Made by a program: the position numbers and the translations under genes. The notes beneath the pieces were generated by a model. It saw nothing but the letters and a program-made list of their open reading frames with translations. It searched no databases and was not told the origin of the DNA. This document shows, piece by piece, positions 1 to 64,000 of a stretch of 64,000 nucleotides of DNA; position 1 is the stretch's first letter, and the number at the start of each line of letters is the position of its first letter. This DNA comes from Hongsoonwoonella zoysiae (lineage in GTDB: Bacteria; Pseudomonadota; Alphaproteobacteria; Rhizobiales; Stappiaceae), in the NCBI RefSeq assembly GCF_013266695.1, contig NZ_JABRXF010000003.1, forward strand, positions 124,001 to 188,000, written 5' to 3'.

Positions 1-47
1 AGCTGGCGATTGAGGTCGAGATCGTCTTCGACAACGAGAATGCGCAT
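1..47 (-). CDS. Response regulator, N-terminal fragment (cut by window edge)
   Basis: Only the first 15 codons and part of a sixteenth are inside the window. They read MRILVVEDDLDLNRQ, the classic start of an OmpR/PhoP-type receiver domain: a hydrophobic beta-1 strand followed by the acidic Glu-Asp-Asp cluster that binds Mg2+. The gene starts 24 nt after the stop of the PepSY-like gene on the same strand, so the two are probably co-transcribed. In rhizobia this arrangement, a small secreted protein then a response regulator then a kinase, resembles feuN-feuP-feuQ. That identity is inferred from context because the rest of the gene is outside the window. Confidence 0.8.
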   Translation of the reverse strand, partial: MRILVVEDDLDLNRQ

Positions 48-71
48 GAATTCTACCGTTCAGAAATTCAG

Positions 72-362
72 TTACCTGAGCGGCCGTCCGCTCTTGGCGT
101 CGACGACGCGTTTCGTCACCTTTCCGCCGGAAAGCACGGATAGCACATAGACCAGACGTCCGCCCTGCTCGCATAGGTCGGCCCGCACGATTTCCCCGCC
201 CACGGATCGCGAGACCGCGCCGAGCGGGCGCGCCTGCCCGCTTGCCACAGCCTGTCGGGCCTGGGACTGGTTGAGGCACGCCGCCCACGCGGTCTCGCCC
301 GAAAGGGCAAGAGCCAGGAACCCGGCAAGAGCGCCTGCTGTGATTTTCCGGTATCTTTTCAT
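72..362 (-). CDS. Secreted PepSY-like protein, FeuN-like position
   Basis: The 96-residue protein has a cleavable signal peptide: Lys/Arg at the start, a hydrophobic core around residues 8-20 and an AWA cleavage motif near residue 27. The short mature domain ends in a PepSY-like pattern, with a hydrophobic strand (LVYVLSVLSGG) followed by VVDAKSGRPL. PepSY domains act as extracytoplasmic inhibitors or sensors. It lies immediately upstream of a response regulator, as FeuN does in Sinorhizobium, where a small periplasmic protein restrains the sensor FeuQ. I chose the ATG at 362 because it gives a complete signal peptide; a longer reading upstream has no signal character. The PepSY assignment is likely; the regulatory role is inferred from position. 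Confidence 0.7.
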   Translation of the reverse strand: MKRYRKITAGALAGFLALALSGETAWAACLNQSQARQAVASGQARPLGAVSRSVGGEIVRADLCEQGGRLVYVLSVLSGGKVTKRVVDAKSGRPLR

Positions 363-450
363 GGGCGCGATCCTGCAACACGTTGCATGAATAGCACATG
401 AACATATCGGCAATCGAAACGACAGTTCCCTCGGTTTCCAATCGTTTTTC

Positions 451-3400
451 CTAAACCCGAAGCTCCGCCTCGCCGGGAAGCCCGCGCCCGACCGCACCCG
501 ATATCTGGTGAATGCGGATATGGAATACCGATTGCGGCGAACCGAATATCGAAAGCTCGCCGTCCGGCTCCAGCCGCAGTTCGGGCCGTTCGGCGGCCAA
601 TGTCGCCAGAACCTCACCTGATGGAGACAGAAACTCGGCCTCGTAGGCCTCGCGTTCCTCGCCCAACGGGACGTCGGTTCCAATCCAGTTGTCGCCGCCG
701 ATGCGCGTGCGCCGGATCCAGCGGAATATCACCGCGCCATCGGCCTCGCGGCTCGCTTGGAGGTGCACCGGATCGAGCGGCAGAACGCCCCGGCCAGTGG
801 CCGCATGATCCAGCGTGACGGTTGCCGTTCCGTCGAGCGGCTGCCCCTCCGGCACGATCCGGTAGCTTTCCTGCAGCCCCAGCCGGTCGAGCGACAGCGG
901 CAGCGTAACGAAGGCATCGTCGATCAGCACGACGCGCGCGCCCTCCGGCAATCCCGCATTTGCCCCCGCTTCCGTGCCCAGTTGCCCTCGCAGCAGGCGG
1001 CTCAGCCTGTAGCGCCTTTCACCGATCAGTTCCGCGCTCTGGAACTGGAATATTTCTATTTCGCCGTCTTCGGGGATCGCCACCAGCGTATTCGCACCGC
1101 CAAGCACATCGAGATCGGGCCTTGAAGACAGAATTCCGCCGTAAAGCTCCACCTCGGCCTGCGTAGCGTTGTCCCAGCGTCCTGTCGGTCCCGGCATCAG
1201 GCCCGTCGCAAGCTCTCCCATGGTCGCCGGCCGCTCGATCCGCGTCACAGGCGCAAGTCCCCCCATTTCGGCACCGCGGTAGACGGCAAGCCCGCCGGGC
1301 CATGGCGAAGCAAAGGCGGCGATGCGCGGCGCGTGGTCGGCCTCGCCGCCGGGAAGTGCAGGAAGATCGACGATGATCGCCTCCGCCGGGCCGGATCGGG
1401 AAAGCGTCACCCGCCCCAGCCCGCCGAATTCGTGCGTTTCATGGGTAATCACCGGCGGCGCGCTCACGCTTCTTGCCGCGACGAGCCGGACAGGGCCATC
1501 CTCCACCGTTTCCACCCGCAGCGTAATTTTCCGGGCAAGCCCCGATTCTTGCGACGGCAGAAGATCGAGAATATCGCCCGGCTCCACATCCAGGCGATGC
1601 GGGGAAAGCGCAAAGCGGATGTCCTCCCGCTCCGCCCATTGGCGCACGAGCGCCTGTTCTGCGTAGCGGCCAAGCGTTTCCGCGTCCGCGACGGCGCCCG
1701 TATCCGTCTCGGCCACGCGGCGGCTTTCGCCTTCGATCCTGCGCGAGGCAACGACGAAGCGCCGGTGATCGCGCAAGACGTCGCGGGCGGCAAAGCGGAT
1801 TTCCGCCGCCAGATCGCTCGCATGGTTGCGCAGGATAGAAACCGGCGGCTCGTCCGGCCCCGCATCGGCAAGGTCGTCCTCGCCGATTTCGGAAACGGGC
1901 GGCCGCCATGCGGGCGCAAGCGTTATCCGGTCGCCGAGATCCGCGCCCGTTGCGCCGAACGCCGTGCCGAGAGGCTCGATCACGCGCCGGGGCGAGGCCG
2001 GCCCCGCAACGGCGATACCATCGATGACGCCGGTTACGTTTTCGGCTGTCAGTACGTGACCCGGCACGCCGAGGTCGAGCGCGAGACCCTCCGCAAGGCC
2101 TTTCAGCGACATCCCGCCCAGCCTGCCGTTCAGCCAGTGGCCCGCACGCCAGTTCGCCCCGTCCGCCCAGACGTCCGCGCTTGCCGGAAAGGTCGGAAAG
2201 GGCCTCGCGTCCCACGACCAGAGATGAATATTGGAGGCATCGACCATCGGCCCGCCATAGACGGACGACACCGGGTTGTCGCCCATCGCGAAGTCCGGGT
2301 GATCGTCGCTCCACCAGCTCAACTGCGCTTCCAGCGCGCGGCGCTGCATCAGGTCGTCTCGCGCCCCGGTGGAAAAATGCGGCAGCGCGCTTTCGGCGGA
2401 TTTCGGGTCGGGAAAGACGTTCGGCTGGTTCGCACCCTTGTCGACGGCGGGAAAGCCAAGTTCGGTGAACCAGATCGGCTTTGCCTCCGGCACCCAGGCC
2501 GTCGGCGCAGCATCTTCCACGCCGGCCGTTCGCTCGAAGTGCGGGTTCGCCCACCAGCCGGCAAGGTCCTTCGCCCGGAAAACGAATGGCTTTCCGTATG
2601 CCCCGTCGGTTATCGGCGTGCGGGTGCCGGCCTTCCGGTCCTCCTCGCTAGCGTAATACCAGTCGAAATATTCTCCGCCCGCGATGGACCCGCGCAACGC
2701 TTCGATGTCGTACGGGTCGAAGTTTCCGTCCGGGTCGCCGCCGTCGCGCTGGTCGGCGATCGGCAGGTAATTGTCGATGCCGACCATGTCGATCGCCGGG
2801 TCCGCCCACAGCGGGTCGAGGGGAAAGCGCAATTCGCCCGGCACCGGTGTGTGGCTGCCGTATTCGCTCCAGTCGGCGGCATAGGTGATCTTCGTTTCCC
2901 CTCCAACGATGGAGCGCACATCGCCCGCAAGCGTGCGAAGCGCTTCCACGAAAGGGTAGCCGCCCGCATTATCGCCGAGCCTCGTCAGCCCGCGCATTTC
3001 CGAACCGATCAGCATCGCGTCGACGCCGCCCGCGGCTTCAGAAAGATGCGCGTAATGGAGAATGAAGCGCCGGTAGCTCCATTCGGTCGGCCCGTTGTAG
3101 CCGACGCCCGCCGCCTGCGGCTGAAAATCGCCCGGCGACGCCCTTCCGGCAAATGCCGCTATCTCACCCGCAGCCGCCGCCTGTCCATCCGATCCCGTAA
3201 TCCTGCCCCGCCATGGGTAGGCGGCCTGTTCCTGCCCGCCATAGGGGTCCGGCAGCGCATTCCCGGGCGCGATATCCATCAGCACGAAGGGATAGAGAAC
3301 GACGCGAAGTCCGCGCGCCTTCAGCTCCTTGATCGCGGAGATGACGGAAGCGTCGGACGGCGTGCCTCCATAGGCCGGGTGCCCGTCGATGAGGCTCACG

Positions 3401-4338
3401 GTTTCGGCCTGCGCGCGCCCGATCCCGCTGACGGCCCAAGTTGCGCCGCGCGTGGTCTTCGCCGCATTTTCCGTCTTCGGGCGAATGGTGCATTGCCCCG
3501 CGCGCAGGTCGTCGCCGAACCAGGCCACCACCAACGCCACGCTTTCAAGGTTCGGGCAAAGCGCCGTCAACTCATCGAGCGAGGCAAGGAAATTGCTGTC
3601 GGCGTGCAGGACGTGCCGGTTTTCCGTCTCGCTCACCCCGCGCCTTGGCGTGCGCGAGACTTCCTTTGGTTCATAGACGAATTCGCCCGCACCGGGAATG
3701 ATGCTCACCGCGCGCACCATCGGCTCCAGCCGGTCGGCGGCGCGGATCACCTCGAAGGAAAGCTGCGGCAGGCGGTTGCCGAAAGGTTCCAGCGGCAGCC
3801 GCTCGAAGACGACATAGGCCGTATGGCGATAGGCCGACGTCTCGCCCTGCTTCGCCGAAATCAGCGGGTCGGCGGGCTGCTCACCCGAACCGAGGTAGAC
3901 ACGATAGGTCAGGTTCGAAAGGTCGAGCGGCTTGCCGTCCGCCCATACCCGGCCGACGTGGCTTAGGGACCCCTGGGCAAGCGCGACCGCGAAATTGGCG
4001 AAATAGCGATAGCTCCTGACGCTCGCACCGCCACGGTCGCCGCCCTTTCCGCCCTGGCGCTCCTCGCTCACCGCCTCCTCGAAGCGCGTCGCCCAGATCA
4101 CTTGGCCCGCAAGCCGCACACGACCATAGATAAGCGGGATAGATGCGCCTTCGCTCGACGCCTGCACGTCGAGGTCGGCAAGCCTGCGGCCTTCGACGGT
4201 CCGGCTCTCGCCGAAAAGCGCGCTGTCGATCGCGCTTCCCGCGATCGCACCCGCCGCCTGGCCCAAAACAGCACCCAGAGGTCCGCCGAAGGCCGCACCC
4301 AGCGCCTGCCCCGCCGCTGTCAGAACGAGCGTTGCCAT
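451..4338 (-). CDS. GTA host-specificity / baseplate megatron protein (g15)
   Basis: This 1295-residue protein is the last gene of the GTA cluster and corresponds to RcGTA gp15, the large protein at the tail tip that contacts the recipient cell envelope. The N-terminus is a Gly/Ala-rich hydrophobic stretch (residues 1-50). A TIM-barrel, glycoside-hydrolase-like GTA domain follows, roughly residues 330-680, recognisable by WFTELGFPA near residue 620. Tail-fibre-like beta domains follow, with the typical LLRGQLGTE motif in the C-terminal third. Its ATG overlaps the g14 stop (TAATG), and a GGAGG lies a few bases upstream inside g14, so translation is coupled. Length and order match the family. 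Whether it binds a polysaccharide in this host cannot be seen from the sequence. Confidence 0.92.
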   Translation of the reverse strand: MATLVLTAAGQALGAAFGGPLGAVLGQAAGAIAGSAIDSALFGESRTVEGRRLADLDVQASSEGASIPLIYGRVRLAGQVIWATRFEEAVSEERQGGKGGDRGGASVRSYRYFANFAVALAQGSLSHVGRVWADGKPLDLSNLTYRVYLGSGEQPADPLISAKQGETSAYRHTAYVVFERLPLEPFGNRLPQLSFEVIRAADRLEPMVRAVSIIPGAGEFVYEPKEVSRTPRRGVSETENRHVLHADSNFLASLDELTALCPNLESVALVVAWFGDDLRAGQCTIRPKTENAAKTTRGATWAVSGIGRAQAETVSLIDGHPAYGGTPSDASVISAIKELKARGLRVVLYPFVLMDIAPGNALPDPYGGQEQAAYPWRGRITGSDGQAAAAGEIAAFAGRASPGDFQPQAAGVGYNGPTEWSYRRFILHYAHLSEAAGGVDAMLIGSEMRGLTRLGDNAGGYPFVEALRTLAGDVRSIVGGETKITYAADWSEYGSHTPVPGELRFPLDPLWADPAIDMVGIDNYLPIADQRDGGDPDGNFDPYDIEALRGSIAGGEYFDWYYASEEDRKAGTRTPITDGAYGKPFVFRAKDLAGWWANPHFERTAGVEDAAPTAWVPEAKPIWFTELGFPAVDKGANQPNVFPDPKSAESALPHFSTGARDDLMQRRALEAQLSWWSDDHPDFAMGDNPVSSVYGGPMVDASNIHLWSWDARPFPTFPASADVWADGANWRAGHWLNGRLGGMSLKGLAEGLALDLGVPGHVLTAENVTGVIDGIAVAGPASPRRVIEPLGTAFGATGADLGDRITLAPAWRPPVSEIGEDDLADAGPDEPPVSILRNHASDLAAEIRFAARDVLRDHRRFVVASRRIEGESRRVAETDTGAVADAETLGRYAEQALVRQWAEREDIRFALSPHRLDVEPGDILDLLPSQESGLARKITLRVETVEDGPVRLVAARSVSAPPVITHETHEFGGLGRVTLSRSGPAEAIIVDLPALPGGEADHAPRIAAFASPWPGGLAVYRGAEMGGLAPVTRIERPATMGELATGLMPGPTGRWDNATQAEVELYGGILSSRPDLDVLGGANTLVAIPEDGEIEIFQFQSAELIGERRYRLSRLLRGQLGTEAGANAGLPEGARVVLIDDAFVTLPLSLDRLGLQESYRIVPEGQPLDGTATVTLDHAATGRGVLPLDPVHLQASREADGAVIFRWIRRTRIGGDNWIGTDVPLGEEREAYEAEFLSPSGEVLATLAAERPELRLEPDGELSIFGSPQSVFHIRIHQISGAVGRGLPGEAELRV

Positions 4339-4769
4339 TAAAATACCTCCGGAAAGGAAAATGCCGCCGCCACCCGCCTGCGCCATGCCGGCACGAACGG
4401 GCTTTCGACGACGGATACGCCCTCATAGGCGTGGATGATGGTTTCAGGCGTCGTGAGAAGTGCGGCGTGTTTTGCCGGTGCGCCATCGCGCCAGCGGAAG
4501 AGAAGCACCTCTCCGGGCCGCGCTTGCGCCACGTCCACCTCGCGCATGTGCCGCCGTGCCGCTTCGAGGAAGGTTTCCCTGCCCCCCGCCTCCGCCCAGT
4601 CGGGGCCATAGGGCGGCATCGCTTCCGGCTCATGCCCGTATAGCTCGCGCCAGAGCCCGCGAATGAGGCCGAGGCAATCCGCACCCGCGCCCTTGCAGCT
4701 TGCCTGATGGCGATAGGGCGTGCCGATCCAGCCGCGCGCCATCGCGACGATCCGCTCTCGGTCGATCAT
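4338..4769 (-). CDS. GTA NlpC/P60 cell-wall peptidase (g14)
   Basis: The 143-residue protein belongs to the NlpC/P60 cysteine peptidases found in GTA and tailed-phage tail tips. Cys32 in GADCLGL and His101 in PAKHAALL form the expected catalytic pair, and WIGTPYRH near the N-terminus is typical of the subfamily. In RcGTA this protein sits in the baseplate and is thought to open the peptidoglycan of the recipient during DNA delivery. The gene lies between the hub gene g13 (35 nt upstream) and g15, whose start overlaps its stop. It has no signal peptide, as expected of a particle component rather than a host autolysin. Confidence 0.92.
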   Translation of the reverse strand: MIDRERIVAMARGWIGTPYRHQASCKGAGADCLGLIRGLWRELYGHEPEAMPPYGPDWAEAGGRETFLEAARRHMREVDVAQARPGEVLLFRWRDGAPAKHAALLTTPETIIHAYEGVSVVESPFVPAWRRRVAAAFSFPEVF

Positions 4770-4804
4770 CGGAAATCCCGTCGGTTGTTCAGGAAGGAAA
4801 ACGC

Positions 4805-5698
4805 TCAGGAAACGACCGGGCCGCCGTCGTTCTCGCCCGTGTCGCGGCCCGGATAGGCAAGCGCGAAATCGTTTCCGGGCATATGCGGAAAGCCCTGGAA
4901 GTTGAGTCCATTGCCGAATTTTTCTCGACAGGTGCCGTAGCGTTTGTCGCAGCCCGCCTGCAGCCGCACGATCGTCCCGCTGGCAGGCGCATCGGCAAAC
5001 GGCAAGAGCAGGTCGACGATACGATCATCGCCGTCTTCACGGTCGCCGACGATCTCCACCGAGCGCCCCGCCATCGCGCCGTCCAGCACCGTCAGCCGCC
5101 CGCCGGAAAACCAGCTCGGCCCGTATCCGCCAAGCCCGGAGAGCCTGATCCGTCCCGCCTCGCTGCCGTCCGTCACCACGCCTTCGCCGCTGAAGGCCGG
5201 GTCGGTCACGTCCACCGTGCAGCGCCGGTCGCCCAGATCCGCATCGCAGAGGCGGGAAAAGACACGGCCCCTCGCCTGATCGAGGTGATGGGCGAGCGAG
5301 CGAAGCTCCGCCTGGAACGTCGCGCCCGTCCGGCGCACCTCGCCGATCTCGGCTTTCCTCAGGAGCATGAAATGTTCGGGCGCGCTCCAGTCGACGCGGG
5401 TGACTGTGACGCTCGCCCCGTCCCAGAGCCCGGCGTCGAGGTCTTCCGCCGATATCGCGTCGGATGACAGGAACCCCGTCGCTTCAGCGCTGCCTGCCGC
5501 AAACCCGGGGCCGGAGGTCGCGGATCCCGTTTCCAGCCCCTGCCCCGGTTCGTGGCTGACACCACCCAGAAGGATCGCCCGGTCATGATCGGTAAAGCCG
5601 AAAACGGCGCCATCCTTGCGCGTCACGGTCCAGCAGGTCGCAAGCGTCGTCGTTTCGCCGGCAAGCCGCGCGGCAAAACCGTCCGGAATTGTTTTCAT
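4805..5698 (-). CDS. GTA tail hub protein, DUF2163 family (g13)
   Basis: The 297-residue protein has a DUF2163 N-terminal domain and a C-terminal BR0599-like domain, the architecture of the GTA hub. The N-terminus is typical (MKTIPDGFAARLAGETTTLATCW, abbreviated here). The C-terminal half has two cysteine pairs, CDADLGDRRC and GCDKRYGTCREKF. In the structural study of RcGTA the equivalent hub protein was reported to hold an iron-sulfur cluster, and four conserved cysteines here fit that; the cluster itself is inferred. It lies 9 nt after g12 and upstream of g14, the standard order. The hub joins the tail tube to the cell-penetrating tip. Confidence 0.92.
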   Translation of the reverse strand: MKTIPDGFAARLAGETTTLATCWTVTRKDGAVFGFTDHDRAILLGGVSHEPGQGLETGSATSGPGFAAGSAEATGFLSSDAISAEDLDAGLWDGASVTVTRVDWSAPEHFMLLRKAEIGEVRRTGATFQAELRSLAHHLDQARGRVFSRLCDADLGDRRCTVDVTDPAFSGEGVVTDGSEAGRIRLSGLGGYGPSWFSGGRLTVLDGAMAGRSVEIVGDREDGDDRIVDLLLPFADAPASGTIVRLQAGCDKRYGTCREKFGNGLNFQGFPHMPGNDFALAYPGRDTGENDGGPVVS

Positions 5699-5707
5699 TG
5701 AAATAAC

Positions 5708-6352
5708 TCAGGTGGAAGGGAGGATTTCGATCAGCGGCACGCTCGGCAGCCGTCCCGCCTCGAAATGCGTCAGGCTCATTTCCAGCCGGTCCGTATCGAA
5801 GCGCACGGGAACGTCGAATTCGAACCCCGCCGTCACCTCCGTACCTGCCGCAGGTGGCATGGCGAGCGTCACCGTTCCCGTCTGCGCATCGAGCGTGAAA
5901 TCAGCACCCTCGCTCAGTTCAACCCCGTCGACGGCGACCCGCACGCTCCCCGCCACCGGCTTGGCAATATCGCGGGCGTAGGCGTTGGCGCCCGCGCCAT
6001 AAACCTTCACAAGCTGAAAGGCCGTCGCCGCCCCGTCGCCCCCGCCGATCTCGCAATCGAACGGCGAAACGCCCGCACCGGCTTGAGCGGAAGAATTGTC
6101 GAACGGGTCCTTGAAGCGGAAACCGTAGAGCCGACCCCTCGCCCGCTCGAAGAACGCCTGCACCGCCTGAAGGTCCTGAAGCGAGCGAATGCCCGTGCCC
6201 GCGTCATAACGCCGCCTGGAATGCTCCCAGCGCGCGTTTCGTTTCTCCCGGCCGGACGCAAGCGTCACGACATCCGTGCGCCTTTCCGGCCCGCCGCTCG
6301 CGCCGAACGCGATTTCGGCCGGGAACCGTTCGTCAAGAAAGCCTGCGGCCAT
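5708..6352 (-). CDS. GTA distal tail protein, DUF2460 (g12)
   Basis: The 214-residue protein belongs to the DUF2460 family, the distal tail protein of RcGTA-type particles that terminates the tail tube and anchors the hub. Diagnostic motifs are FLDERFPAEIAFGASGGP at the N-terminus, RRRYDAGTGIRSLQDL and the RLYGFRFKDPFD segment in the first half. I chose the ATG at 6352, which has an AAGGA about 10 nt upstream; an upstream TTG would add ten unconserved residues. A divergent YdcH-like gene begins 89 nt upstream, so g12-g15 are separated from g1-g11 and may need their own promoter in the 6353-6440 gap. Confidence 0.92.
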   Translation of the reverse strand: MAAGFLDERFPAEIAFGASGGPERRTDVVTLASGREKRNARWEHSRRRYDAGTGIRSLQDLQAVQAFFERARGRLYGFRFKDPFDNSSAQAGAGVSPFDCEIGGGDGAATAFQLVKVYGAGANAYARDIAKPVAGSVRVAVDGVELSEGADFTLDAQTGTVTLAMPPAAGTEVTAGFEFDVPVRFDTDRLEMSLTHFEAGRLPSVPLIEILPST

Positions 6353-6440
6353 CGAAGATATCCTTTTTTTGATTTCCCTCAAGGAACGAGGCGCCGAATA
6401 CGGCCAAGTTCAGCTCATCGAATGGAGGTCAAAAAAGACG

Positions 6441-6695
6441 ATGAGCCACGTCCCCCACGAATTGCACGAAGAATTCCCAGAAGCGGCGGAAGCCATCCAT
6501 GCCCTCAAGGGCGCGAATGCGCATTTCGCGCGCCTTGCGGATGAATACCACTCGGTCAACCGGCAGATTCACCGTGTCGAGACGGAGATCGAGCCGACAT
6601 CGGACGAAGCGCTCGAAGAACTCAAGAAACAGCGCCTCTATCTGAAGGACGAAATCGCCGCGATGATCGCGACGAGCCGAAACGTCGGCGCCTGA
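6441..6695 (+). CDS. YdcH/DUF465 family small protein
   Basis: The 84-residue protein matches the DUF465 (YdcH) family, short helical proteins of unknown function common in proteobacteria. The family pattern is visible: an N-terminal HELHEEFPE, a predicted coiled-coil hairpin around residues 20-75, and the motif LKKQRLYLKDEI followed by a short tail. The ATG has a GGAGG about 12 nt upstream. It is the only gene on the plus strand within the GTA cluster and sits exactly between g12 and g11. It is probably a host gene, since DUF465 is not a known GTA component. Its function is unknown. Confidence 0.85.
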   Translation: MSHVPHELHEEFPEAAEAIHALKGANAHFARLADEYHSVNRQIHRVETEIEPTSDEALEELKKQRLYLKDEIAAMIATSRNVGA

Positions 6696-6718
6696 GCCCC
6701 TCCTCTTCAGAGCCGGCG

Positions 6719-7309
6719 TCATAGCCCGCGCCGTCCCCGTCCGACGGCGCGGGCAACCATTGCCGAGATCTGCGTTTCGGAGCGCATGAAGCTTTCTGCA
6801 TCGCGCGTCGTGATGTTGAAGACGATCGGCGGATTTTTGCCCTCTCCCCCGTTCACCGCAACGCCCAGTCTGCCGTTTGTGCCCCGTTGAAGCGGCAGCA
6901 CCGCTTCCGGTCCCGCCTCCCCGGCAAGGCCGAGGCCGTTGCCGGCTGGAAAGAACGTCGGCGCGGCAATAACGCCGCCCTTGGCGAAAGGCGTCACGCG
7001 CGGTCCCGAAAGGGCGTTCGAAATCCCGCCCGCCGCCAGATTCCCGATGCCGGAAAACGCCCTGGAAAGGCCCGCGCCAAGTCCCTGCTCGACAGGCCTT
7101 AGCGCCCGGTCGAGAAGGCGTGAAGAAAGCCTGAGCGCGATGGAGCGAAACAGGCTGTCGAGCCTCGCGCCATCGGCCAGCGCATCGCGCAATCCGCCTC
7201 TGAGAGAACGGGATATCGCGTCTGCGCTCACCCGCGCGGCATCGAGCCGCCGCGAAAATGCATTTAGTTCTTGCGTCGGAATATCGACGGCCACCGGATC
7301 GTCGGGCAT
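6719..7309 (-). CDS. GTA tail tape measure protein (g11)
   Basis: At 196 residues this is a miniature lambda-type tape measure protein, as in RcGTA, whose tail is very short. The N-terminal half is amphipathic helix (residues 10-75). A glycine-rich region follows, with the diagnostic FAKGGVI and GEAGPEAVLPLQRG motifs around residues 110-145, typical of tape-measure C-termini. It sets tail length and is ejected with DNA. It is downstream of g10.1, but about 350 nt of mostly repetitive DNA separates them, which is unusual for this compact cluster. The start is the only ATG before the conserved N-terminal helix. Confidence 0.9.
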   Translation of the reverse strand: MPDDPVAVDIPTQELNAFSRRLDAARVSADAISRSLRGGLRDALADGARLDSLFRSIALRLSSRLLDRALRPVEQGLGAGLSRAFSGIGNLAAGGISNALSGPRVTPFAKGGVIAAPTFFPAGNGLGLAGEAGPEAVLPLQRGTNGRLGVAVNGGEGKNPPIVFNITTRDAESFMRSETQISAMVARAVGRGRRGL

Positions 7310-7440
7310 TTCCGTCCTCCTTCGTCTCTATCCAGGGTTAAAAGGCGTGACGCCGCATGGATGCATGGATCGAGGCCACCCCTGTCCGATCAAGAAATCC
7401 GCCTGAGCGGCTTCGCGCGTTTCCCGCGCACGCTCCGCCC

Positions 7441-7600
7441 TCACCCCGGGCCTGACCCGGGGCCCAATCACGGTTCAACATGCGAGGGCGATGGGGAAAC
7501 CCGTTGGGCGATGCCACGAGCCTATTGATATTTCGAGGTATTTTGCGAGGTGGATTAGGTCCCGGATCAAGTCCGGGACGACACCGAGGATGGACACTGC
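7441..7600. repeat. Palindromic repeat element inside the GTA cluster (g10.1-g11 gap)
   Basis: Two hairpins lie in this gap. One is CCCCGGG-CCTGA-CCCGGGG at 7444-7462 and the other is GTCCCGGA-TCAAG-TCCGGGAC at 7559-7579. They are variants of the CCCGGG-CTTGA-CCCGGG unit also seen near 10030, 15655 and 15770, so this is a dispersed intergenic repeat rather than a gene-specific terminator. The rest of the 7310-7659 gap holds no credible gene; the readable frames across it are repeat-derived. Confidence 0.75.
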
Positions 7601-7659
7601 CACTCCCCTTCGCCAAGCAGTCGGGAAGCGAAGCCGCATCCTTCGCGATTTTCAACGCC

Positions 7660-7866
7660 TCACCTTCCATCCGGATATCTTTCCATCAGCCCGTTGAGAA
7701 CGCCGCGCGAGATCGGCAACCGCTCGTCTGGCACGCTGAAGAGATTTGCGATTTCGCGCGGGGTCGCGGCCCAGAAGTCGCCTGGCCTCCAGCCAAGCTT
7801 CCCAAGACAAAGCGAAAGCAGCGCCTTCCAGGGAAAGGGCGCCGGACCGTCCCCCGCGCCTACATA
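7660..7866 (-). CDS. GTA tail chaperone extension g10.1 (rcc01693 family), -1 frame of g10
   Basis: In the -1 frame relative to g10 the DNA stays open to a TGA at 7662-7660. It encodes 68 residues with the rcc01693-family signature: PFPWKALLSLCLGKLGW, then PGDFWAATPREI, ending GLMERYPDGR. This frame has no ATG, GTG or TTG between its upstream in-frame stop (7881-7879) and the conserved FPW motif, so it cannot start independently by normal rules. It is most easily explained as a frameshift extension of g10, giving a 180-residue fusion, as in the G/GT tail assembly chaperones of lambda-like phages. The family match is clear; the frameshift is inferred from the missing start and the slippery site. 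Confidence 0.75.
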   Translation of the reverse strand, partial: YVGAGDGPAPFPWKALLSLCLGKLGWRPGDFWAATPREIANLFSVPDERLPISRGVLNGLMERYPDGR

Positions 7867-7872
7867 GGGTTT
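7838..7872 (-). promoter_or_regulatory. Putative -1 programmed frameshift site (slippery heptamer plus hairpin)
   Basis: On the minus strand, A-AAC-CCT occurs in the g10 frame at 7872-7866, a textbook X-XXY-YYZ heptamer. It lies two codons before the g10 TAG. Five bases (ATGTA) separate it from a hairpin: GGCGC (7860-7856) pairs with GCGCC (7842-7838), and inside it GGG can pair with UCC around a GACGG loop. Slippage by -1 would continue reading with TAT GTA GGC into the g10.1 frame. Confidence 0.7.
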
Positions 7873-8201
7873 GACGGGTCAGCCGCTTCCTCGCCGCTCC
7901 CGAATGTTGCGGCAAGAAGGTCGGCGGCGACCGCCGCGAAACCCGCCGCCCCGCCTGGCGCGACCATGTTCGACACCTGCTCGTCGTCGACGGCGTTTCC
8001 CGCCCCGCGAAGGCCCGCGCCGATGATCTTCGTGAGGTCGGATGCCGAAAGCCGCCCGCTCGAAAACCGCTCGGTCAGCGCGCCCAGGTCCTGCGCGCCG
8101 TAGGCCGCCTCCAGTTCCGCCAATGCGCCGAGTGTGAGCACCAGTGTCCAGCGCCGCCCGTCAAGCACCGCCTCGATTTCGCCTCTCAGCCGGTTTGCCA
8201 T
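7860..8201 (-). CDS. GTA tail assembly chaperone, gp10 family (g10)
   Basis: The 113-residue protein belongs to the GTA gp10 family (Phage_TAC_11-like). It begins MANRLRGEIEAVLDGRRWTL, with the typical LGALAELEAAYG and DLTKIIGAGLRGAG segments and an Ala-rich central helix. In tailed phages the equivalent protein coats the tape measure during tube polymerisation and is absent from the finished particle. It starts 3 nt after the g9 stop. A slippery heptamer overlaps its last codons, so a fraction of ribosomes may produce a longer g10-g10.1 fusion. Confidence 0.88.
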   Translation of the reverse strand: MANRLRGEIEAVLDGRRWTLVLTLGALAELEAAYGAQDLGALTERFSSGRLSASDLTKIIGAGLRGAGNAVDDEQVSNMVAPGGAAGFAAVAADLLAATFGSGEEAADPSNPM

Positions 8202-8204
8202 CGC

Positions 8205-8618
8205 TCAGGCCCCCGTGAAGGTCAGCGCGCCGGCGGATTCCAGCGCAAGATCGTATGTCACTTCGCCGTTGTACTCGCCTGCATAGTCAAGGCTCGCGAT
8301 CTGGAACAGGCCCTCGATGGTGCCGAAATCCGGCACGACCACCTGCCAGTTGCGGATCGTGCCGTCGAAGAAATAGCCCCGCACCGCCGCATCCGACGTG
8401 CCGTCCTTGAAGATGCCGGCGCCTGAAACGCTTGCCGAGCGCGTTCCTGCGCCTTCCAGAAGCTCGCGCCAGCGCCCGGCACTTTCGGCGTCCGTTACGT
8501 CGACCGCACCCGCGTTCAGCGAAATCCGCCTTGCGCGAAGTCCCGCCACGGTGACGAAACTTCCCGCCCCGTCCGTATCGCATTTCAAAAGAAGGTCCTT
8601 GCCCTTCTGTGCCGTCAT
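8205..8618 (-). CDS. GTA major tail tube protein (g9)
   Basis: The 137-residue protein matches the TP901-1-type major tail proteins of GTAs. It begins MTAQKGKDLLLKCD, and the LRARRISLNAGAVDVTDAES and GAGTRSASVSGAGIF segments are family signatures; DYAGEYNGEVTYDLALESAG near the C-terminus completes the beta-barrel tube fold. It polymerises into the tail tube. The ATG has a good AAAGGA 7-8 nt upstream. It lies between g8 (37 nt upstream) and g10 (3 nt downstream). Confidence 0.92.
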   Translation of the reverse strand: MTAQKGKDLLLKCDTDGAGSFVTVAGLRARRISLNAGAVDVTDAESAGRWRELLEGAGTRSASVSGAGIFKDGTSDAAVRGYFFDGTIRNWQVVVPDFGTIEGLFQIASLDYAGEYNGEVTYDLALESAGALTFTGA

Positions 8619-8655
8619 TTGAATATCCTTTCAGTTGAAACGAACCGCGATCCGT

Positions 8656-9054
8656 TCACTCCGGTTCGCTCACCGCGCGCAGGCGCAGCCGCCCGCGCCA
8701 TGTGCGCCCGTCGGAAAGCCTCTCGCTGCGGCTGTCGCGAATTTCGAGGTTGGAAAGCCGGTAGCCAATGAGGGCGATCGCCGATCCGTCCAAACTCGCC
8801 CGCATCGCCTCCAGCACGTCGAAGGTCTCGCTCCGGCTGGCTGCGCGCGAGAAAACGAAAAGCTCAAGCCGGTGTTCGCTCGCGCCGTCCGCGTCGAGCG
8901 GCTCGCTTTCCATCGTGCCCAGCGTGACGAACGGATGCGCGGCACCGCGCGGGCTCCCGTCGAAGACATTCGCTCCGCCCAGAAGCGCGGTCAGCGCCGC
9001 ATCGCCGCGAAGCTCAGCGACAATGGCGGCCCGCAAAGCCTTTGCAGCATTCAT
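8656..9054 (-). CDS. GTA tail terminator, DUF3168 family (g8)
   Basis: The 132-residue protein is a DUF3168 member. It opens MNAAKALRAAIVAELRGDAALTALLGG (abbreviated motif: LRAAIVAELRGDAAL), followed by the family pattern GAAHPFVTLG and a C-terminal RTWRGRLRLRAVSE strand. In RcGTA and related siphophages this protein forms a ring at the head-tail interface that caps the tail tube. Its ATG overlaps the g7 stop by four bases (ATGA), so the two are translationally coupled. Confidence 0.9.
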   Translation of the reverse strand: MNAAKALRAAIVAELRGDAALTALLGGANVFDGSPRGAAHPFVTLGTMESEPLDADGASEHRLELFVFSRAASRSETFDVLEAMRASLDGSAIALIGYRLSNLEIRDSRSERLSDGRTWRGRLRLRAVSEPE

Positions 9055-9383
9055 CGCCCTTCCTCCTCAAGAAGAAGCTCCATCGCGCCCTTTCGCCGCG
9101 CAATATCGGAAACGGCGAGCACGCGAAACTTCCGCGCCCCTTCGACAAGCCGCCAGCCTCCGGACACATCCTCGCGCGTGCGGATCGTCGCGCGGTGGGT
9201 GACGATGCCGTCGATCCTGCCGCCGTTCGCCTGTTCGGACGGCAAGGCGCGCCGCAGTTCCACCCAGATATCGGAGACAGTTTCGAACTGCAGTTCCGCA
9301 TGGCCGTCGCCCGCTTCGATGCGCATGGGGCTCTCCAGCCGCATCACGCGGTCGAAGCGCCCGGCTCCCTTGGCCCGCGTCAC
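9051..9383 (-). CDS. GTA head-tail adaptor (g7)
   Basis: The 110-residue protein corresponds to the phage head-tail adaptor or head-closure family (SPP1 gp16-like). Visible markers are the N-terminal FDRVMRLESP, then VSDIWVELR, HRATIRTREDVS and the final FRVLAVSDIARRKGAMELL, the usual order of strands in this small beta protein. The start is GTG at 9383, which overlaps the g6 stop (GTGA). No ATG is available in a suitable place. It joins the portal/connector to the tail. Confidence 0.88.
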   Translation of the reverse strand: MTRAKGAGRFDRVMRLESPMRIEAGDGHAELQFETVSDIWVELRRALPSEQANGGRIDGIVTHRATIRTREDVSGGWRLVEGARKFRVLAVSDIARRKGAMELLLEEEGR

Positions 9384-9949
9384 AGGCGCGGCACCCGGTA
9401 TCCTGCGACAAGCGCATCGAAACCGAAGGGAATGCTTGCGGTCGCGGCATCAATGCCGGCTTCCCGATGCTCGAACCAATGCGCGACAAGCAGCAGGATC
9501 GCCTGGCGAAGCGGGGCCGGAACATCTTCGCCCGCATCGCCATATCCAGCGGTGAGCTCGATCTCGATGCCGTTGAGCGACCGTGAGCTTGCGCCCGCAC
9601 CCGCCTTCACCTTCAGCCGCGCGGGCGCGCTGATGCCGTCGAGATCGTAGTCGGCAGCGTCGAGCGCAACCGGCATGCCCTCCGCGTCGAACACTGTTAC
9701 GGAGGTAACCGCCTGCACCGGCGTCACCGGCAGGCGCACCACGCGGCCCGGTGGCCAGTCGTCCAGGTAAAGCCGCCAGCCTTGCGTGATCAGCGCCCGC
9801 CGGATCGTGCGCTCCACATGCTGGCGAGCGGCCCCGATCAGCCGCGTCAGAAGCTCGTCTTCCTGCACGGAGGCCACGCGAACCTGCGCCCGCGCGTCGT
9901 CAAGCGTCACCGGCTCCACGGCCGGCGGCGTCGTGATGATGAATGTCAT
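9380..9949 (-). CDS. GTA head-tail connector, gp6-like (g6)
   Basis: The 189-residue protein belongs to the HK97 gp6-like head-tail connector family. The N-terminal helices carry PVTLDDARAQVRV, DELLTRLIGAARQHVERTI and a following LITQGWRLYLDDWP, all classic for this family. The C-terminus has PAPLRQAILLLVAHWFEHR. It forms a ring below the portal. I chose the ATG at 9949 (MTFIITTPPAVEPV); upstream in-frame sequence is repeat-derived. It follows the capsid gene after about 190 nt that contain a palindromic repeat. Confidence 0.9.
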   Translation of the reverse strand: MTFIITTPPAVEPVTLDDARAQVRVASVQEDELLTRLIGAARQHVERTIRRALITQGWRLYLDDWPPGRVVRLPVTPVQAVTSVTVFDAEGMPVALDAADYDLDGISAPARLKVKAGAGASSRSLNGIEIELTAGYGDAGEDVPAPLRQAILLLVAHWFEHREAGIDAATASIPFGFDALVAGYRVPRL

Positions 9950-10017
9950 GGGATTTCCAGAGAGATTATAAAAAGACCTGAATGGACGTGAGCGTCGTTT
10001 CCGAACGCCAACCTCTC

Positions 10018-10112
10018 GCTCGTCATGCCCGGGCTTGACCCGGGCACCCATTACGAGATGCCCTCATTTATCGCCGGCACCCGGACGCGATCCGGGTGCC
10101 GGCGATGACGAG
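10018..10112. repeat. Palindromic repeat element inside the GTA cluster (capsid-g6 gap)
   Basis: The element has outer arms CTCGTCATG / GATGACGAG enclosing two hairpins. One is TGCCCGGG-CTTGA-CCCGGGCA (10026-10046). The other is a perfect 15-bp stem at 10071-10085 and 10091-10105 with the loop CGCGA. It belongs to the same repeat family as 7441-7600 and 15541-15900. It may also act as an RNA stabiliser at the 3' end of the capsid message. Confidence 0.8.
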
Positions 10113-10137
10113 ACGAGAGGTCGCACCTAACCCGCCA

Positions 10138-11409
10138 TCACACCGCAAACGTCAGCAACTTGATCGCGTCGAAGTCCTGCACGCCGCCGCCTACGCGCTT
10201 GGTGGTGTAGAACAGCACGTAGGGCTTGGCGGAAAACGGATCGCGCAGGATACGCACACCCGTGCGGTCGACGACGAGATAACCACGCCGGAAGTCGCCG
10301 AACGCAATGGCCGGCGCATCGGCTGCGATATCCGGCATGTCCTCGGCTTCGCTCACGGGAAAGGTCATCAGCGTCGCCGGCTGGCCGACGGCTGCGGGCG
10401 GCTGCCAGATGTAGTTGCCATCACCGTCCTTCAGCTTGCGCACCGCCCCTTGCGTGCGCCGGTTCATGACGAAGCGCCCGTTCTGGCGGTAGCCGCTCTT
10501 CAGCGCATAGATCAGGTCGATGAGCACATCGGCGGGATCGGTGGCCGGAAACGCGCCGGACGCCCCCGTCGACACCGTGCCGAGGTTGCCCCACGTCCAG
10601 GCGCTTTCATCCACTCGCGGATAGTCGAGGAAGCCGCGCGGCTTGTTCACCCCGTCGCCATTGACGAAAGCCGCTCCCTCCTGCTCGGCGAAGGCCGTTT
10701 CCACTTCTTCTGCGATCCAGGCGTCGACGTCGACGGCCGCATCCTCCAGAAGCGTGGCGGTCGCTGCCGGCATGGCGTAAAGCTCCATCGTCGGGAAGGC
10801 GAGTTCGGCAAGCGTCGGCCCGGTGGTCTGCGGGCGCGCCGCCGTCTCGCCCACCCAGCCGGTCTGCGGTCCGGCGATGGAAAACGGTTTCTTGAACACG
10901 CTCGCGGAAACCTGCCGTGCACCGGCGATCGCGCGGATCGGCGAAACATTGGCGAGGCGGCGCAGGATTTCGCTTTCCGTTTCCTCCGGCACCAGGTAGC
11001 CGCCGTCCGGGTCGGAGCCGACGGAAAGCGCCTTTTCCTCCAGCGGTCTCAGGTTTTCCTCGCGTCCAGAGCGCACATAGGTTTCGAAGGCGGACTTGTG
11101 CTCGATCTGGGCCGTGGAACTCATGCGTTCGCCGCCCGCCTCGCGCTGCGGGCGGCTGCCTTTCAGCGAAATTTCGTCGAGCCTGCGCATCTGCTTGTCG
11201 AGGGCCGCGTCGATCCGCTCCAGCTTGTCGCGGGTCACGGTGTCGCTTGCAGAACGCATCTCGATTTCACTCAATCTTTCGTCGTTCGTCTCGCAATAAA
11301 CCTCGAAAGTGCGCTGAAGATCCTCCACCGCGCGGCGGATGTCGGCCTCCGGCAGCCCGGCCTTGGTCTCGAAGGGTTCGGGGTAATTATGCGTGTCGTA
11401 TCCGTTCAT
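10138..11409 (-). CDS. GTA major capsid protein, HK97 fold (g5)
   Basis: The 423-residue protein is the HK97-type capsid protein of the GTA. The first ~100 residues are a helical, coiled-coil scaffold region (about residues 15-85) that the g4 protease would remove. The mature shell domain begins near the MSSTAQIEHKSAFETYVR segment. Family markers are DPDGGYLVPEETESEIL, FVNGDGVNKPRGFLDY and the C-terminal DRTGVRILRDPFSAKPYVLFYTTKRVGGGV. The ATG at 11409 has GAGGA about 7 nt upstream and lies 7 nt after the protease stop. RcGTA capsid proteins are similar in size and processing. Confidence 0.95.
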   Translation of the reverse strand: MNGYDTHNYPEPFETKAGLPEADIRRAVEDLQRTFEVYCETNDERLSEIEMRSASDTVTRDKLERIDAALDKQMRRLDEISLKGSRPQREAGGERMSSTAQIEHKSAFETYVRSGREENLRPLEEKALSVGSDPDGGYLVPEETESEILRRLANVSPIRAIAGARQVSASVFKKPFSIAGPQTGWVGETAARPQTTGPTLAELAFPTMELYAMPAATATLLEDAAVDVDAWIAEEVETAFAEQEGAAFVNGDGVNKPRGFLDYPRVDESAWTWGNLGTVSTGASGAFPATDPADVLIDLIYALKSGYRQNGRFVMNRRTQGAVRKLKDGDGNYIWQPPAAVGQPATLMTFPVSEAEDMPDIAADAPAIAFGDFRRGYLVVDRTGVRILRDPFSAKPYVLFYTTKRVGGGVQDFDAIKLLTFAV

Positions 11410-11416
11410 GCGGTCC

Positions 11417-11932
11417 TCATGCCTTTTTGAAATGGGAAGCAGAGCGGACAAAACCGCCGCCGTGCTCCAGGGAAATTGCGGGTGAAAATCTTCGCGCGGG
11501 TCCAGATTTGGTCAGCCGCGCGAAGTCCTGTTGCGGGAAGGTGACGAGCGAGATTTCCCAAAGGTCGATCTCGTAAAGCCGGCGCAGGCCCGAGCGCGGG
11601 TCGCGCACGGCCCGCCTTGCCCGAAAGCCGATCGAAAGCCCGTCGAGCGCGCCCGAGGCGATCAGCCTGGCGGCGTCCTCGGCCTGCGCGACACCGGGGA
11701 TGAGGCGCCCGCGCACGTAGAGCCCGCGCGCATCCTCGCGGATCTCCTCCCACACGCCCACGGGCCGTGCCGGGTCGTGCTGCCAGAGCATGCGCACCCG
11801 CCCCGCGCCCCGGCGCCTGAGCGAACGGCGGAAGGCGCCCGCGCGCACGATATCGCCGCCCTCGTCGGCAATGCCGAAGAGGCTCGCGTATCCTTCGACG
11901 ATCCGCCCGTTGGAACCTTCGGCCGGCCTCAC
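11417..11932 (-). CDS. GTA HK97-family prohead protease (g4)
   Basis: The 171-residue protein is a herpesvirus-fold prohead protease. Key residues are visible: the catalytic His in MLWQHDP and Ser in DGLSIGFRA, with the family opening RIVEGYASLFGI and GAFRRSL between them. It matures the capsid by removing the scaffold segment of g5. I start it at GTG 11932 because this overlaps the stop of the preceding 40-codon ORF (GTGA) and puts the conserved motif about 10 residues in. An upstream in-frame extension of about 80 residues is compositionally foreign to the family. Confidence 0.85.
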   Translation of the reverse strand: MRPAEGSNGRIVEGYASLFGIADEGGDIVRAGAFRRSLRRRGAGRVRMLWQHDPARPVGVWEEIREDARGLYVRGRLIPGVAQAEDAARLIASGALDGLSIGFRARRAVRDPRSGLRRLYEIDLWEISLVTFPQQDFARLTKSGPARRFSPAISLEHGGGFVRSASHFKKA

Positions 11933-12051
11933 GCAGCCCGCCTCCCGGCACGCGGGCGTTCTTTCAGAAGCTGTTCGAGCGTGATCGCGAAGCGCGAAAA
12001 TACGGCCCGGTGCCCGAAGCGGGCACGCGGCGCCCTGCCTTTCAGCGGCAT
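11929..12051 (-). CDS. Small basic ORF (40 aa) translationally coupled to g4
   Basis: An ATG at 12051 is preceded at 6-7 nt by AAGGAG, one of the best ribosome-binding sites in the cluster. It opens a 40-residue frame starting MPLKGRAPRARFGHRAV, continuing FSRFAITLEQLLKE and ending with a basic tail. Its TGA overlaps the GTG start of the prohead protease. The product is strongly basic (about a quarter Arg/Lys). I do not recognise a family. It may be a real minor GTA gene or a leader peptide whose translation feeds ribosomes to the weak GTG start of g4. Confidence 0.55.
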   Translation of the reverse strand: MPLKGRAPRARFGHRAVFSRFAITLEQLLKERPRAGRRAA

Positions 12052-12171
12052 GGCATTCTCCTTGGGTTTGCTTGTGGAAATTGGAGTACTGCGTTGGCGG
12101 TCCGTCGAAATGAACCATATCTGTCGTCAAGCCCGGCGATGAAGATAACCAAGGCCAAGGAAACCGCGGCC

Positions 12172-12369
12172 TCACCCCTTCCTTTCATATCCGCCGAACA
12201 ACCCGTTGATCCTGGCGATCGCCGCCACGAAATCGTCGAACCGCCGGTTGGAGGCGATGAGTTCGCGAAGCGTGAGCGCCAGAAGCGTGCTCGCAGAGGA
12301 CGCCCAGACGAAGAGGACGAGATGGGCAAGGTCGCCGCGCTCGCCGATTTCCCGGAAAAGCTCCTCCAT
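12172..12369 (-). CDS. GTA head formation protein, rcc01685 family (g3.5)
   Basis: The 65-residue protein occupies the g3.5 position of GTA clusters between portal and protease. It has a single hydrophobic helix (LAHLVLFVWASSASTLLALTL, around residues 14-34), followed by RELIASNRRFDDFVAAIARIN, which matches the small rcc01685-type head-formation proteins. Its ATG overlaps the portal stop (TGATG). The hydrophobic segment suggests membrane or portal association. The role in head formation is known for RcGTA and inferred here from order and pattern. Confidence 0.8.
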   Translation of the reverse strand: MEELFREIGERGDLAHLVLFVWASSASTLLALTLRELIASNRRFDDFVAAIARINGLFGGYERKG

Positions 12370-13559
12370 CAGCCCTCTCCCTCATCGTCTATGCCGTAGC
12401 CAACGGCCACGCGCTTTTCGTTGCGGGTGAGGAAGCTTGCCGCCTCCACCCGCCGCCACAGCGCCTCGCGCTCGGTGGAAAGCGCCTCCACCCGGTCGGC
12501 GTCGGGTTCCAGCCGCAGCCGCTCGCCGTACGCCGGCCCCAGCCAACGGGCCAAGGCTTCGGCCGTTCTGGCTGTAAGCGGCAGCACTGTCTGGCGCCAG
12601 AACGCCCGGTTCGCCTCTTGATAGTTGGCGTAGGTATTGTCGCCCGGAATGCCGAGCAGCATCGGCGGCACACCGAAGGAAAGCGCGATCTCGCGCGCCG
12701 CCTGGTTCTTCGCCTCGATGAAGTCCATCTCCTTGGGCGCAAGGCCCATCGGCTTCCAGTTGAGCCCGCCTTCGAGCAGAAGCGGACGTCCGGCGTTCCT
12801 GGCGCCCTGATAGCCTTCCTCCAGCTCAGCCTTCAGCCGGTCGAACTGCTCGTCGGAAAGGTTCGCCCCTTCCGGCCCGCCGTAGACAAGCGCACCGGAA
12901 GGCCGCGCCGCATTGTCGAGCAGCGCCTTGTTCCAGACACTTGCCGCGTTGTGGATGTCGAGGCTCATCTGCGCGGCTTCTATCGGCGCGAAACCGTAGT
13001 GATCGCTCAGAGGATGAAACACCTTGAGGTGCAGGACCGGCGATATCGCGCCTTCTTCGCGGGTGAAACGCACGGTCCGTCCCGCCACGGAATAGTCGTA
13101 AGCCGCAGGCCACCCGTCGGCTCCCGCCACCACCTTCACCCGGTCGGGGCGCAGCGCATGAAGTTCGCGCGGGCTCCCGTCCAGTGTGACGAGTTCGAGA
13201 TAGGCATTGCCCGCCACCAGCAGATAGCCGTAAACCTCTTCAAGAAGCGTGCGCCCGCTCTCCATCGGGTTCGGCTGGCTGAGCAGGGCAAGCACCGGGT
13301 GGTTATCCGTCTCCCTTTCCCCGTCATAGGCAAGCCAGGGCACGCTTGCGGCTGCTTCGGCGATCATCCTTACCGCCCGGTGCACGACCGGGTTCTTCGC
13401 GTAGCCTTCACGCGCCAGCGCCGTGTAATCGCGCGGCGTCCACACCGGCCGGCCCGCGCCTTGCAGCGCGATCAGCGGCCCCGTTTTCGAGGCTTTGGTG
13501 TCGTCGGGCCGGCGCGCGACCGATTCAAAAAGCCGTTTCAAGATCATGATATCGCTCAC
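12369..13559 (-). CDS. GTA portal protein, HK97 family (g3)
   Basis: The 396-residue protein is an HK97-type portal: ALAREGYAKNPVVHRAVRMIAEAAASVPW near the start, LLEEVYGYLLVAGNAYLEL, HLKVFHPLSDHYGFAPIEAA, and the characteristic FGVPPMLLGIPGDNTYANYQEANRAFW in the last third (segments of a longer match). The dodecameric portal is the vertex through which DNA enters and leaves. The start is GTG at 13559; an ATG four codons in (13547) is an alternative, and neither has a strong ribosome-binding site. It lies 69 nt downstream of the large terminase. Confidence 0.93.
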   Translation of the reverse strand: MSDIMILKRLFESVARRPDDTKASKTGPLIALQGAGRPVWTPRDYTALAREGYAKNPVVHRAVRMIAEAAASVPWLAYDGERETDNHPVLALLSQPNPMESGRTLLEEVYGYLLVAGNAYLELVTLDGSPRELHALRPDRVKVVAGADGWPAAYDYSVAGRTVRFTREEGAISPVLHLKVFHPLSDHYGFAPIEAAQMSLDIHNAASVWNKALLDNAARPSGALVYGGPEGANLSDEQFDRLKAELEEGYQGARNAGRPLLLEGGLNWKPMGLAPKEMDFIEAKNQAAREIALSFGVPPMLLGIPGDNTYANYQEANRAFWRQTVLPLTARTAEALARWLGPAYGERLRLEPDADRVEALSTEREALWRRVEAASFLTRNEKRVAVGYGIDDEGEG

Positions 13560-13628
13560 GGTTTCGGGGCCGGCTGAAATTCCGATTCAACCAGCTAAGA
13601 TATTGATTCAGTAACGTAAGATTTGGAA

Positions 13629-14954
13629 TCACATCCGCCGGATGCGCGGGGCGGCTGGCGCGTTCAGCATCAGTTCCGAAAGCGCATGGACCAGCGCGTC
13701 GAGCCGGTCCGGCGAGTGGCCGGAGGAAAGCCCGTCGGGCGCGAAATCCGCCATCTCGTCTTCAAGGTCCGGAAAGGCGCCCACATGCGCCACCTTGCCC
13801 TGTTCGTAGAGCAGCGCCACGGGTTCGGCGCGCAGCCACTTGCCGCGTGTCGCGTGAACCGTCTTCACCGGCACGCCCGCGTCGATGCCGGCGATGATCG
13901 CGCTCACCATCTCCCCGCCCTGGTTCACCTCGGCGATCAGGCAATCGGCCTCGAACATGCGCCAGGCGGAAATCGCAGCCCTTCCCCAGTCGGCGGGCCT
14001 TGCCCGCTTCAGGCTTCTGTCGGCGATCACATAGGCGCGTCCGTCCTCCGCCAATCCCGCGACGATCATCCCGCAGGCGTCGGACCGTTTGCCGGAGCTT
14101 GCGGGCGGATCCACCGCCACGACGATGCGTTTCAGCTCCGGCGCTTCGCTCACGCGCGCCCGTTCCAGCATGTCGCGGGACCAGAGCGCGCCCGGCCTGT
14201 CCTCCACCAGTTCGCCGTCCAGTTCCTGCCGCCCCAGCCGCGTTCCCTCGTAGGTGCGTTTCAGCGCGGTCAGAAAGCCGGGCGCAAGGTTCGCGCCGTT
14301 CGCCCGCGTCGGCGCGCGGGAAAGGGCGGTGTCGCCGTCTGCCATCAGGCTTTTCACCAGTGGCACGGGCCGCGGCGTGGTGGTGACGAGCTGGCGCGGG
14401 TTGTCGCCAAGTCTGAGTGAAAATTGCAGCATGTCGAATGTCGCCTGCCCGTGCCGCCATTTGGCAAGCTCGTCACACCAGGCGATGTCGAACTGCGGAC
14501 CGCGCAAGGCTTCAGGGTCTTCGGAGGAAAAGGTCTGCGCCACCGCCCCGTTCGGCCATTCGAGCCGCCGTCGCGAGGGTTGCCATTCGGGCCGTTCCGC
14601 CCTGGGGTGGACGGAAAGTATGCCCGACACCCCTTCCACCATCACCTCGCGCGCATCCGATATCGTCTCGCCCACCAGCGCGATACGGCCTGCGGGCCGC
14701 CTTGTCGCCCAGCCGTGACCCATCGCCATCGCCCGCACCCATTCAGCGCCTGCGCGCGTCTTGCCCGCCCCTCGCCCGCCAAGCAGCATCCACACCCGCC
14801 AGAGCCCGGCGGGGGGAAGCTGGTGGTCATGCGCCCACGTCGGCCAATCGTGTTTGAGGAATTCAAGCTCCTGATACGACAGTTCTTTCAGGAAATGGTC
14901 AGCCGTCCCGTCTGATCCGTTCAAGACGTTCCGCAAGCTCCTGGCGCAGGTCAT
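13629..14954 (-). CDS. GTA large terminase (g2)
   Basis: The 441-residue protein is the ATPase-nuclease that packages random chromosomal fragments into GTA heads. Walker A is MLLGGRGAGKTRAG near residues 55-68 and Walker B is FDIAWCDE, followed by VTTTPRP motif III. The RNase-H-like nuclease domain carries acidic positions in VVAVDPPAS, LIAEVNQGGEM and HSPDRLDALVHAL. Its ATG lies 56 nt inside the end of the small terminase gene, an arrangement common in GTAs. In RcGTA this enzyme packages without sequence specificity; that property cannot be read from sequence. Confidence 0.95.
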   Translation of the reverse strand: MTCARSLRNVLNGSDGTADHFLKELSYQELEFLKHDWPTWAHDHQLPPAGLWRVWMLLGGRGAGKTRAGAEWVRAMAMGHGWATRRPAGRIALVGETISDAREVMVEGVSGILSVHPRAERPEWQPSRRRLEWPNGAVAQTFSSEDPEALRGPQFDIAWCDELAKWRHGQATFDMLQFSLRLGDNPRQLVTTTPRPVPLVKSLMADGDTALSRAPTRANGANLAPGFLTALKRTYEGTRLGRQELDGELVEDRPGALWSRDMLERARVSEAPELKRIVVAVDPPASSGKRSDACGMIVAGLAEDGRAYVIADRSLKRARPADWGRAAISAWRMFEADCLIAEVNQGGEMVSAIIAGIDAGVPVKTVHATRGKWLRAEPVALLYEQGKVAHVGAFPDLEDEMADFAPDGLSSGHSPDRLDALVHALSELMLNAPAAPRIRRM

Positions 14955-15507
14955 CGGCTCCCTTTCCGCTGTCTTCCTCGGCTTCCGGCAGGCTCGAGCG
15001 CAGCTCGATCAGCGTGTCCAGCGTTCGCGCAAGGCTTGAAAGCGTGCGCGCCGTCTTCTCCGCTTCGCTCACGGCATCCACCCCTTCCACGGGTTCCGGC
15101 GGGGCCTCGCCCGCATTTAGCCCCAAGCGCTTTTCCAGCCGCCCGATCTCCACATCGAAGGCGCGGTAAAGCCGGTTTACAAGCTGGCGCATCCGGCGCG
15201 GATCGCCGGCAATCAGGATCGCGCGCGCATCGGATCCGGCAAGCCAGCCGTCGTCGCGCGCCCGCTGCGCCACCGCCTTGCGGGTCACGCCCAGGCGGTC
15301 GGCGATTTCGTTAAAGCTCACCCCGTTGGTTTCGTGGTCGCGCCGCGCCTCGTCCCAGGCGACAGGCCCCGGCCGCCTCACCGGCTTGCCCGCGCCAGCG
15401 CCCGGCGGCCTTCCGGCCCCTCGCCTTGCGGCCGGGTGTGCCGGCTTTTCGGCACGCGTTTGCCCGCCGCCGGCAGCGTCATCGCCGTCGTTCGTTTGGA
15501 TCGTCAT
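14899..15507 (-). CDS. GTA small terminase-like protein (g1)
   Basis: The 202-residue protein is the first gene of the cluster. Residues 1-50 are basic and Gly/Pro/Ala-rich. A helix-turn-helix follows (VSFNEIADRLGVTRKAVAQRARDDGW, around residues 60-90), as in phage small terminases. The C-terminal half is helical and coiled-coil, with RMRQLVNRLYRAFDVEIGRLEKRL and TLDTLIELRSSL. In RcGTA gp1 is the small terminase that loads the large subunit. The ATG has AGGAAA about 8 nt upstream. Its end overlaps g2. Confidence 0.88.
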   Translation of the reverse strand: MTIQTNDGDDAAGGGQTRAEKPAHPAARRGAGRPPGAGAGKPVRRPGPVAWDEARRDHETNGVSFNEIADRLGVTRKAVAQRARDDGWLAGSDARAILIAGDPRRMRQLVNRLYRAFDVEIGRLEKRLGLNAGEAPPEPVEGVDAVSEAEKTARTLSSLARTLDTLIELRSSLPEAEEDSGKGADDLRQELAERLERIRRDG

Positions 15508-15540
15508 GTCGGTTTTCCTGGGTTGGTTTGTGGTTCTAAA

Positions 15541-15900
15541 CGCCTGTCATTCCCGCGAAAGCGGGGCTTACTCCCGACCTGATTGGGGAGACGAAGACCC
15601 GGCGACCCATTGGGCGTTTCAAAATTCGCAGATGCCGGATGGGTGCCCGGGTCGAGCCCGGGCATGACGGAGGAAAGGCAATGCCTGTCTCAAAGACCCG
15701 GTCAAGTAGCGCCTGCCAGTTAGGCCCCCGTCTTTCAGTCGGCGGACTCTCCATTCGTCATTGCCGGGCCCAGACCCGGCAACCCAATGCGAATTGGTCG
15801 CAGCTGCAGAAGCAATGGCAATCTTGGAAATATCTCGCCCACCTACGGGCCGTCACTTCACCATCGATTCAACTGTCATTCCCGTGAAGACGGGAATTTC
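15541..15900. repeat. Cluster of palindromic repeat units upstream of the GTA operon
   Basis: Four hairpin units lie in tandem: CCCGC-GAAA-GCGGG (15552-15565), TGCCCGGG-TCGAG-CCCGGGCA (15645-15665), TTGCCGGG-CCCAGA-CCCGGCAA (15761-15782) and ATTCCCGT-GAAG-ACGGGAAT (15879-15898). Several are introduced by GTCATTCCCG or GTCATTGCC. They belong to the same dispersed family as the units inside the GTA cluster. The 15508-16341 stretch holds no credible gene; the GTA promoter must lie in or near it, but I cannot point to a -35/-10 pair. Confidence 0.8.
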
Positions 15901-16341
15901 GCGCAAATGGAAGATGACGCCCATCCCATCGTAGCCCGCCGCCGTGAAGATGGCGGGTGACATGCGGAGCGAAAGCCCCCTGCTTCCAACCGCCCCACCT
16001 CCAGAAACGAAAAAACCACCGGCCTTTCGAACCGATGGCATCCTGAATTATTTCCTATTTAAGCCTGTTCCGGCTTCCAATCGTTGCCGGTCATGCCTCT
16101 TACTGGCCTTCACCCGCCGCCGCCAACCAGCGCCCCTCATTCCCGGAACCCCGTCAGCCGCAGTTTTCCGACCGTGCCAGAACCCTACCGAAACACCGTC
16201 ACGCTGTCAAGGATTTTTTTCCTATTTTTGTGTTCGGTATATTTACAAGGTACGGTTGAGAGGCGGGCGAGCTTTTGATTGCTATTTCGAAAATCAGTGG
16301 AATTGCCCGTCACCTCCAAGTGGAAAGTGGGAGGGCTAATA

Positions 16342-17109
16342 ATGGTCCGTGCATATCTGGACGCCAGCGGTAAGTCCTCGGATCCAGTCGTGGTAGTCGC
16401 GGGGTTCCTTGGGTGGCAAGAAAATTTTGCGGAATTTGAGGAAAGATGGAAGGCTTTTCTATCTGAGTTTGGACTCGATCATTTTCATGCAACTGAGTTC
16501 TGGGCAAAACAATCACGCCCCTTTCGTAACTGGAGTGATGCTCATCATCTAAAGGCACGCCATGACATTTGTAGAATACTGTCAGAAACTGGGCCACCTT
16601 TCGGGATTAGCGTTGCGCTAAATGTTGAAGTATTCAATCAATGGCGTTCCAACCTGGATCATTATTATCCATCTGATCCGTATTATTTTTGTTTGGATCG
16701 AGTACTGAATACTTTGATCTACGCGACTGGCTCAAAGGATGATGAGGGCATTTTAATTTACTGCGACCAAGAGAAGGAGCATGAATCTATGGGTTCCGAT
16801 TTGGCGCAGTGGCATGAAGCGAGACTTCGGAACGATCCATCTCTGGCAACCAACCCTGTAGAAGCCCAGAGGGATGTAAGTATTCTTTATGGACCGAAGC
16901 GAACTCATATTTCTATGCAACTGGCGGATATTTTCGCGAATGACACCTTTAAAATGGTACGTGACTATTTAAATTCGGGCGTATACAGAGAACAACAATT
17001 CACCCGATGCCTAAAAACATTTCCAAAACGGAAAATTTTCACCTACTTCTATGAAAAAAAATATCATTTTACTATTGATTATCACCTCCGCCTCCAGAGA
17101 AGAATCTAA
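16342..17109 (+). CDS. DUF3800 domain protein, low-GC island
   Basis: The 255-residue protein belongs to DUF3800. It opens MVRAYLDASGKSS with the conserved acidic residue of strand one, then VVVVAGFLG, FHATEFWA, ILIYCDQEKEHES and the C-terminal LQLADIFA-type motif (SMQLADIFANDTF). DUF3800 proteins have an RNase-H-like fold of unknown function and are often found on mobile islands. I chose the ATG at 16342, preceded by GGGAGG. Codon use is clearly more AT-rich than all neighbours, with many TTT, AAT and ATT codons, which indicates recent transfer. It lies between the repeat cluster and a damaged higBA locus. Confidence 0.85.
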   Translation: MVRAYLDASGKSSDPVVVVAGFLGWQENFAEFEERWKAFLSEFGLDHFHATEFWAKQSRPFRNWSDAHHLKARHDICRILSETGPPFGISVALNVEVFNQWRSNLDHYYPSDPYYFCLDRVLNTLIYATGSKDDEGILIYCDQEKEHESMGSDLAQWHEARLRNDPSLATNPVEAQRDVSILYGPKRTHISMQLADIFANDTFKMVRDYLNSGVYREQQFTRCLKTFPKRKIFTYFYEKKYHFTIDYHLRLQRRI

Positions 17110-17223
17110 ATTCGATAGGCCTACTCTTTTATACTAAACGATTTCTGCCACCAGCATTAATCGGGCGATGTTTGCTCACCTTACTCATCTTTGGACCCCG
17201 CGTTTTTCCGCGCCTGACCGATG

Positions 17224-17571
17224 TTAGCCCCCGGATAACCCGCCACACGCATCCTCCATCTCGCACGTCTCGATCATTTCAAGATCGGCCCGAATTTGCG
17301 GCTCCGTCGTTTCCATCTCGTAGCGGTTTTGCAGGTTCAGCCAGAACTCCGGCGTGGTTCCGAAGTACTTTGCGAGGCGTAGGGCCGTGTCCGTCGTGAT
17401 GCCTGTTTCCTCGCGCACGATCCGCTCGATCCGCGTGCGCGGTATATGGCACGCCTTCGCCACCGCATAGGCTGAAAGGCCGTGCGGCTCCATGAATTCC
17501 TCGCGCAGGACCTCGCCAGGATGCATCGGAGGAAGACGGCGTTCACGGGTCATGACAGAAGCTCCCGGCAT
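17224..17571 (-). CDS. higA: HigA-type antitoxin (XRE family)
   Basis: The 115-residue protein matches the HigA/VapI antitoxins. It has the family opening LPPMHPGEVLREEFMEPHGLSAYAVAKA, the helix-turn-helix IPRTRIERIVREETGITTDTALRLAKYFG (both longer than quoted motifs), and TPEFWLNLQNRYE at the end of the domain. It would bind and neutralise HigB and repress the operon. Its ATG (17571) overlaps the higB stop (TGATG). An internal ATG at 17553 is a possible alternative start. The toxin partner has an in-frame stop codon, so this antitoxin appears to be orphaned. Confidence 0.9.
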   Translation of the reverse strand: MPGASVMTRERRLPPMHPGEVLREEFMEPHGLSAYAVAKACHIPRTRIERIVREETGITTDTALRLAKYFGTTPEFWLNLQNRYEMETTEPQIRADLEMIETCEMEDACGGLSGG

Positions 17572-17855
17572 CACTTGTGATAGTCGGTGATTTCCACGTC
17601 ATAGGCATCGCCGTCTTTCCACGCGGAACAGACTCTGAACTGACTGTTGATCCGGATCGCGAACTGGCCCCTGCGATCTCCCACAAGCTCATGCAGCCTG
17701 TTGCCCGGAGGCGATCTCAGGTCCTTCAACTCACTTGCAGCATCCACCATTCGCAGTTTTCACCGCGCCATCTTGATGATGGTAGACGGCAGCCCCGCAG
17801 GAAACAGCCCGTTGAACACGTCTTCGGTCGTCCGGTTCGCGAAGCTTCGGATCAT
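17571..17855 (-). pseudogene. higB: HigB/RelE-family toxin with an in-frame TGA
   Basis: Reading from ATG 17855 gives MIRSFANRTTEDVFNG, LPSTIIKMAR, then TGA, then KLRMVDAASELKDL, RSPPGNRLHELVGDRRGQ, FAIRINSQFRVCSAW and VEITDYHK, ending at 17571. This is a full-length HigB (94 codons) in which one codon has become TGA. Family members usually have Arg at this place (RRKLRML), so CGA to TGA is the simplest event. The rest, including the C-terminal motif and the overlap with higA, is intact. Toxin is probably not made unless the stop is read through. Confidence 0.88.
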
Positions 17856-17873
17856 GGTCCCGTCAGAAGAAAG

Positions 17874-17927
17874 AACGTATCATTTCCTGATACGTTATAC
17901 AAGGAATTTGTATCATCAAACGATACA
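17874..17927. promoter_or_regulatory. Palindromic operator upstream of higBA
   Basis: A perfect 9-bp inverted repeat AACGTATCA-TTTCC-TGATACGTT (17874-17896) is followed by TGTATC-ATCAAAC-GATACA (17909-17927). Both share the GTATC/GATAC core typical of HigA operators and lie just upstream of the higB ATG. The stretch is AT-rich compared with its surroundings. It is most likely where HigA autorepresses the operon. Confidence 0.7.
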
Positions 17928-17962
17928 TAAAATCATGGACGGCCAACGCCCCTCCCCCGGCC

Positions 17963-20173
17963 TCACTCTCCCCAGTTGATGTTTTTCGCCGGCAGGGGCT
18001 TGAGCAGGGTTTCCACATTGTCGGAATGGGCGACGACCACGCGGTTCCGCCCCTGGCGCTTGGCCTGGTAGAGGGCGGTGTCCGCCCGGCTCATGGCGCC
18101 CGCGATACAATTGTCGGATTCGAGCGCCTTTGCCACGCCGATGCTGATGGAAAGGGCCGCGCAAACGTCGCTTTCCGGCAGTTGGCAGGTCATCACCGCC
18201 TTGCGCAGGCGTTCCGCCACTTCCTCGGCCTCCTGGAGCGTGCAGTTCGGCAGGGCCACGCAGAATTCCTCGCCGCCGATGCGGCCCAAAAGGCCGTTTG
18301 ATCCCAGTTCGCCCGAAAGCGCGCGGGCGATATCCTTCAGCGCATAGTCGCCGGCGGCGTGGCCCAGCGTGTCGTTGATCTGCTTGAAATGGTCGACGTC
18401 CAGCACCGCGACCGCAAACGGGCGGCCCAGGTGGCGCGCGCGCGCCAGTTCCTTGTCGGCGCGGCGGATGAATTCACGCCGGTTGAGCACGCCGGTCAGG
18501 TCGTCGGTTGTGGCCAGCCTCTGCAGTTCGGCCTGCGCTTCCTGCAACTGGCGGAAGTCGCGCTCGCGGCCGATCTCATGGGCGATCCAGTCTGAAAAAA
18601 GCCGCAGGATTTCCTTGTCCGCATCCGAAAACGGCTTCGTGCGCGGGCCGTCGGAGCAAAAGCAAAGCGTGCCGTAGGTTTCCCCGTCCACCACCAGGGG
18701 CGCGCCGATGTAGCTTTCCCGGCCCAGATCCTCGTAATTCATATGCAGCGAGTAATCGGAATCGCCGCCAAATTCGACCGTCACCGGACGTCCGGTTTCC
18801 ACCACCTCACGACAGTAGGTCGTGGAAAGTTCGCGCGTCACGCCCGGCTCGAAGTTCCTGGACCCGCCGACCGAATGGGCGATCTTGTGGACATTCCCCT
18901 CTATGGCGGCGACGAGGCCGTTTTGCAGGCCGAAGACTTCCGAGCCGAGCTTCAGCACCGCCTCGATCTTCTGCCTCGCGTCGAGCTGCCTGCTGGATGT
19001 AATGCGGTAAAGCCCCTGCAGCACCCGCTCCACGGTTTTCAGGTGGGTGATATCCGTGGCGAAGACGAAGATCGCCTCCACTTCGCCGTTCTTGTCGAAA
19101 TCCGGCGTGTAGCAGAGGTCCACGTCGCGGGTGACGCCATCGGGATAGTCGAGCCTTGCGGTAAACCTTTGCACCTCGCCGGCGCAGGCCGCCTCGTAAT
19201 AGGGCAGCACCGTCTTCAGGAAGTTTTCGGACATGAAGTCCGAAGCCTTGCGCCCGATCAGCTCCACCCTCGTGCGCCCCAGCCACGAAGCGCCCAGTTC
19301 GTTGATCGTCCGGTAGGTGCGGTCGCGGGCAAGCTCCGCGATGTAGCACGGCAGGCTGTCGTTCAGGATCCTCAGGCGCAGTTCCGCCTGCTTCAGGCGG
19401 GCCTCGGCCTGTTTCATCGCCGTGATATCCGTGCGAACGCCGGCGATGCCGCCGTCTTTCGTGCGCCTTTCGTTGACGAGCAGCCAGCGCCCGCCGTCAA
19501 GCTCCTGTTCCACCGGGTGGGGCTTGGGGTCATTGTGCGCGGCAAGCCTTGCGTCCAGCCATTCTTCGTCCGAGAGGCCGCCGGTATTGTATTCGCCGTG
19601 TTCGAGGCCGTAGCGCAGGATGTCGCGAAAATGCGCGCCCTGCACCATTGCGGGGGCGGATTTCGGGTAGATTTCCTTGTAGCGCTGGTTGCAAAGGATC
19701 AGCCGGTCGTCGGCGTCGAAATAGGCGAAGCCCTCGCTCAAGGATTCCAGCGCGACTTCCAGTTGCTCATGCGCCGATGCCTTTTCCCGTTCCAGGTTGC
19801 GCCGCCAGCTCACATCCCGCAGTACATAGACGAAGGCTGCGATCTCGCCGTTCTCGTCGCGCATCGGCCCACTCGTTCCGTCGACGGTGAAGGTCTCGCC
19901 GTTCTTGCGCTTGCCGCGCATGCGCAGGCGGTCGCTCGCGGCGGCTTCGCCCGCTTTCTCCCGCCAGCTTCCGACGGTCTCGTAATCTTCTTTCGACGCA
20001 TAGAGAAACATCGGGTCGCGGCCGATGATCTCATCGGCCGAATATCCGAACATGCTTTCTCCCGCCGCATTCACATAAATGAACTTGCGGTCGGTGTCGG
20101 TGATGAAGACCGCATCCTCGAACTCCGAGAACAGGGCCGTGAGCGTCGCCGTGGATACTCCGAAGTCAAGCAT
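17963..20173 (-). CDS. Diguanylate cyclase with three PAS domains and a GAF domain
   Basis: The 736-residue soluble protein has PAS 1 (about 10-125, DAVFITDTDRKFIYVN), PAS 2 (about 135-255, SEGFAYFDADDRLILCN), PAS 3 (about 265-390), a GAF domain (about 405-550, ESYIGAPLVVDGETYGTLCF) and a GGDEF domain (about 560-720). The active-site motif is GGEEF near residue 632, so cyclic-di-GMP synthesis is expected. I see no RxxD product-inhibition site at the usual position upstream of it. No membrane segments are visible, so input is cytoplasmic. It reads as a single gene; downstream lies the higBA operator. Confidence 0.93.
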   Translation of the reverse strand: MLDFGVSTATLTALFSEFEDAVFITDTDRKFIYVNAAGESMFGYSADEIIGRDPMFLYASKEDYETVGSWREKAGEAAASDRLRMRGKRKNGETFTVDGTSGPMRDENGEIAAFVYVLRDVSWRRNLEREKASAHEQLEVALESLSEGFAYFDADDRLILCNQRYKEIYPKSAPAMVQGAHFRDILRYGLEHGEYNTGGLSDEEWLDARLAAHNDPKPHPVEQELDGGRWLLVNERRTKDGGIAGVRTDITAMKQAEARLKQAELRLRILNDSLPCYIAELARDRTYRTINELGASWLGRTRVELIGRKASDFMSENFLKTVLPYYEAACAGEVQRFTARLDYPDGVTRDVDLCYTPDFDKNGEVEAIFVFATDITHLKTVERVLQGLYRITSSRQLDARQKIEAVLKLGSEVFGLQNGLVAAIEGNVHKIAHSVGGSRNFEPGVTRELSTTYCREVVETGRPVTVEFGGDSDYSLHMNYEDLGRESYIGAPLVVDGETYGTLCFCSDGPRTKPFSDADKEILRLFSDWIAHEIGRERDFRQLQEAQAELQRLATTDDLTGVLNRREFIRRADKELARARHLGRPFAVAVLDVDHFKQINDTLGHAAGDYALKDIARALSGELGSNGLLGRIGGEEFCVALPNCTLQEAEEVAERLRKAVMTCQLPESDVCAALSISIGVAKALESDNCIAGAMSRADTALYQAKRQGRNRVVVAHSDNVETLLKPLPAKNINWGE

Positions 20174-20274
20174 CTAGCGCTCGCATCGAGATATGTAGAA
20201 TCTCTTCATAGAATATGCTGCGCAACGGACGACCCGGTCAGTGGCGCGTCCGTTCCTCCCCTTTAACCATTCGG

Positions 20275-20292
20275 GACAGGATATAACCTGTC
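20275..20292. terminator. Hairpin at the 3' end of the YcgN-family gene
   Basis: GACAGG-ATATAA-CCTGTC forms a 6-bp stem directly after the stop codon of the minus-strand gene ending at 20293. No T-run follows on the minus strand, so it may be an RNA-end stabiliser rather than an intrinsic terminator. Confidence 0.4.
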
Positions 20293-20775
20293 TTATTTAA
20301 AGGAGTCTTCAGTAGGCGGCTCGATCACGTAATCTTCATAATTCTCGACCGCGATATCGTCCTCGGGGATCGTGCGCCCGCGCACCGAAATTCCCGCCTC
20401 ATGCACCGTTTCCGCCGAACCCGACACAAGCGGGTGCCACCAGTAGAGATCCCGCCCTTCGGCGATCAGGCGATAGGCGCAGGTCACCGGCAGCCAGTGC
20501 AGCTGTCTTACCGATGCCGGCGTCAGGGGCACGCAGTCGGGCACGGTTTCGTGGCGCTTTAGATAGTTTTTGCAGCGGCAGGTGCCGTCGTCGAACAGCG
20601 TGCAGGCGATTTTGGTCCAGGCGATTTCGCCGGTATCCCAGTCTTCCAGCTTGTTGAGGCAGCAGCGCCCGCATCCGTCGCAGAGCGCTTCCCACTCTTG
20701 CGGATTCATCTCCTCCAGCGTCTTCGCCTTCCAGAAAGCTTCTCCGGGTTTCGTGCAGTTCTCTGCCATGGCCAT
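20293..20775 (-). CDS. YcgN/UPF0260 family cysteine-cluster protein
   Basis: The 160-residue protein is a member of the UPF0260 (YcgN) family of the zinc/iron-chelating CxxCxxCC superfamily. The signature is clear: [32 protein letters not shown] (here in part), then [36 protein letters not shown] and ISVRGRTI. The eight or so conserved cysteines suggest metal binding; the function is unknown. I start at ATG 20775 because the conserved core begins about 13 residues later; an upstream in-frame start would add 28 unconserved residues. Confidence 0.9.
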
Positions 20776-20952
20776 CCGCAATTCATGCCTGTCGCCGCGC
20801 CTTCCCCCTGCGGATCGCGGCAAGGACTTGGCGGTACTTGTCATTTGATGCAAGGTCAATCCGATTCCATTATAATATTGGTCGGACCGGCGGGAATTTC
20901 GGGTTATCCCTCCGGCGGACCATGTGATTGAGCGAAACCGGGCGCAAGTATT

Positions 20953-23175
20953 TTGAGTACGCGATCTTCAGGACCTGAAACCGGCGGGAAATCGCCAGTG
21001 CCTCCGGCGGGCCGTCCTTCCTTTCCCGTGCGGATATGGCGCGAATTGCGCCGCGGCATGCTCTCGGCCGATGCCTGGGTCGACACCGCGATCTGGCGTT
21101 TTTTCACAGCCCTCAGGCGGGGGCTGGAGGGCTACTCCGCGTTCTTGCGGAAATTTCGGGCACGTGGCTTCGGGCGGCTCGGCGCGGAACTGGGCTCCGA
21201 TGCCCTGACGTTCGGCCTCGGCGGACTGGTCGTCATGCTCACGTTCGCGTTACCCGCCTTCGAGGAAACGGCGCGTTCGGACTGGAAGACCACGGAGGAT
21301 TTCTCCGTCACCTTTCTGGACCGTTTCGGCAACGAGATCGGCCACCGCGGAATTATCCTCAACGACACGGTCCCGCTGGAAGACCTTCCCGACCACATGA
21401 TCAAGGCCGCCCTTGCGACGGAAGATCGCCGTTTCTTCCATCATTTCGGCATCGATGTCATCGGCACATTCCGCGCGATGGTGGAAAACGTCCGCGCGCG
21501 CTCGGTCGTCCAGGGCGGTTCTTCGCTGACCCAGCAGCTCGCCAAGAACCTGTTTCTTTCCAACGAGCGCACGCTGGAGCGCAAGATCAAGGAAGCCTTC
21601 CTCGCGCTCTGGCTGGAAGCCAATCTCACCAAGCGCGAAATCCTGAAGCTCTACCTCGACCGGGCCTATATGGGCGGGGGCACCTTCGGCGTCGCGGCCG
21701 CATCCAAATTCTACTTCAACAAGAACGTGCGCGACCTGTCGCTTGCCGAAGCGGCGATGCTTGCGGGCCTTTTCAAGGCGCCGACGAAATACGCCCCGCA
21801 CGTCAACCTTCCCGCGGCCAGGGCCCGTGCAAACGAAGTGCTGACCAATATGGTCCAGGCCGGTTTCATGACGGAGGGGCAGGTTATCGGCGCGCGCCGT
21901 AACCCCGCCGTCGCCGTGGATCGCAGCCAGGAACGCGCACCCGACCATTTCCTCGATTACGCGTTCGACCAGTTGAAGGAACTTGCCCGCACCAAACCGG
22001 CTCTTGCGAAAGACCGCATCGTGACGGTGCGCACCACGCTCGATCCGGGCCTGCAGCGTCAGGCGGAGCGCGCGGTGCTTTCCACCTTGCGCGAATATTC
22101 CGAGCGCTACGGTGTGGAGGAAGGCGCGGTTGTGGTGCTCGTTCCCGATTCGGGCGCGGTCCGCGCCATGGTGGGTGGCAAGAACTATGGCGCCAGCCAG
22201 TTCAACCGCGCGGTCGATGCGCTTCGTCAGCCGGGTTCGTCCTTCAAGCCTTTCGTTTATATCACGGCCTTCCAGAACGGGTATGAGCCAAAGTCGGTCG
22301 TGCCCGACGCACCGATCAACATCGGCGGCTGGAGCCCGCGCAACTACGGCCGCAGCTACCGCGGCGCGGTCACCCTTAAGACCGCCTTGACGAAATCGAT
22401 CAACACCGTTCCAGTGCGCCTCGCCCAGTCGCTCGGCCGCGACAAGATCGTTGAAAACGCTTATAAAATGGGCATCACCAGCGAGTTGAAGATCACCCGC
22501 GCGCTCCCGCTCGGCGTCGCGGAGGTCCGCGTCCTCGACATGGCCGCCGCCTATTCGACATTCGCAACCGGCGGCAAGCGCAGCAAGGCGTTCGCCATCC
22601 AGGAAGTGAAGAATTCCAGCGGGGATATCATCTACGAGCACGCCCGCGAAGCGGCCCCGCCCGAGCGCGTCCTGCAAGAAAAAGCAGCGATGGAAATGAA
22701 CGACGTCCTCGTCAATGTGGTTGAGCGCGGCACGGGCCGCCGGGCGCAGATCGAAGGCGTCGTCGCCGCCGGCAAGACCGGCACGACACAGGCTTACAGG
22801 GATGCCTGGTTCGTCGGTTATACCGGCAATTACGCGGCCGCAGTCTGGTACGGTAATGACGATTTTTCCCGCACCAACCGCATGACCGGCGGCTCGCTGC
22901 CGGCAATGACCTGGCAGTCGATCATGGAATATGCCCACCAGGGGATCGAGCTGAAGACGCTACCGGGCGTCGAGGCGGAAACGAAGCCGGATGCGGCTGC
23001 GGTGGCGAAGGTTAATGCTGACTCTGCCGGCTCAAGACCCCGCCTGTTGCGTGAACAGTCCATGGCGGTGTTGAAGCAGATCGGGGAAAAACTCTCCGAA
23101 ATTTCCGTTCCCGCGCTCCCCGGCCAGCGCGCCGAAGCCTTTCCGGACGCCAATGTGGAAACAGTGACCCGGTGA
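20953..23175 (+). CDS. Penicillin-binding protein 1A (bifunctional GT51/transpeptidase)
   Basis: The 740-residue class A penicillin-binding protein has a basic cytoplasmic N-terminus, a membrane anchor at about 82-98, a GT51 glycosyltransferase domain with catalytic Glu157 in [13 protein letters not shown] and [14 protein letters not shown], and a transpeptidase domain with Ser429 in PGSSFKPF and KTGT at 608-611. It polymerises and cross-links peptidoglycan at the inner membrane. The first possible start is TTG at 20953, and the cytoplasmic extension is variable, so the exact start is uncertain. The stop overlaps the GTG start of the next gene, indicating an operon of three. Confidence 0.93.
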
Positions 23176-23831
23176 GCACGATCGAAAGTTTCAACCCGGA
23201 GGCGACATGGGTGCCGCCGGACAGGCGCCCGGCGATCTTGCGGCCCTCACGCCGGCTGGGCGCCCTGGCACTTGCCTACATACTTTTCGTCGCGCTCCTC
23301 ACTGGCCTTGGCAGCGCTTATCTCGCTGTCGAGAAGGGCGAGCTTTTCGGCGCGCTTCGCCTCGGCCTTTGGGAGGCCTATCCGGACGCCGGCACCCCCG
23401 ATGCCGATCCTTATTCGGCAGCCATGTATGCGCGCACGGGCCGAATTCCGCTTGCAAGCGGCGAAGGCCTTGCCTTTATCGCCGACAGGGACGGTGCCGG
23501 CCGCCCGCTCGATCCCGGTTGCGACTACAGGATTTTCGGCAAGACCGCGCCGTCCCGCCTGTGGACGCTCGTCTCCATGAACCGCGAGTTCCGGCTGGTC
23601 GCAACCGTTGCGGGGCGTGCGGGCCTTTCGAGCGACCATCTCCTTCGCAAGCCCGACGGCAGTTTCGAGATCACCGCCGCTCCCTATGCCAGGGCCGGCA
23701 ACTGGCTTCCGACGGCGCCAATCGCCGACGGCCTGGTCTTCGTGCTGAGGCTTTACGACACTCCGCTGACAACCGGCACCGGCGTGGCGAACGTGGATAT
23801 GCCCGATATCGAGCGGGGACGTTGCCGATGA
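23172..23831 (+). CDS. DUF1214 domain protein (COG5402), membrane-anchored
   Basis: The 219-residue protein has one N-terminal membrane helix (about 27-48, LGALALAYILFVALLTGLGSA) and a periplasmic DUF1214 domain. Markers are the segment YSAAMYARTGRIPLASGEGLAF, then CDYRIFGKTAPSRLWTL and LVFVLRLYDTPLTTG at the end. In rhizobia this protein and the next gene (COG5436) are usually adjacent, and here both follow the penicillin-binding protein. It starts with GTG overlapping the previous stop, and its own stop overlaps the next start (ATGA). Function unknown; cell-envelope work is inferred from company and topology. Confidence 0.85.
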   Translation: MSTIESFNPEATWVPPDRRPAILRPSRRLGALALAYILFVALLTGLGSAYLAVEKGELFGALRLGLWEAYPDAGTPDADPYSAAMYARTGRIPLASGEGLAFIADRDGAGRPLDPGCDYRIFGKTAPSRLWTLVSMNREFRLVATVAGRAGLSSDHLLRKPDGSFEITAAPYARAGNWLPTAPIADGLVFVLRLYDTPLTTGTGVANVDMPDIERGRCR

Positions 23832-24385
23832 AGTCATTCGCCCTCGTCAGGCTGGGTCTGCTGACGCTTGCAGGCATTTTCGTCGGCGGGATCATCCATG
23901 TGGCCGTGGTTCTTGGTGTTCCCGCCCAGGTTCCCGATCTCGCCTATGAAAGGATCGGCCGCTTCGGTGCGGATGAAGGTTTCGTCCGCCTGCCGCCGGT
24001 TGCCGCCGGCTCGGAAACGCTGGCGATGCTGGATTCGGCAATGTCCCATGCCGCCTGCCGGTATCAGCTTGAAACCGGGCCCATCCGCCTGGAGGCAAAC
24101 ATTCCCGCCCCCTTCTGGTCGTTCGCGCTGTTCAACCGTCGCGGCGAGACGATCTATTCTTTCAACGACCGCACCTCCGGCACGGGCCGGTTGACCATGC
24201 TGGTGCTGACTTCCGATCAGTTGAGCCGCCTGCGCGAGCAGCCTCCGGAAAATCTTGAGGATATGATCGTCATCGAAACGGAAGCGGACGAAGGCTTCGC
24301 GCTGCTGCGTGCGTTCGTGCCGGATTCCCTGCGCCGGGAAGCCATCGAAACATCACTCGACAAAGCGGTTTGCGAGAAACTTTGA
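23828..24385 (+). CDS. DUF1254 domain protein (COG5436), membrane-anchored
   Basis: The 185-residue protein has a single N-terminal hydrophobic segment (about 6-30, VRLGLLTLAGIFVGGIIHV) and a DUF1254-type domain. Family markers are AYERIGRFGADEGF, DSAMSHAACRYQLETGPIRL and PAPFWSFALFNRRGETIYSFND in the middle. It begins at ATG 23828, overlapping the DUF1214 stop, so the pair is made together and likely forms one envelope unit. The stop is 12 nt from the end of the convergent lipoprotein gene. Function unknown. Confidence 0.85.
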   Translation: MKSFALVRLGLLTLAGIFVGGIIHVAVVLGVPAQVPDLAYERIGRFGADEGFVRLPPVAAGSETLAMLDSAMSHAACRYQLETGPIRLEANIPAPFWSFALFNRRGETIYSFNDRTSGTGRLTMLVLTSDQLSRLREQPPENLEDMIVIETEADEGFALLRAFVPDSLRREAIETSLDKAVCEKL

Positions 24386-24397
24386 CTGCGAAGTCCG

Positions 24398-25246
24398 CTA
24401 CTTCTTCTCCACCGGGCGTTCCAGCCCCCAGCCCGTGTAGATGCGAGAACGCTTGGCCACACTTTCCTGCCCGAAGCGGTTGATACCGGTGCAGCCCTTT
24501 TCCAGGAACACGATCTGCGCGGCTAGCCGCTTCCATGCCGTATTCGCATCCCAGATCTTGTCATCCGACGGTGTCTCGATCTCAAGCGCGTCTATCGCGA
24601 AACGGTAGGATTTCAGGCGGTAACGCAGCGACAGAGCGGCCCAGGAAGTGAATTGCCTGTTTTCCCAGACCCGTGCCTGCGCCCCGGCCAGTTCTTCCTT
24701 TGTTGAAATATCGCGCCGGCCGAGCGCGCGAAGGCGCTCCTCGTCGGCCGCCGCCACGCGTTCGGCCACCTCGCAAAACGGCAGGACGAGTTCCGCATCC
24801 CCTAATGCGTCGGCAGCAACGCGGTCGTAGCGCACATCGCTGGACTCGTAGCGGTCGGAACGCAGATAGGAGTAGTATCGGCCCGTATCCAGCGTCTGAT
24901 CCGCTTCAGGCAGGATGCGGGTGCGAATGAGTTCCACCTGCGATCCGGCGATCCAGTCTTCGGTGTAGGGAGGCCGGATCAAGGTCCATCCCCGATCGCG
25001 CAACAAGCGCTCGTCGTCGGTAAGGTTGAACCGCGAAACGGGCTCGCCACGGTTGCGCGCGGCTTCATAGCCGATCGCGGGCAGCACTTTGTCGTGGACG
25101 ACGGAAGGTTTCGGCCGGTCGAAATCTCCGGTCGGGCGCGAACAGGCCAGAAGCGATACGCTCACGACTGCAAGCGCCAGCAAGCCGGCCGAGCGCGCGG
25201 TCGACGCACCGTTCTGTGCAGGCCTCTTGTCACGCCGATCGCGCAT
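24398..25246 (-). CDS. Lipoprotein of unknown function
   Basis: The 282-residue protein has a basic N-terminus and a lipoprotein signal peptide (AGLLALAVVSVSLLAC, lipobox LLAC with Cys near residue 35). The mature part is mostly helical and hydrophilic, with SRFNLTDDERLLRDRGWTLIRPP and a repeated Arg-rich heptad-like centre. It resembles uncharacterised lipoproteins of rhizobia; I recognise no catalytic motif. I start at ATG 25246; an upstream in-frame start at 25282 would lengthen the n-region. It is convergent with the DUF1254 gene. Anchoring in the outer or inner membrane is likely. Confidence 0.75.
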   Translation of the reverse strand: MRDRRDKRPAQNGASTARSAGLLALAVVSVSLLACSRPTGDFDRPKPSVVHDKVLPAIGYEAARNRGEPVSRFNLTDDERLLRDRGWTLIRPPYTEDWIAGSQVELIRTRILPEADQTLDTGRYYSYLRSDRYESSDVRYDRVAADALGDAELVLPFCEVAERVAAADEERLRALGRRDISTKEELAGAQARVWENRQFTSWAALSLRYRLKSYRFAIDALEIETPSDDKIWDANTAWKRLAAQIVFLEKGCTGINRFGQESVAKRSRIYTGWGLERPVEKK

Positions 25247-25311
25247 TCCTGTTTCCGCCGCCTTCCGTCGAGCAGCCGTCAAGGCGCTGGGCCCACCCCG
25301 GCGCGCGGCGA

Positions 25312-25518
25312 TCAGACCGGAAAGCCCGGACCACGCTCTTCAGACTGCTGACGGTCCAGCTTGCGCCCGATTCGGGCACTCAAATCAAGCCCTTCCCGTT
25401 CGATACGGACGCCGGGAAAGATCACGACGACGCCTCTTTCTTCGCCTTTCGCACCGGAAGCCCTGACCTGGCGGGTCGTGCGGCGCGGCGCTTCGGCAAA
25501 GTTCAGTACGGTACCCAT
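25312..25518 (-). CDS. Small conserved protein, candidate CtrA target
   Basis: The 68-residue protein starts MGTVLNFAEAPRR and contains GVVVIFPGVRIEREGLDL, a pattern I recall from short uncharacterised proteins in Rhizobiales. The start at 25518 is decided by a GGAGGA placed 4-5 nt upstream; an ATG four codons earlier overlaps that ribosome-binding site and is less likely. A perfect TTAA-N7-TTAA box lies 89 nt upstream, suggesting cell-cycle control. It has no membrane segment or signal peptide. Function unknown. Confidence 0.65.
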   Translation of the reverse strand: MGTVLNFAEAPRRTTRQVRASGAKGEERGVVVIFPGVRIEREGLDLSARIGRKLDRQQSEERGPGFPV

Positions 25519-25606
25519 CGCATCCTCCATCGTAAAACCGGGCCTGGGAGCCCGGTCGAAGGCGACGCCCTACAATGCACCTGCGGACAGTTGGCGCGGG
25601 TTCCGG

Positions 25607-25621
25607 TTAACAAGGTGTTAA
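25607..25621. promoter_or_regulatory. CtrA-type box 1 (TTAA-N7-TTAA)
   Basis: TTAA-CAAGGTG-TTAA is an exact match to the full CtrA recognition motif. It lies 89 nt upstream of the small gene starting at 25518 (minus strand), a plausible promoter distance. Confidence 0.65.
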
Positions 25622-25879
25622 CAACTGCCCTCGCGATAGTTACCGAAAGAATCGCCGTAAATTCCGTGACAATTCAGCCACATCAACCTGAGTAAGAAAT
25701 TGTGATTTTCTGGAAACGATTTCGGCCGAACCAAATTGTAGCCCGCTGACTTTGAAAATAAAAATCCCTCTTGCAGCCGACGCCCGGTCAAAGGTATCTC
25801 CGGAATTGAAAACTGCTTCATGAAACCGTGGCAAGCCGATAATACTTCTTGGGTTTTCCTCATTAACGATCTCTTAGCT

Positions 25880-25894
25880 TTAACGAGACGTTAA
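25880..25894. promoter_or_regulatory. CtrA-type box 2 (TTAA-N7-TTAA)
   Basis: TTAA-CGAGACG-TTAA is a second exact CtrA motif, preceded by a further TTAA at 25863. It lies about 100 nt upstream of the DUF2336 gene. A GATTC (GANTC, CcrM-type) follows at about 25901. Apart from these two boxes the 25519-25995 stretch is AT-rich and holds no convincing gene. Confidence 0.65.
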
Positions 25895-25995
25895 TCGTTT
25901 TGATTCAATTTTAGTCGTCAGGGTCCGGCCTTATATCGTTTCGGTCGATTTTATGAGGCAACCCCCAAGCGACCCAGTCCCCGCGTATCGGTCCG

Positions 25996-27150
25996 GTGTG
26001 CTCCTTGTCGAAAAAAACCATCTATTCGGACAGCGTGGTGTCCCTTTCCGAAGGTTCCGGCGGATCGCGCAAATCCCGCACGTTGCTTGCGGCTTGCGAG
26101 CTTTACGTTTCCATGGGAAGCCACGACAGGACGGAGCGTGCGATCTTCGCCGAGCTTGCCCGTCAGCTTCTTCCCGAAACCAATACGGAGGACAGGCGGC
26201 GCATATCCGAACTTCTCGCCACTGCACAAGAGGCACCGCCCGAAACGCTTCGCGCCCTGGCGCGGGATGAAGATCCCGTCGTCGCGGCGCCGATCCTTGC
26301 CGCGTCCGAAGGTTTGAGCGACTGCGATCTCGTCGCCGCCCTGGGGCGCGGTCCCGAAGGTTTGCGACGGCTGATCGCAGCCCGGCCAGCGCTTTCCGAG
26401 CCCGTGGTCACAGCGTTTTTCTCCACAGCCGATGCCGAAACCCTGGAAATGCTTCTGGATCGCGGTGACATCTCCATATCCAGCGATGCTCTTCTTGTCC
26501 TTGAGAACCGGCCGGACGTGTGGCGCCGGTTAGCTCCGCGCCTCACAGCTCTGAAAGCGTTGCCGGCAAGCCTCCTTTTCGCTTCGTTTCCCGATCTCGA
26601 TCATGCCGGCAGGATGGAGGCGATCGCCGCTGCGGAAACTCGCGCGCTGGCGGAACTTGCACGCAAGAAGAAACCGAATACGCTTCAAACCGCCTTCAAG
26701 CCGGCGGTGCTTCACGATCTGGTCGCCGCCGCCCTTTCCGGCGGCGTCGCGGCATTCGCGGCGAACCTTGCTTACGCGCTGGCGCTCCCGGCGGATCTGG
26801 CGGCGCAGATCGTTGACGATACCGGGGGTGAAACGCTCGTGATCTGCCTGCGCGCCCTCGGCCTGAAGGATGAGGATGCCGCCCGCGTGCTCGTAAGGCT
26901 TTACGGGGCAAAACGTTCGCTCGACGATCTGCGCTCCCTGCTTGCACTCTTCGACAGGCTGACGCCGCGCGCGGCCACCATCATCGTATCTGCATGGAAT
27001 GAAAACGCACTCGCCCCCCAGCCCGACCGGGCAATAGCGCAGGCGCCGTCCCACACGCCGCAATTCAGCGGTGCCGCGCGTGGCGATACCGCGCTGAAGC
27101 CGCGCCCCGCCCTGCCGGACAATGCACGCAAGTCCCGCCGCACCGGTTGA
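25996..27150 (+). CDS. DUF2336 domain protein
   Basis: The 384-residue protein belongs to DUF2336, alpha-helical repeat proteins of alphaproteobacteria. HEAT-like helical units are visible: ELARQLLPETNTEDRRRISELLAT near the N-terminus, then DEDPVVAAPILAASEGLSD and ERPDVWRRLAPR-like repeats. The last ~60 residues are Pro/Ala-rich and unstructured. The start codon is uncertain: GTG at 25996 and TTG at 26005 are both possible and neither has a ribosome-binding site. A CtrA box about 100 nt upstream suggests cell-cycle-linked expression. No function is established for the family. Confidence 0.8.
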   Translation: MCSLSKKTIYSDSVVSLSEGSGGSRKSRTLLAACELYVSMGSHDRTERAIFAELARQLLPETNTEDRRRISELLATAQEAPPETLRALARDEDPVVAAPILAASEGLSDCDLVAALGRGPEGLRRLIAARPALSEPVVTAFFSTADAETLEMLLDRGDISISSDALLVLENRPDVWRRLAPRLTALKALPASLLFASFPDLDHAGRMEAIAAAETRALAELARKKKPNTLQTAFKPAVLHDLVAAALSGGVAAFAANLAYALALPADLAAQIVDDTGGETLVICLRALGLKDEDAARVLVRLYGAKRSLDDLRSLLALFDRLTPRAATIIVSAWNENALAPQPDRAIAQAPSHTPQFSGAARGDTALKPRPALPDNARKSRRTG

Positions 27151-27181
27151 CCCTGCAGCCTTTCTCTTTCTCCACGGTCCG

Positions 27182-28012
27182 CTACCTGACGGCGACGCCG
27201 AGCAGCCCGGCCGCGCGAATGATATGGGCAATCCTCATCTCATGCTTACCGGGAAAGAGGCAGAGCTCAACCAGATGGCCCTGGTCGCCGGTTCTGCGGG
27301 CGCATTCGAGCGAGCCTTGGGCCGCCGTCCCCTCTTCCGAAAATTCGGGTTTGGGCGAAAAGAGCTCGATCGCCGTCAGGACATCGCCCTGCCTGGCGTC
27401 CTTGATCGCCTGGCCATGCAAGGGAACGATCCGATCGTTCAAGCCGTGGTAGTGAATGATATTCGCCCGACCCGACGGGCAGGAAGACGGAACCGGCGCC
27501 CAGAAAGTGCCCGACATCGGCACGAAACCAGCGGCCTTGTCCGCACGGTAACAGGCCAGATACCAGACCATCATCGCGCCAGAGGAAAACCCCGTGACGA
27601 TGGTCCTCGACCTGTCGACGCCGAAGCGCCTCGACAGATCCTCAAACAGCGCGTCGAAATAGGCCAGTTCGTCGACACCCTCCAGCCGGTCGTCACTCGG
27701 GATATTGGGAATGTTCCATTCCGGTCCGGCCGCCTGGGCTGCGGCGAAAACCACGCCCAGCCGGTCCGCCAGGCCGGCAAGCGCTTCATTGCGCATTACG
27801 TTTTCGGCTTTGCCGCGATAGCCATGCACATAGACGATCGCCCCTTGAGGGCGAGCCCGGTCGAAGCCTTCCGGAAGGCGCACGCGATAGTTGCGCTCTC
27901 CCAGCATGCAGGGCTGCCCGGCTCCGCATGCCTGCGCTTCAAGCTTGAAAGACACGGCCAACACAAGGCTTGCCGCAAATAGGACCAAAATCGCAAAGGT
28001 TCGCCGCAACAT
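27182..28012 (-). CDS. Secreted LpqC/feruloyl-esterase-like alpha/beta hydrolase
   Basis: The 276-residue protein has an N-terminal signal peptide (RTFAILVLFAASLVLAVSF) and an alpha/beta-hydrolase domain of the poly(3-hydroxybutyrate) depolymerase/LpqC type (COG3509). The oxyanion region is VYVHGYRGKAENV, the nucleophile elbow GFSSGAMM, and the acid and base are likely in HGLNDRIVPLHG and FPGKHEM. The short cysteine-bearing mature start (CGAGQPCMLGERNYRV) is typical of the family. I chose ATG 28012, which gives a normal signal peptide. The substrate is probably a short-chain or aromatic ester; it cannot be specified. Confidence 0.85.
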   Translation of the reverse strand: MLRRTFAILVLFAASLVLAVSFKLEAQACGAGQPCMLGERNYRVRLPEGFDRARPQGAIVYVHGYRGKAENVMRNEALAGLADRLGVVFAAAQAAGPEWNIPNIPSDDRLEGVDELAYFDALFEDLSRRFGVDRSRTIVTGFSSGAMMVWYLACYRADKAAGFVPMSGTFWAPVPSSCPSGRANIIHYHGLNDRIVPLHGQAIKDARQGDVLTAIELFSPKPEFSEEGTAAQGSLECARRTGDQGHLVELCLFPGKHEMRIAHIIRAAGLLGVAVR

Positions 28013-28066
28013 CCGCAAGGCTCCCGCGTTTGGCAATGATACCATAACGCCGGAGCCGCGCCCGCT

Positions 28067-28402
28067 TCAGATGCTGTCCAGAAACGACCTGCCTTCGCGG
28101 TCCTCGATTTCGACGACCCAAAAGTCGGGGTCTATGCGCGCTTCGCGCTTGAGTTTTTCGTCGATCTTGTCCTGCGTAGCGCCTTCGATCAGCTTTTCGA
28201 ACACACGCCCGCCCGTGTCGTGGCCTTCCATCATCGATTGGGGAGCAGGCCCATAGAGGTCGTATGTATCGTCAAGCCGATCGACCACGACGAAGATCGC
28301 GCCCGCCTCGAAGGCGCCGCGCCGGCGCACGACGGCATAGGCGCCTTCCTTGTGACAGCGGCGCACATGGGCGCTCACCCAGAAATCGGATGTAAGCCGC
28401 AT
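28067..28402 (-). CDS. DUF1491 family protein
   Basis: The 111-residue protein matches DUF1491, found almost only in alphaproteobacteria. It opens MRLTSDFWVSAHVRRC, followed by AYAVVRRRGAFEAGAIFVVVDR and the closing DPDFWVVEIEDREG. ATG 28402 is preferred over an upstream TTG that would add four residues. In many rhizobia this gene travels with a peptidoglycan-binding protein and a sensor kinase, the order seen here. Function unknown. Confidence 0.85.
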   Translation of the reverse strand: MRLTSDFWVSAHVRRCHKEGAYAVVRRRGAFEAGAIFVVVDRLDDTYDLYGPAPQSMMEGHDTGGRVFEKLIEGATQDKIDEKLKREARIDPDFWVVEIEDREGRSFLDSI

Positions 28403-28491
28403 GGCCGGCCGCAACCTCCGCTTCGAGAATCAAAGAATATGCCGGATCGAGGTCTATCGCGGATCGCCGGGCGGCGAAAGCGCCCAGCCGT

Positions 28492-28568
28492 CTAGTGGTT
28501 TGATCCCAACATTTGCATCTCCCTGCCGCAAGCTCGGTTGCAAATGTTGGAATCGTTAAAACCACTAG
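28492..28568. repeat. CTAGTGG palindromic element, copy 1
   Basis: This 77-bp imperfect palindrome is bounded by CTAGTGG and CCACTAG. The arms share CCAACATTTGCA / TGCAAATGTTGG, and the right arm has five extra bases. It is related to copy 2, with a shared GATTYYRACATTTG core, and lies between DUF1491 and the peptidoglycan-binding gene. No gene is present in it. Confidence 0.75.
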
Positions 28569-28582
28569 CTAGATATTTATTT

Positions 28583-28662
28583 CTAGTGGATCTTTTTGAT
28601 TTTGACATTTGATTGAGAGCCCAACTGCGAACCGGTATCAAATGTCAAAATCGATCCACTAG
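28583..28662. repeat. CTAGTGG palindromic element, copy 2, overlapping a gene end
   Basis: This 80-bp palindrome is bounded by CTAGTGGATC and GATCCACTAG, with inner arms GATTTTGACATTTGA / TCAAATGTCAAAATC. It differs from a perfect palindrome by a T-tract insertion in the left arm. Its right arm overlaps the 3' end of the peptidoglycan-binding gene and supplies the last codons (Leu-Val-Asp-Arg-Phe) and the TGA. Confidence 0.75.
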
Positions 28663-29466
28663 CTTGCGCCCGCTCATGCGCTCAAGTTCCTGCCTCACGC
28701 GGTCGTTCAACGAGCCGGTGATCGGCAAGCCCCGGTCGAGTTCGAAGCGGCGGATGGCGCTTGCCGTTTGGTCGCCCATCACGCCGTCGATGGCGAGCGG
28801 GCCATAGCCAAGGTCCGCGAGGGCGGATTGAACCTTGAGGATGCGCGCATCGCCTTCCCGCTGGCTCTGAGGTTTCGGCACGCCGGCGGAGCCTGTAGTC
28901 GCGCTTCGCGGAATGTCGCCGGGCGGCAGCGGCGTTCCGCCGGTTGCCGGGGCGCTTTGCGGCACAGGCACGATATCGCCGGAAGGCAGCCCCTCACTCG
29001 GTTCGCCCGTATCCAGCGCCAGGCGGGCGACGAGCGCTGCCGATATCGTGCCCGTATCCGGAAGAGAGCGGGAACGCTGATAGGCCCTGACGGCGCGGTC
29101 GGTCGCCGGCCCCTTTATCCCGTCAAGCAACCCTTCGTAGAAGCCGAGGCGCCGCAGCTCCAGTTGCGCGTCGTGGACGAGCAGCGAATAGGCCGGCTTT
29201 GGCGGGTTTTGCGCCTTTTGCGCCTCAAGCGGCGCCGCATCGCGCGTGGAAAATAGCGGAGCGGGGTGCGGCTCGGACTGGAAGCTCGTGGCATTGGCGA
29301 TGATGATGCCTCCCGTCAGCAGCATGACGAGCCAGCCGCCGGCAACCACCGGATTGTCAAAAACGATGCTCGTGACGCCGGCTTCTTCGTTCAGTTCCGC
29401 AAGATCGGCCGAAGAGCGCTTGTTGCGGTTCGTGCGAGCGTTCGAATTCGGGGTACGGCGGGCCAT
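28645..29466 (-). CDS. Membrane-anchored peptidoglycan-binding protein with two PG_binding_1 domains
   Basis: The 273-residue protein has a cytoplasmic basic N-terminus, one membrane helix (about 43-61, WLVMLLTGGIIIANATS), and two peptidoglycan-binding domains. The first is at about 95-155 (LELRRLGFYEGLLDGIKGPATDRAVRAYQ) and the second at about 210-268 (ALADLGYGPLAIDGVMGDQTASAIRRFE). A Pro-rich linker joins them. It likely tethers the inner membrane to the wall. The gene is 14 nt downstream of the DivJ-like kinase and probably co-transcribed. The C-terminal LVDRF and stop are encoded by a palindromic repeat, so the natural tail may have been replaced. Confidence 0.85.
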   Translation of the reverse strand: MARRTPNSNARTNRNKRSSADLAELNEEAGVTSIVFDNPVVAGGWLVMLLTGGIIIANATSFQSEPHPAPLFSTRDAAPLEAQKAQNPPKPAYSLLVHDAQLELRRLGFYEGLLDGIKGPATDRAVRAYQRSRSLPDTGTISAALVARLALDTGEPSEGLPSGDIVPVPQSAPATGGTPLPPGDIPRSATTGSAGVPKPQSQREGDARILKVQSALADLGYGPLAIDGVMGDQTASAIRRFELDRGLPITGSLNDRVRQELERMSGRKLVDRF

Positions 29467-29480
29467 GGGCGCTTACTCCG

Positions 29481-31319
29481 TCACGCGATCTTGCGCGCCG
29501 GCGCGGGACGCTCTCCAGGCGTTGCCGCCTCGTCTTCGGCCTCATACCACGGCAGCCGAACGGAGACGGTCGTGCCCTTGCCGAGCCGGCTATCGAACTC
29601 CACCGCGCCGCCATGAAGTTCCGCAAGACCCTTGACGACCGACAGTCCGAGGCCGGTGCCTTCATGCGCGCGGTCGTAGCCGGAATTCGCCTGGAAAAAC
29701 GGCATGCCAAGCCGCTCCAGGTCGTCCCTAGCGATGCCGATGCCCCTGTCGCGCACGCGCATGACCAGGTGGTCGCGTTCGCGGCGGGCGGTTACGACGA
29801 CCGTACTGCCCGCATCGGAGAATTTCACCGCGTTCGAAAGAAGGTTCAGCAGGATCTGCTTGCAGGCACGCTTGTCGGCCGAAAACTCCTGCAAGGATTT
29901 CGGCACGTCGGAAACAAGCTCGATTTCCTTCCTGTCGGCCTCGCCCCGCATCATACGCACGCAGGCCTCCATCGTTTCGGGAAGATCGAAAGGTTCCACG
30001 ACTAGGTCGAAATTTCCCGTCTCGATCTTCGACATGTCGAGGATGTCGTTGACCACCTGCAGGAGATGGCGCCCGGAATCGTGGATCAGGTCGATGTATT
30101 CGCCGCTTTTTTCCGCGTTCTGCATCAGATGCGGCGAATTCCTGAGCAGGTCCGAAAAGCCGATGATCGCATTGAGCGGCGTGCGCAATTCATGGCTGAC
30201 ATTGGCGAGAAACCGCGTCTTGGCGGCACTTGCCGCCTCCGCTTCCTCGCGCGCTTCGGCAAGCATCGCCTCATTCGCCTTGCGGTCGGAGATATCGCGG
30301 CATACGGCCACGACATCACCTTCCACGCCCGGCACCGCCCGATCGACGGAGCGTGCGTTCATCTCCAGCCAGAGATATTCGCAATGCCCATCGGCCGATG
30401 CGGGCGAACCACGGCGCACGCGGAACTCGATCCTGGCTCGCTCGCCGGATCTCGCCGCATCCGAGATCGCCTTGAGAAACGCCGGCCTGTCAGCCACGTG
30501 CACGCGGGAGAATAGCCCCTTTCCCATCACTTCGCGGCGCGCAACGCCGACGACGGATTGCACGGAGGGAGAAACGAACTGAACCGCGCCGTCGGCGGTA
30601 TGGAGCGAGATCACATCGGTCACATTTTCCGCGACCAGCCAGTATTTAGCCTCCCTCTCGTGCAACAACATCCTTCCGCGCCGGTTGTCCCAGTCGATCC
30701 TGAGCGCAAGCACGCCGGCATAGGCAAGGGCCGCCGCACCCGCCACCGCCTCCAGCGCCGCTTGCGAAATTTCCGTGCCGGGAAACGCGAAACGCGGGAG
30801 GCCTGCGGGATCGATCATCGCAAGCCCCGCCACGATCCCGGCGGAAACACCGGCAACGATACCGATCACCTTGCGCGAGCCCGAGAGCGCGGCTTCCAGC
30901 GGCGCGATCGCCAGCCAAAGCAGCGCGAAGGATTCGATCCCACCGGTCAGGGCTGCCATCGCGCCGATGAATGCGGCAAACAGAAGGGCCGACGCCAGAT
31001 GCGCCGTGGCGATCGAGCCCGAGCGCGACAGGAACATAGCGACGGGAATTTGCGCGATCAGCCAGGCAAGCGCGAGCGTAACGGGGAGCGTGATCGGGCC
31101 GAAGAGGGCAAGCGTGAGCGGAAGGAGCACGAGCGCGGCGATCCCGCCGGCAAGGTTGGCGAGGATGAACGCCCTGTGCCTTTCGAATTCGCGCCGGTCG
31201 CCCGCCGCATCGGGATGCACCAGAGTGTCGATCACCCGGTTTGCCGGCCTCAGGATTTCGGTTACGCGCAACATGACTATCCGATCCGCGGGCAATGATC
31301 GCTCATCGGGAGCATTCAT
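29481..31319 (-). CDS. Membrane PAS sensor histidine kinase, DivJ-like
   Basis: The 612-residue protein has an N-terminal hydrophobic block with about six membrane helices (50-225), a PAS domain (about 240-355, DVISLHTADGAVQFVSPSVQ), a HisKA domain with the phospho-acceptor His near 376 in NVSHELRTPLNAIIGFSDLL, and a HATPase_c domain with N-box LLNLLSNAVKFSD and G-boxes DRGIGIA and GTGLGLSVV. Architecture, size and H-box match rhizobial DivJ, the cell-cycle kinase acting on DivK. The neighbouring peptidoglycan-binding and DUF1491 genes fit my memory of that locus. PleC/PdhS-type kinases are alternatives. ATG 31319 is used; an internal ATG (31274) is possible. Confidence 0.85.
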   Translation of the reverse strand: MNAPDERSLPADRIVMLRVTEILRPANRVIDTLVHPDAAGDRREFERHRAFILANLAGGIAALVLLPLTLALFGPITLPVTLALAWLIAQIPVAMFLSRSGSIATAHLASALLFAAFIGAMAALTGGIESFALLWLAIAPLEAALSGSRKVIGIVAGVSAGIVAGLAMIDPAGLPRFAFPGTEISQAALEAVAGAAALAYAGVLALRIDWDNRRGRMLLHEREAKYWLVAENVTDVISLHTADGAVQFVSPSVQSVVGVARREVMGKGLFSRVHVADRPAFLKAISDAARSGERARIEFRVRRGSPASADGHCEYLWLEMNARSVDRAVPGVEGDVVAVCRDISDRKANEAMLAEAREEAEAASAAKTRFLANVSHELRTPLNAIIGFSDLLRNSPHLMQNAEKSGEYIDLIHDSGRHLLQVVNDILDMSKIETGNFDLVVEPFDLPETMEACVRMMRGEADRKEIELVSDVPKSLQEFSADKRACKQILLNLLSNAVKFSDAGSTVVVTARRERDHLVMRVRDRGIGIARDDLERLGMPFFQANSGYDRAHEGTGLGLSVVKGLAELHGGAVEFDSRLGKGTTVSVRLPWYEAEDEAATPGERPAPARKIA

Positions 31320-31625
31320 CGCCCATATTCTTTTGACCCATAGTCACAACAACGACTTAAGGAACGATGAAGCCGGGGCGCCAGGCCCGGAATTCCCCGC
31401 TTTTCCTCAATTTTCCGGCAAAAACCTTATCGGTTGGAAATCGAATAAAATTTGAATCGAATTTTCAGAAAATACGCCAAGTATTTGAATCGAATTGCCA
31501 TGCCGGGACAAACCCGGTCTTTCGATGTGTCTGCCTATGGTGTCTTCATAACGAGCACCGCCGCCTTTGATGAGGAACGAGCGGAGCCGGCAAAGACGTC
31601 AGACTGAAAGCAAGGGCTGCACATC
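31320..31625. other. Divergent intergenic region with a 13-bp direct repeat
   Basis: This gap separates the kinase from the DUF5330 gene and should hold both promoters. The sequence TTTGAATCGAATT occurs at 31451-31463 and again at 31484-31496, 33 bp apart; each copy contains a GANTC (CcrM-type) site. No gene is seen. Confidence 0.5.
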
Positions 31626-32087
31626 ATGTTTTTCCTTCTTCGAACGGCATTCTGGATCGGCCTCGTCATTCTTCTGCTTCCCATCGACACCGGATCGGAA
31701 GACGATGGCCCTGTCGGCGTTTCGCCGTGGCAGGCGCTGAGCGCCGCGCAATCGACGGTGAGCGACATTTCCTCCTTCTGCACCCGCAATCCCGGCGCTT
31801 GCGAAACCGGCGGACAGGCCTTGAGGACTTTTGGCGCCAAGGCGAGGGAGAGCGCGCGTCTGGTCTATGAATATCTGGATGAAGGCGCTTCGCCCGAGTT
31901 GCCGGACAACACGCTTACGACAGGAAGCACCGGCACGCTTACGGCCGATGACCTTGCGCCGCAATGGGTGGGGCCAATACCTTCGCAACCCGCTTCCACC
32001 CCTGCCTTCGAGCCTGAGGCCGCAAAGCTCGCGCCGCAAGCACCCGTGGCCCTTCCGCAGCCGAAACCGCTGAACCGCAACGCGTAA
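31626..32087 (+). CDS. DUF5330 domain protein
   Basis: The 153-residue protein has an N-terminal hydrophobic segment (MFFLLRTAFWIGLVILLLP), then the DUF5330 motif: SPWQALSAAQSTVSDISSFCTRNPGACETGGQ (quoted in part), with a Cys pair seven residues apart. The C-terminal third is Pro-rich and variable. It is a small rhizobial membrane or periplasmic protein of unknown function. It is a single gene; the SufE-family gene follows 200 nt later. Confidence 0.8.
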   Translation: MFFLLRTAFWIGLVILLLPIDTGSEDDGPVGVSPWQALSAAQSTVSDISSFCTRNPGACETGGQALRTFGAKARESARLVYEYLDEGASPELPDNTLTTGSTGTLTADDLAPQWVGPIPSQPASTPAFEPEAAKLAPQAPVALPQPKPLNRNA

Positions 32088-32299
32088 TCAAGGTGATGGA
32101 TCTTTGCCCCGGTCGTTTGACGGCTGGTAATCCGACTGGGCGGATCTTTCCGCCACGCCGCAGGCGGCCATGCCCTTGCCGCTTGCGGCGCCTTTCTTTT
32201 TCCCGATCCGTAAAGAGAGAACGAGAGGCGTGCCGGTTTGCATCGCGCCTCGCGAAGGCTATATGTCTCAGCGAATGAACTGAAAGGGTAATGCGCGCC

Positions 32300-32731
32300 A
32301 TGGCGACGCCTCTCGACGAAATACTGGAAAATTTCGAGTTCCTCGACGATTGGGAGGACCGTTATCGTTATGTGATCGAGCTTGGGCGCACACTGCCGGA
32401 ATTTTCGGAAGAAGACCGCACCGAGGAAAACAAGGTGCGCGGCTGCGTCTCGCAGGTCTGGCTGACCCGCTCGGTCGACCGCGGCGCCAACGGCGAACCT
32501 GTAATCACTTACAAGGGCGACAGCGATGCGCATATCGTTCGCGGGCTCGTGGCGATCGTCCTTGCCGTTTTTTCCGGCCATAACGCAAGTGAGATCCTCG
32601 ACACGGATATCGACGGAATTTTTAACAAGATCGGGCTTCGGGAGCATTTGACGCCGCAGCGCTCGAACGGGCTGACGGCCATGGTCGAAAGGATTCGCGA
32701 CGACGCGCGCTCCGCGCTCGCCGCCGCATGA
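32300..32731 (+). CDS. sufE: SufE-family Fe-S cluster assembly protein
   Basis: The 143-residue protein is a SufE. It has the family opening LDEILENFEFLDDWEDRYRYVIELG, the sulfur-accepting Cys49 in VRGCVSQVW (E. coli SufE uses Cys51), and GLVAIVLAVFSGHNASEIL. SufE receives persulfide from the desulfurase SufS and activates it. The suf operon itself is not here, which is usual for the stand-alone rhizobial SufE. ATG 32300 is chosen because MATPLDEIL is the usual family start; ATG 32291 in the same frame is equally close to the GAAAGGG ribosome-binding site. Confidence 0.92.
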   Translation: MATPLDEILENFEFLDDWEDRYRYVIELGRTLPEFSEEDRTEENKVRGCVSQVWLTRSVDRGANGEPVITYKGDSDAHIVRGLVAIVLAVFSGHNASEILDTDIDGIFNKIGLREHLTPQRSNGLTAMVERIRDDARSALAAA

Positions 32732-32747
32732 GGGGAAAGTCCCCGGC

Positions 32748-33524
32748 TTAGATTTTCAAACCATAGTGACGGGCAAGCCGGTCGAGCGCGAGCGTGAGAA
32801 CGATCTTTGCCGATCGCGCCGGCCATCGGCGTTCCCGCTCGACCGACTCAAGCCCCTTGAGATAGCAGCACACGTCGACGAGAACCCCGGAAAGTTCCGG
32901 CCCTACCTCTTCAAGCGCCCGCTCCACCCGCGCACGGGCGTCCATCGCGGCATCGCTCAGGTCGATGGCGCCGCCCGTTTTTCCGCCCTCCCTTGCCTGC
33001 GCCCCCCAGGCTTGCGTTGCAATATCCGGGCGGATCCGCCCGAATTCGTGGTCCCGGCGCAGTCGTTCGCCGGCCTCGAACTGCGGTCCGTCCACCATCG
33101 GCTTTCCATTGCGTGTCTTCCGGTAATGAAGCCACGCCAGCGGGCTTTCCTTCAGGTTCACGCGCAAGGTTTCATGGCCGCCATCGCGATTGCGGATCGT
33201 CAGGGCCATTCGTTCTTGATGTTGTTCCTGAAAACCGTCCCCGCCCGAAAGCGCGCGTTTCAGCCAGGCTTTGCCGGCTGTGGAAAGGCGGACTTTCCCT
33301 CCTCCGGCATCTTCCAGAAGGTCGGCGGCCTTCAGCGCGGCAATCGTGCCCGCGCCGAAAGTGATTCCCCGAGCCGCGCCTGATACCGCTCTCAGGCGAT
33401 CACCGTCACTGCCGCATTCGCAGATCTGTGGCCCGCCCGCGAGCCGCTTCAACACGCGACGGACCGTCCCGGTATCCGTTTTGTTCAACCGGCCCGCGCC
33501 GCGGTTGATACCACCTTCAGCCAT
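32748..33524 (-). CDS. DUF6456 domain protein
   Basis: The 258-residue protein belongs to the DUF6456 family. The N-terminal half looks like a winged-helix domain (VRRVLKRLAGGPQ, then AALKAADLLEDAGGGKVRLSTAGKAWL). The C-terminal half carries the family core: ESPLAWLHYRKTRNGKPMVDGPQFEAGERLRRDHEFGRI (in part), and LSGVLVDVCCYLKGLESVERERRWPARSAKIVLTLALDRLARHYG (in part). It overlaps the end of the upstream HTH gene by 8 nt, so the two form a unit. It is probably a DNA-associated regulator; this is inferred from its domain and partner. Confidence 0.85.
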   Translation of the reverse strand: MAEGGINRGAGRLNKTDTGTVRRVLKRLAGGPQICECGSDGDRLRAVSGAARGITFGAGTIAALKAADLLEDAGGGKVRLSTAGKAWLKRALSGGDGFQEQHQERMALTIRNRDGGHETLRVNLKESPLAWLHYRKTRNGKPMVDGPQFEAGERLRRDHEFGRIRPDIATQAWGAQAREGGKTGGAIDLSDAAMDARARVERALEEVGPELSGVLVDVCCYLKGLESVERERRWPARSAKIVLTLALDRLARHYGLKI

Positions 33525-33921
33525 TGCCGCCCTGCCCGGCGCGTTCAGCCGCGCTCAACCGCGAAAACCCGGACTGAATCGCGGCTTCCAGCGCCGCGAG
33601 CCGCTTGTCGAATGCCGGGTCGTCACGCCTGTCCTCGATCAAACGGCACGCATAGGCCGCCGTCGTCCGGTCGCGCCCAAACCGCCGGCCCACATCCGTA
33701 AGCGTCAGCCCCGCGACGACATGAGCAAGATACATCGCGACCTGGCGTGCAAAGGCAACCTCAGCCTTTCCCCGCGAGGAAATCCGCAATCCTTCCCGTG
33801 GCACTTCGAAGACGGCCATGACGCATCCTTCGATGATCGGCAGGATGTCGCAATCGTGACGAACCTGCCCCGGCCCGTGGCTGCACTCCGCAATTGCAAG
33901 TGGCATTCTTCCAAACTCCAT
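33517..33921 (-). CDS. DnaA domain IV-like helix-turn-helix protein
   Basis: The 134-residue protein resembles the DNA-binding domain IV of DnaA without the ATPase domain. The region at about 58-110 reads ARQVAMYLAHVVAGLTLTDVGRRFGRDRTTAAYACRLIED (in part), closely following DnaA's R...YLA..LT...IGR.FGGRDHTTV signature. Such stand-alone domains occur in rhizobia next to DUF6456. It could recognise DnaA-box-like sequences. The start is the first ATG, but conserved sequence begins near residue 35, so an internal start is possible. Confidence 0.8.
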   Translation of the reverse strand: MEFGRMPLAIAECSHGPGQVRHDCDILPIIEGCVMAVFEVPREGLRISSRGKAEVAFARQVAMYLAHVVAGLTLTDVGRRFGRDRTTAAYACRLIEDRRDDPAFDKRLAALEAAIQSGFSRLSAAERAGQGGNG

Positions 33922-34042
33922 GCGTGAATATGATTATTTTCCTATTTTTATGTCAATGCCGACATGGCGGGGATAAATGCCCTGTCGATATCCTCTGATG
34001 CCGGGAAATTCCCACCTTCACGGGTTGAGCGAAAATCATCGC

Positions 34043-34357
34043 ATGACCCAGGAAACTCACGCCCACGCCGGAAGCACCGGCTGCCCGCCCTCCAGCTTGA
34101 GCGACGTTGAGATGCAGGCGCTTTACCTGCGCCTGACGGAAAGGCTTCTCCCCGGCCTCCACGGTGACCGGGCGTCCCTCCCTTTCAGCAAGGAGTTACT
34201 GAAGCGCGATCGAAAACTTCTTCAATTAGCCCATGACAACGAAAGGCGGCGTGGCATTGCCGGCCATTGGACCTTTGATCCGAACAGGCTGATCGCGCTC
34301 CGCCAGGCAGTCGCGCTTGCCAGCACGCTCGCCCGGAAGCTTGAAAAAACGATTTGA
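34043..34357 (+). CDS. Hypothetical protein, 104 aa
   Basis: The frame opens at ATG 34043 (MTQETHAHAGSTG) and encodes a largely helical protein with SSLSDVEMQALYLRLTERLLPGL, then RDRKLLQLAHDNERRRGIAGHWTFDPNRLIALRQ (in part), and a basic helix at the end. Codon use fits the genome, and no better frame overlaps it. I do not recognise the family. The ribosome-binding site is weak. It is divergent from the HTH/DUF6456 pair and convergent with mucR. Confidence 0.5.
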   Translation: MTQETHAHAGSTGCPPSSLSDVEMQALYLRLTERLLPGLHGDRASLPFSKELLKRDRKLLQLAHDNERRRGIAGHWTFDPNRLIALRQAVALASTLARKLEKTI

Positions 34358-34360
34358 GAA

Positions 34361-34393
34361 AAGAAAAACCGCCGCGCATTGCTGCGCAGCGGC
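34361..34393 (-). terminator. Terminator of mucR
   Basis: Reading on the minus strand, GCCGCTGCGCA pairs with TGCGCGGCGG around a short GCAA loop and is followed by TTTTTC. It lies 30 nt after the mucR stop and is a typical intrinsic terminator. Confidence 0.75.
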
Positions 34394-34421
34394 CAAAATT
34401 GGAACAAGAAGAAGCGTTGGC

Positions 34422-34841
34422 TTACTTGCCGCGCTTGCGCTGCTGGCCAAGGCCCATCTTCTTGGCAAGCTCCGAACGCGCGGCCGCGTAATTGGGAGCG
34501 ACCATCGGATAATCCGCCGGCAGGCCCCACTTGTCGCGATATTCTTCCGGCGTCATGTCGTAATGCGTACGCAGGTGCCGCTTGAGCGACTTGAACTTCT
34601 TGCCGTCTTCCAGGCAGACGATGTAGTCCGGCGTAACCGACTTCTTCACCGGAACGGCCGGCTTCAGCGGCTCCGGCTCCGGCTCGCTTACGCTGCCGCT
34701 CGTGCGCTGAAGCGCCTGATGCACCTCGTTGATGAGGCCGGCAAGATCCGTGGATGCAACGGTGTTGTTGCTGACATAAGCGGCAACAATATCGGCCGTG
34801 AGATCGATGAGGTTGTCATCGGCAGCAGCGGCGTCGCTCAT
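34422..34841 (-). CDS. mucR: Ros/MucR family zinc-finger transcriptional regulator
   Basis: The 139-residue protein is a MucR. The N-terminal oligomerisation region reads [19 protein letters not shown], and the prokaryotic zinc finger is [21 protein letters not shown], with ligands Cys, Asp and two His (the C-x2-D variant). It continues [37 protein letters not shown] (in part). MucR is an H-NS-like global regulator that binds AT-rich DNA and represses its own gene. I choose ATG 34841 with an AGGTG upstream; an ATG at 34871 would add ten residues. It is followed by a terminator. Upstream lie about 320 nt of AT-rich DNA. Confidence 0.93.
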
Positions 34842-34871
34842 TTTTTCACCTGTCTTTTCTACTTGTGTCAT

Positions 34872-35193
34872 TTCGATTCAGGCCCGATGAAGCCTTCGCT
34901 TTTTCAATGATGTGAAATACAGGTGCGTAACCTGATCATCGAATGCGTATGTTTCATTCAGGCAAAACTCAAGGCCCGTATATAAATTAGCAAATTCCAC
35001 GGAACAAGCCGAAAATCGTAGATTACGGATGGTATCTTGGAAAATACCGCCGAATTGATACCAAGAACTCAAAGATTTTACGGCTTTCAGATAGATTCAA
35101 TCGAGAGTAACCCTGTTTTCCAAGCAAATTCACCGCGAATCGGATGCTGACAAAAATTTTAAAGTTTGTGAATAAACTTGCGCAAGACGGCGT
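34872..35193. promoter_or_regulatory. AT-rich non-coding region upstream of mucR
   Basis: No credible gene is present. The stretch is much richer in A and T than its surroundings and contains many TA steps, the kind of DNA MucR-type proteins bind. It holds the mucR promoter and the end of the mrp operon. I cannot fix a -35/-10 pair. Confidence 0.45.
35148..35180 (-). terminator. Possible weak terminator of the mrp operon
   Basis: On the minus strand AAGTTT-ATTCAC-AAACTT is followed by TAAAATTTTTG, about 15-45 nt after the mrpG stop. The stem is short and AT-rich. Confidence 0.35.
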
Positions 35194-35544
35194 TCAATCG
35201 GCCTCTTTCGCCTTTCCATCCTTGGCAAGTTCATCAATTTTCGTATCCGCGCAAGGCTTGTATCCAACCTCATAGGCCGCTTTTGCCAGCAGGTGTGCGG
35301 CAACCGGCGCGGTAAGCAGAAAGAACACGACCCCCGCGGCCGCGCGCGTGATCACGTCCAGTTGATGGGCGTGAAGGGCAAGCGCGATGAGCATCAGCCC
35401 CGAACCGAGCGTGCCGGCCTTCGACGCGGCATGCATGCGCATGTAGACGTCCTTCAGGCGGATGATCCCGATCGATGCGACGAGACAGAAGAGCGCGCCG
35501 ATGACAAGCACGATCCCGACAAGCGTTTCATAGACGGCGATCAT
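35194..35544 (-). CDS. mrpG: Mrp antiporter subunit G
   Basis: The 116-residue protein has three membrane helices (about 5-25, 40-60 and 65-90) and the MrpG/PhaG pattern [28 protein letters not shown] (in part). It is the last subunit of the Na+(K+)/H+ antiporter. Its ATG overlaps the mrpF stop by four bases (ATGA). The C-terminal 25 residues are charged and cytoplasmic. Confidence 0.92.
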
Positions 35545-35897
35545 AGACCGGCCTCCCTACGCGCTTCGCTTTCGCCCACCTCGTTCATGATGGTCTTGTC
35601 GCCGGCAAGCCCGCGGTTGCGCACGAAACGGGCGAAGGCGACGGTCGCCAGAAAGCCGACGAGGCCAAGCGCGATGGCGATGTCGATATAAAGGAAATAA
35701 TCGGTCTGAACGCCGATGGCGGCGATGAAGCCGATGCCCACGGCGACCAGCATGTCGAGCGCGACGATCCGGTCCGGCAGCGACGGCCCCTTCACGAAGC
35801 GAAAGACGATCAGGAAGAAGGAAAGGCTCAGGAGGACGAGCGAAACCCTGATGCAAACATCGAGAAAGGATCCGGTGAACCCCAATATTTCGATCAT
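35541..35897 (-). CDS. mrpF: Mrp antiporter subunit F
   Basis: The 118-residue protein has three membrane helices and the MrpF signature: [29 protein letters not shown] (in part). The start at 35897 ([14 protein letters not shown]) overlaps the mrpE stop (ATGA); a longer upstream frame is an artefact of the overlap. It is a small structural subunit needed for assembly of the complex. Confidence 0.92.
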
Positions 35898-36370
35898 CGG
35901 AAGGCCTCCAGGATCTTGCGCTCGAACCCGTTCTTGATGTCGTCGATCGTCGCCTGCGGATCCGGCACATCGATGCAATGCACATAAAGCATCTTGCGGT
36001 CGTTCGAAACGTCGACCGACAGCGTACCCGGCGTCAGGGTGATCAAGTTGGCGAGCATCGTGATTTCGAAATCCCGGTCCACCGTCAGTGGATAGGCGAT
36101 GATGCCGGGCTCAAGGTCGATCTTCGGGCGCAGCACGATCGCCGCCACCCTGAGGGCCGACAGCACGAGCTCGTAGATGAAGGTGAGCGCCAGGTTTCCC
36201 ACCCTGTAGGCGCGCGAGAAATACCCTCCTGTACCGACCTGTTCCCGGATGAGATAGAGCGCGACGGAACCGAGTGCGAAGCCGAAGCCGAGGTTGACGA
36301 GCTCGAAGCTGCCCGTCACCGCGCCCCAGGCGAGCGACAAGAGGATGTTGATGAGAAACAAACCGGTCAT
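35894..36370 (-). CDS. mrpE: Mrp antiporter subunit E
   Basis: The 158-residue protein is an MrpE: two to three N-terminal membrane helices ([20 protein letters not shown]), followed by a cytoplasmic domain with [29 protein letters not shown] (in part), the family hallmark. The start at 36370 overlaps the mrpD stop (ATGA). It is required for full activity and complex stability in studied Mrp systems. Confidence 0.92.
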
Positions 36371-37950
36371 AGGCTGTCTCCGAAGACCGAACGGACGTAG
36401 CCGATCGGATCGACCATGCTGGTGGCGCCGCGCCCCGTGACCTGGAACATGGGCTCCGGCACGACCCCCATGAAGACGACGAGCGCAAGCAAGACCCCGA
36501 GCGGCAGCCAGACGACGGGGCGAGCAAGGCCTGGCGCCGCAACCAGCGCACCCGCGCCGGCCGTACCGTCGGGCGTTCCCTCCGGCCCGCCTCGCCAGAA
36601 TGCGAAGACCCAGACACGTCCGACCGCGATGGAGGTGAGAAGGCCGGTTGCGAGAATGCTCGCGGCGATCCACACATGCCCCGTCGTGATCGCGGCTTCG
36701 ACCAGGATCACCTTCGGCCAGAAGCCGGAGAAGGGCGGCAAGCCGGCAACCGCGAAGGCGAGCACCAGGAAAACGGCGGCGAACGCCGGGCTCGCAGCGT
36801 AAAGCCCGCCGAGTTCCCGCAATGAATAGGACCCTCCCATGGCGCTCATGACGCCGGCCGCCATATACAGCGCCGTCATCACGACGATGGAGTGGATCGC
36901 GTAGAAGATCGTACCCGCGAGCGCCGGCGTCGTGCCGATGGCAAGACCGGCCAGCATCGATCCGATGCCGGAAATCACGAGATAGCCGAACAGCCTGCGC
37001 ACATCCGTCTGGGCGAGCGCGCCGAAAACGCCGGTCAGCATGGTGGCGATGGCCACCAGCGCGATCAGATCTTCAAGCTGGAAGCGCGCTTCCGGCATGA
37101 GGACGACGAAGATGCGTAAAAGCGCATAGACGCCGACCTTGGTCAAAAGCCCCGCGAAGACAGCGGAGACGACGATGCGCGGCGTGTGGTAGGAGGCCGG
37201 CAGCCAGAAGTTCACAGGGAAGGCGGCCGCCTTCATCGCGAAGGCCAGGAAATAAAGCACCGCGATCGTTGCGATCGGCCCGTCAATGCCGAATTGGCGC
37301 GTCTTGATGGCTATATCCGCCATGTTGAGCGTGCCGTAAAGGCCGTAGAGCAGGCCCGTCGCCAGCAGGAAAAGCGTGGTGGCGATGATGTTCAAAAGTG
37401 CGTATTTGACCGCGCCGTCGAGCTGCGCCTGCTCGTTGCCGAGCACCAGCAGCCCGAAGGAGGCGATCAGCAGCACCTCGAACCAGACATAGAGGTTGAA
37501 AATGTCGCCGGTCAGAAACGCGCCGCACACACCGGTCATCAGCAGGAGAAGGAACGGGTAGAACCCGTAGCGCCGACCACTGCCGTCGACATCGAGAATC
37601 CCGTAGACGCCAGCCGAAAAGGCCACCAGCGAGGCCACGAAGGCAAGGGCCGCTCCCGTCAGGTCCGCGGTGAACGCGATGCCGAAGGGCGGCAGCCAGC
37701 GGCCCATCACCATGGTGATGACGCCCTTGTCGAGAACGTGCAGGAAAAGCCCGCCCGTCGCGAACACGAGCAGCGCCAGGAAAAGAACGCCGATGCGCGG
37801 CTGGGCGGCTGTGTCCTTGCGCATCATCAGGCAGATAGCGCCGCCTAGGATCGTGAGGACCGTCGGCGCGACGATCAGCCAGTCGGCCGGGGAAACCGGC
37901 GCGACGATCATCGCGTTTGAAATGTCGACGCTTTCGCTCAAGACGGCCAT
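36367..37950 (-). CDS. mrpD: Mrp antiporter subunit D (NuoN/NuoM-like)
   Basis: The 527-residue protein is homologous to the proton-pumping subunits of respiratory complex I. It has about 14 membrane helices, with the discontinuous-helix region KAAAFPVNFWLPASYHTPRIVVSAVFAGLLTKVG (in part), whose Lys and His are part of the ion path, and an acidic residue in the FNLYVWFEVLLIASFGLL helix (in part). It forms the antiport core with MrpA. Its stop overlaps mrpE, and it begins 2 nt after mrpC. Confidence 0.93.
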   Translation of the reverse strand: MAVLSESVDISNAMIVAPVSPADWLIVAPTVLTILGGAICLMMRKDTAAQPRIGVLFLALLVFATGGLFLHVLDKGVITMVMGRWLPPFGIAFTADLTGAALAFVASLVAFSAGVYGILDVDGSGRRYGFYPFLLLLMTGVCGAFLTGDIFNLYVWFEVLLIASFGLLVLGNEQAQLDGAVKYALLNIIATTLFLLATGLLYGLYGTLNMADIAIKTRQFGIDGPIATIAVLYFLAFAMKAAAFPVNFWLPASYHTPRIVVSAVFAGLLTKVGVYALLRIFVVLMPEARFQLEDLIALVAIATMLTGVFGALAQTDVRRLFGYLVISGIGSMLAGLAIGTTPALAGTIFYAIHSIVVMTALYMAAGVMSAMGGSYSLRELGGLYAASPAFAAVFLVLAFAVAGLPPFSGFWPKVILVEAAITTGHVWIAASILATGLLTSIAVGRVWVFAFWRGGPEGTPDGTAGAGALVAAPGLARPVVWLPLGVLLALVVFMGVVPEPMFQVTGRGATSMVDPIGYVRSVFGDSL

Positions 37951-37952
37951 GT

Positions 37953-38330
37953 TCAGTACCCTTGCGGCGGTGCGGGCTCGCCGGCCGGCTCTGCCACGCG
38001 CATTTCGTTCGCGTCATCCGTGCCCAGTTCCTGGTAGGAGCGGAAGGCAAGCACCAGAAGAAACGCGAAGAAGGAAAAGGAAATCACAATCGCGGTGAGG
38101 ATCAGCGCCTGGGGCAGCGGATTTGCCGTCTGCTCGAGCGGAGTGACGGCCCCTTCCGGAATCACCGGCGGCACTTCGCGCGTCAGCCTGCCGGCGGTGA
38201 AGATCAGGAGGTTCACCGCGTTGCCGAGGATTGCGATGCCCAGCATGATGCGCACGATCTGCCGCGACATCAAAAGGTAGACGCTGACGGCGAAGAAAAG
38301 ACCGATCAGCACGGAAAGACCAGCTTCCAT
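37953..38330 (-). CDS. mrpC: Mrp antiporter subunit C (NuoK-like)
   Basis: The 125-residue protein is NuoK-like with three membrane helices. The family motif LMSRQIVRIMLGIAILGNAVNLLIF (in part) is at residues about 19-43, and QALILTAIVISFSFFAFLL forms the third helix. The C-terminal tail is hydrophilic. Its ATG overlaps the mrpB stop (TGATG). Confidence 0.92.
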   Translation of the reverse strand: MEAGLSVLIGLFFAVSVYLLMSRQIVRIMLGIAILGNAVNLLIFTAGRLTREVPPVIPEGAVTPLEQTANPLPQALILTAIVISFSFFAFLLVLAFRSYQELGTDDANEMRVAEPAGEPAPPQGY

Positions 38331-38749
38331 CAGTCGCTCTCCCTTTCCTCAAGCGCCAGCGCGATCGACGAAATGGCGCCGACCACGACGAAATAAACGC
38401 CGACGTCGAAGATGAGCGGCGTCGAAAGCGGGATCTCGACGCCGAAGATATGGATGTACCACCACTGGCTGGTCATGAAGGGCTGGCGCATGAAAAGCGA
38501 CGGCAGCCCGGAAAGGCCGGCGATAAAAAGTCCGAAGGCGGAAAGCGACATCGGATGGAAGATGATCGCCCGGCGCACCGCCGCCACACCGCAGGCGATA
38601 CCGTAGATCGCGAAGGCCGATGCGGCGATCAGCCCGCCGATGAAGCCGCCTCCCGGCTCATTGTGGCCGCGCAGAAGCACGAAGACCGAGAAAAGCACCA
38701 TCAGCGCGGAAAGATAGGGGGCGATAGTGCGGAAGATGACGGTTCTCAC
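38330..38749 (-). CDS. mrpB: Mrp antiporter subunit B
   Basis: The 139-residue protein has four membrane helices and the MrpB core [35 protein letters not shown] (in part). In this operon A and B are separate, so it is a group 1 (seven-gene) Mrp rather than the fused AB form known in some rhizobia. Its ATG overlaps the mrpA stop (ATGA). Confidence 0.92.
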
Positions 38750-41139
38750 TTCGCCGCCTCCAGTTCCTTGGGCTGTTCCGTTTTCGCCGGACCGGTGTCT
38801 TTCCCCGTTTCAGGCGGTCTTCGTTTCGGCCTCACGCGAATGAGCGCCAGCACCGCAAGGCCGGTCACCATGACCACGGAAATCTCACCCAGCGTATCGA
38901 TGCCGCGGAAGTCGACGAGGATGACGTTGACGATGTTGCGTCCGTGGGCGATCGCATTGGCGTAATCGGCGAAGAAAACCGACAGGCGCGGATCGAACGG
39001 CAGTTCGGTGATGCGCATCAGCACGGTCGCGAAGCCGAAGCCGACGGCGATCGCGACCGCGCCGTCGAAAAGCTGGTGACCCGGCTTGCGGTGGTCGCGT
39101 GGCGCAAGGTTCAGCCGCGTCATGACGAGGGCGAGGATGACGACGGAAAGCGTCTCGACCATGAACTGCGTGAACGAAAGGTCGGGCGCGCCAAAGAGCA
39201 TGAAGATCACCGCGACCGCAAAGCCCTGGATGCCGAGCGAGACGATCGCCGTCAGCCTGGTCTTGGCGATCAGCACGGCGATGAGACCCGCCACCGCGAC
39301 GATGAGGATGCCCCACTCGTAGAAACGGAATTCCGGCACGGCGAAGTTTTGCGGCCATGCGCCGGCAAGATAGGTCGGCACGAGAAGGGCAAGGGCGGTG
39401 ATGATGAATGTCATCACCATATAAACCTGCAGCTTGCCGGCCTGCACGAAGCGCGTGACTACGGTCGAAAAGCGCACGATTGCCGAAATCGCCTGGTCGA
39501 AGCCCTTGTCCGGCCCCCAGCCGATCGCCGTCAGAGCGCCCGTCATCATGGCGCGCAAGGCATCGAGCCTCAGGTAAAGCAGGATGCCGAGCGCGATCGT
39601 CGCGATGGAAAGATAAAGCGGCGCGCCGATATGCGTCGGCACGAGATGCAGGTCGATCTCCTCGAAATTGCCGATGATGGAGCTGACGGTCGGTCCGACG
39701 AAATATTCGCCGGTCGTGTGGGCGACGAGCGCGGCCACAAGGCCCGTCACCGATAGGACAACCGGCCCGGCGTAAAGCAGGATCGGGCCTTCATGCGCAT
39801 GCTTGGGCGTGTCCACCTTCTCGCCCAGGAAGGGGCGGAGCGCCACGGCGGCCGCGATCACCAGCATGAGGGCATTGCCGATCACCGCGGTCACGGTCAG
39901 CACAAGCGCGCCGGACGGTGCGTTCCAAATGCCTTCGTAAAGATATTCCTTGGCGATGAAGCCGATGAACGGCGGCAGACCCGCCATGGAAAGTGCGGCA
40001 AGGCAAGCGGCGGCGAAGGTGATGGGCATTGCCCCGCGCAAGCCTCCAAGCTTCGTGATGTCGCGCGTGCCCGCCTCGTGATCGACCGTGCCGGCCACCA
40101 TGAAGAGCGCCCCCTTGAAGAGCGAATGTGCCAGCAGGTAAAGCGCCGCCCCCTCGATCGCCTTGTCGAGGCTTGTTCCGGTCAGCATGACGAGAAGGCC
40201 GAGCGAGGCGACCGTCGTATAGGCGAGCATCAGCTTCAGGTCGGTCTGGCGCACGGCGAGCAACGTGCCGATGATCAGCGTCGCCCCGCCGAAAAGGGGA
40301 AGGATCGTCGTCCACAGCACCGTATCGCCCAGGACCGGCTGCATGCGCATGAGCAGGTAGACACCGGCCTTCACCATGGTCGCGGAATGCAGGTAGGCGG
40401 AAACGGGCGTCGGCGCCTCCATGGCGTTCGCCAGCCAGAAGTGAAACGGGAATTGGGCCGACTTCGTGAAGGCCCCGCCGAGCACCAGGATCAGCACTGC
40501 GGCATAGGCCGGGCTTTGGCGCAGGATATCGTCGCCGGCAAGAACGGCGGACATATTGGCCTCGCCCGTCAGCGACATGATCAAGAGGAAGCCTGCAAGC
40601 AGCGCCAGCCCGCCGCCGCCAGTCACGACAAGCGCCTGAAGTGCTGCACGCCGCGAGGCCATGCGCAGGTGGTCGAAGCCGATCAGCAGGAACGATGTGA
40701 TCGACGTCAATTCCCAGAAGACGAAGAGCGTGATCAGGTTGTCGGCGGTCACAAGCCCCAGCATCGAGCCCATGAACATGAACATGAAGGAGAAGAACCG
40801 CCCGTGGTGGGGGTGCCCCTTCAGGTAACCGCCGGAATAGAGAATGATGAAGGTGCCGATGCCCGAAATGAGAAGCGCGAACAGCGTCGACAGGCCGTCG
40901 AGGTAGAACGACAGGGTGACGCCGTAGGTCGGCGCCCAGTCCATCGACGGCGTGAAGGTTTGCCCATGCGCGATCGCACCCACGAAGCCGGCGAAATGCA
41001 TGAAGACAAAAGCCGGCACCAGCGCCAGCGGCCACGCGGCATTATGCTTGAATATCCGGACCAGGGAAGGCGCGATCACGGCCGCCGCGAACGGGGCCAG
41101 AACGGCGTAGACAGTCGCCTCGGATCCGGAAAGTGGCAT
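38746..41139 (-). CDS. mrpA: Mrp antiporter subunit A (NuoL-like)
   Basis: The 797-residue protein is the largest subunit and the first gene of the operon. The N-terminal ~500 residues are NuoL-like, with [34 protein letters not shown] (in part) and an acidic residue in [16 protein letters not shown]. The C-terminal part holds the MrpA-specific domains: [23 protein letters not shown] and an [10 protein letters not shown]-like segment ([15 protein letters not shown]). It pumps Na+ out in exchange for protons, supporting pH and salt tolerance. All seven cistrons overlap or abut, so one transcript is expected. Confidence 0.95.
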
Positions 41140-41219
41140 AAGCTACCCCTGGAAGCATTCGGCGCACCTCGAATCGGGCACGCTTTTGATTATCGTTGTT
41201 TATCGTTCGGTCATCGCTG

Positions 41220-41484
41220 AGGGTCTGGACCCATAAAATTGACGGAAATGGTATGGGCCGATTTGATCGGATACAAGAAGCAAGAGCGCAGGAAACCGGG
41301 CTGGTTTTCAAGATCTTGCGACACAGCAGCCGGCCAAATCGGCCATATCTTCCAGACACCGGAACGGCTTCGACCTGCTTCGTCAAAGCGCTTGAACGGG
41401 TGGCCGACCCGCTCCGCGCACTTCTCCTTGCATCTCTTCGCCGTTTCAGGTGCCATTTGCATCAATTTTATGGATCCAGACCCT
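41220..41484. mobile_element. MITE-like element with 32-bp terminal inverted repeats
   Basis: The termini AGGGTCTGGA...AAATGG (41220-41251) and its inverted copy (41453-41484) match at 29 of 32 positions. The 265-bp interior carries no transposase; its short frames are not genes. I see no clear target-site duplication. The element lies just upstream of mrpA, between it and msrB, and could influence transcription of either. Confidence 0.7.
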
Positions 41485-41799
41485 AGTCACGTGTGACATA
41501 TAGACGAGTTCGCGCCCGGGCAAGTGGATACCGACCGTCATTCATCGCAGACACGACTTTTCCGCGCAACTTTGAGGACTTTGGAGGCAGGTTCGACAAA
41601 TTTCCGCGCATTCGCGCCCAAAGGCGCATACGCGTATGTGATCGGCACCGTTTGCACCACGTGATAATCTTGCCGTGTCGGCGATCAACCTCTTCCAACC
41701 TTTCAAGATTTCGTCATGAACCCGTTTTCGCTCTTGCTGTCGCGCTTGCGCTCGCTACTTCTGCCCTCACAAACATCGATTTCCCCACGAGGAGGCACC

Positions 41800-42213
41800 A
41801 TGAACAACCCGCAAAACACGCCGAAGGTGGTCAAATCCGACGAGGAATGGCGCGAGATCCTGTCTCCCGATCAGTACCGCATCCTGCGCCAGTCCGGCAC
41901 GGAGCGTCCTTTTACCGGCCCCTTCCTCGACAACCACAAGCCGGGCCTCTACTCCTGCGCGGGCTGCGGGCAGGAGCTTTTCCGCTCCAACGCGAAGTTC
42001 GATTCGCACTGCGGCTGGCCGAGCTTCTTCGAACCCGCCTCTCCCGGGGCGATGGTGGAGTTGCGCGACACCTCCCACGGCATGATCCGCACCGAGATCC
42101 GCTGCTCGGGTTGCGACGGGCACCTCGGCCACGTCTTCCCGGACGGACCGAAACCGACGGGCATGCGCTACTGCATCAACGGTCACGCGCTCACCTTCGA
42201 TCAGGACGGCTGA
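41800..42213 (+). CDS. msrB: Peptide-methionine (R)-S-oxide reductase
   Basis: The 137-residue protein is a complete MsrB. Two zinc-binding CxxC pairs are present, CAGCG and CSGCDGH, as are the substrate-binding [11 protein letters not shown] (DSHCGWPSF) and [22 protein letters not shown] with the catalytic Cys. It repairs oxidised methionine in proteins. ATG 41800 has GAGGAGG 6-9 nt upstream, which decides the start over longer in-frame readings from 41716. A strong terminator follows. Confidence 0.95.
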
Positions 42214-42237
42214 GCAAAGCCGCTTGTTCGACGTCTC

Positions 42238-42270
42238 AAAGCGCCGGCACGATCTGCCGGCGCTTTTCTT
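42238..42270 (+). terminator. Intrinsic terminator of msrB
   Basis: AAAGCGCCGGC (42238-42248) pairs perfectly with GCCGGCGCTTT (42256-42266) around a 7-nt loop and runs into TTTTCTTTT. It lies 25 nt after the msrB stop. Confidence 0.88.
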
Positions 42271-42328
42271 TTGGCGGAACTGGTTCTTCAATAGCGCCGC
42301 CGAATATGGAAACTCGAGCCCGATTTCC

Positions 42329-42384
42329 TTGACAGCCCATGCAGGTTGTCGGACCTTCCACTGCCGATTGATATTGTCCGACAA
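42329..42384 (+). promoter_or_regulatory. Promoter -35 with GntR-like inverted-repeat operator
   Basis: TTGACA (42329-42334) is followed by TTGTCGGAC (42346-42354) and its exact inverted copy GTCCGACAA (42376-42384). The right site is itself a palindrome, TTGTC-C-GACAA, the form bound by FCD-type GntR regulators. It overlaps the expected -10 and leader, so it should repress the MFS gene starting at 42418. No gntR gene is within the window nearby. Confidence 0.6.
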
Positions 42385-42417
42385 TTTGCCCCGGTTCCTT
42401 GCACCCTGGAGACAGTC

Positions 42418-43668
42418 TTGTCCGTTCATGCGCAAGCCCCCGCGCCGCAGGCGCCCCTTGTCGACGGTCCCTACGCCTGGTTTCGCCTGGCGATAGCGAT
42501 CCTTCTGTCGACGGTGGGCAGCGTGGGCATGTGGGCCGTGGTGGTGGTGCTGCCGTCCGTTCAGGCCGAATTCGGGGTGGACCGGGCCGACGCCTCGGTG
42601 CCCTACACCGCGACGATGATCGGCTTTGCCCTCGGCAACCTCGTCGTCGGGCGCTGGGTGGACCGCTTCGGCATCATGCCGCCGTTGATCGGGGCCGCAT
42701 TCGCGCTCGGCGCGGGCTTCATGCTCGCCTCCGTAAGCGGCGATATCTGGCAGTTCGCAATCATCCAGGGTGTGCTTATCGGCATAGGAACGTCGGCCAC
42801 ATTCGGCCCGCTGATCGCCGATGTCTCGCACTGGTTCCACAAGCGCCGCGGCATTGCCGTTGCCGCGACCGCTTGCGGCAATTACCTGGCGGGCGCCATC
42901 TGGCCGACGCTTATCCAGTACGGCATGGCGGAAGGCGGCTGGCGCTACAGCTATTTCGCGATTGGCGTTGCCTGTATCGCGCTCATGGTTCCGCTTGCCC
43001 TGCTCCTGCGCCGGCGCCTGCCGGAAGAAGAGATCGACATTTCGCCGAGCGGCGCCATCAACCTGAGGCCCGTGGCGTCGATTTCCTTTTCCCCGCGGAC
43101 GCTTCAGATGCTGCTCGGCGTAGCGGGGCTTGGCTGTTGCGTGGCCATGTCCATGCCGCAGGTCCATATCGTCGCGCTTTGCGTCGACCTTGGCTACGGC
43201 GTTGCGCGCGGCGCGGAAATGCTGTCGCTGATGCTCGCCGGCGGCATCGTCAGCCGTCTCGTTTCCGGCGCCCTTGCCGACAGGATCGGCGGCGTGAAGA
43301 CGCTGCTTCTCGGTTCCGTCCTTCAGTGCCTGGCCCTTTTCGCCTATCTGCCATTCGACGGTCTGGTCTCGCTTTATGTCGTCTCGCTGATCTTCGGCCT
43401 CGCCCAGGGCGGCATCGTGCCGAGCTACGCCATCATCGTGCGTGAGTATCTGCCCGCGCGCGAGGCGGGCCAGCGGGTCGGCTTCGTCATCATGGCGACG
43501 ATCTTCGGCATGGCGCTCGGCGGCTGGCTCTCGGGCCTGATCTATGACCTGACGGGCTCTTATGAAGCCGCTTTCCTGAACGGTATCGCCTGGAATTTCC
43601 TGAATATCGGCATCATGGCGATCCTGCTTTTCAAGACGCGCAAGCCGCGCGCTGCTGCCATGGCCTGA
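42418..43668 (+). CDS. MFS transporter, OFA/monocarboxylate-like
   Basis: The 416-residue protein has 12 membrane helices of the major facilitator superfamily. Loop 2-3 carries GRWVDRFGIMPPLIG and loop 8-9 ADRIGGVKTLLLGS, the usual MFS motif A copies. SHWFHKRRGIAVAATACGNYLAGAIWP (in part) is typical of the oxalate/formate and monocarboxylate group. I start it at TTG 42418, which has GGAGA upstream and lies after the promoter-operator; the TTG at 42346 would fall inside the operator. The substrate is probably an organic acid, inferred from the subfamily. Confidence 0.8.
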   Translation: MSVHAQAPAPQAPLVDGPYAWFRLAIAILLSTVGSVGMWAVVVVLPSVQAEFGVDRADASVPYTATMIGFALGNLVVGRWVDRFGIMPPLIGAAFALGAGFMLASVSGDIWQFAIIQGVLIGIGTSATFGPLIADVSHWFHKRRGIAVAATACGNYLAGAIWPTLIQYGMAEGGWRYSYFAIGVACIALMVPLALLLRRRLPEEEIDISPSGAINLRPVASISFSPRTLQMLLGVAGLGCCVAMSMPQVHIVALCVDLGYGVARGAEMLSLMLAGGIVSRLVSGALADRIGGVKTLLLGSVLQCLALFAYLPFDGLVSLYVVSLIFGLAQGGIVPSYAIIVREYLPAREAGQRVGFVIMATIFGMALGGWLSGLIYDLTGSYEAAFLNGIAWNFLNIGIMAILLFKTRKPRAAAMA

Positions 43669-43718
43669 CCAAGGCTGCGCGGCCTTCACAATCCCTCGCG
43701 CCGGGCATGCCACGCTTG

Positions 43719-43747
43719 CCTAAGTCGGGTGGAGCCCCTAAGTCGGG
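43719..43747. repeat. 11-bp direct repeat just before ptrB
   Basis: CCTAAGTCGGG occurs at 43719-43729 and 43737-43747, an 18-nt period ending 3 nt before the ATG. It occupies the place of the ribosome-binding site, and no clear Shine-Dalgarno is visible. Confidence 0.5.
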
Positions 43748-43750
43748 ATC

Positions 43751-45835
43751 ATGCTCGACAGGAAAGATCCCCCCCGCGCAGAGAAGCGCCCGGTCACCGC
43801 CGAATATCACGGCATCCCGAAAACCGACGATTACGCCTGGCTGCGTGCCGGGAACTGGCAGGAGGTCATGCGCGATCCCGCCGTTCTCGACGCCGGTATC
43901 CGGGCGTATCTGGAGGCAGAGAACGCCTGGCTCGACGCCGGCATGGCGGACACGCAAGCGCTTCAGGAAACGCTCTTCGCCGAAATGAAGGGCCGCATCA
44001 AGGAGGACGACAGCTCCGTCCCCTCGCCCGATGGCCCCTTTGCCTATGCCATTCGCTACGTGGAAGGCGGCCAGCATCCGAAGCTCGTGCGCTCGCCCCG
44101 CGACGGCGGCGGTGAAACCGTCCTGATCGACGGCGACAGGGAGGCCGAAGGCAAGGCCTATTTCCGGCTTGCCGGTGCCATGCATTCGCCCGACCATTCG
44201 AAGCTTGCCTGGGCCTATGACGACAAGGGCTCGGAGTTTTTCACGCTCCGAATTCGCGACCTTTCGACGGGCGAAGATATCGCCGACGTGATCGAGGACA
44301 CCGGCGGTGGCGGCGTCTGGTCCGCGGACGGTCGCTACGTCTTCTACATCCGGCTCGATGAAAACCACCGTCCCTCGAAACTTTTCCGGCACGAGGTCGG
44401 AACCGGTACTGACGCGGATGTGCTCGTCTATGAAGAACCCGACGCCGGTTTCTTCATGAGCGTGGGCAAGACGCAATCTGGCCGTTTCATCGTCATCGAC
44501 AGTCATGACCACGAAACCTCGGAAACCCGCCTGATCCCGGCGGACGATCCGACCGCCGAACCCCGCCTCGTCGCCCCGCGCCTCCAGGCGGAGGAATATT
44601 CGCTCGACGACAATGGCAATACGCTCTTTATCCTGACGAATTCAGGCGGAGCTGAGGATTTCAGGATCGTCACCGCACCTCTGTCCGATCCGTCGCGTGA
44701 AAACTGGACGGATCTCGTCGCCCACAAGCAGGGCCGCCTGATCCTCTCCATGACCCTTTACAAGGATCACATGGTGCGCCTTGAGCGCGAAGACGGCCTG
44801 CCGCGCATCGTCGTCCACCGCCTTGCCGACGGTGCGGAACATGCGATCGCCTTCGACGAGGAAGCCTATTCGCTGGGTGTTTCCGACGGTTACGAGTTCG
44901 ACACGACGACGATCCGCTTCACCTATTCGTCGATGACGACGCCTTCCCGGGTCTATGATTACGACGTGGAGACGCGCGAGCGGACCTTGCGCAAGGAGCA
45001 GGAGGTTCCCTCCGGCCATGATCCCAGTGCCTATGTTACCCGCCGCGTGCATGCCCCTGCGAAGGATGGCGAAACGGTGCCGGTCTCGCTTCTTTACCGC
45101 AAGGATACGCCGCTTGACGGGTCGGCCCCCTGCCTTCTTTACGGTTACGGCTCCTATGGAATCTCGATCCCGGCGAGCTTCAACACCAACTGCCTGTCAC
45201 TGGTCGATCGCGGCTTCGTCTATGCCATCGCCCACATTCGCGGCGGCAAGGACAAGGGCTACCGCTGGTATGCCGATGGGCGGCGGGAGAAGAAGAAAAA
45301 CACCTTCACCGATTTCATCGCCGCCGCCGACTATCTGGCGAAGGAACACTTCACCTCCCCGGACAGGATCGTGGCGCAGGGCGGGTCTGCCGGCGGCATG
45401 CTGATGGGTGCCGTCGCCAACATGGCCCCGGAGAAATTCGGCGGCCTCATCGCCGAGGTTCCCTTCGTGGACGTGCTCGACACCATGCTTGACGACACGC
45501 TGCCCCTCACCCCGCCGGAATGGCCGGAGTGGGGCAACCCGATCGCCGACAAGGCGGCGTTCGAGTATATCGCCAGCTATTCGCCCTACGATAACGTAAG
45601 CGCCATGGCCTATCCGGCCATCCTTGCCGTGGGCGGGCTCACGGACCCGCGCGTAACCTATTGGGAGCCGGCGAAATGGGTGGCGAAGCTGCGTGAGTTC
45701 AAGACAAACGACACGCCGCTTTACCTCAAGACCAATATGGAAGCCGGCCACGGCGGCGCATCGGGGCGCTTCGACCGGTTGAAGGAAGTCGCGCTCAACT
45801 ACGCCTTCGCGTTGAAGGTGGCCGGCAAGATTTGA
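43751..45835 (+). CDS. ptrB: Oligopeptidase B (S9A family)
   Basis: The 694-residue cytosolic serine peptidase has an N-terminal beta-propeller (about 75-410) and a C-terminal alpha/beta-hydrolase domain. The nucleophile is Ser546 in GGSAGGMLMG (Ser532 in E. coli). The Asp is in GLTDPRVTYWEP and the His in GHGGASGRFDR. It opens with KTDDYAWLR, typical of the family. It cleaves short peptides after Lys or Arg. The gene stands alone downstream of the MFS gene. Confidence 0.93.
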   Translation: MLDRKDPPRAEKRPVTAEYHGIPKTDDYAWLRAGNWQEVMRDPAVLDAGIRAYLEAENAWLDAGMADTQALQETLFAEMKGRIKEDDSSVPSPDGPFAYAIRYVEGGQHPKLVRSPRDGGGETVLIDGDREAEGKAYFRLAGAMHSPDHSKLAWAYDDKGSEFFTLRIRDLSTGEDIADVIEDTGGGGVWSADGRYVFYIRLDENHRPSKLFRHEVGTGTDADVLVYEEPDAGFFMSVGKTQSGRFIVIDSHDHETSETRLIPADDPTAEPRLVAPRLQAEEYSLDDNGNTLFILTNSGGAEDFRIVTAPLSDPSRENWTDLVAHKQGRLILSMTLYKDHMVRLEREDGLPRIVVHRLADGAEHAIAFDEEAYSLGVSDGYEFDTTTIRFTYSSMTTPSRVYDYDVETRERTLRKEQEVPSGHDPSAYVTRRVHAPAKDGETVPVSLLYRKDTPLDGSAPCLLYGYGSYGISIPASFNTNCLSLVDRGFVYAIAHIRGGKDKGYRWYADGRREKKKNTFTDFIAAADYLAKEHFTSPDRIVAQGGSAGGMLMGAVANMAPEKFGGLIAEVPFVDVLDTMLDDTLPLTPPEWPEWGNPIADKAAFEYIASYSPYDNVSAMAYPAILAVGGLTDPRVTYWEPAKWVAKLREFKTNDTPLYLKTNMEAGHGGASGRFDRLKEVALNYAFALKVAGKI

Positions 45836-45903
45836 GGGCATCGCGCCGATCCGGCGGCGTGGCGGATGCGTAGACCGAACGACAAACAATTGGAGGTCGT
45901 TCG

Positions 45904-46428
45904 ATGAAGCCGCTCCGCCGCGCTGTTCTTGCCGCGATCCCGCTCCTTGCGTTTTCAGACAGCGCGGCTTTCGCCTCCGCCGGCCCGTTGAAGCTGGAGG
46001 AGTTCTTTCGCGGCAAAACCGTCGGCAAGGGCGTCTTCGAAAGCCGCATCGCTGGCGTGAAGCGCGAGTTCACGGTCATCACGACCGGCACCTGGAACCC
46101 GAAAACCTTCACCCTTCGCCTGCGCGAGGATTTCCGCTACGCCGACGGCGAGCGCGACACCAAGGTGTGGTTTTTCCAGAAAGTAGCGGAAGATCGCTAC
46201 ATCGGCCAGCGTTCGGACGTCTTCAGCCCGACGAACGTTCGCACTGTCGGTAACGACCTCAAGTTCTCCTACGCCGCCGAGGTCGAAACCAGGGACGGTA
46301 CTATAGCGCTGCGGTTCAACGATACGCTGACGCGCGTGGAGCCGGGAGTCGTTCGCAATACGGCACGCGTCGTCAAATACGGCCTCACAATCGGCACCGT
46401 CGATCTCACGTTCCGCAAGTCGCGGTAG
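45904..46428 (+). CDS. DUF3833 family secreted protein
   Basis: The 174-residue protein has a signal peptide (residues 1-25, AAIPLLAFSDSAAFASA) and a lipocalin-like DUF3833 domain. Markers are LEEFFRGKTVGKGVFESRIAGV, RLREDFRYADGERDTKVWFFQ and the end VKYGLTIGTVDLTFRK. ATG 45904 is preceded by GGAGG at 8-10 nt. The family function is unknown; related proteins act in the periplasm. Confidence 0.88.
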   Translation: MKPLRRAVLAAIPLLAFSDSAAFASAGPLKLEEFFRGKTVGKGVFESRIAGVKREFTVITTGTWNPKTFTLRLREDFRYADGERDTKVWFFQKVAEDRYIGQRSDVFSPTNVRTVGNDLKFSYAAEVETRDGTIALRFNDTLTRVEPGVVRNTARVVKYGLTIGTVDLTFRKSR

Positions 46429-46444
46429 GCACGCGGCGGCAGGC

Positions 46445-46645
46445 TCAGGCGCTCTTGCAGGTCTTGATGCCCAGAAGCGTATAGGCCGGGCACCAGCCGA
46501 CAGCCGCGGTGCCAATCGCGACAACGCCGATCCAGCCGATCCACTTCCAGGTGATATCCGCCGGCCCGAGCACCGCGAAAAGCACGAGCGCAATGCCCGC
46601 TATCACGCGAAGGATACGGTCGGTCGAGCCCATGTTGGTCGTCAT
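46445..46645 (-). CDS. DUF2892 (YgaP-like) small membrane protein
   Basis: The 66-residue protein has the DUF2892 layout: MGSTDRILRVIAGIAL, two membrane helices (about 11-30 and 36-55), and the closing motif GWCPAYTLLGIKTC, with two cysteines. In YgaP and relatives this module accompanies rhodanese domains; here it stands alone. ATG 46645 is preferred over an in-frame start six codons upstream, which adds MHGDFS. It is convergent with the DUF3833 gene. Confidence 0.9.
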   Translation of the reverse strand: MTTNMGSTDRILRVIAGIALVLFAVLGPADITWKWIGWIGVVAIGTAAVGWCPAYTLLGIKTCKSA

Positions 46646-46898
46646 CGAAAAGTCTCCGTGCACATTGGATCAGGCAGACGGGACAGCCCGCTGCTTTGTT
46701 TGTTTCGATATTATGAAAACAAGGGCTCCTGTCAGTGATCCAGATCAAACGGATCAGGCCTCGCTTTTCCGGTAAAGGCGGGCCTGCCTTGCGTTAAATT
46801 GAATGGCACATAGGCGATCCGGCCGATGGCGGGATGCGTCTGAAGGCCTTACGATGTTATAGATACCCGTGAATCAATCGACCGCTTCGAGGTTCTCC

Positions 46899-47267
46899 AT
46901 GTTCCGCGTAATCGCAGCCGCCTCCGCACTGTCGCTCGCCCTGGCAACCGCCGGCTGCAACTCCACGGCCCCGACAACGGTCGGAGGGGTCCTCGACTAC
47001 GTGCTCTTCGCACCGACCTATGACGCGAATTACGTGCCCGAGACTTACGGGACGCCTTATGAATGCAAGACGGCGGCGGCAGCCTACGGCGGTGCCAACG
47101 TCTGGCGCGGCAATATCGGCGGGCGGAAATTCGATTTCGACAGGAGCCGTCCGGTCGGGCGCGAGGGCTGTTTCCGGACGCGAGCGGAATGCGAGGCATT
47201 CCTGACCCTGATGGCGGGCTATATCGATCAGGTCATGGGCCGTAGTTGTGTCAGGGGCTATGGTTGA
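46899..47267 (+). CDS. Small lipoprotein of unknown function
   Basis: The 122-residue protein starts MFRVIAAASALSLALATAGC, with the lipobox ATAGC and the lipidated Cys at residue 20. The mature part has five more cysteines, with YGTPYECKTAAAAYGGANVW and REGCFRTRAECEAFL. I do not recognise the family. ATG 46899 follows CGAGG; an upstream GTG in frame would spoil the signal peptide. It is monocistronic, 148 nt before the chemoreceptor. Confidence 0.7.
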   Translation: MFRVIAAASALSLALATAGCNSTAPTTVGGVLDYVLFAPTYDANYVPETYGTPYECKTAAAAYGGANVWRGNIGGRKFDFDRSRPVGREGCFRTRAECEAFLTLMAGYIDQVMGRSCVRGYG

Positions 47268-47415
47268 CGCTGCGAGATTTACTCGCGAACAACACAAGTC
47301 AATCTATATAGTTTACCGGATCTTGAGTTGATTGCGGGAATTTTGCGTGTATTTACACTATTTTCAATAAACATTGGCATCTCTCTTATGGCTGAATTGA
47401 GAGAGGTGCCCCGAA

Positions 47416-49197
47416 ATGAGCGCATTCCTTCCCGGGTTTATCCGTAATAGCGTTGCAAGGCAGTTGATCCTGCCGGTGCCCGTCATCGTGCTCTTCGGGT
47501 TGGCCGCGGTCTGGCTGTTCCTGCCGAAAGTGGTGGATCGAAACGTGCAGGAGGACGCCGTTCGCAATGCCATTCAGACCGCCAATCAGTTCAAGACGAT
47601 ACGCGGCTATTACACGAAAAACGTGATCGGCAAGGCATTGGACAATGGCGGCGTCTACCCCTCGATCAACCACAAGTCCGAAAGCGACGGCATACCTCTG
47701 CCCGCCACCTTCATCCACGACATCAGCGAGTTGCTGGCCGAAGAAGACACGCGCATAAACCTCTACAGCCCCTATCCCTTCCCGAACCGCAAGGACCGTA
47801 CGCTGGACAAGTTTCAGCAGGATGCCTGGGCGGCGCTGGAAAAGGATCCGGATGCCGTCTTCTCGCGCGAGGAGGTGCGTGACGGCAAGCATTTCCTGCG
47901 TGTCGGCATCGGCGACAAGATGGTGGCTGAGGCTTGCGTCAGTTGCCACAACTCCCACCCCGACACGCCGAAGGCGGACTGGAACCTTGGGGATCTGCGC
48001 GGCATCCTGGAAATCGAAACCCTGATAGACGATCAGCTCGCCAACGGCGCGGCGCTCAGTAACTGGATCATCGCCGGCATGCTCCTCGGGTCTCTCGCCC
48101 TCATCCTTGCGACCACCCTCGTCGTTCGCAGCTTCACCGGCCCGCTCGGCCGGATGACCTCGGCGATGCGCGCGCTCGCCGATGGCGAGCTTGAGGTGGA
48201 AGTGCCGGCGAAGGACCGCGCCGACGAGCTGGGCGCCATGGCCTCCACGCTCGAAGTCTTCAGGGAAAACGCTCAGGAGCGAACGCGCCTGATGGCGGAA
48301 AGCGAAGCCGCCAAGGCGCTCGAAGCGGGCCGGGCATCGTCCATGGCGGGCGCGATCGGCGATTTCGAGGCGACGACGAAAGATGTGGTCGACGGCGTCG
48401 TCGCCACCTCGGAACAGTTGCGCGAAGCGGCCGCTTCTCTTGCCTCTCTCGCCAATGAAGCCGGCACGCTGACGCAGACAATCGGCCAATCGACCAGGAA
48501 CGCATCCGATGGCGTCATCACCGTGTCGAGCGCGGCGGACGAACTCGCAGCTTCCATGGGCGAGATCAACCGGCAGATCAGCCAGTCGACGCAGATAACC
48601 GAATCCGCCGGCGAGCAGGTGTCGAAAACGATCAACCAGGTCGAGGGGCTCGTCTCCTCCGCCACGCGCATCGGCGAGGTCGTGACGCTTATTTCGGAGA
48701 TCGCGGAGCAGACGAACCTGCTTGCGCTCAACGCCACGATAGAATCCGCGCGTGCCGGCGAGGCCGGCAAGGGCTTTGCCGTCGTCGCCAACGAGGTCAA
48801 ACAGCTCGCCGGGCAGACGGCGAACGCCACGCAGGAAATCAGCGCCCAGGTCGCCCAGATCCAGAAGGCGACGAGCGATGCCGCCGAGTCTATCCATGAA
48901 ATCGGCAGGACGATCAACGCCATCCGTGATTCCTCCGGCGCCGTCGCCGCCGCCACGCATCAGCAAAGCTCGGCAACACAGGAAATAGCCACCAGCATCT
49001 CCAACGTCGCCGAAGGCACGAAAGAGGTGGATCAAGGTGTCGCGGGCATCGGCAAATCGACCAGCGGTATCCAGTCGTCGACGGAACTCGTGGCGAATTC
49101 AGCCGAAGAGCTTTTCAGGAAATCGGAACTTCTGCGCGATCAGGTCACGCGCTTCCTGAATGTGGTTCGCAATGGCCGCGATCAGGATGCCGCCTGA
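47416..49197 (+). CDS. Methyl-accepting chemotaxis protein with a periplasmic heme-binding DUF3365 domain
   Basis: The 593-residue chemoreceptor has membrane helix 1 (about 17-37), a periplasmic DUF3365/Tll0287-like domain (40-210), helix 2 (about 216-237), HAMP (238-290) and a methyl-accepting signalling domain (about 320-590) with the tip segment [38 protein letters not shown] (in part). The periplasmic domain contains C174-V-S-C177-H178, a c-type heme-binding motif, followed by NSHPDTPK. It is therefore likely to sense redox, oxygen or NO through heme. No CheR pentapeptide is at the C-terminus. No che genes are nearby. Confidence 0.9.
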
Positions 49198-49218
49198 CGC
49201 GGAAGCCGCGGGAGAACG

Positions 49219-49250
49219 AAAAAAGGCGGACCCGAAGGCCCGCCTTTTGC
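49219..49250. terminator. Bidirectional terminator between the chemoreceptor and sodB
   Basis: AAAAGGCGG (49221-49229) pairs with CCGCCTTTT (49240-49248), giving an A-tract and T-tract on both strands. It lies between two convergent genes and should stop transcription from each. Confidence 0.85.
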
Positions 49251-49269
49251 ATTTCCGCCACTCGTGAAT

Positions 49270-49869
49270 TTACGAAGCGGCCTGCAGAAGCTCGTCGACG
49301 TATTCCCAGTTGACCAAGCTGTCGAACCAGGCCTCGAGGTACTTCGGGCGCGCGTTGCGGTAGTCGATGTAGTAGGAATGCTCCCACACGTCGCAGCCCA
49401 GAAGCGGGGCCGCGCCATGAACCAGCGGGTTCTCGCCGTTCGGCGTCTTCATGACGACAAGCTTGCCGTCCTTCAGCGCAAGCCACGCCCAGCCGGAGCC
49501 GAACTGCGTGACGCCGGCGTTGATGAAGTCCGCACGGAACTTGTCGAAACCGCCAAGGTCGGCATCGATCTTCGAGGCCAGCCCGCCGGGAAGCGACTTG
49601 CCGCCGCCGTTCGGCTTCATCCACTTCCAGAAGTGGATGTGGTTGTAGTGCTGGCCGGCGTTGTTGAACAGCCCGGCGTTCTTGCCGTAGCTTTCCTTCA
49701 CGATATCCTCGAGGGACTTGCCCTCCAGGCCGCTGTCCTTCAGCAGGTTGTTGCCGTTGGTGACATAGGCCTGATGGTGCTTGTCGTGGTGGTATTCCAG
49801 CGTCTCTTTGGACATAAACGGCCCAAGCGCATCATAGGCATAGGGAAGATCGGGAAGTTCGAAAGCCAT
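49270..49869 (-). CDS. sodB: Fe/Mn superoxide dismutase
   Basis: The 199-residue enzyme has the four metal ligands: His in YHHDKHHQAYV, His in GQHYNHIHFW, and Asp and His in DVWEHSYYIDYRNARPKYLEAW (in part). A Gln in AGQHYNH stands where iron enzymes carry the active-site Gln, so it is more Fe-like, although FGSGWAWL is shared by both types; it may be cambialistic. It converts superoxide in the cytoplasm. A single gene with a shared terminator. Confidence 0.95.
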   Translation of the reverse strand: MAFELPDLPYAYDALGPFMSKETLEYHHDKHHQAYVTNGNNLLKDSGLEGKSLEDIVKESYGKNAGLFNNAGQHYNHIHFWKWMKPNGGGKSLPGGLASKIDADLGGFDKFRADFINAGVTQFGSGWAWLALKDGKLVVMKTPNGENPLVHGAAPLLGCDVWEHSYYIDYRNARPKYLEAWFDSLVNWEYVDELLQAAS

Positions 49870-50108
49870 CGGACGCCTCCTTCTGTTGTTTCAAGAAATC
49901 GATTCAAGACCCCGCGCCGCGGGGCAAAGCTTCAAGCGCGAAGATAAGGGCCCCGCCACCTTACGGCAATGCCCGCGAGCCGGAATTTGGAAATATTTTT
50001 CTTGTTATTTTACCGCTCGGGTGCTTCTGCTGATTTTCACTTGCATTACCGGTTTCAAACGCTTGTCATCCGCAACGTGCTCCAGCCATCAGGAAAGAAA
50101 GACCGCGC

Positions 50109-51272
50109 ATGAAGCCTGCCTCGGGATCGCCCGTTCCGCTCGCCCTGGCCGGCTTTCTGGCGCTCGCGACCGCCATGGGCATCGGCCGCTTCGCGCTGAC
50201 GCCGATTCTTCCCTTCATGATCGAAGGCGTTCCTCTTTCCACCGCCGATGCCGGCTTCATCGCGTCCGCGAATTATGTCGGCTATCTCATCGGCGCGCTT
50301 GGCGCTTCGGCGCTGCCGTCCTTCGGCGACGGGCGCGGCTGGTTCTTCTGCGGGCTGGTCCTCACGGTGCTGCTGGCCGCCGGCATGGGGGTGAGCGGGG
50401 ATATCGCGTTCCTCGCCGTCGACCGTTTCATCGCCGGACTTGCAAGCGCGCTTGTGCTTGTTTTCTCCGCGACGCTCATCATCGAGCCGGTCACGCGCAT
50501 GGGCCGGCCGGAGCTTGTCGCCGTCCAGTTCGGCGGCGTCGGTTTCGGCATCATGCTTTCGGCCGGTCTCGTCGGCGTTCTCGGCGCGCGTCAGGCCGGC
50601 TGGGACGTCATGTGGTTTCTGAGCGGCGCGCTCGCGCTTGTCGCCGTGGTGTTGATCGTATTCCTCGTTCCCGCGCGGGAAAAGACCGCGCCGCCTCCCG
50701 CCGTCCCGTCCGCTGCGGCAAACGGCCGGCATCGCTCCGCGCTGGTGAAGCTCACGCTCGCCTACGGTCTGTTCGGCTTCGGCTACATCATCACCGGCAC
50801 GTTTTTGACCACCATCCTTCGCGGCTCGTCCGACCTTCGCCACCTTGAAGCGCCGGTATGGGCGATGGTCGGTTTTGCCGCCGCCTTCTCGCTCTGGTTC
50901 TGGGGCAGGGTCGCGGCCCGCATCGGCAATTCGCGCGCCTTCGCCATCGCCTGCGCGGTGGAGGCTGTTGCCGTCCTGCTGACAGTGGTCAGCGCGGCTC
51001 CGCTTGCCTTCTTCGTCGCCGCCGTGCTCTTCGGCGGAACGTTCGTCGGCATCACCGGCGTCGGCCTCGTCGAGGTGCGGCGCATGTCGCGGGCAAACCC
51101 TGCGCGCTCCGTCGGGCTCATGACATCGTCATTCGGCCTTGGTCAGGCGCTCGGGCCGACGGTTGCCGGCATAGGCGCGGAAATGACCGGAAGCTTCGCC
51201 CTGCCCTCGCTCGCCGCCGTGGCGACGCTTATCGCCGCCACGCTGCTGACGTTCAATCTGCCAAGGGATTGA
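50109..51272 (+). CDS. YbfB/YjiJ family MFS transporter
   Basis: The 387-residue protein has about 12 membrane helices and the family opening FLALATAMGIGRFALTPILP with GFIASANYVGYLIGAL. Loop and helix motifs match YbfB/YjiJ transporters rather than the sugar or drug groups. The substrate is unknown. It is convergent with the aminotransferase gene 9 nt away and is not in an operon. Confidence 0.88.
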   Translation: MKPASGSPVPLALAGFLALATAMGIGRFALTPILPFMIEGVPLSTADAGFIASANYVGYLIGALGASALPSFGDGRGWFFCGLVLTVLLAAGMGVSGDIAFLAVDRFIAGLASALVLVFSATLIIEPVTRMGRPELVAVQFGGVGFGIMLSAGLVGVLGARQAGWDVMWFLSGALALVAVVLIVFLVPAREKTAPPPAVPSAAANGRHRSALVKLTLAYGLFGFGYIITGTFLTTILRGSSDLRHLEAPVWAMVGFAAAFSLWFWGRVAARIGNSRAFAIACAVEAVAVLLTVVSAAPLAFFVAAVLFGGTFVGITGVGLVEVRRMSRANPARSVGLMTSSFGLGQALGPTVAGIGAEMTGSFALPSLAAVATLIAATLLTFNLPRD

Positions 51273-51280
51273 GGCCGCCC

Positions 51281-52138
51281 TCACCCGTGGGCGAAGTCCC
51301 AGTAAAGCTCGCGGGCGCGCGTCGCGAACGGGCCCGGCTGCAGGTCGCGGGTCTCGATCCGGTTGATTGGCACCACCTTGTTGTAGTTGCCGGTCGAAAA
51401 TATCTCATCCGCCTCCTGGAACTCGCGGTAAGAGAGCGTGCGCTCAACCACCTCGACGCCGGCCTTGCGCAAGAGCTTGATCACCCGCTGGCGCGTGATC
51501 CCGTTCAGGAAGGTGCCGTTGGGTGTCGGCGTATGCACAACCCCGTCCTTGGCCATGAATACGTTGGACGTCGTCAGTTCCGCGACATTGCCGAGCATGT
51601 CGAGCACGATCGCGTTGTCGAAACCGCGCGCCTTGGCGTCGACGATGGCACGCGCGTTGTTCGGGTAAAGGCAGCCCGCCTTGGCGTTCACCGGCATGCA
51701 TTCCATCGTCGGGCGGCGGAAGGGAGACAGCGTCACGCTCATCGAGGCGTCTTTGGGCGCGATCGCCGCCTCGAACAGGCAAAGGCAAAAGCGCGTCGTC
51801 TCCGGATCGCCGGCAATCGTGCCGATGCCATCGCCTTCCGCCCAATACATCGGCTTTATGTAGACGGGCGCGCCGGGGGCGAATTTTTGCAGGCCCTCGC
51901 TCGTAAGCTCCATCATTTCGCCGACGGATTTCGTCGCCTTGAGGCCGAGAGCAGCGGCGGAATCGTTCACGCGCTGGCAGTGCAGGTCTAGGTCCGGCGT
52001 GACCCCCTCAAAGGCCCTTGCCCCGTCGAAGACGCTCGATCCGAGCCATGCGGCATGGGTGCGCGGGCCCATGATCGGCGGATTGCCCTCATGCCACGCA
52101 CCGTCGAACCACGTCCATGTCGTCGACCACTCGGCCAT
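51281..52138 (-). CDS. Fold-type IV (branched-chain-like) aminotransferase
   Basis: The 285-residue PLP enzyme has the class IV pattern: AAWLGSSVFDGARAFEGVTPDLDLH (in part), YIKPMYWAEGDG, the catalytic Lys in NAKAGCLYPNNARAI (lysine of AKAG), and ELTTSNVFMAKDG, then FLNGITRQRV. It resembles rhizobial branched-chain aminotransferase homologues that differ from the main IlvE. Specificity between branched-chain and D-amino acids or amines cannot be decided from sequence alone. Confidence 0.85.
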   Translation of the reverse strand: MAEWSTTWTWFDGAWHEGNPPIMGPRTHAAWLGSSVFDGARAFEGVTPDLDLHCQRVNDSAAALGLKATKSVGEMMELTSEGLQKFAPGAPVYIKPMYWAEGDGIGTIAGDPETTRFCLCLFEAAIAPKDASMSVTLSPFRRPTMECMPVNAKAGCLYPNNARAIVDAKARGFDNAIVLDMLGNVAELTTSNVFMAKDGVVHTPTPNGTFLNGITRQRVIKLLRKAGVEVVERTLSYREFQEADEIFSTGNYNKVVPINRIETRDLQPGPFATRARELYWDFAHG

Positions 52139-52352
52139 TTCCTTCTCCCGGATATCTTTTCATGAATTCCTGCGATCGAACGCTTTTGAACCTTGAAGGT
52201 CAAGTCTTTGCCGGAGCTTGCGAAAAATCCGGAATGAATATACCGCTGGACATCAATGTTCTTATTATGTTCCAGTAGAACGATCCACAAGCGGAAAGTT
52301 TTTCCCGCACAAGTCCCATCACAAAAGGCCCCATCGCCAAAAGGTATCTCCC

Positions 52353-52793
52353 ATGGAACAGAGGATTTCGCTCATAACACTCGGCGTCGACGATATCGCC
52401 GAGGCAAGGCGTTTCTTTGAAGATGGCCTCGGCTGGCGTCCCACCCCTTTCGACAGCGACGAAGTGGCGTTCTACCAAACCGGCTCCTGCGTGCTCGGTC
52501 TCTTCGGGCGCGAGGATCTGGCGAAAGATGCCGGCGTCTCGCCCGAAGGGTCGGGTTTCACGCCCTTCTCCATCGCCTGGAACGGGCGCAGCGAGGCGGA
52601 GGTCGATGCCGCCTTCGCCAAGGCCGTGAACGCCGGGGCGGAAGCCGTGAAACATCCGGAAAAGGTTTTCTGGGGTGGATATTCGGGTTACGTTCGCATC
52701 CCCGGCGGCCACCTGATGGAGATTGCCTACAACCCGTTCTGGGAAATGGGCGAAGACGGCGCGATAAAGCTTCCCCCGCCGGCTGAAAGCTGA
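52353..52793 (+). CDS. VOC (glyoxalase/bleomycin-resistance) family protein
   Basis: The 146-residue protein has two beta-alpha-beta-beta-beta modules. It opens MEQRISLITLGVDDIAEARRFFEDGLGW (in part) and closes with GYVRIPGGHLMEIAYNPFW, where the His and Glu are candidate metal ligands. It is of the uncharacterised glyoxalase-like group; the substrate is unknown. ATG 52353 lies at the family start; longer upstream frames are not conserved. Confidence 0.88.
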   Translation: MEQRISLITLGVDDIAEARRFFEDGLGWRPTPFDSDEVAFYQTGSCVLGLFGREDLAKDAGVSPEGSGFTPFSIAWNGRSEAEVDAAFAKAVNAGAEAVKHPEKVFWGGYSGYVRIPGGHLMEIAYNPFWEMGEDGAIKLPPPAES

Positions 52794-52891
52794 GGGTGAA
52801 ACGGATCGCGCCATTCTGTTCGGTTGACGGCGCGCGTGCTTGACTGTTTTCTCTCGTTCGAGTTTCCGTGATTATAAAAAAGAGGCGCGCC

Positions 52892-53572
52892 ATGGCCCTT
52901 TCCCCGTCAAAGCCCATTTCCGTTTACGTGTTCGATGCTTACGGCACGCTTTTCGATGTGCATGCCGCCGTGCGCAAGAATGCGGAGGGGCTCGGTCCGG
53001 ATGCCCAGCGCCTGTCGGAAATCTGGCGGCAGAAGCAGCTCGAATACTCCTGGATCCGGGCGATGATGAACCGGTATCAGGATTTCTGGGCGTTGACGGA
53101 ACAGGCGCTCGACACCGCGTTTGCCATGGTCGGCACGGCTGACAGGTCGCTGCGCCAGACGCTGCTTGACGCCTATTGGCAGCTCGACTGCTATACGGAA
53201 GTCCCCATCGTCCTGAAAGGTCTGAAGGATCAGGGCGCGAAACTCGCGATTCTTTCCAACGGCAGCCCGGCCATGCTGGAAGGTGCGGTGAAGGCCGCCG
53301 GCCTCGATGAGGTTTTCGACGCGCTCCTGTCGGTTGACGCGCTCAAGACCTACAAGACCAACATGGACGTTTACGAAATGGCGACGACGGAGTTTCGCGT
53401 CTTCCCGGAAGCCATCTCCTTCCAGTCCTCAAACAGGTGGGACGTGGCGGGCGCGACCGCCTTCGGTTTCCGCACGGTCTGGATCAACCGCGCGAACAAC
53501 CCGGACGAATATTCCGACCTTGCCCCCGCCGCCGTGCTGCAGGACCTGAACGGCCTGCTGACGCTTGGCTGA
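52892..53572 (+). CDS. L-2-haloacid dehalogenase (HAD type II)
   Basis: The 226-residue protein is a haloacid dehalogenase type II. The nucleophilic Asp is in VFDAYGTLFDV near residue 14. Later motifs are LSNGSP, KTYKTNMDVYEMA with the Lys, and SFQSSNRWDVAGA, the SSNxWD motif diagnostic for true L-2-haloacid dehalogenases. It hydrolyses short L-2-haloacids. ATG 52892 with AAAGAGG upstream is preferred over the GTG eight codons earlier. Confidence 0.9.
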   Translation: MALSPSKPISVYVFDAYGTLFDVHAAVRKNAEGLGPDAQRLSEIWRQKQLEYSWIRAMMNRYQDFWALTEQALDTAFAMVGTADRSLRQTLLDAYWQLDCYTEVPIVLKGLKDQGAKLAILSNGSPAMLEGAVKAAGLDEVFDALLSVDALKTYKTNMDVYEMATTEFRVFPEAISFQSSNRWDVAGATAFGFRTVWINRANNPDEYSDLAPAAVLQDLNGLLTLG

Positions 53573-53578
53573 CCCCGC

Positions 53579-54172
53579 TCAAGTTTCCGCGCGCTCGATC
53601 CATTTCGGCGTCTTCGGCGGCTCATAGGCCTCGAAGGCGTCGATCATGCGCTTCGGCTCGTTTTCCACCAGAAGCATGGAATGCATTTGCGGCTTCACGA
53701 ATTGCTGCGTCACGCTGTGGCGCAGGAAGGCGAGCAGGCTGTCGTAATAGCCACCGATATTGAGCAGCCCGCAAGGCTTTTCGTGATAGCCAAGCTGACC
53801 CCAGGTCCACACCTCGAAAAGCTCTTCCATCGTGCCCGTGCCGCCCGGCAGCGAGACGAAAGCGTCCGAAAGATCGGCCATCAGCGCCTTGCGCTCGTGC
53901 ATGGAGCCGACGACGTGAAGCTCGGCCAGCCCCTCGTGCGCAAGCTCCTTTTCCTGAAGCGCCTTGGGCAAAACGCCGATCACCTCGCCGCCCTCGGCTA
54001 GGGCGGCATCGGCCACCGCCCCCATCAGCCCGACCTTCGCCCCGCCATAGACGAGCCTGCGGCCAGAGGCGGCGATTTCCCGCCCCATGGCTTCGGCGGC
54101 CGACTTGTATTCATCGGAACGACCGAAACTTGAGCCGCAGAACACGCAAATGGAACGCATGGATGCCGTCAT
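53579..54172 (-). CDS. LOG family protein (TIGR00730)
   Basis: The 197-residue Rossmann-fold protein has the LOG signature SLPGGTGTMEELFEVWTW near residue 110-127, preceded by VVGSMHERKALM. The opening SICVFCGSSFGRSDEYK is typical. Family members release cytokinin bases from nucleotides or act as nucleotide phosphoribohydrolases. Its ATG overlaps the upstream peptidase stop (ATGA). Confidence 0.92.
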   Translation of the reverse strand: MTASMRSICVFCGSSFGRSDEYKSAAEAMGREIAASGRRLVYGGAKVGLMGAVADAALAEGGEVIGVLPKALQEKELAHEGLAELHVVGSMHERKALMADLSDAFVSLPGGTGTMEELFEVWTWGQLGYHEKPCGLLNIGGYYDSLLAFLRHSVTQQFVKPQMHSMLLVENEPKRMIDAFEAYEPPKTPKWIERAET

Positions 54173-55560
54173 CCCTTGGAAAGCTCGTCAAGCACACGCG
54201 CCCAGGAGCGGATGCCACCGTGGAAGCTTGAAAGGTTGTATTTCTCGTTCGGCGAATGCACCTGGTCGTCGTCGAGGCCGAAGCCGATAAGCAGCGAATC
54301 CATGCCGAGCATGTCCTTGAAATCGCCAACGATCGGGATCGAGCCGCCGCAGCCGATAAGCGCGGCTTCCGCGTTCCACTCTTCCGACAGCACCTTGCGC
54401 GCCTTGGTCAGCGCCGGGCTGTCGAAGGCAAGGCGGATCGCCGGGCTGCCGCCGTGCTTGGCGAACTCCACCGAACAATCCGCCGGTATCTTCGAGCGTA
54501 CATAGGCGCGGAAGGCCTCGCGGATCTTTTCCGGGTCCTGGTCGCCGACGAGGCGGAAGGAGATTTTCGCATGCGCTTCAGCCGGGATCACCGTCTTGAA
54601 GCCTGCGCCCGTGTAGCCGCCCCACATGCCGTTAACCTCGCAGGTGGGCCGCGTCCAGATGTGTTCAAGCGCGGTCCGGTCATTTTCGCCCGCAGGTTCG
54701 GCAAGGTCCACCCCGCCGAGGAAAGCCTTGTGGTCGAAGCCGAGTTTGTCCCACAGCGCCTTCACGTCGTCCGGCATTTCGATCACGCCGTCATAAAAGC
54801 CTGGCAGCGTCACCCTGCCCTCGCCGTCGTGCAGGCCGGCGATGATTTCGGCAAGCACGTGGTTCGGGTTGCGCGCCGCACCGCCGAACATGCCCGAATG
54901 CAGGTCCCTGTTCGCCGCCTTGACTGTTATTTCCTCACCCACCAGGCCGCGCAGCATGGTGGTGATGGCGGGCGTCTTCGCGTCCCACATCCCCGTGTCG
55001 CAGACCAGCGCGAGGTCGCGGGAGAGCTCTTCGCGGTTCGCTTCAAGGAACGGATGCAGCGAGGGCGAGCCGGACTCCTCCTCGCCTTCCAGAAGCACGG
55101 AAACATTGATCGGCAGTCCGCCGGTTTCCGCGATCCAGGCGCGCGCTGCCTCCAGGAACGTCATCAACTGACCCTTGTCGTCCGACGCCCCGCGCGCGAC
55201 GATCACCTTGGCTCCGTCCTCGCGCGTCACGATACGCGGTGAAAACGGGTCTTCCTCCCAAAGCTCGATCGGATCGACAGGCTGCACGTCGTAATGGCCG
55301 TAGAAAAGAACATGCGGGCCGGGCTTGTCCTCATCCGTACGATGGCCGACCACCATCGGGTGGCCGTCGGTGTCGCGCACGCTCGCGGCAATGCCGAAGT
55401 CGCTCATCTCGCGCGCCAGCCAGTCCGCGGCCTCGCGGCAGTCCGCCTTGAAGGCGGGATCGGTCGAAATGCTCTTGATCCTGACGAGGTCGAACAGGCG
55501 CTCAAGGCTCTTGTCCAGGTCGGCGTCGATTCGGGCAAGAACGTTGTCGAGAGAGGACAT
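54169..55560 (-). CDS. M20 family metallo-dipeptidase
   Basis: The 463-residue protein is an M20/ArgE/DapE-family peptidase of the CNDP2-like group. Metal-binding motifs are visible: YGHYDVQPVDP, GASDDKGQLM and EGEEESGSPSLHPF, with further ligands in VCDTGMWD. The lid domain lies at about 200-370. It cleaves dipeptides in the cytoplasm. I chose ATG 55560 (MSSLDNVLARIDADL); an upstream in-frame extension of 44 residues is not conserved. It is coupled to the LOG gene. Confidence 0.9.
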   Translation of the reverse strand: MSSLDNVLARIDADLDKSLERLFDLVRIKSISTDPAFKADCREAADWLAREMSDFGIAASVRDTDGHPMVVGHRTDEDKPGPHVLFYGHYDVQPVDPIELWEEDPFSPRIVTREDGAKVIVARGASDDKGQLMTFLEAARAWIAETGGLPINVSVLLEGEEESGSPSLHPFLEANREELSRDLALVCDTGMWDAKTPAITTMLRGLVGEEITVKAANRDLHSGMFGGAARNPNHVLAEIIAGLHDGEGRVTLPGFYDGVIEMPDDVKALWDKLGFDHKAFLGGVDLAEPAGENDRTALEHIWTRPTCEVNGMWGGYTGAGFKTVIPAEAHAKISFRLVGDQDPEKIREAFRAYVRSKIPADCSVEFAKHGGSPAIRLAFDSPALTKARKVLSEEWNAEAALIGCGGSIPIVGDFKDMLGMDSLLIGFGLDDDQVHSPNEKYNLSSFHGGIRSWARVLDELSKG

Positions 55561-55713
55561 TTGAAACTCCGGTAGAAGAATGAATTGCGCACAATTGGCC
55601 ATAAGTCCGATGACGCAGCAAGGCCTCTTCTTGCTGCGGGGGGCGTTCCCGACCGGTATGGCGAAGGCGAACGCCACGAAACGTAGCGTCATCCGGCTGC
55701 TGCGGCCCGATCT

Positions 55714-57270
55714 TCAAAAGCCGCGCTTGATCGATCCCAGGATCCCGCGCGCGAGCGCCCGCCCGAGTTGCGTGCCCACCGACCGCGCGATCGATTTGAC
55801 CGTCGCGTCGAATGTCGAATCCCTGTTGGATCGGCTGCGCGAACTCCGGCTTGCGGGCTGCGGGCGGTCGTCGCGCCCGAAGTCCGGCAGGCGAAAGCCC
55901 GTTCGCGAAGTCTCCGGCTCGCGGCCCCTTTCGCGCTCCGCCTCCTCCTGCATGCGCTGTTGTTCTTCCATGCGCGCCTGTTCCTGCGCGCGCCGCGCCA
56001 GAACCTCATGGGCCGAATCGCGGTCGACCGCCTCGTCGTAGCGCCGCCCAACCGGGCTGTCGGCCATGATCGCCGCGCGCTCGCTATCGTTTATCGGCCC
56101 GAGGCGCGAGGACGGCGGGCGGATCAGCGTGCGCTGGACAATCGAAGGAATGCCCTTTTTCTCAAGCGTGGAGACCAGCGCCTCGCCGACGCCCAGTTCG
56201 GTGATCACCCGTTCGGTGTCGAGATCGGGGTTCGGGCGGAAGGTTTCGGCCGCCGCGCGCACCGCCTTCTGGTCCCGTGGCGTGAAGGCGCGCAGCGCAT
56301 GCTGGACGCGGTTGCCAAGCTGGGAGAGAACGGTGTCCGGCACATCCAGCGGATTTTGCGTAACGAAGTAAACGCCCACTCCCTTGGAGCGGATGAGGCG
56401 CACCACCTGCTCCACCTTTTCAAGAAGCGCTCTTGGCGCCTCGTCGAACAAAAGATGCGCCTCGTCGAAGAAGAAGACGAGCTTCGGTTTCTCCGGGTCT
56501 CCCACTTCCGGCAGCTCCTCGAACAGCTCCGAAAGCAGCCACAAGAGGAAGGTTGCATAGAGCCGTGGCGAGTTCATCAGCCGGTCCGCGGCAAGCACGT
56601 TGACCACGCCGCGCCCGTCTCGCGAAACCCTCATAAGATCTCTTATGTCGAGTGCGGGCTCGCCGAAGAACTCCTCCCCGCCTTGGCGCTCGAGCACGAG
56701 AAGCTGGCGCTGGATCGCCCCGACGGAAGCTTTGGACACATTGCCATAAAGCTTCGAAAGCTCGGACGCGCGCTCCGCCACATGGGCAAGCAGCGCCTGC
56801 AGGTCCTTGAGGTCCAGAAGCAAAAGCCCCTCGTCGTCGGCAAGCTCGAAGGCGACGTTCAGCACGCCTTCCTGCGTGTCGTTCAGCTCCATCAGCCTTG
56901 CAAGAAGCAGCGGCCCCATATCGGAAACCGTCGTTCGTACCGGGTGCCCCTTTTCGCCGAAAAGATCCCAGAACACGGTCGGAAACGCATCGAAGGAATA
57001 CTCGTCCTTGAAGCCGATGGTTTCTGCGCGTTTCAGCAGGAAGTCCTTCTCCTCGCCGCTGGCGGCGATGCCTGAAAGGTCGCCCTTCACATCCGCGCAG
57101 AATACGGGAACGCCGGCGTTCGAAAATCCTTCAGCCATGATCTGCAAGCTCACGGTCTTGCCCGTGCCCGTGGCGCCCGTGACAAGCCCGTGCCGGTTTG
57201 CCAGCTTCAGCGCCAGATATTCGGGCTTGCCCGATGCCCCAAGGAAAATACCGTCATCTACCAAAACCAT
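55714..57270 (-). CDS. HerA-like ATPase (DUF853)
   Basis: The 518-residue protein is a DUF853 member of the HerA/FtsK superfamily. Walker A is [12 protein letters not shown] near residue 33-44, Walker B is [17 protein letters not shown], and the arginine-finger region lies around [19 protein letters not shown]. The C-terminal 100 residues are charged and coiled-coil ([32 protein letters not shown] in part). The biological role is not established; such proteins are proposed to be DNA translocases. It is not next to a NurA nuclease here. Confidence 0.9.
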
Positions 57271-57432
57271 AACGCACCTGCCGCTGCCGCTGATATCTCT
57301 CCGGCTTTCAACCTATACACTCACGTAGAGTTTCATCATTTCAATGAGTATTTCATAAGCTTATTGCAGTTGCGATCTATCGATATGTGTTGTCAGATAT
57401 CCTTACAACGCAACGAAAAGCGAGTCTTGAAA

Positions 57433-57822
57433 ATGGACGCTCTAGTATCAGGCGTCGCGAATGCAGCGGGCATAGACGCCTCGCGCGCCCGCAAGGCGGT
57501 TGCCATTCTCCTGAAGATCCTCAACCGGGACGGTCCTCGCGATGCGACAAGACAACTCATCGACGCATTGCCCGGCGGGCGCTCGCTGATCGCCTCCCAG
57601 GGCGAAAGCGGGGCAAGCTCCTATTGGGGCGGGTTTTCCGATGTCACCAGCGGCGGAATGGGCGTCATGGGAGCGCTCGGCGAAATGACGGAAGCCGGCC
57701 TCGACATGGGCCAGGTCCAGATCGTGACACGGCAGGTCATCGCCTATGCGCGTACCCGCGCGGGCGACGAACTGGTCGATCAAGTCGTCGACGGAATACC
57801 CGGCTTGAGGAAGTTCGTCTGA
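57433..57822 (+). CDS. DUF2267/DUF2780-like small protein
   Basis: The 129-residue protein reads MDALVSGVANAAGIDASRARKAVAILLKILNRDGPRDATRQLIDALPGG (in part), a helical pattern like the small DUF2267-type proteins. The second half has Gly-rich GGMGVMGALGEMTEAGLDMGQVQ, then VVDGIPGLRKFV at the end. It has no signal peptide. It is followed 52 nt later by the DUF4332 gene. Function unknown; the family call is tentative. Confidence 0.65.
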   Translation: MDALVSGVANAAGIDASRARKAVAILLKILNRDGPRDATRQLIDALPGGRSLIASQGESGASSYWGGFSDVTSGGMGVMGALGEMTEAGLDMGQVQIVTRQVIAYARTRAGDELVDQVVDGIPGLRKFV

Positions 57823-57874
57823 GTGTCTTCGCAGCCCTCGCGCACAAGCGGCAGGGCCAGTCAGGAGGAAGCGC

Positions 57875-58282
57875 ATGTCTTATTCGATCGCCGAAATCGA
57901 GGGCATTGGCCCCGCTTATGCCAAGAAGCTGCAGGCGGCCGGCATTCGCACGACCGATGCCTATCTCGAGCGCGCCAGGGATCCAAAGGGGCGAAAGGCG
58001 CTGGCGGAAGAAACCGGCATTGACGACAAGCGCATCTTGAAATGGGCGAATATGGCCGATCTCATGCGCATAAAGGGCGTGGGCGAGGAATACTCGGAAC
58101 TGCTGGAGGCCGCCGGCGTCGACACGGTGAAGGAGCTCAGGAACCGGAACGCGGAAAATCTTGCGCAGAAGATGCGCGAGGTGAACGGAGCGAAGAAGCT
58201 CGTGCGGCAGGTTCCCGCCGATTCCGCCGTGGCCGACTGGGTGAAACAGGCCAAGAGCCTGCCGCCGATGATGACTTATTGA
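57875..58282 (+). CDS. DUF4332 domain protein
   Basis: The 135-residue protein is a DUF4332 member with two helix-hairpin-helix motifs: SIAEIEGIGPAYAKKLQAAGI near the N-terminus and ADLMRIKGVGEEYSELLEAAGV in the middle. These are non-specific DNA-binding hairpins. The C-terminal part (NLAQKMREVNGAKKLVRQVP) is helical. The ATG follows AGGAGG-like GGAGGAAGC. It may bind DNA; no target is known. Confidence 0.88.
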   Translation: MSYSIAEIEGIGPAYAKKLQAAGIRTTDAYLERARDPKGRKALAEETGIDDKRILKWANMADLMRIKGVGEEYSELLEAAGVDTVKELRNRNAENLAQKMREVNGAKKLVRQVPADSAVADWVKQAKSLPPMMTY

Positions 58283-58304
58283 ACCGGCGCCTGCCTGAGA
58301 ATGG

Positions 58305-58336
58305 AGGGCCCGGCCCGCGATTGCGGGCCAGGCCCT
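58305..58336. terminator. Hairpin between convergent DUF4332 and LuxR genes
   Basis: AGGGCC-GGCCCGC pairs with GCGGGCC-GGCCCT around GATT, with one bulge in each arm (58305-58336). No long T-run follows, but the position between convergent genes fits a shared transcript end. Confidence 0.55.
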
Positions 58337-58340
58337 GCAA

Positions 58341-59039
58341 TCACACGTTGATCTGGCCGTAGCGCAAGGCTTCCACCACCGTATGCGTCTTGTTGGACGC
58401 ATTGAGCTTGACGCTCGCGTTCTGCAGGTGCGCATGGACGGTCCGCTGCGAAATATCGAGCAGCGCGGCGATCTCGTTGGCCGTCTTGCCGAGCGCGGTC
58501 AGCTCGATCACGCGCCGTTCGCGCGTCGAAAGCTCGCCCGGGCGCTGGTTGGAAATGCATCCCATCTCGATCAGGCGGCAAAACGCGGTCCCGCAAACGA
58601 GCGCGAGATTGGCGAGATCCAGGCTCGTGCAGCGAATCGCCTGGCCGGCGCCCAGCACGAGCGCCTGAAAGGGGTGGATATCGCAAACCGGAACGACAAC
58701 CATCTGCGTTCCGGGTCCTACGGCCCGGCAGAGTTCGGAGTGTTCTCCGTCGCCTTCCGGTATGTCCCAGATGAACGGCCGGCTGCGCGTCAGCCCAAGC
58801 GTCAGCGCGCCGTCGTCCGCCGGAAGGGTCATGGCCTCGATACCGCCGTTACGTTCATCCGGCCAGCGGAACCGCTGCACCAGATTGTCGATCGGCCGGT
58901 TCGGCATCGGAAGGCCGGTAATGAGGATATGGGTCGCCCCGAGCCTGCGAAGATAAGCCTCAACCACGTCGAGAACATGCCGGCGCGTTTCGGCCTCTGT
59001 AATTGCCGATATCTTCGCCTGAATATCGATACTTTCCAT
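58341..59039 (-). CDS. LuxR family regulator with an autoinducer-binding-like domain (solo)
   Basis: The 232-residue protein has an N-terminal PAS-like autoinducer-binding-type domain (about 15-155) and a LuxR helix-turn-helix (about 165-228, ELSTRERRVIELTALGKTANEIAALLDISQRTVHAHLQNA in part). The ligand pocket is partly recognisable (PFIWDI) but the usual Asp-Pro pair of acyl-homoserine-lactone receptors is not evident. No luxI is in the window, so it is a solo. Candidate targets are its divergent neighbours, the methylmalonyl-CoA mutase genes. Confidence 0.85.
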   Translation of the reverse strand: MESIDIQAKISAITEAETRRHVLDVVEAYLRRLGATHILITGLPMPNRPIDNLVQRFRWPDERNGGIEAMTLPADDGALTLGLTRSRPFIWDIPEGDGEHSELCRAVGPGTQMVVVPVCDIHPFQALVLGAGQAIRCTSLDLANLALVCGTAFCRLIEMGCISNQRPGELSTRERRVIELTALGKTANEIAALLDISQRTVHAHLQNASVKLNASNKTHTVVEALRYGQINV

Positions 59040-59434
59040 GGTGAATTCCTGCCCCTGCCCAAAAAACGGCGGCCGCTGGGAAACCGAGCCGGACGGCTAT
59101 GTTAAGAGTGCTGCGGCCGTCATACTGACGAAAATTCCAAAGTCAAATCTTCCAAGCCGATAATAGCGTATAAATTTTTCTATTTCTACTTGTAAATATC
59201 GTTAACTACCACTCTTCCCAACTTTTTCACCGGATTTCCGCTACGAGATATCTCAAGCGTTTCACTGGCGCATCGGTTCCAAATCGGTAAACTTGCCCAT
59301 GTCGGCAAGGCAGGGCGCGGCCAACACGCAGCCAAGCGTCCAAAACACCTTTTGCCGCCGTTTTCCATCCTCGCCATCCGCATAACTTGCCTATCGCGAG
59401 TGCGCGCTCCTATAACCGGGTCAGGAGATCGACC
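59040..59434. other. Intergenic region between luxR and mutA
   Basis: This 395-nt divergent gap should carry both promoters. I see no gene, no recognisable cobalamin riboswitch and no clear operator. The centre (59140-59210) is AT-rich. Confidence 0.4.
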
Positions 59435-61426
59435 ATGGCCGAAATCGAACTGGACCTGCCGCCTGAGTTCCTGACCGCCAGCCGTGATGACTGGCAGGCC
59501 GCCGCCGCGCGAGCGCTCAAGGGAGCCTCCTTCGAACGGCTTCGCTCGCACACTTACGACGGGCTGGTGATCGAGCCCCTTTACGAGCGGGTGCGCGATG
59601 CGGCCTGCCTTCCGGCAAGGGCGGCGAACCTTCCTTGGCGGATCGTGCAGCGCGTCGACCATCCGGTCTCCGAGGAGGCCAATGCGCTTCTCGTGCAGGA
59701 TCTCGAAGGCGGGGCAAGCGGGATCGAGCTTGTCTTTTCCTCCTCTTCGCGCGCGCGAGGCTACGGCCTTTCTGCCGATAGCGTGGAAAAGCTCGACAAG
59801 GTGCTCGACGGCGTCCTGCTCGACCTTGTCGAGATCCGCATAGACGCAGGCTATGAAACGACGGCTGCCCTTGCCCTCTTCCTGGCGCTGGCCGAAAAAC
59901 GCGGGCAAACGCTCTCGTCTTTGAAGACGGTCGGCACGTCGGATTACATCGGCAAGCTCGCCCTCACCGGGGTCTTGCGCAATTCTCCTTCCGTGCTGCG
60001 CTCCCGCCTTGGCGATCTCGGCCATTTCGCGCGCCGGCATAACCTCGACATGCCGGTCGTCCATTGCGACGGGCGCGTGTGGCATGACGGCGGCGGGTCG
60101 AAGGCGCAGGAGCTTGCCTTCAGCTTCGCCACGGCGATCCACTATCTCCGCGATCTGGAAGCCTGCGGTATCGCGGCGGATGATCTTCCGGGCATGCTCA
60201 GCTTCACGCTTTCCGCCGATACGGATCAGGTCGGAACAATCGCCAAGGCGCGCGCCGCCCGCCTCATGTGGGCACGCCTGCTTGAGGCCTGCGGCCTGCC
60301 GCCGGTTCCCATGCACCTTCACATGCAGACGTCCTGGCGGATGATGAGCCGGCGGGATCCGTGGGTGAACCTTCTTCGCACCACCATCGCCTCCTTCGCG
60401 GCCGGCATAGGCGGTGCGGATAGTGTCTCCGTGCTCCCGTTTTCCGCGGCGCTTGGCCTGCCGGATGCTTTCGCAAGGCGCATTGCCCGCAACACGCAGT
60501 CGATCCTGCTTGAGGAATCTAACCTTCACCGCGTCGCGGACCCGGCTGCCGGATCCGGCGCCATCGAAGCGCGTACCGATGATCTTGCCGAAACCGCATG
60601 GCGTCTCATGCAGGATGTCGAGCGTGACGGCGGCGTCGTCGAAGCGCTCAGGTCCGGCAAGGCGCAAAAGGCGATCGGCGAGGTTCGCGATGCCCGCGCT
60701 GAGGATATCGCGACCCGCCGCTACCGCATCACCGGCACGAGCGCCTTCCCCGATATCCATGAAAAGCCTGTATCCGTGCTCGCTGCACGGCCCGATGATA
60801 TCAGCGAAGCCGGCCAGCGCGTTGAACTGCAGGCGCCCGGCAAGGGCGAATTGATGCAGGCCTTGCTCGACGCCGCTCGCAAAGGCGCCTCGCTTGCCGA
60901 TATCCTGGTTTCGCGTAAACGCGGCGAAGCCGTCTCGGCCGAGGCGATCCCCCCTTTCCGCGATGCGGAACCCTTCGAGGCGCTTCGCGACGCGGCCGAC
61001 GAAGCGAAGGTGCGTCCCACGGTTTTCCTGGCCACGCTCGGCCGCCTGTCGGAATTCACCGCGCGCGCCACCTGGGCGAAGAACTTCTTCGAGGTCGGCG
61101 GCATCGAGGCGCAAGGCGGCGACCCGTATGAAGATGCCGCCGCCGCCGTCGCAGCCTGGAAGGAGGCGGGCTCCCCGCTTGTCTGCCTCTGCTCCTCCGA
61201 CCGTGCTTATGAAACGCTTGCCGAAGATGCCGCGAAAGCCTTCCGCAACGCCGGGGCGGACAGGATCTACATGGCGGGCCGACCCGGCGATCCGGCCCTC
61301 TGCAAGGCGGCATCGAATGCCGGCGTGGAAACGTTCCTTTACGAAGGTTGCAATGCGCTTGGCATTTTGCGCGCGGCGCACGAACATCTGGGCCTGGCCG
61401 CGCCGGCTGGCCGCGGGCAAGCTTGA
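59435..61426 (+). CDS. mutA: Methylmalonyl-CoA mutase, small subunit
   Basis: The 663-residue protein is the non-catalytic small subunit of heterodimeric methylmalonyl-CoA mutase. The opening LDLPPEFLTASRDDWQAAAARALKGASFERL (in part) and the barrel motif NTQSILLEESNLHRVADPAAGSGAIE (in part) match. The C-terminal domain resembles the B12 domain of the large subunit but lacks the DxHxxG cobalamin-binding motif, as expected. ATG 59435 has AGGAG at about 7-10 nt upstream; upstream in-frame sequence is not conserved. It is 12 nt from mutB. Confidence 0.93.
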   Translation: MAEIELDLPPEFLTASRDDWQAAAARALKGASFERLRSHTYDGLVIEPLYERVRDAACLPARAANLPWRIVQRVDHPVSEEANALLVQDLEGGASGIELVFSSSSRARGYGLSADSVEKLDKVLDGVLLDLVEIRIDAGYETTAALALFLALAEKRGQTLSSLKTVGTSDYIGKLALTGVLRNSPSVLRSRLGDLGHFARRHNLDMPVVHCDGRVWHDGGGSKAQELAFSFATAIHYLRDLEACGIAADDLPGMLSFTLSADTDQVGTIAKARAARLMWARLLEACGLPPVPMHLHMQTSWRMMSRRDPWVNLLRTTIASFAAGIGGADSVSVLPFSAALGLPDAFARRIARNTQSILLEESNLHRVADPAAGSGAIEARTDDLAETAWRLMQDVERDGGVVEALRSGKAQKAIGEVRDARAEDIATRRYRITGTSAFPDIHEKPVSVLAARPDDISEAGQRVELQAPGKGELMQALLDAARKGASLADILVSRKRGEAVSAEAIPPFRDAEPFEALRDAADEAKVRPTVFLATLGRLSEFTARATWAKNFFEVGGIEAQGGDPYEDAAAAVAAWKEAGSPLVCLCSSDRAYETLAEDAAKAFRNAGADRIYMAGRPGDPALCKAASNAGVETFLYEGCNALGILRAAHEHLGLAAPAGRGQA

Positions 61427-61438
61427 GGGGAAGGGAAG

Positions 61439-63601
61439 ATGAGCCGTATCCCGGACTTCTCGAAGATCGATTTCAGGACGACCTCCCAAACCGCCGAGGC
61501 CGGAGGCGGCGCCCCCTGGGAAACGCCGGAAGGCATTGCCGTGAAGCCCGTGTACGGGGCCGAGGATACGGCCGGCCTTGCCCATATCGACACGTGGCCC
61601 GGCCTGCCGCCGTTCCTGCGCGGGCCTTACCCGACCATGTACGTCCAGCAGCCCTGGACGGTGCGCCAGTACGCGGGCTTTTCGACGGCTGAGGATTCAA
61701 ACGCCTTTTACCGGCGCAACCTCGCCGCCGGCCAGAAGGGGCTTTCGGTCGCCTTCGACCTTGCCACCCACCGCGGTTACGACAGCGATCATCCGCGCGT
61801 TTCGGGCGACGTCGGCATGGCGGGCGTGGCAATCGATTCCATCTTCGACATGCGCACGCTTTTTTCCGGCATCCCGCTCGACAGGATGAGCGTGTCGATG
61901 ACCATGAACGGCGCCGTCCTGCCCGTCATGGCGCTTTACATTGCCGCTGCCGAGGAACAGGGCGTCTCTCAGGACCAGCTTTCCGGAACCATTCAGAACG
62001 ATATTCTGAAGGAGTTCATGGTCCGCAACACCTACATCTATCCGCCGCAGCCCTCGATGCGGATCATCTCCGACATTTTCGCCTACACCTCCTCGCATAT
62101 GCCGAAGTTCAACTCGATCTCGATCTCCGGCTACCACATGCAGGAAGCGGGCGCGACGGCGGATCTCGAGCTTGCCTATACGATAGCCGACGGCATCGAA
62201 TACGCGCGCGCCGGCGTGGCCGCGGGTCTTGATATCGATGCCTTCGCCCCTCGCCTGTCCTTCTTCTGGGCGATCGGCATGAACTTCTTCATGGAAGTCG
62301 CGAAGTTGCGCGCCGCCCGTCTCATCTGGGCGAAGCTCATGAAGGAGAATTTCAAGCCGAAGAACGCGAAATCGCTGTCGCTTCGCACCCACTCGCAAAC
62401 CTCCGGCTGGTCGCTGACGGCGCAGGACGTCTATAACAACGTCATCCGCACCTGCGTGGAAGCCATGGCGGCAACGCAGGGCCACACCCAGTCGCTGCAC
62501 ACCAATGCGCTTGACGAGGCGCTTGCTCTGCCGAGCGATTTTTCCGCCCGCATCGCCCGCAACACCCAGCTCTTCCTGCAGCAGGAATCGCAGACGACAA
62601 GGACAATCGATATCTGGGGCGGCTCGCATTATGTGGAGCGGCTGACCGCCGATCTCACTGAGAAGGCGCTTTCCCATATCGCCGAGGTCGAGGGGCTCGG
62701 CGGCATGGCCAAGGCCATCGAAAAGGGCGTGCCGAAGCTTCGCATCGAAGAGGCCGCCGCCAAGACACAGGCGCGCATCGACGGCGGCTCGCAGACGGTC
62801 GTCGGCGTCAACCGTTATCGTCCGGAAACCGAAGACATGATCGACGTCCTGAAGGTCGATAATGCCGAGGTCCGCGCAAGGCAGATCGAAAAGCTCCAGA
62901 GGCTTCGCGCGGAGCGTGACGAGGCGGAAACGCAAGCAGCCCTCGATGCGCTTCGCAATGGAGCCTCGTCGAACGGCAACCTGCTCGATCTCAGCATCAA
63001 GGCGGCGCGCGCGAAAGCGACCGTCGGCGAGATCAGCCAGGCGATGGAAGATGTCTTCGGGCGTCACAAGGCCGAGATCAAGACGATCTCCGGCGTTTAC
63101 AAGCGGGAGGCCGGCACCATGTCCGACCAGATCGCCAGGCTTCACAAGCTCGTCGAAAAATTTGAGGAAAACGAGGGCCGCAGGCCCCGCATCCTTGTCG
63201 CCAAGATGGGGCAGGACGGTCACGACCGCGGCCAGAAGGTAATCGCCTCCGCCTTTGCCGACCTCGGTTTCGACGTCGACATCGGTCCGCTTTTCGCAAC
63301 ACCCGAAGAAGCCGCCCGCCAGGCGGTGGAAAACGACGTTCACATCGTCGGCGTCTCCTCGCTTGCCGCCGGTCACCTCACCCTCGTACCTGCTCTAAAG
63401 AAGGCGCTGGAGGACCAGGGGCGCGGGGATATCATGATCGTCGTCGGCGGGGTTATCCCCCCTCAGGACTTCGACGCGCTCCGCAAGGCGGGCGCATCGG
63501 CGATCTTCCCCCCCGGCACCGTGATCGCCAAGGCCGCCGAAGACCTGATCGCCGAGCTCAACCGCTCGCTCGGTCATGACCCGGCGGAAGCGGCGGAGTA
63601 A
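61439..63601 (+). CDS. mutB: Methylmalonyl-CoA mutase, large subunit
   Basis: The 720-residue catalytic subunit has a TIM barrel (about 60-420) with [35 protein letters not shown] (in part) and the [34 protein letters not shown] segment (in part). A linker leads to the C-terminal B12-binding domain with D593-G-H595-DRG, where the His is the lower axial cobalt ligand, and VGGVIPPQD. It converts (R)-methylmalonyl-CoA to succinyl-CoA in propionyl-CoA metabolism. A strong terminator follows. No meaB chaperone is in view. Confidence 0.96.
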
Positions 63602-63619
63602 ATAACTGGACATGAAAAA

Positions 63620-63655
63620 GCGGCCGTGGAATCCGCTCCACGGCCGCTTATGACA
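63620..63655. terminator. Bidirectional terminator after mutB
   Basis: A perfect 13-bp stem AAGCGGCCGTGGA / TCCACGGCCGCTT (63620-63632, 63639-63651) with a 6-nt loop lies between mutB and the convergent outer-membrane gene. An A-tract precedes it on the plus strand, giving a T-tract on the minus strand. Confidence 0.85.
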
Positions 63656-63732
63656 TCCTGAAGAACCTTTTTCGCCCCTTTTGGAAACCTGTTCGCCGCG
63701 TCTGGAATTCTCCACGCCGCCGATGCTGCCCG

Positions 63733-64000
63733 TCAGAAGCGGTATTTCGCCTCTGCGATCACGCCGTAGCGCTCGCTCGTCACTTCTGTTTTGGAGGACT
63801 TCAATAGTGGAAATACTGTCGAGGCTGCATAGGTCGTCGGTACTTCTCCGCTGTTGAACCACCAATATCGCCCGCCGGCGCCGATGGTAAAATTCTCCGT
63901 TACGTCGTAGGTCAGTATCCCTTCCGCCTGCAAACCATAGGCGCCCGTTCCGTCACTCACGACATTCGGCGCGGGTCCAAGAGCCGGCACCTGGTACAAT
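63733..64000 (-). CDS. Outer-membrane beta-barrel protein, C-terminal fragment
   Basis: Only the last 88 codons are in the window. They show alternating hydrophobic beta strands, GLQAEGILTYDVTENFTIGAGGRYWWFNSGE (in part), then SERYGVIAEAKYRF with the terminal Phe that signals outer-membrane barrel insertion. It resembles uncharacterised rhizobial porin-like or omptin-fold proteins. The start is outside the window, so size and class are unknown. Confidence 0.75.
   Translation of the reverse strand, partial: LYQVPALGPAPNVVSDGTGAYGLQAEGILTYDVTENFTIGAGGRYWWFNSGEVPTTYAASTVFPLLKSSKTEVTSERYGVIAEAKYRF

Follow-up and report, generated by a model that had tools for sequence, protein, structure and literature searches.

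The g10 and g10.1 genes of the gene transfer agent (GTA) cluster analysed here most probably form a tail-assembly-chaperone cassette that, like G/GT of phage lambda, is read by −1 programmed ribosomal frameshifting, a reading to which, judging by sequence, we assign a probability of roughly 0.88. Comparison with related junctions further suggests that a G/GT-type −1 frameshift very probably occurs in many RcGTA-like clusters outside the Rhodobacteraceae. The genome holding the window (the whole stretch of DNA that was analysed, 64,000 nucleotides) is 4.36 Mb in size, and the ORF layout of the window places a GTA head-tail cluster on the minus strand. Family searches showed that the gene order g9-g10-g10.1-g11 is of the RcGTA type, with the g10–g10.1 pair set between the tail tube and tape measure genes on one strand (Table 1); cluster genes other than g9 to g11 were assigned from the ORF layout and a reading of the translations. 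By g10, the nearest named relative is Stappia sediminis (L059; 89% identical).

Table 1. Features of the g10/g10.1 region (positions are those of the window).
Feature	Positions	Strand	Remarks
g9, tail tube protein, upstream neighbour	8205..8618	−	match to RcGTA Rcc01691, E 9e-52
g10, tail assembly chaperone 1, 0-frame product	7860..8201	−	113 aa; PF11836, E=2.2e-31
Shine-Dalgarno-like GAGGAAG	7886..7892	−	starts 20 nt 5' of heptamer; possible weak stimulator, putative role
TGA of −1 frame, just upstream	7879..7881	−	bounds the overlap where a slip would have to occur
Slippery heptamer A-AAC-CCT (candidate)	7866..7872	−	X-XXY-YYZ register with g10 frame; recurs in relatives
g10.1 segment, presumably entered by −1 slip	7660..7866	−	PF09550 from FPW on; stop 7660-7662
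Candidate hairpin GGCGC/GCGCC	7838..7860	−	5 nt 3' of heptamer; no stabler than shuffles
g11, short tape measure protein, downstream neighbour	6719..7309	−	NF058675, E 4.6e-42; 144 bits, below the model cut-off of 220

A preliminary description of this stretch had placed g10.1 in the −1 frame of g10 without an ATG, GTG or TTG of its own and had pointed to an exact X-XXY-YYZ heptamer near the g10 stop; coordinates, frames and a codon scan agree with both statements. The −1 frame is open from stop to stop (7660-7878) and encodes a PF09550 domain (E=1.3e-15, residues 15-71), a family labelled TAC by Pfam. The 3' end of g10 reads GAC CCG TCA AAC CCT ATG TAG, with a single ATG codon between A-AAC-CCT and the stop, and the −1-frame codons that follow the upstream TGA are CCC GTC AAA CCC TAT GTA GGC GCG GGG GAC GGT CCG GCG CCC TTT CCC TGG. 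Between that TGA and the FPW motif the window contains no ATG, GTG or TTG, nor any of the near-cognates CTG, ATT, ATC, ATA, ACG, AAG and AGG, which speaks against the non-canonical g10.1 start that had been named as a possible refutation.

According to the proposed mechanism, most ribosomes would read g10 to its TAG, and a smaller share, holding tRNA-Asn at AAC and tRNA-Pro at CCT, would slip one base back, to AAA and CCC, and enter the g10.1 frame; the resulting fusion would carry the PF09550 domain as its C-terminal part. Translation reproduces the product sizes given in the preliminary description: beside the 113-residue g10 product, a slip at AAACCCT joins 112 g10 residues to 68 others in a predicted protein of 180 residues, the junction of which reads ...DPSNPYVGAGDGPAPFPWK. 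The slip would turn the wobble pair of tRNA-Pro(GGG) on CCU into a full match on CCC, and would leave tRNA-Asn(GUU) on AAA mismatched at the wobble position only; the 44 tRNA matches typed in the genome include tRNA-Pro GGG, UGG and CGG, one tRNA-Asn GUU and one tRNA-Phe GAA. By analogy with lambda, the tape measure protein would be covered by the short form, and the long form, made less often, would bring in the tail tube protein; tail assembly would be set in this way. We infer both the slip itself and its rate, and are aware of no bacterial measurement of how often A_AAC_CCU slips. The string 'AAACCC' does not occur in the accessible part of PMC5009743.

Tailed phages characteristically make their tail chaperone pair by programmed frameshifting, and the slip site of lambda G/GT is G-GGA-AAG. 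Lambda and the GTA pair are alike in gene place, in having two overlapping frames, in the −1 direction and in a short and a long product (predicted here), and G-GGA-AAG is common to lambda and seven relatives of our first set of junctions, where it lies in register (six of the seven have no start codon for g10.1). The GTA sites differ in belonging to a domesticated agent, in being mostly Pro-based (AAACCCT, CCCTTTC) and often directly before the stop, and in having an upstream Shine-Dalgarno (SD)-like motif rather than a hairpin. In the available excerpts, GGGAAAG is listed as highly shift-prone in E. coli, the lambda products are given a ratio of 30:1, with the G part on the tape measure and the T part on the tail protein (PMC5009743), and two genes in a cluster of HK97-like tail chaperones had measured frameshifting of 6% and 7% (PMC3711429). 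The likeness to lambda gpG and gpT is thus one of gene place, frames and site. An AlphaFold2 model of g10 (mean pLDDT 92) matched nothing in the PDB with E below 0.001; its top match in a viral fold library (E 2.9e-4) is a protein without a name, and 'tail assembly chaperone protein' makes up seven of the 50 viral-library matches listed (E 0.007 to 0.24). The g10.1 model had no significant match in that library (best E 0.45), and a PHROG scan of the 180-residue fusion gave no profile covering both parts.

We compared the junction across two sets of loci. The first comprised 204 loci, 203 of them paired, from which 13 duplicates were removed to leave 190 unique g10/g10.1 junctions; it was drawn from the family (all 58 matches in 87 genomes), the order (the best 30, plus 60 picked for genus spread, of 245 matching genomes) and the class (30 of 45 matching genomes), and completed by 26 named genomes found via g10 (L203, in which no g10 was found, was left out). 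The second consisted of 80 viral-contig loci, reduced by six duplicates to 74 junctions, 70 of them in −1; two of the 74 share 85% identity or more with a first-set junction and five with another of the 74, and since many of these contigs resemble GTA clusters, the second set represents new sequence, not different biology.

The frame of g10.1 relative to g10 is −1 in 174 of the 190 junctions, +1 in 13 and 0 in three, and none is fused. In the sequence upstream of the FPW motif, limited to the 60 nt leading up to the g10 stop and anything past it, 70 of the 174 junctions contain ATG or GTG, 24 contain TTG only and 80 contain none of the three (38 of these 80 also lack near-cognates within the stretch scanned). 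In-register X-XXY-YYZ heptamers are present in 64 of the 80 start-less junctions, in 11 of the 24 with TTG only and in 12 of the 70 with ATG or GTG; the absence of the heptamer from relatives, which the preliminary description held would refute its reading, was thus not what we found. The other two registers of the 80 start-less junctions hold two heptamers each, and codon shuffles a mean of 18.4; because this mean is high owing to conserved codons that themselves favour heptamers, cleaner subsets were tested. Where the FPW motif lies past the g10 stop, 25 of 34 start-less junctions carry an in-register heptamer, against one and one in the other registers and a shuffle mean of 6.5 (maximum 13), and 23 of 31 do so after thinning at 70% identity, a step that kept 121 of all 174 −1 junctions. 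The exact word AAACCCT appears in 11 of these 34 junctions (shuffle mean 0.12), and heptamers occupy 31 of 563 positions in the tails of the 34 g10 genes versus three of 2754 core positions. Across all 125 −1 junctions with FPW past the stop, exact in-register AAACCCT is found at 25 of 1,579 positions in g10 tails (11/563, 7/318 and 7/698) and at none of 10,125 core codon positions (0/2754, 0/1782 and 0/5589 in three subsets).

In the other 46 of the 80 start-less junctions, the FPW motif falls within g10 and can be read in the −1 frame only. CCC-TTT codons, which form C-CCT-TTC, were found in 26 of 38 −1 junctions with a recognised FPW motif inside g10 versus 14 of 91 with FPW past the stop (Fisher p 8e-9; the sequences are related, so that junction counts are not independent and this and all other P values are optimistic). 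The main informative heptamer types are AAACCCT, CCCTTTN and GGGAAAG. TTTCCCT at FPW was dropped as evidence (27/38 vs 52/91), since the FPW codons yield it in 52 of 91 junctions with the motif outside the overlap; it is still counted among the 64 of 80. The second set behaves in the same way: start-less junctions carry in-register heptamers in 8 of 11 cases with FPW past the stop (1 and 0 in the other registers) and in 11 of 11 with FPW inside g10 (0 and 0).

That a heptamer takes the place of the g10.1 start across junctions, a pattern that the preliminary description proposed to look for, is borne out as a tendency, seen in 64 of 80 start-less junctions against 12 of 70 with ATG or GTG and in none of 32 from the Rhodobacteraceae, which have a start. 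However, the exchange is not exclusive: AAACCCT is present in 7 of 69 first-set ATG/GTG junctions, above the shuffle level, 11 of 27 second-set ATG/GTG junctions carry some heptamer, and a stretch of 160 nt holds no in-register heptamer in 11 of the 80 start-less junctions (six of these 11 retain C-CCT). Some junctions of the ATG/GTG class may use both a start and a slip. Individual loci also depart from the common layout: one g10 tail (L194) contains three in-register GGGAAAG sites, at −79, −67 and −43 from the stop, and in three others (L094, L100 and L142) the g10.1 domain lies more than 250 nt past the g10 stop, with something extra between.

The preliminary description also proposed a hairpin 5 nt past the heptamer. 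The hairpin is present, but it is not more stable than dinucleotide shuffles (z of +0.72, −0.38 and +1.02 in three windows), which leaves its role as a stimulator unsupported, and downstream folding does not differ between 84 shift-class and 50 start-class junctions (p 0.36). Mean folding z is −1.20 for six GGGAAAG junctions and −0.62 for 38 CCCTTT junctions. Upstream of the heptamer, SD-like 4-mers at a distance of 11–18 nt were found in 42 of 68 cases (shuffle mean 16.9, maximum 28, 0/1000 as high); because this range had been picked after seeing the first-set data, it was retested unchanged on the second set, where 19 of 34 cases have such a 4-mer (shuffle mean 5.8, maximum 13, 0/1000 as high). 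By our count, the SD-like motif stands at 17 nt in one sister genome of the genus (L002) and at 15 nt in the other (L003); the GAGGAAG of the window, at 20 nt, is outside the enriched range. Family-wide, the upstream SD-like motif appears to be the better-supported stimulator than the hairpin. A parallel exists in E. coli dnaX, where an internal Shine-Dalgarno sequence 5' of the slip site stimulates a −1 shift (PMC5600365, as far as its text was available); gene and heptamer differ, and dnaX has a downstream hairpin, of which none is evident in the GTA junctions. A word GCCGCA recurs after the stop in many junctions of the AAACCCT-TGA type, for example in the viral-contig loci L294, L309 and L323, and may reflect either a codon constraint or a stimulatory signal.

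Among other explanations, the first accepts the shift as real but attributes it mainly to slippage of one tRNA, the peptidyl-tRNA-Pro at C-CCN, in many cases with the stop codon in the A site. For junctions with FPW past the stop, C-CCN abuts the stop in 23 of 56 without ATG or GTG versus 5 of 69 with, an in-frame C-CCT is present within the last 15 codons in 40 of 56 versus 11 of 69, and several relatives retain C-CCT alone, as in GAC-CCT-TGA. In the window, however, an ATG codon sits between CCT and the stop, the exact AAACCCT of the start-less junctions is far over chance, and GGGAAAG and CCCTTTC sites agree with two-tRNA slippage; we regard the single-tRNA route as improbable.

Far less probable still is translational coupling, in which re-initiation at or beside the g10 stop, in an ATGA, GTGA or TTGA overlap, would yield g10.1 as a protein of its own. 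Coupling fits the Rhodobacteraceae, where all 32 junctions have a start (31 ATG/GTG and one TTG) and none a heptamer, in a set that takes in the 30 best matches out of 184 matching genomes and 3 of 17 from one genus (L209 was dropped for lack of a pair) and that, being made of best matches, tilts to close relatives of R. capsulatus. It also fits both Caulobacteraceae junctions (L197 and L199), which read ATGA and have no heptamer; their family was assigned by an MreB 94-95% identical to a reference chain, presumably that of C. crescentus, and MreB excluded a further genome (f61) from this family. A 4-nt overlap likewise sets g10.1 in the −1 frame, for which reason that frame alone was not counted as evidence, and TTGA is seen in many relatives. 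The window, however, offers g10.1 no usual start codon, and TTG in the relatives is mostly a product of CCT-TGA, AAC-CCT being found also before TAG and TAA, stops that create no TTG. There are 56 in-register AAACCCT sites in the two sets, 26 of them further upstream and 30 directly before the stop, which is TGA in 26 cases, TAG in three and TAA in one; after AAACCCG or AAACCCC it is TAG twice and TGA once. This recurrence of AAACCCT before TAG and TAA as well as TGA suggests that the heptamer, not the TTG, is what the relatives conserve. At NTGA overlaps, an SD-like 4-mer stands upstream of 10 of 30 ATGs and 3 of 21 GTGs, compared with 1 of 20 TTGs formed by CCT-TGA, a weak contrast given that just 4 of 22 Rhodobacteraceae NTGA starts have such a 4-mer.

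Slightly less probable again is a start of g10.1 within its own domain, either at a CTG three codons past FPW, which is in frame, or at the ATG in 'GLMERYPD', even if the record of the one phage relative does start g10.1 at an internal ATG (L205, position 2555): an internal start would lose FPW, whose P and W are present in at least 90% of 34 aligned sequences, the ATG in 'GLMERYPD' would remove nearly the whole PF09550 domain, and the in-register heptamers would be left unexplained. Least probable is decay or sequence error, by which the two frames would be a broken unit of a non-working GTA. A repeat-bearing insert just 3' of g10.1 that is missing from the two sister genomes might point this way, as might a copy broken elsewhere (L053 in genome G005, with TGA and TAA inside the g10.1 frame, probably a decayed g10.1), but both sister genomes hold the −1 relation together with heptamers (A-AAC-CCT in L003, C-CCT-TTT in L002), as the sequencing error raised in the preliminary description would not lead one to expect, 174 of 190 junctions are in −1, the g10.1 domain is whole, and long ORFs run on through the remaining cluster. 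Transcriptional slippage was set aside, since AAACCCT has no long homopolymer.

The −1 frameshift that we favour would set the window apart from the best-known agent. In RcGTA, where the pair is named 'tail chaperone 1 and 2' and the second is g10.5 (available text of PMC11409702), the domains of g10 (Rcc01692) and g10.1 are homologous to those described here and the gene order is as in the window. RcGTA g10.1, unlike that of the window, has its own start at a GTGA overlap and no heptamer, as read from locus L236 (GGA TCG TGA, with a GTG start), which, its tail tube protein being 100% identical to Rcc01691 in the PDB, is from R. capsulatus or a near-identical genome. Phages of R. capsulatus share host class and function but are not GTA clusters: tail assembly −1 frameshifts are reported for most phages of a collection (PMC8601537) and are noted in PMC4882933 too, and the portions of the two papers at hand do not describe a frameshift for RcGTA. 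A +1 frameshift proposed in a hydrolase gene of a Wolbachia element (PMC10299305, in part) is a different thing. Like the author of the preliminary description, who knew of none, we came across no account of frameshifted tail chaperones for any GTA in the literature searched, parts of which were available only as excerpts; the mechanism is already known, and the GTA setting and the type of site appear, within that literature, to be new.

How often start and slip have been exchanged was followed on a tree that took in 143 of 223 junctions. The start/no-start state changes 26 times on it, and the starred branches alone force seven (no start) and nine (start) changes of group label; with only 26 of 140 inner branches starred, the tree is poorly resolved, the number of switches uncertain, and gain not told apart from loss. 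On balance we lean towards the view, drawn from these sequence comparisons, that RcGTA-like GTAs outside the Rhodobacteraceae and Caulobacteraceae broadly retain an ancestral phage recoding switch that is Pro-tRNA-based, SD-stimulated and hairpin-free, and that the laboratory-studied lineages, and others more than once, have swapped it for an independent start.

Two observations concern the annotation and surroundings of g10.1. The one phage record with g10.1 that was found, a freshwater phage contig (MW462191; L205 2440-2740), has an AAACCCT-TGA junction as in the GTAs; in the record, g10.1 begins 44 nt past the end of g10, at an internal ATG, and loses FPW, which is expected if a frameshift was missed. 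In the window, the gap between g10.1 and g11 (7310-7659) is 350 nt long versus 2-3 nt in both sister genomes, with about 340 nt inserted relative to L059; part of the insert is an interspersed repeat, which another 13 pieces of the genome match, some at one place, and the insert may uncouple translation of the tape measure gene.

If RcGTA-like agents do broadly share the proposed frameshift, g10.1 would be prone to being overlooked or shortened in annotation, and the stoichiometry of the GTA tail chaperones would be set by two interchangeable mechanisms, with the start in Rhodobacter and the slip in its relatives providing a natural comparison for what the fusion buys. A-AAC-CCU and C-CCU-UUC are candidate bacterial slip sites, and the frameshift signal could help to separate functional from decaying GTA clusters. 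The apparent retention of frameshifting in chromosomally fixed GTAs, as indicated by the excess of heptamers and of upstream SD-like motifs, suggests that the balance of short and long chaperone is still needed and hence that these clusters still build tails.
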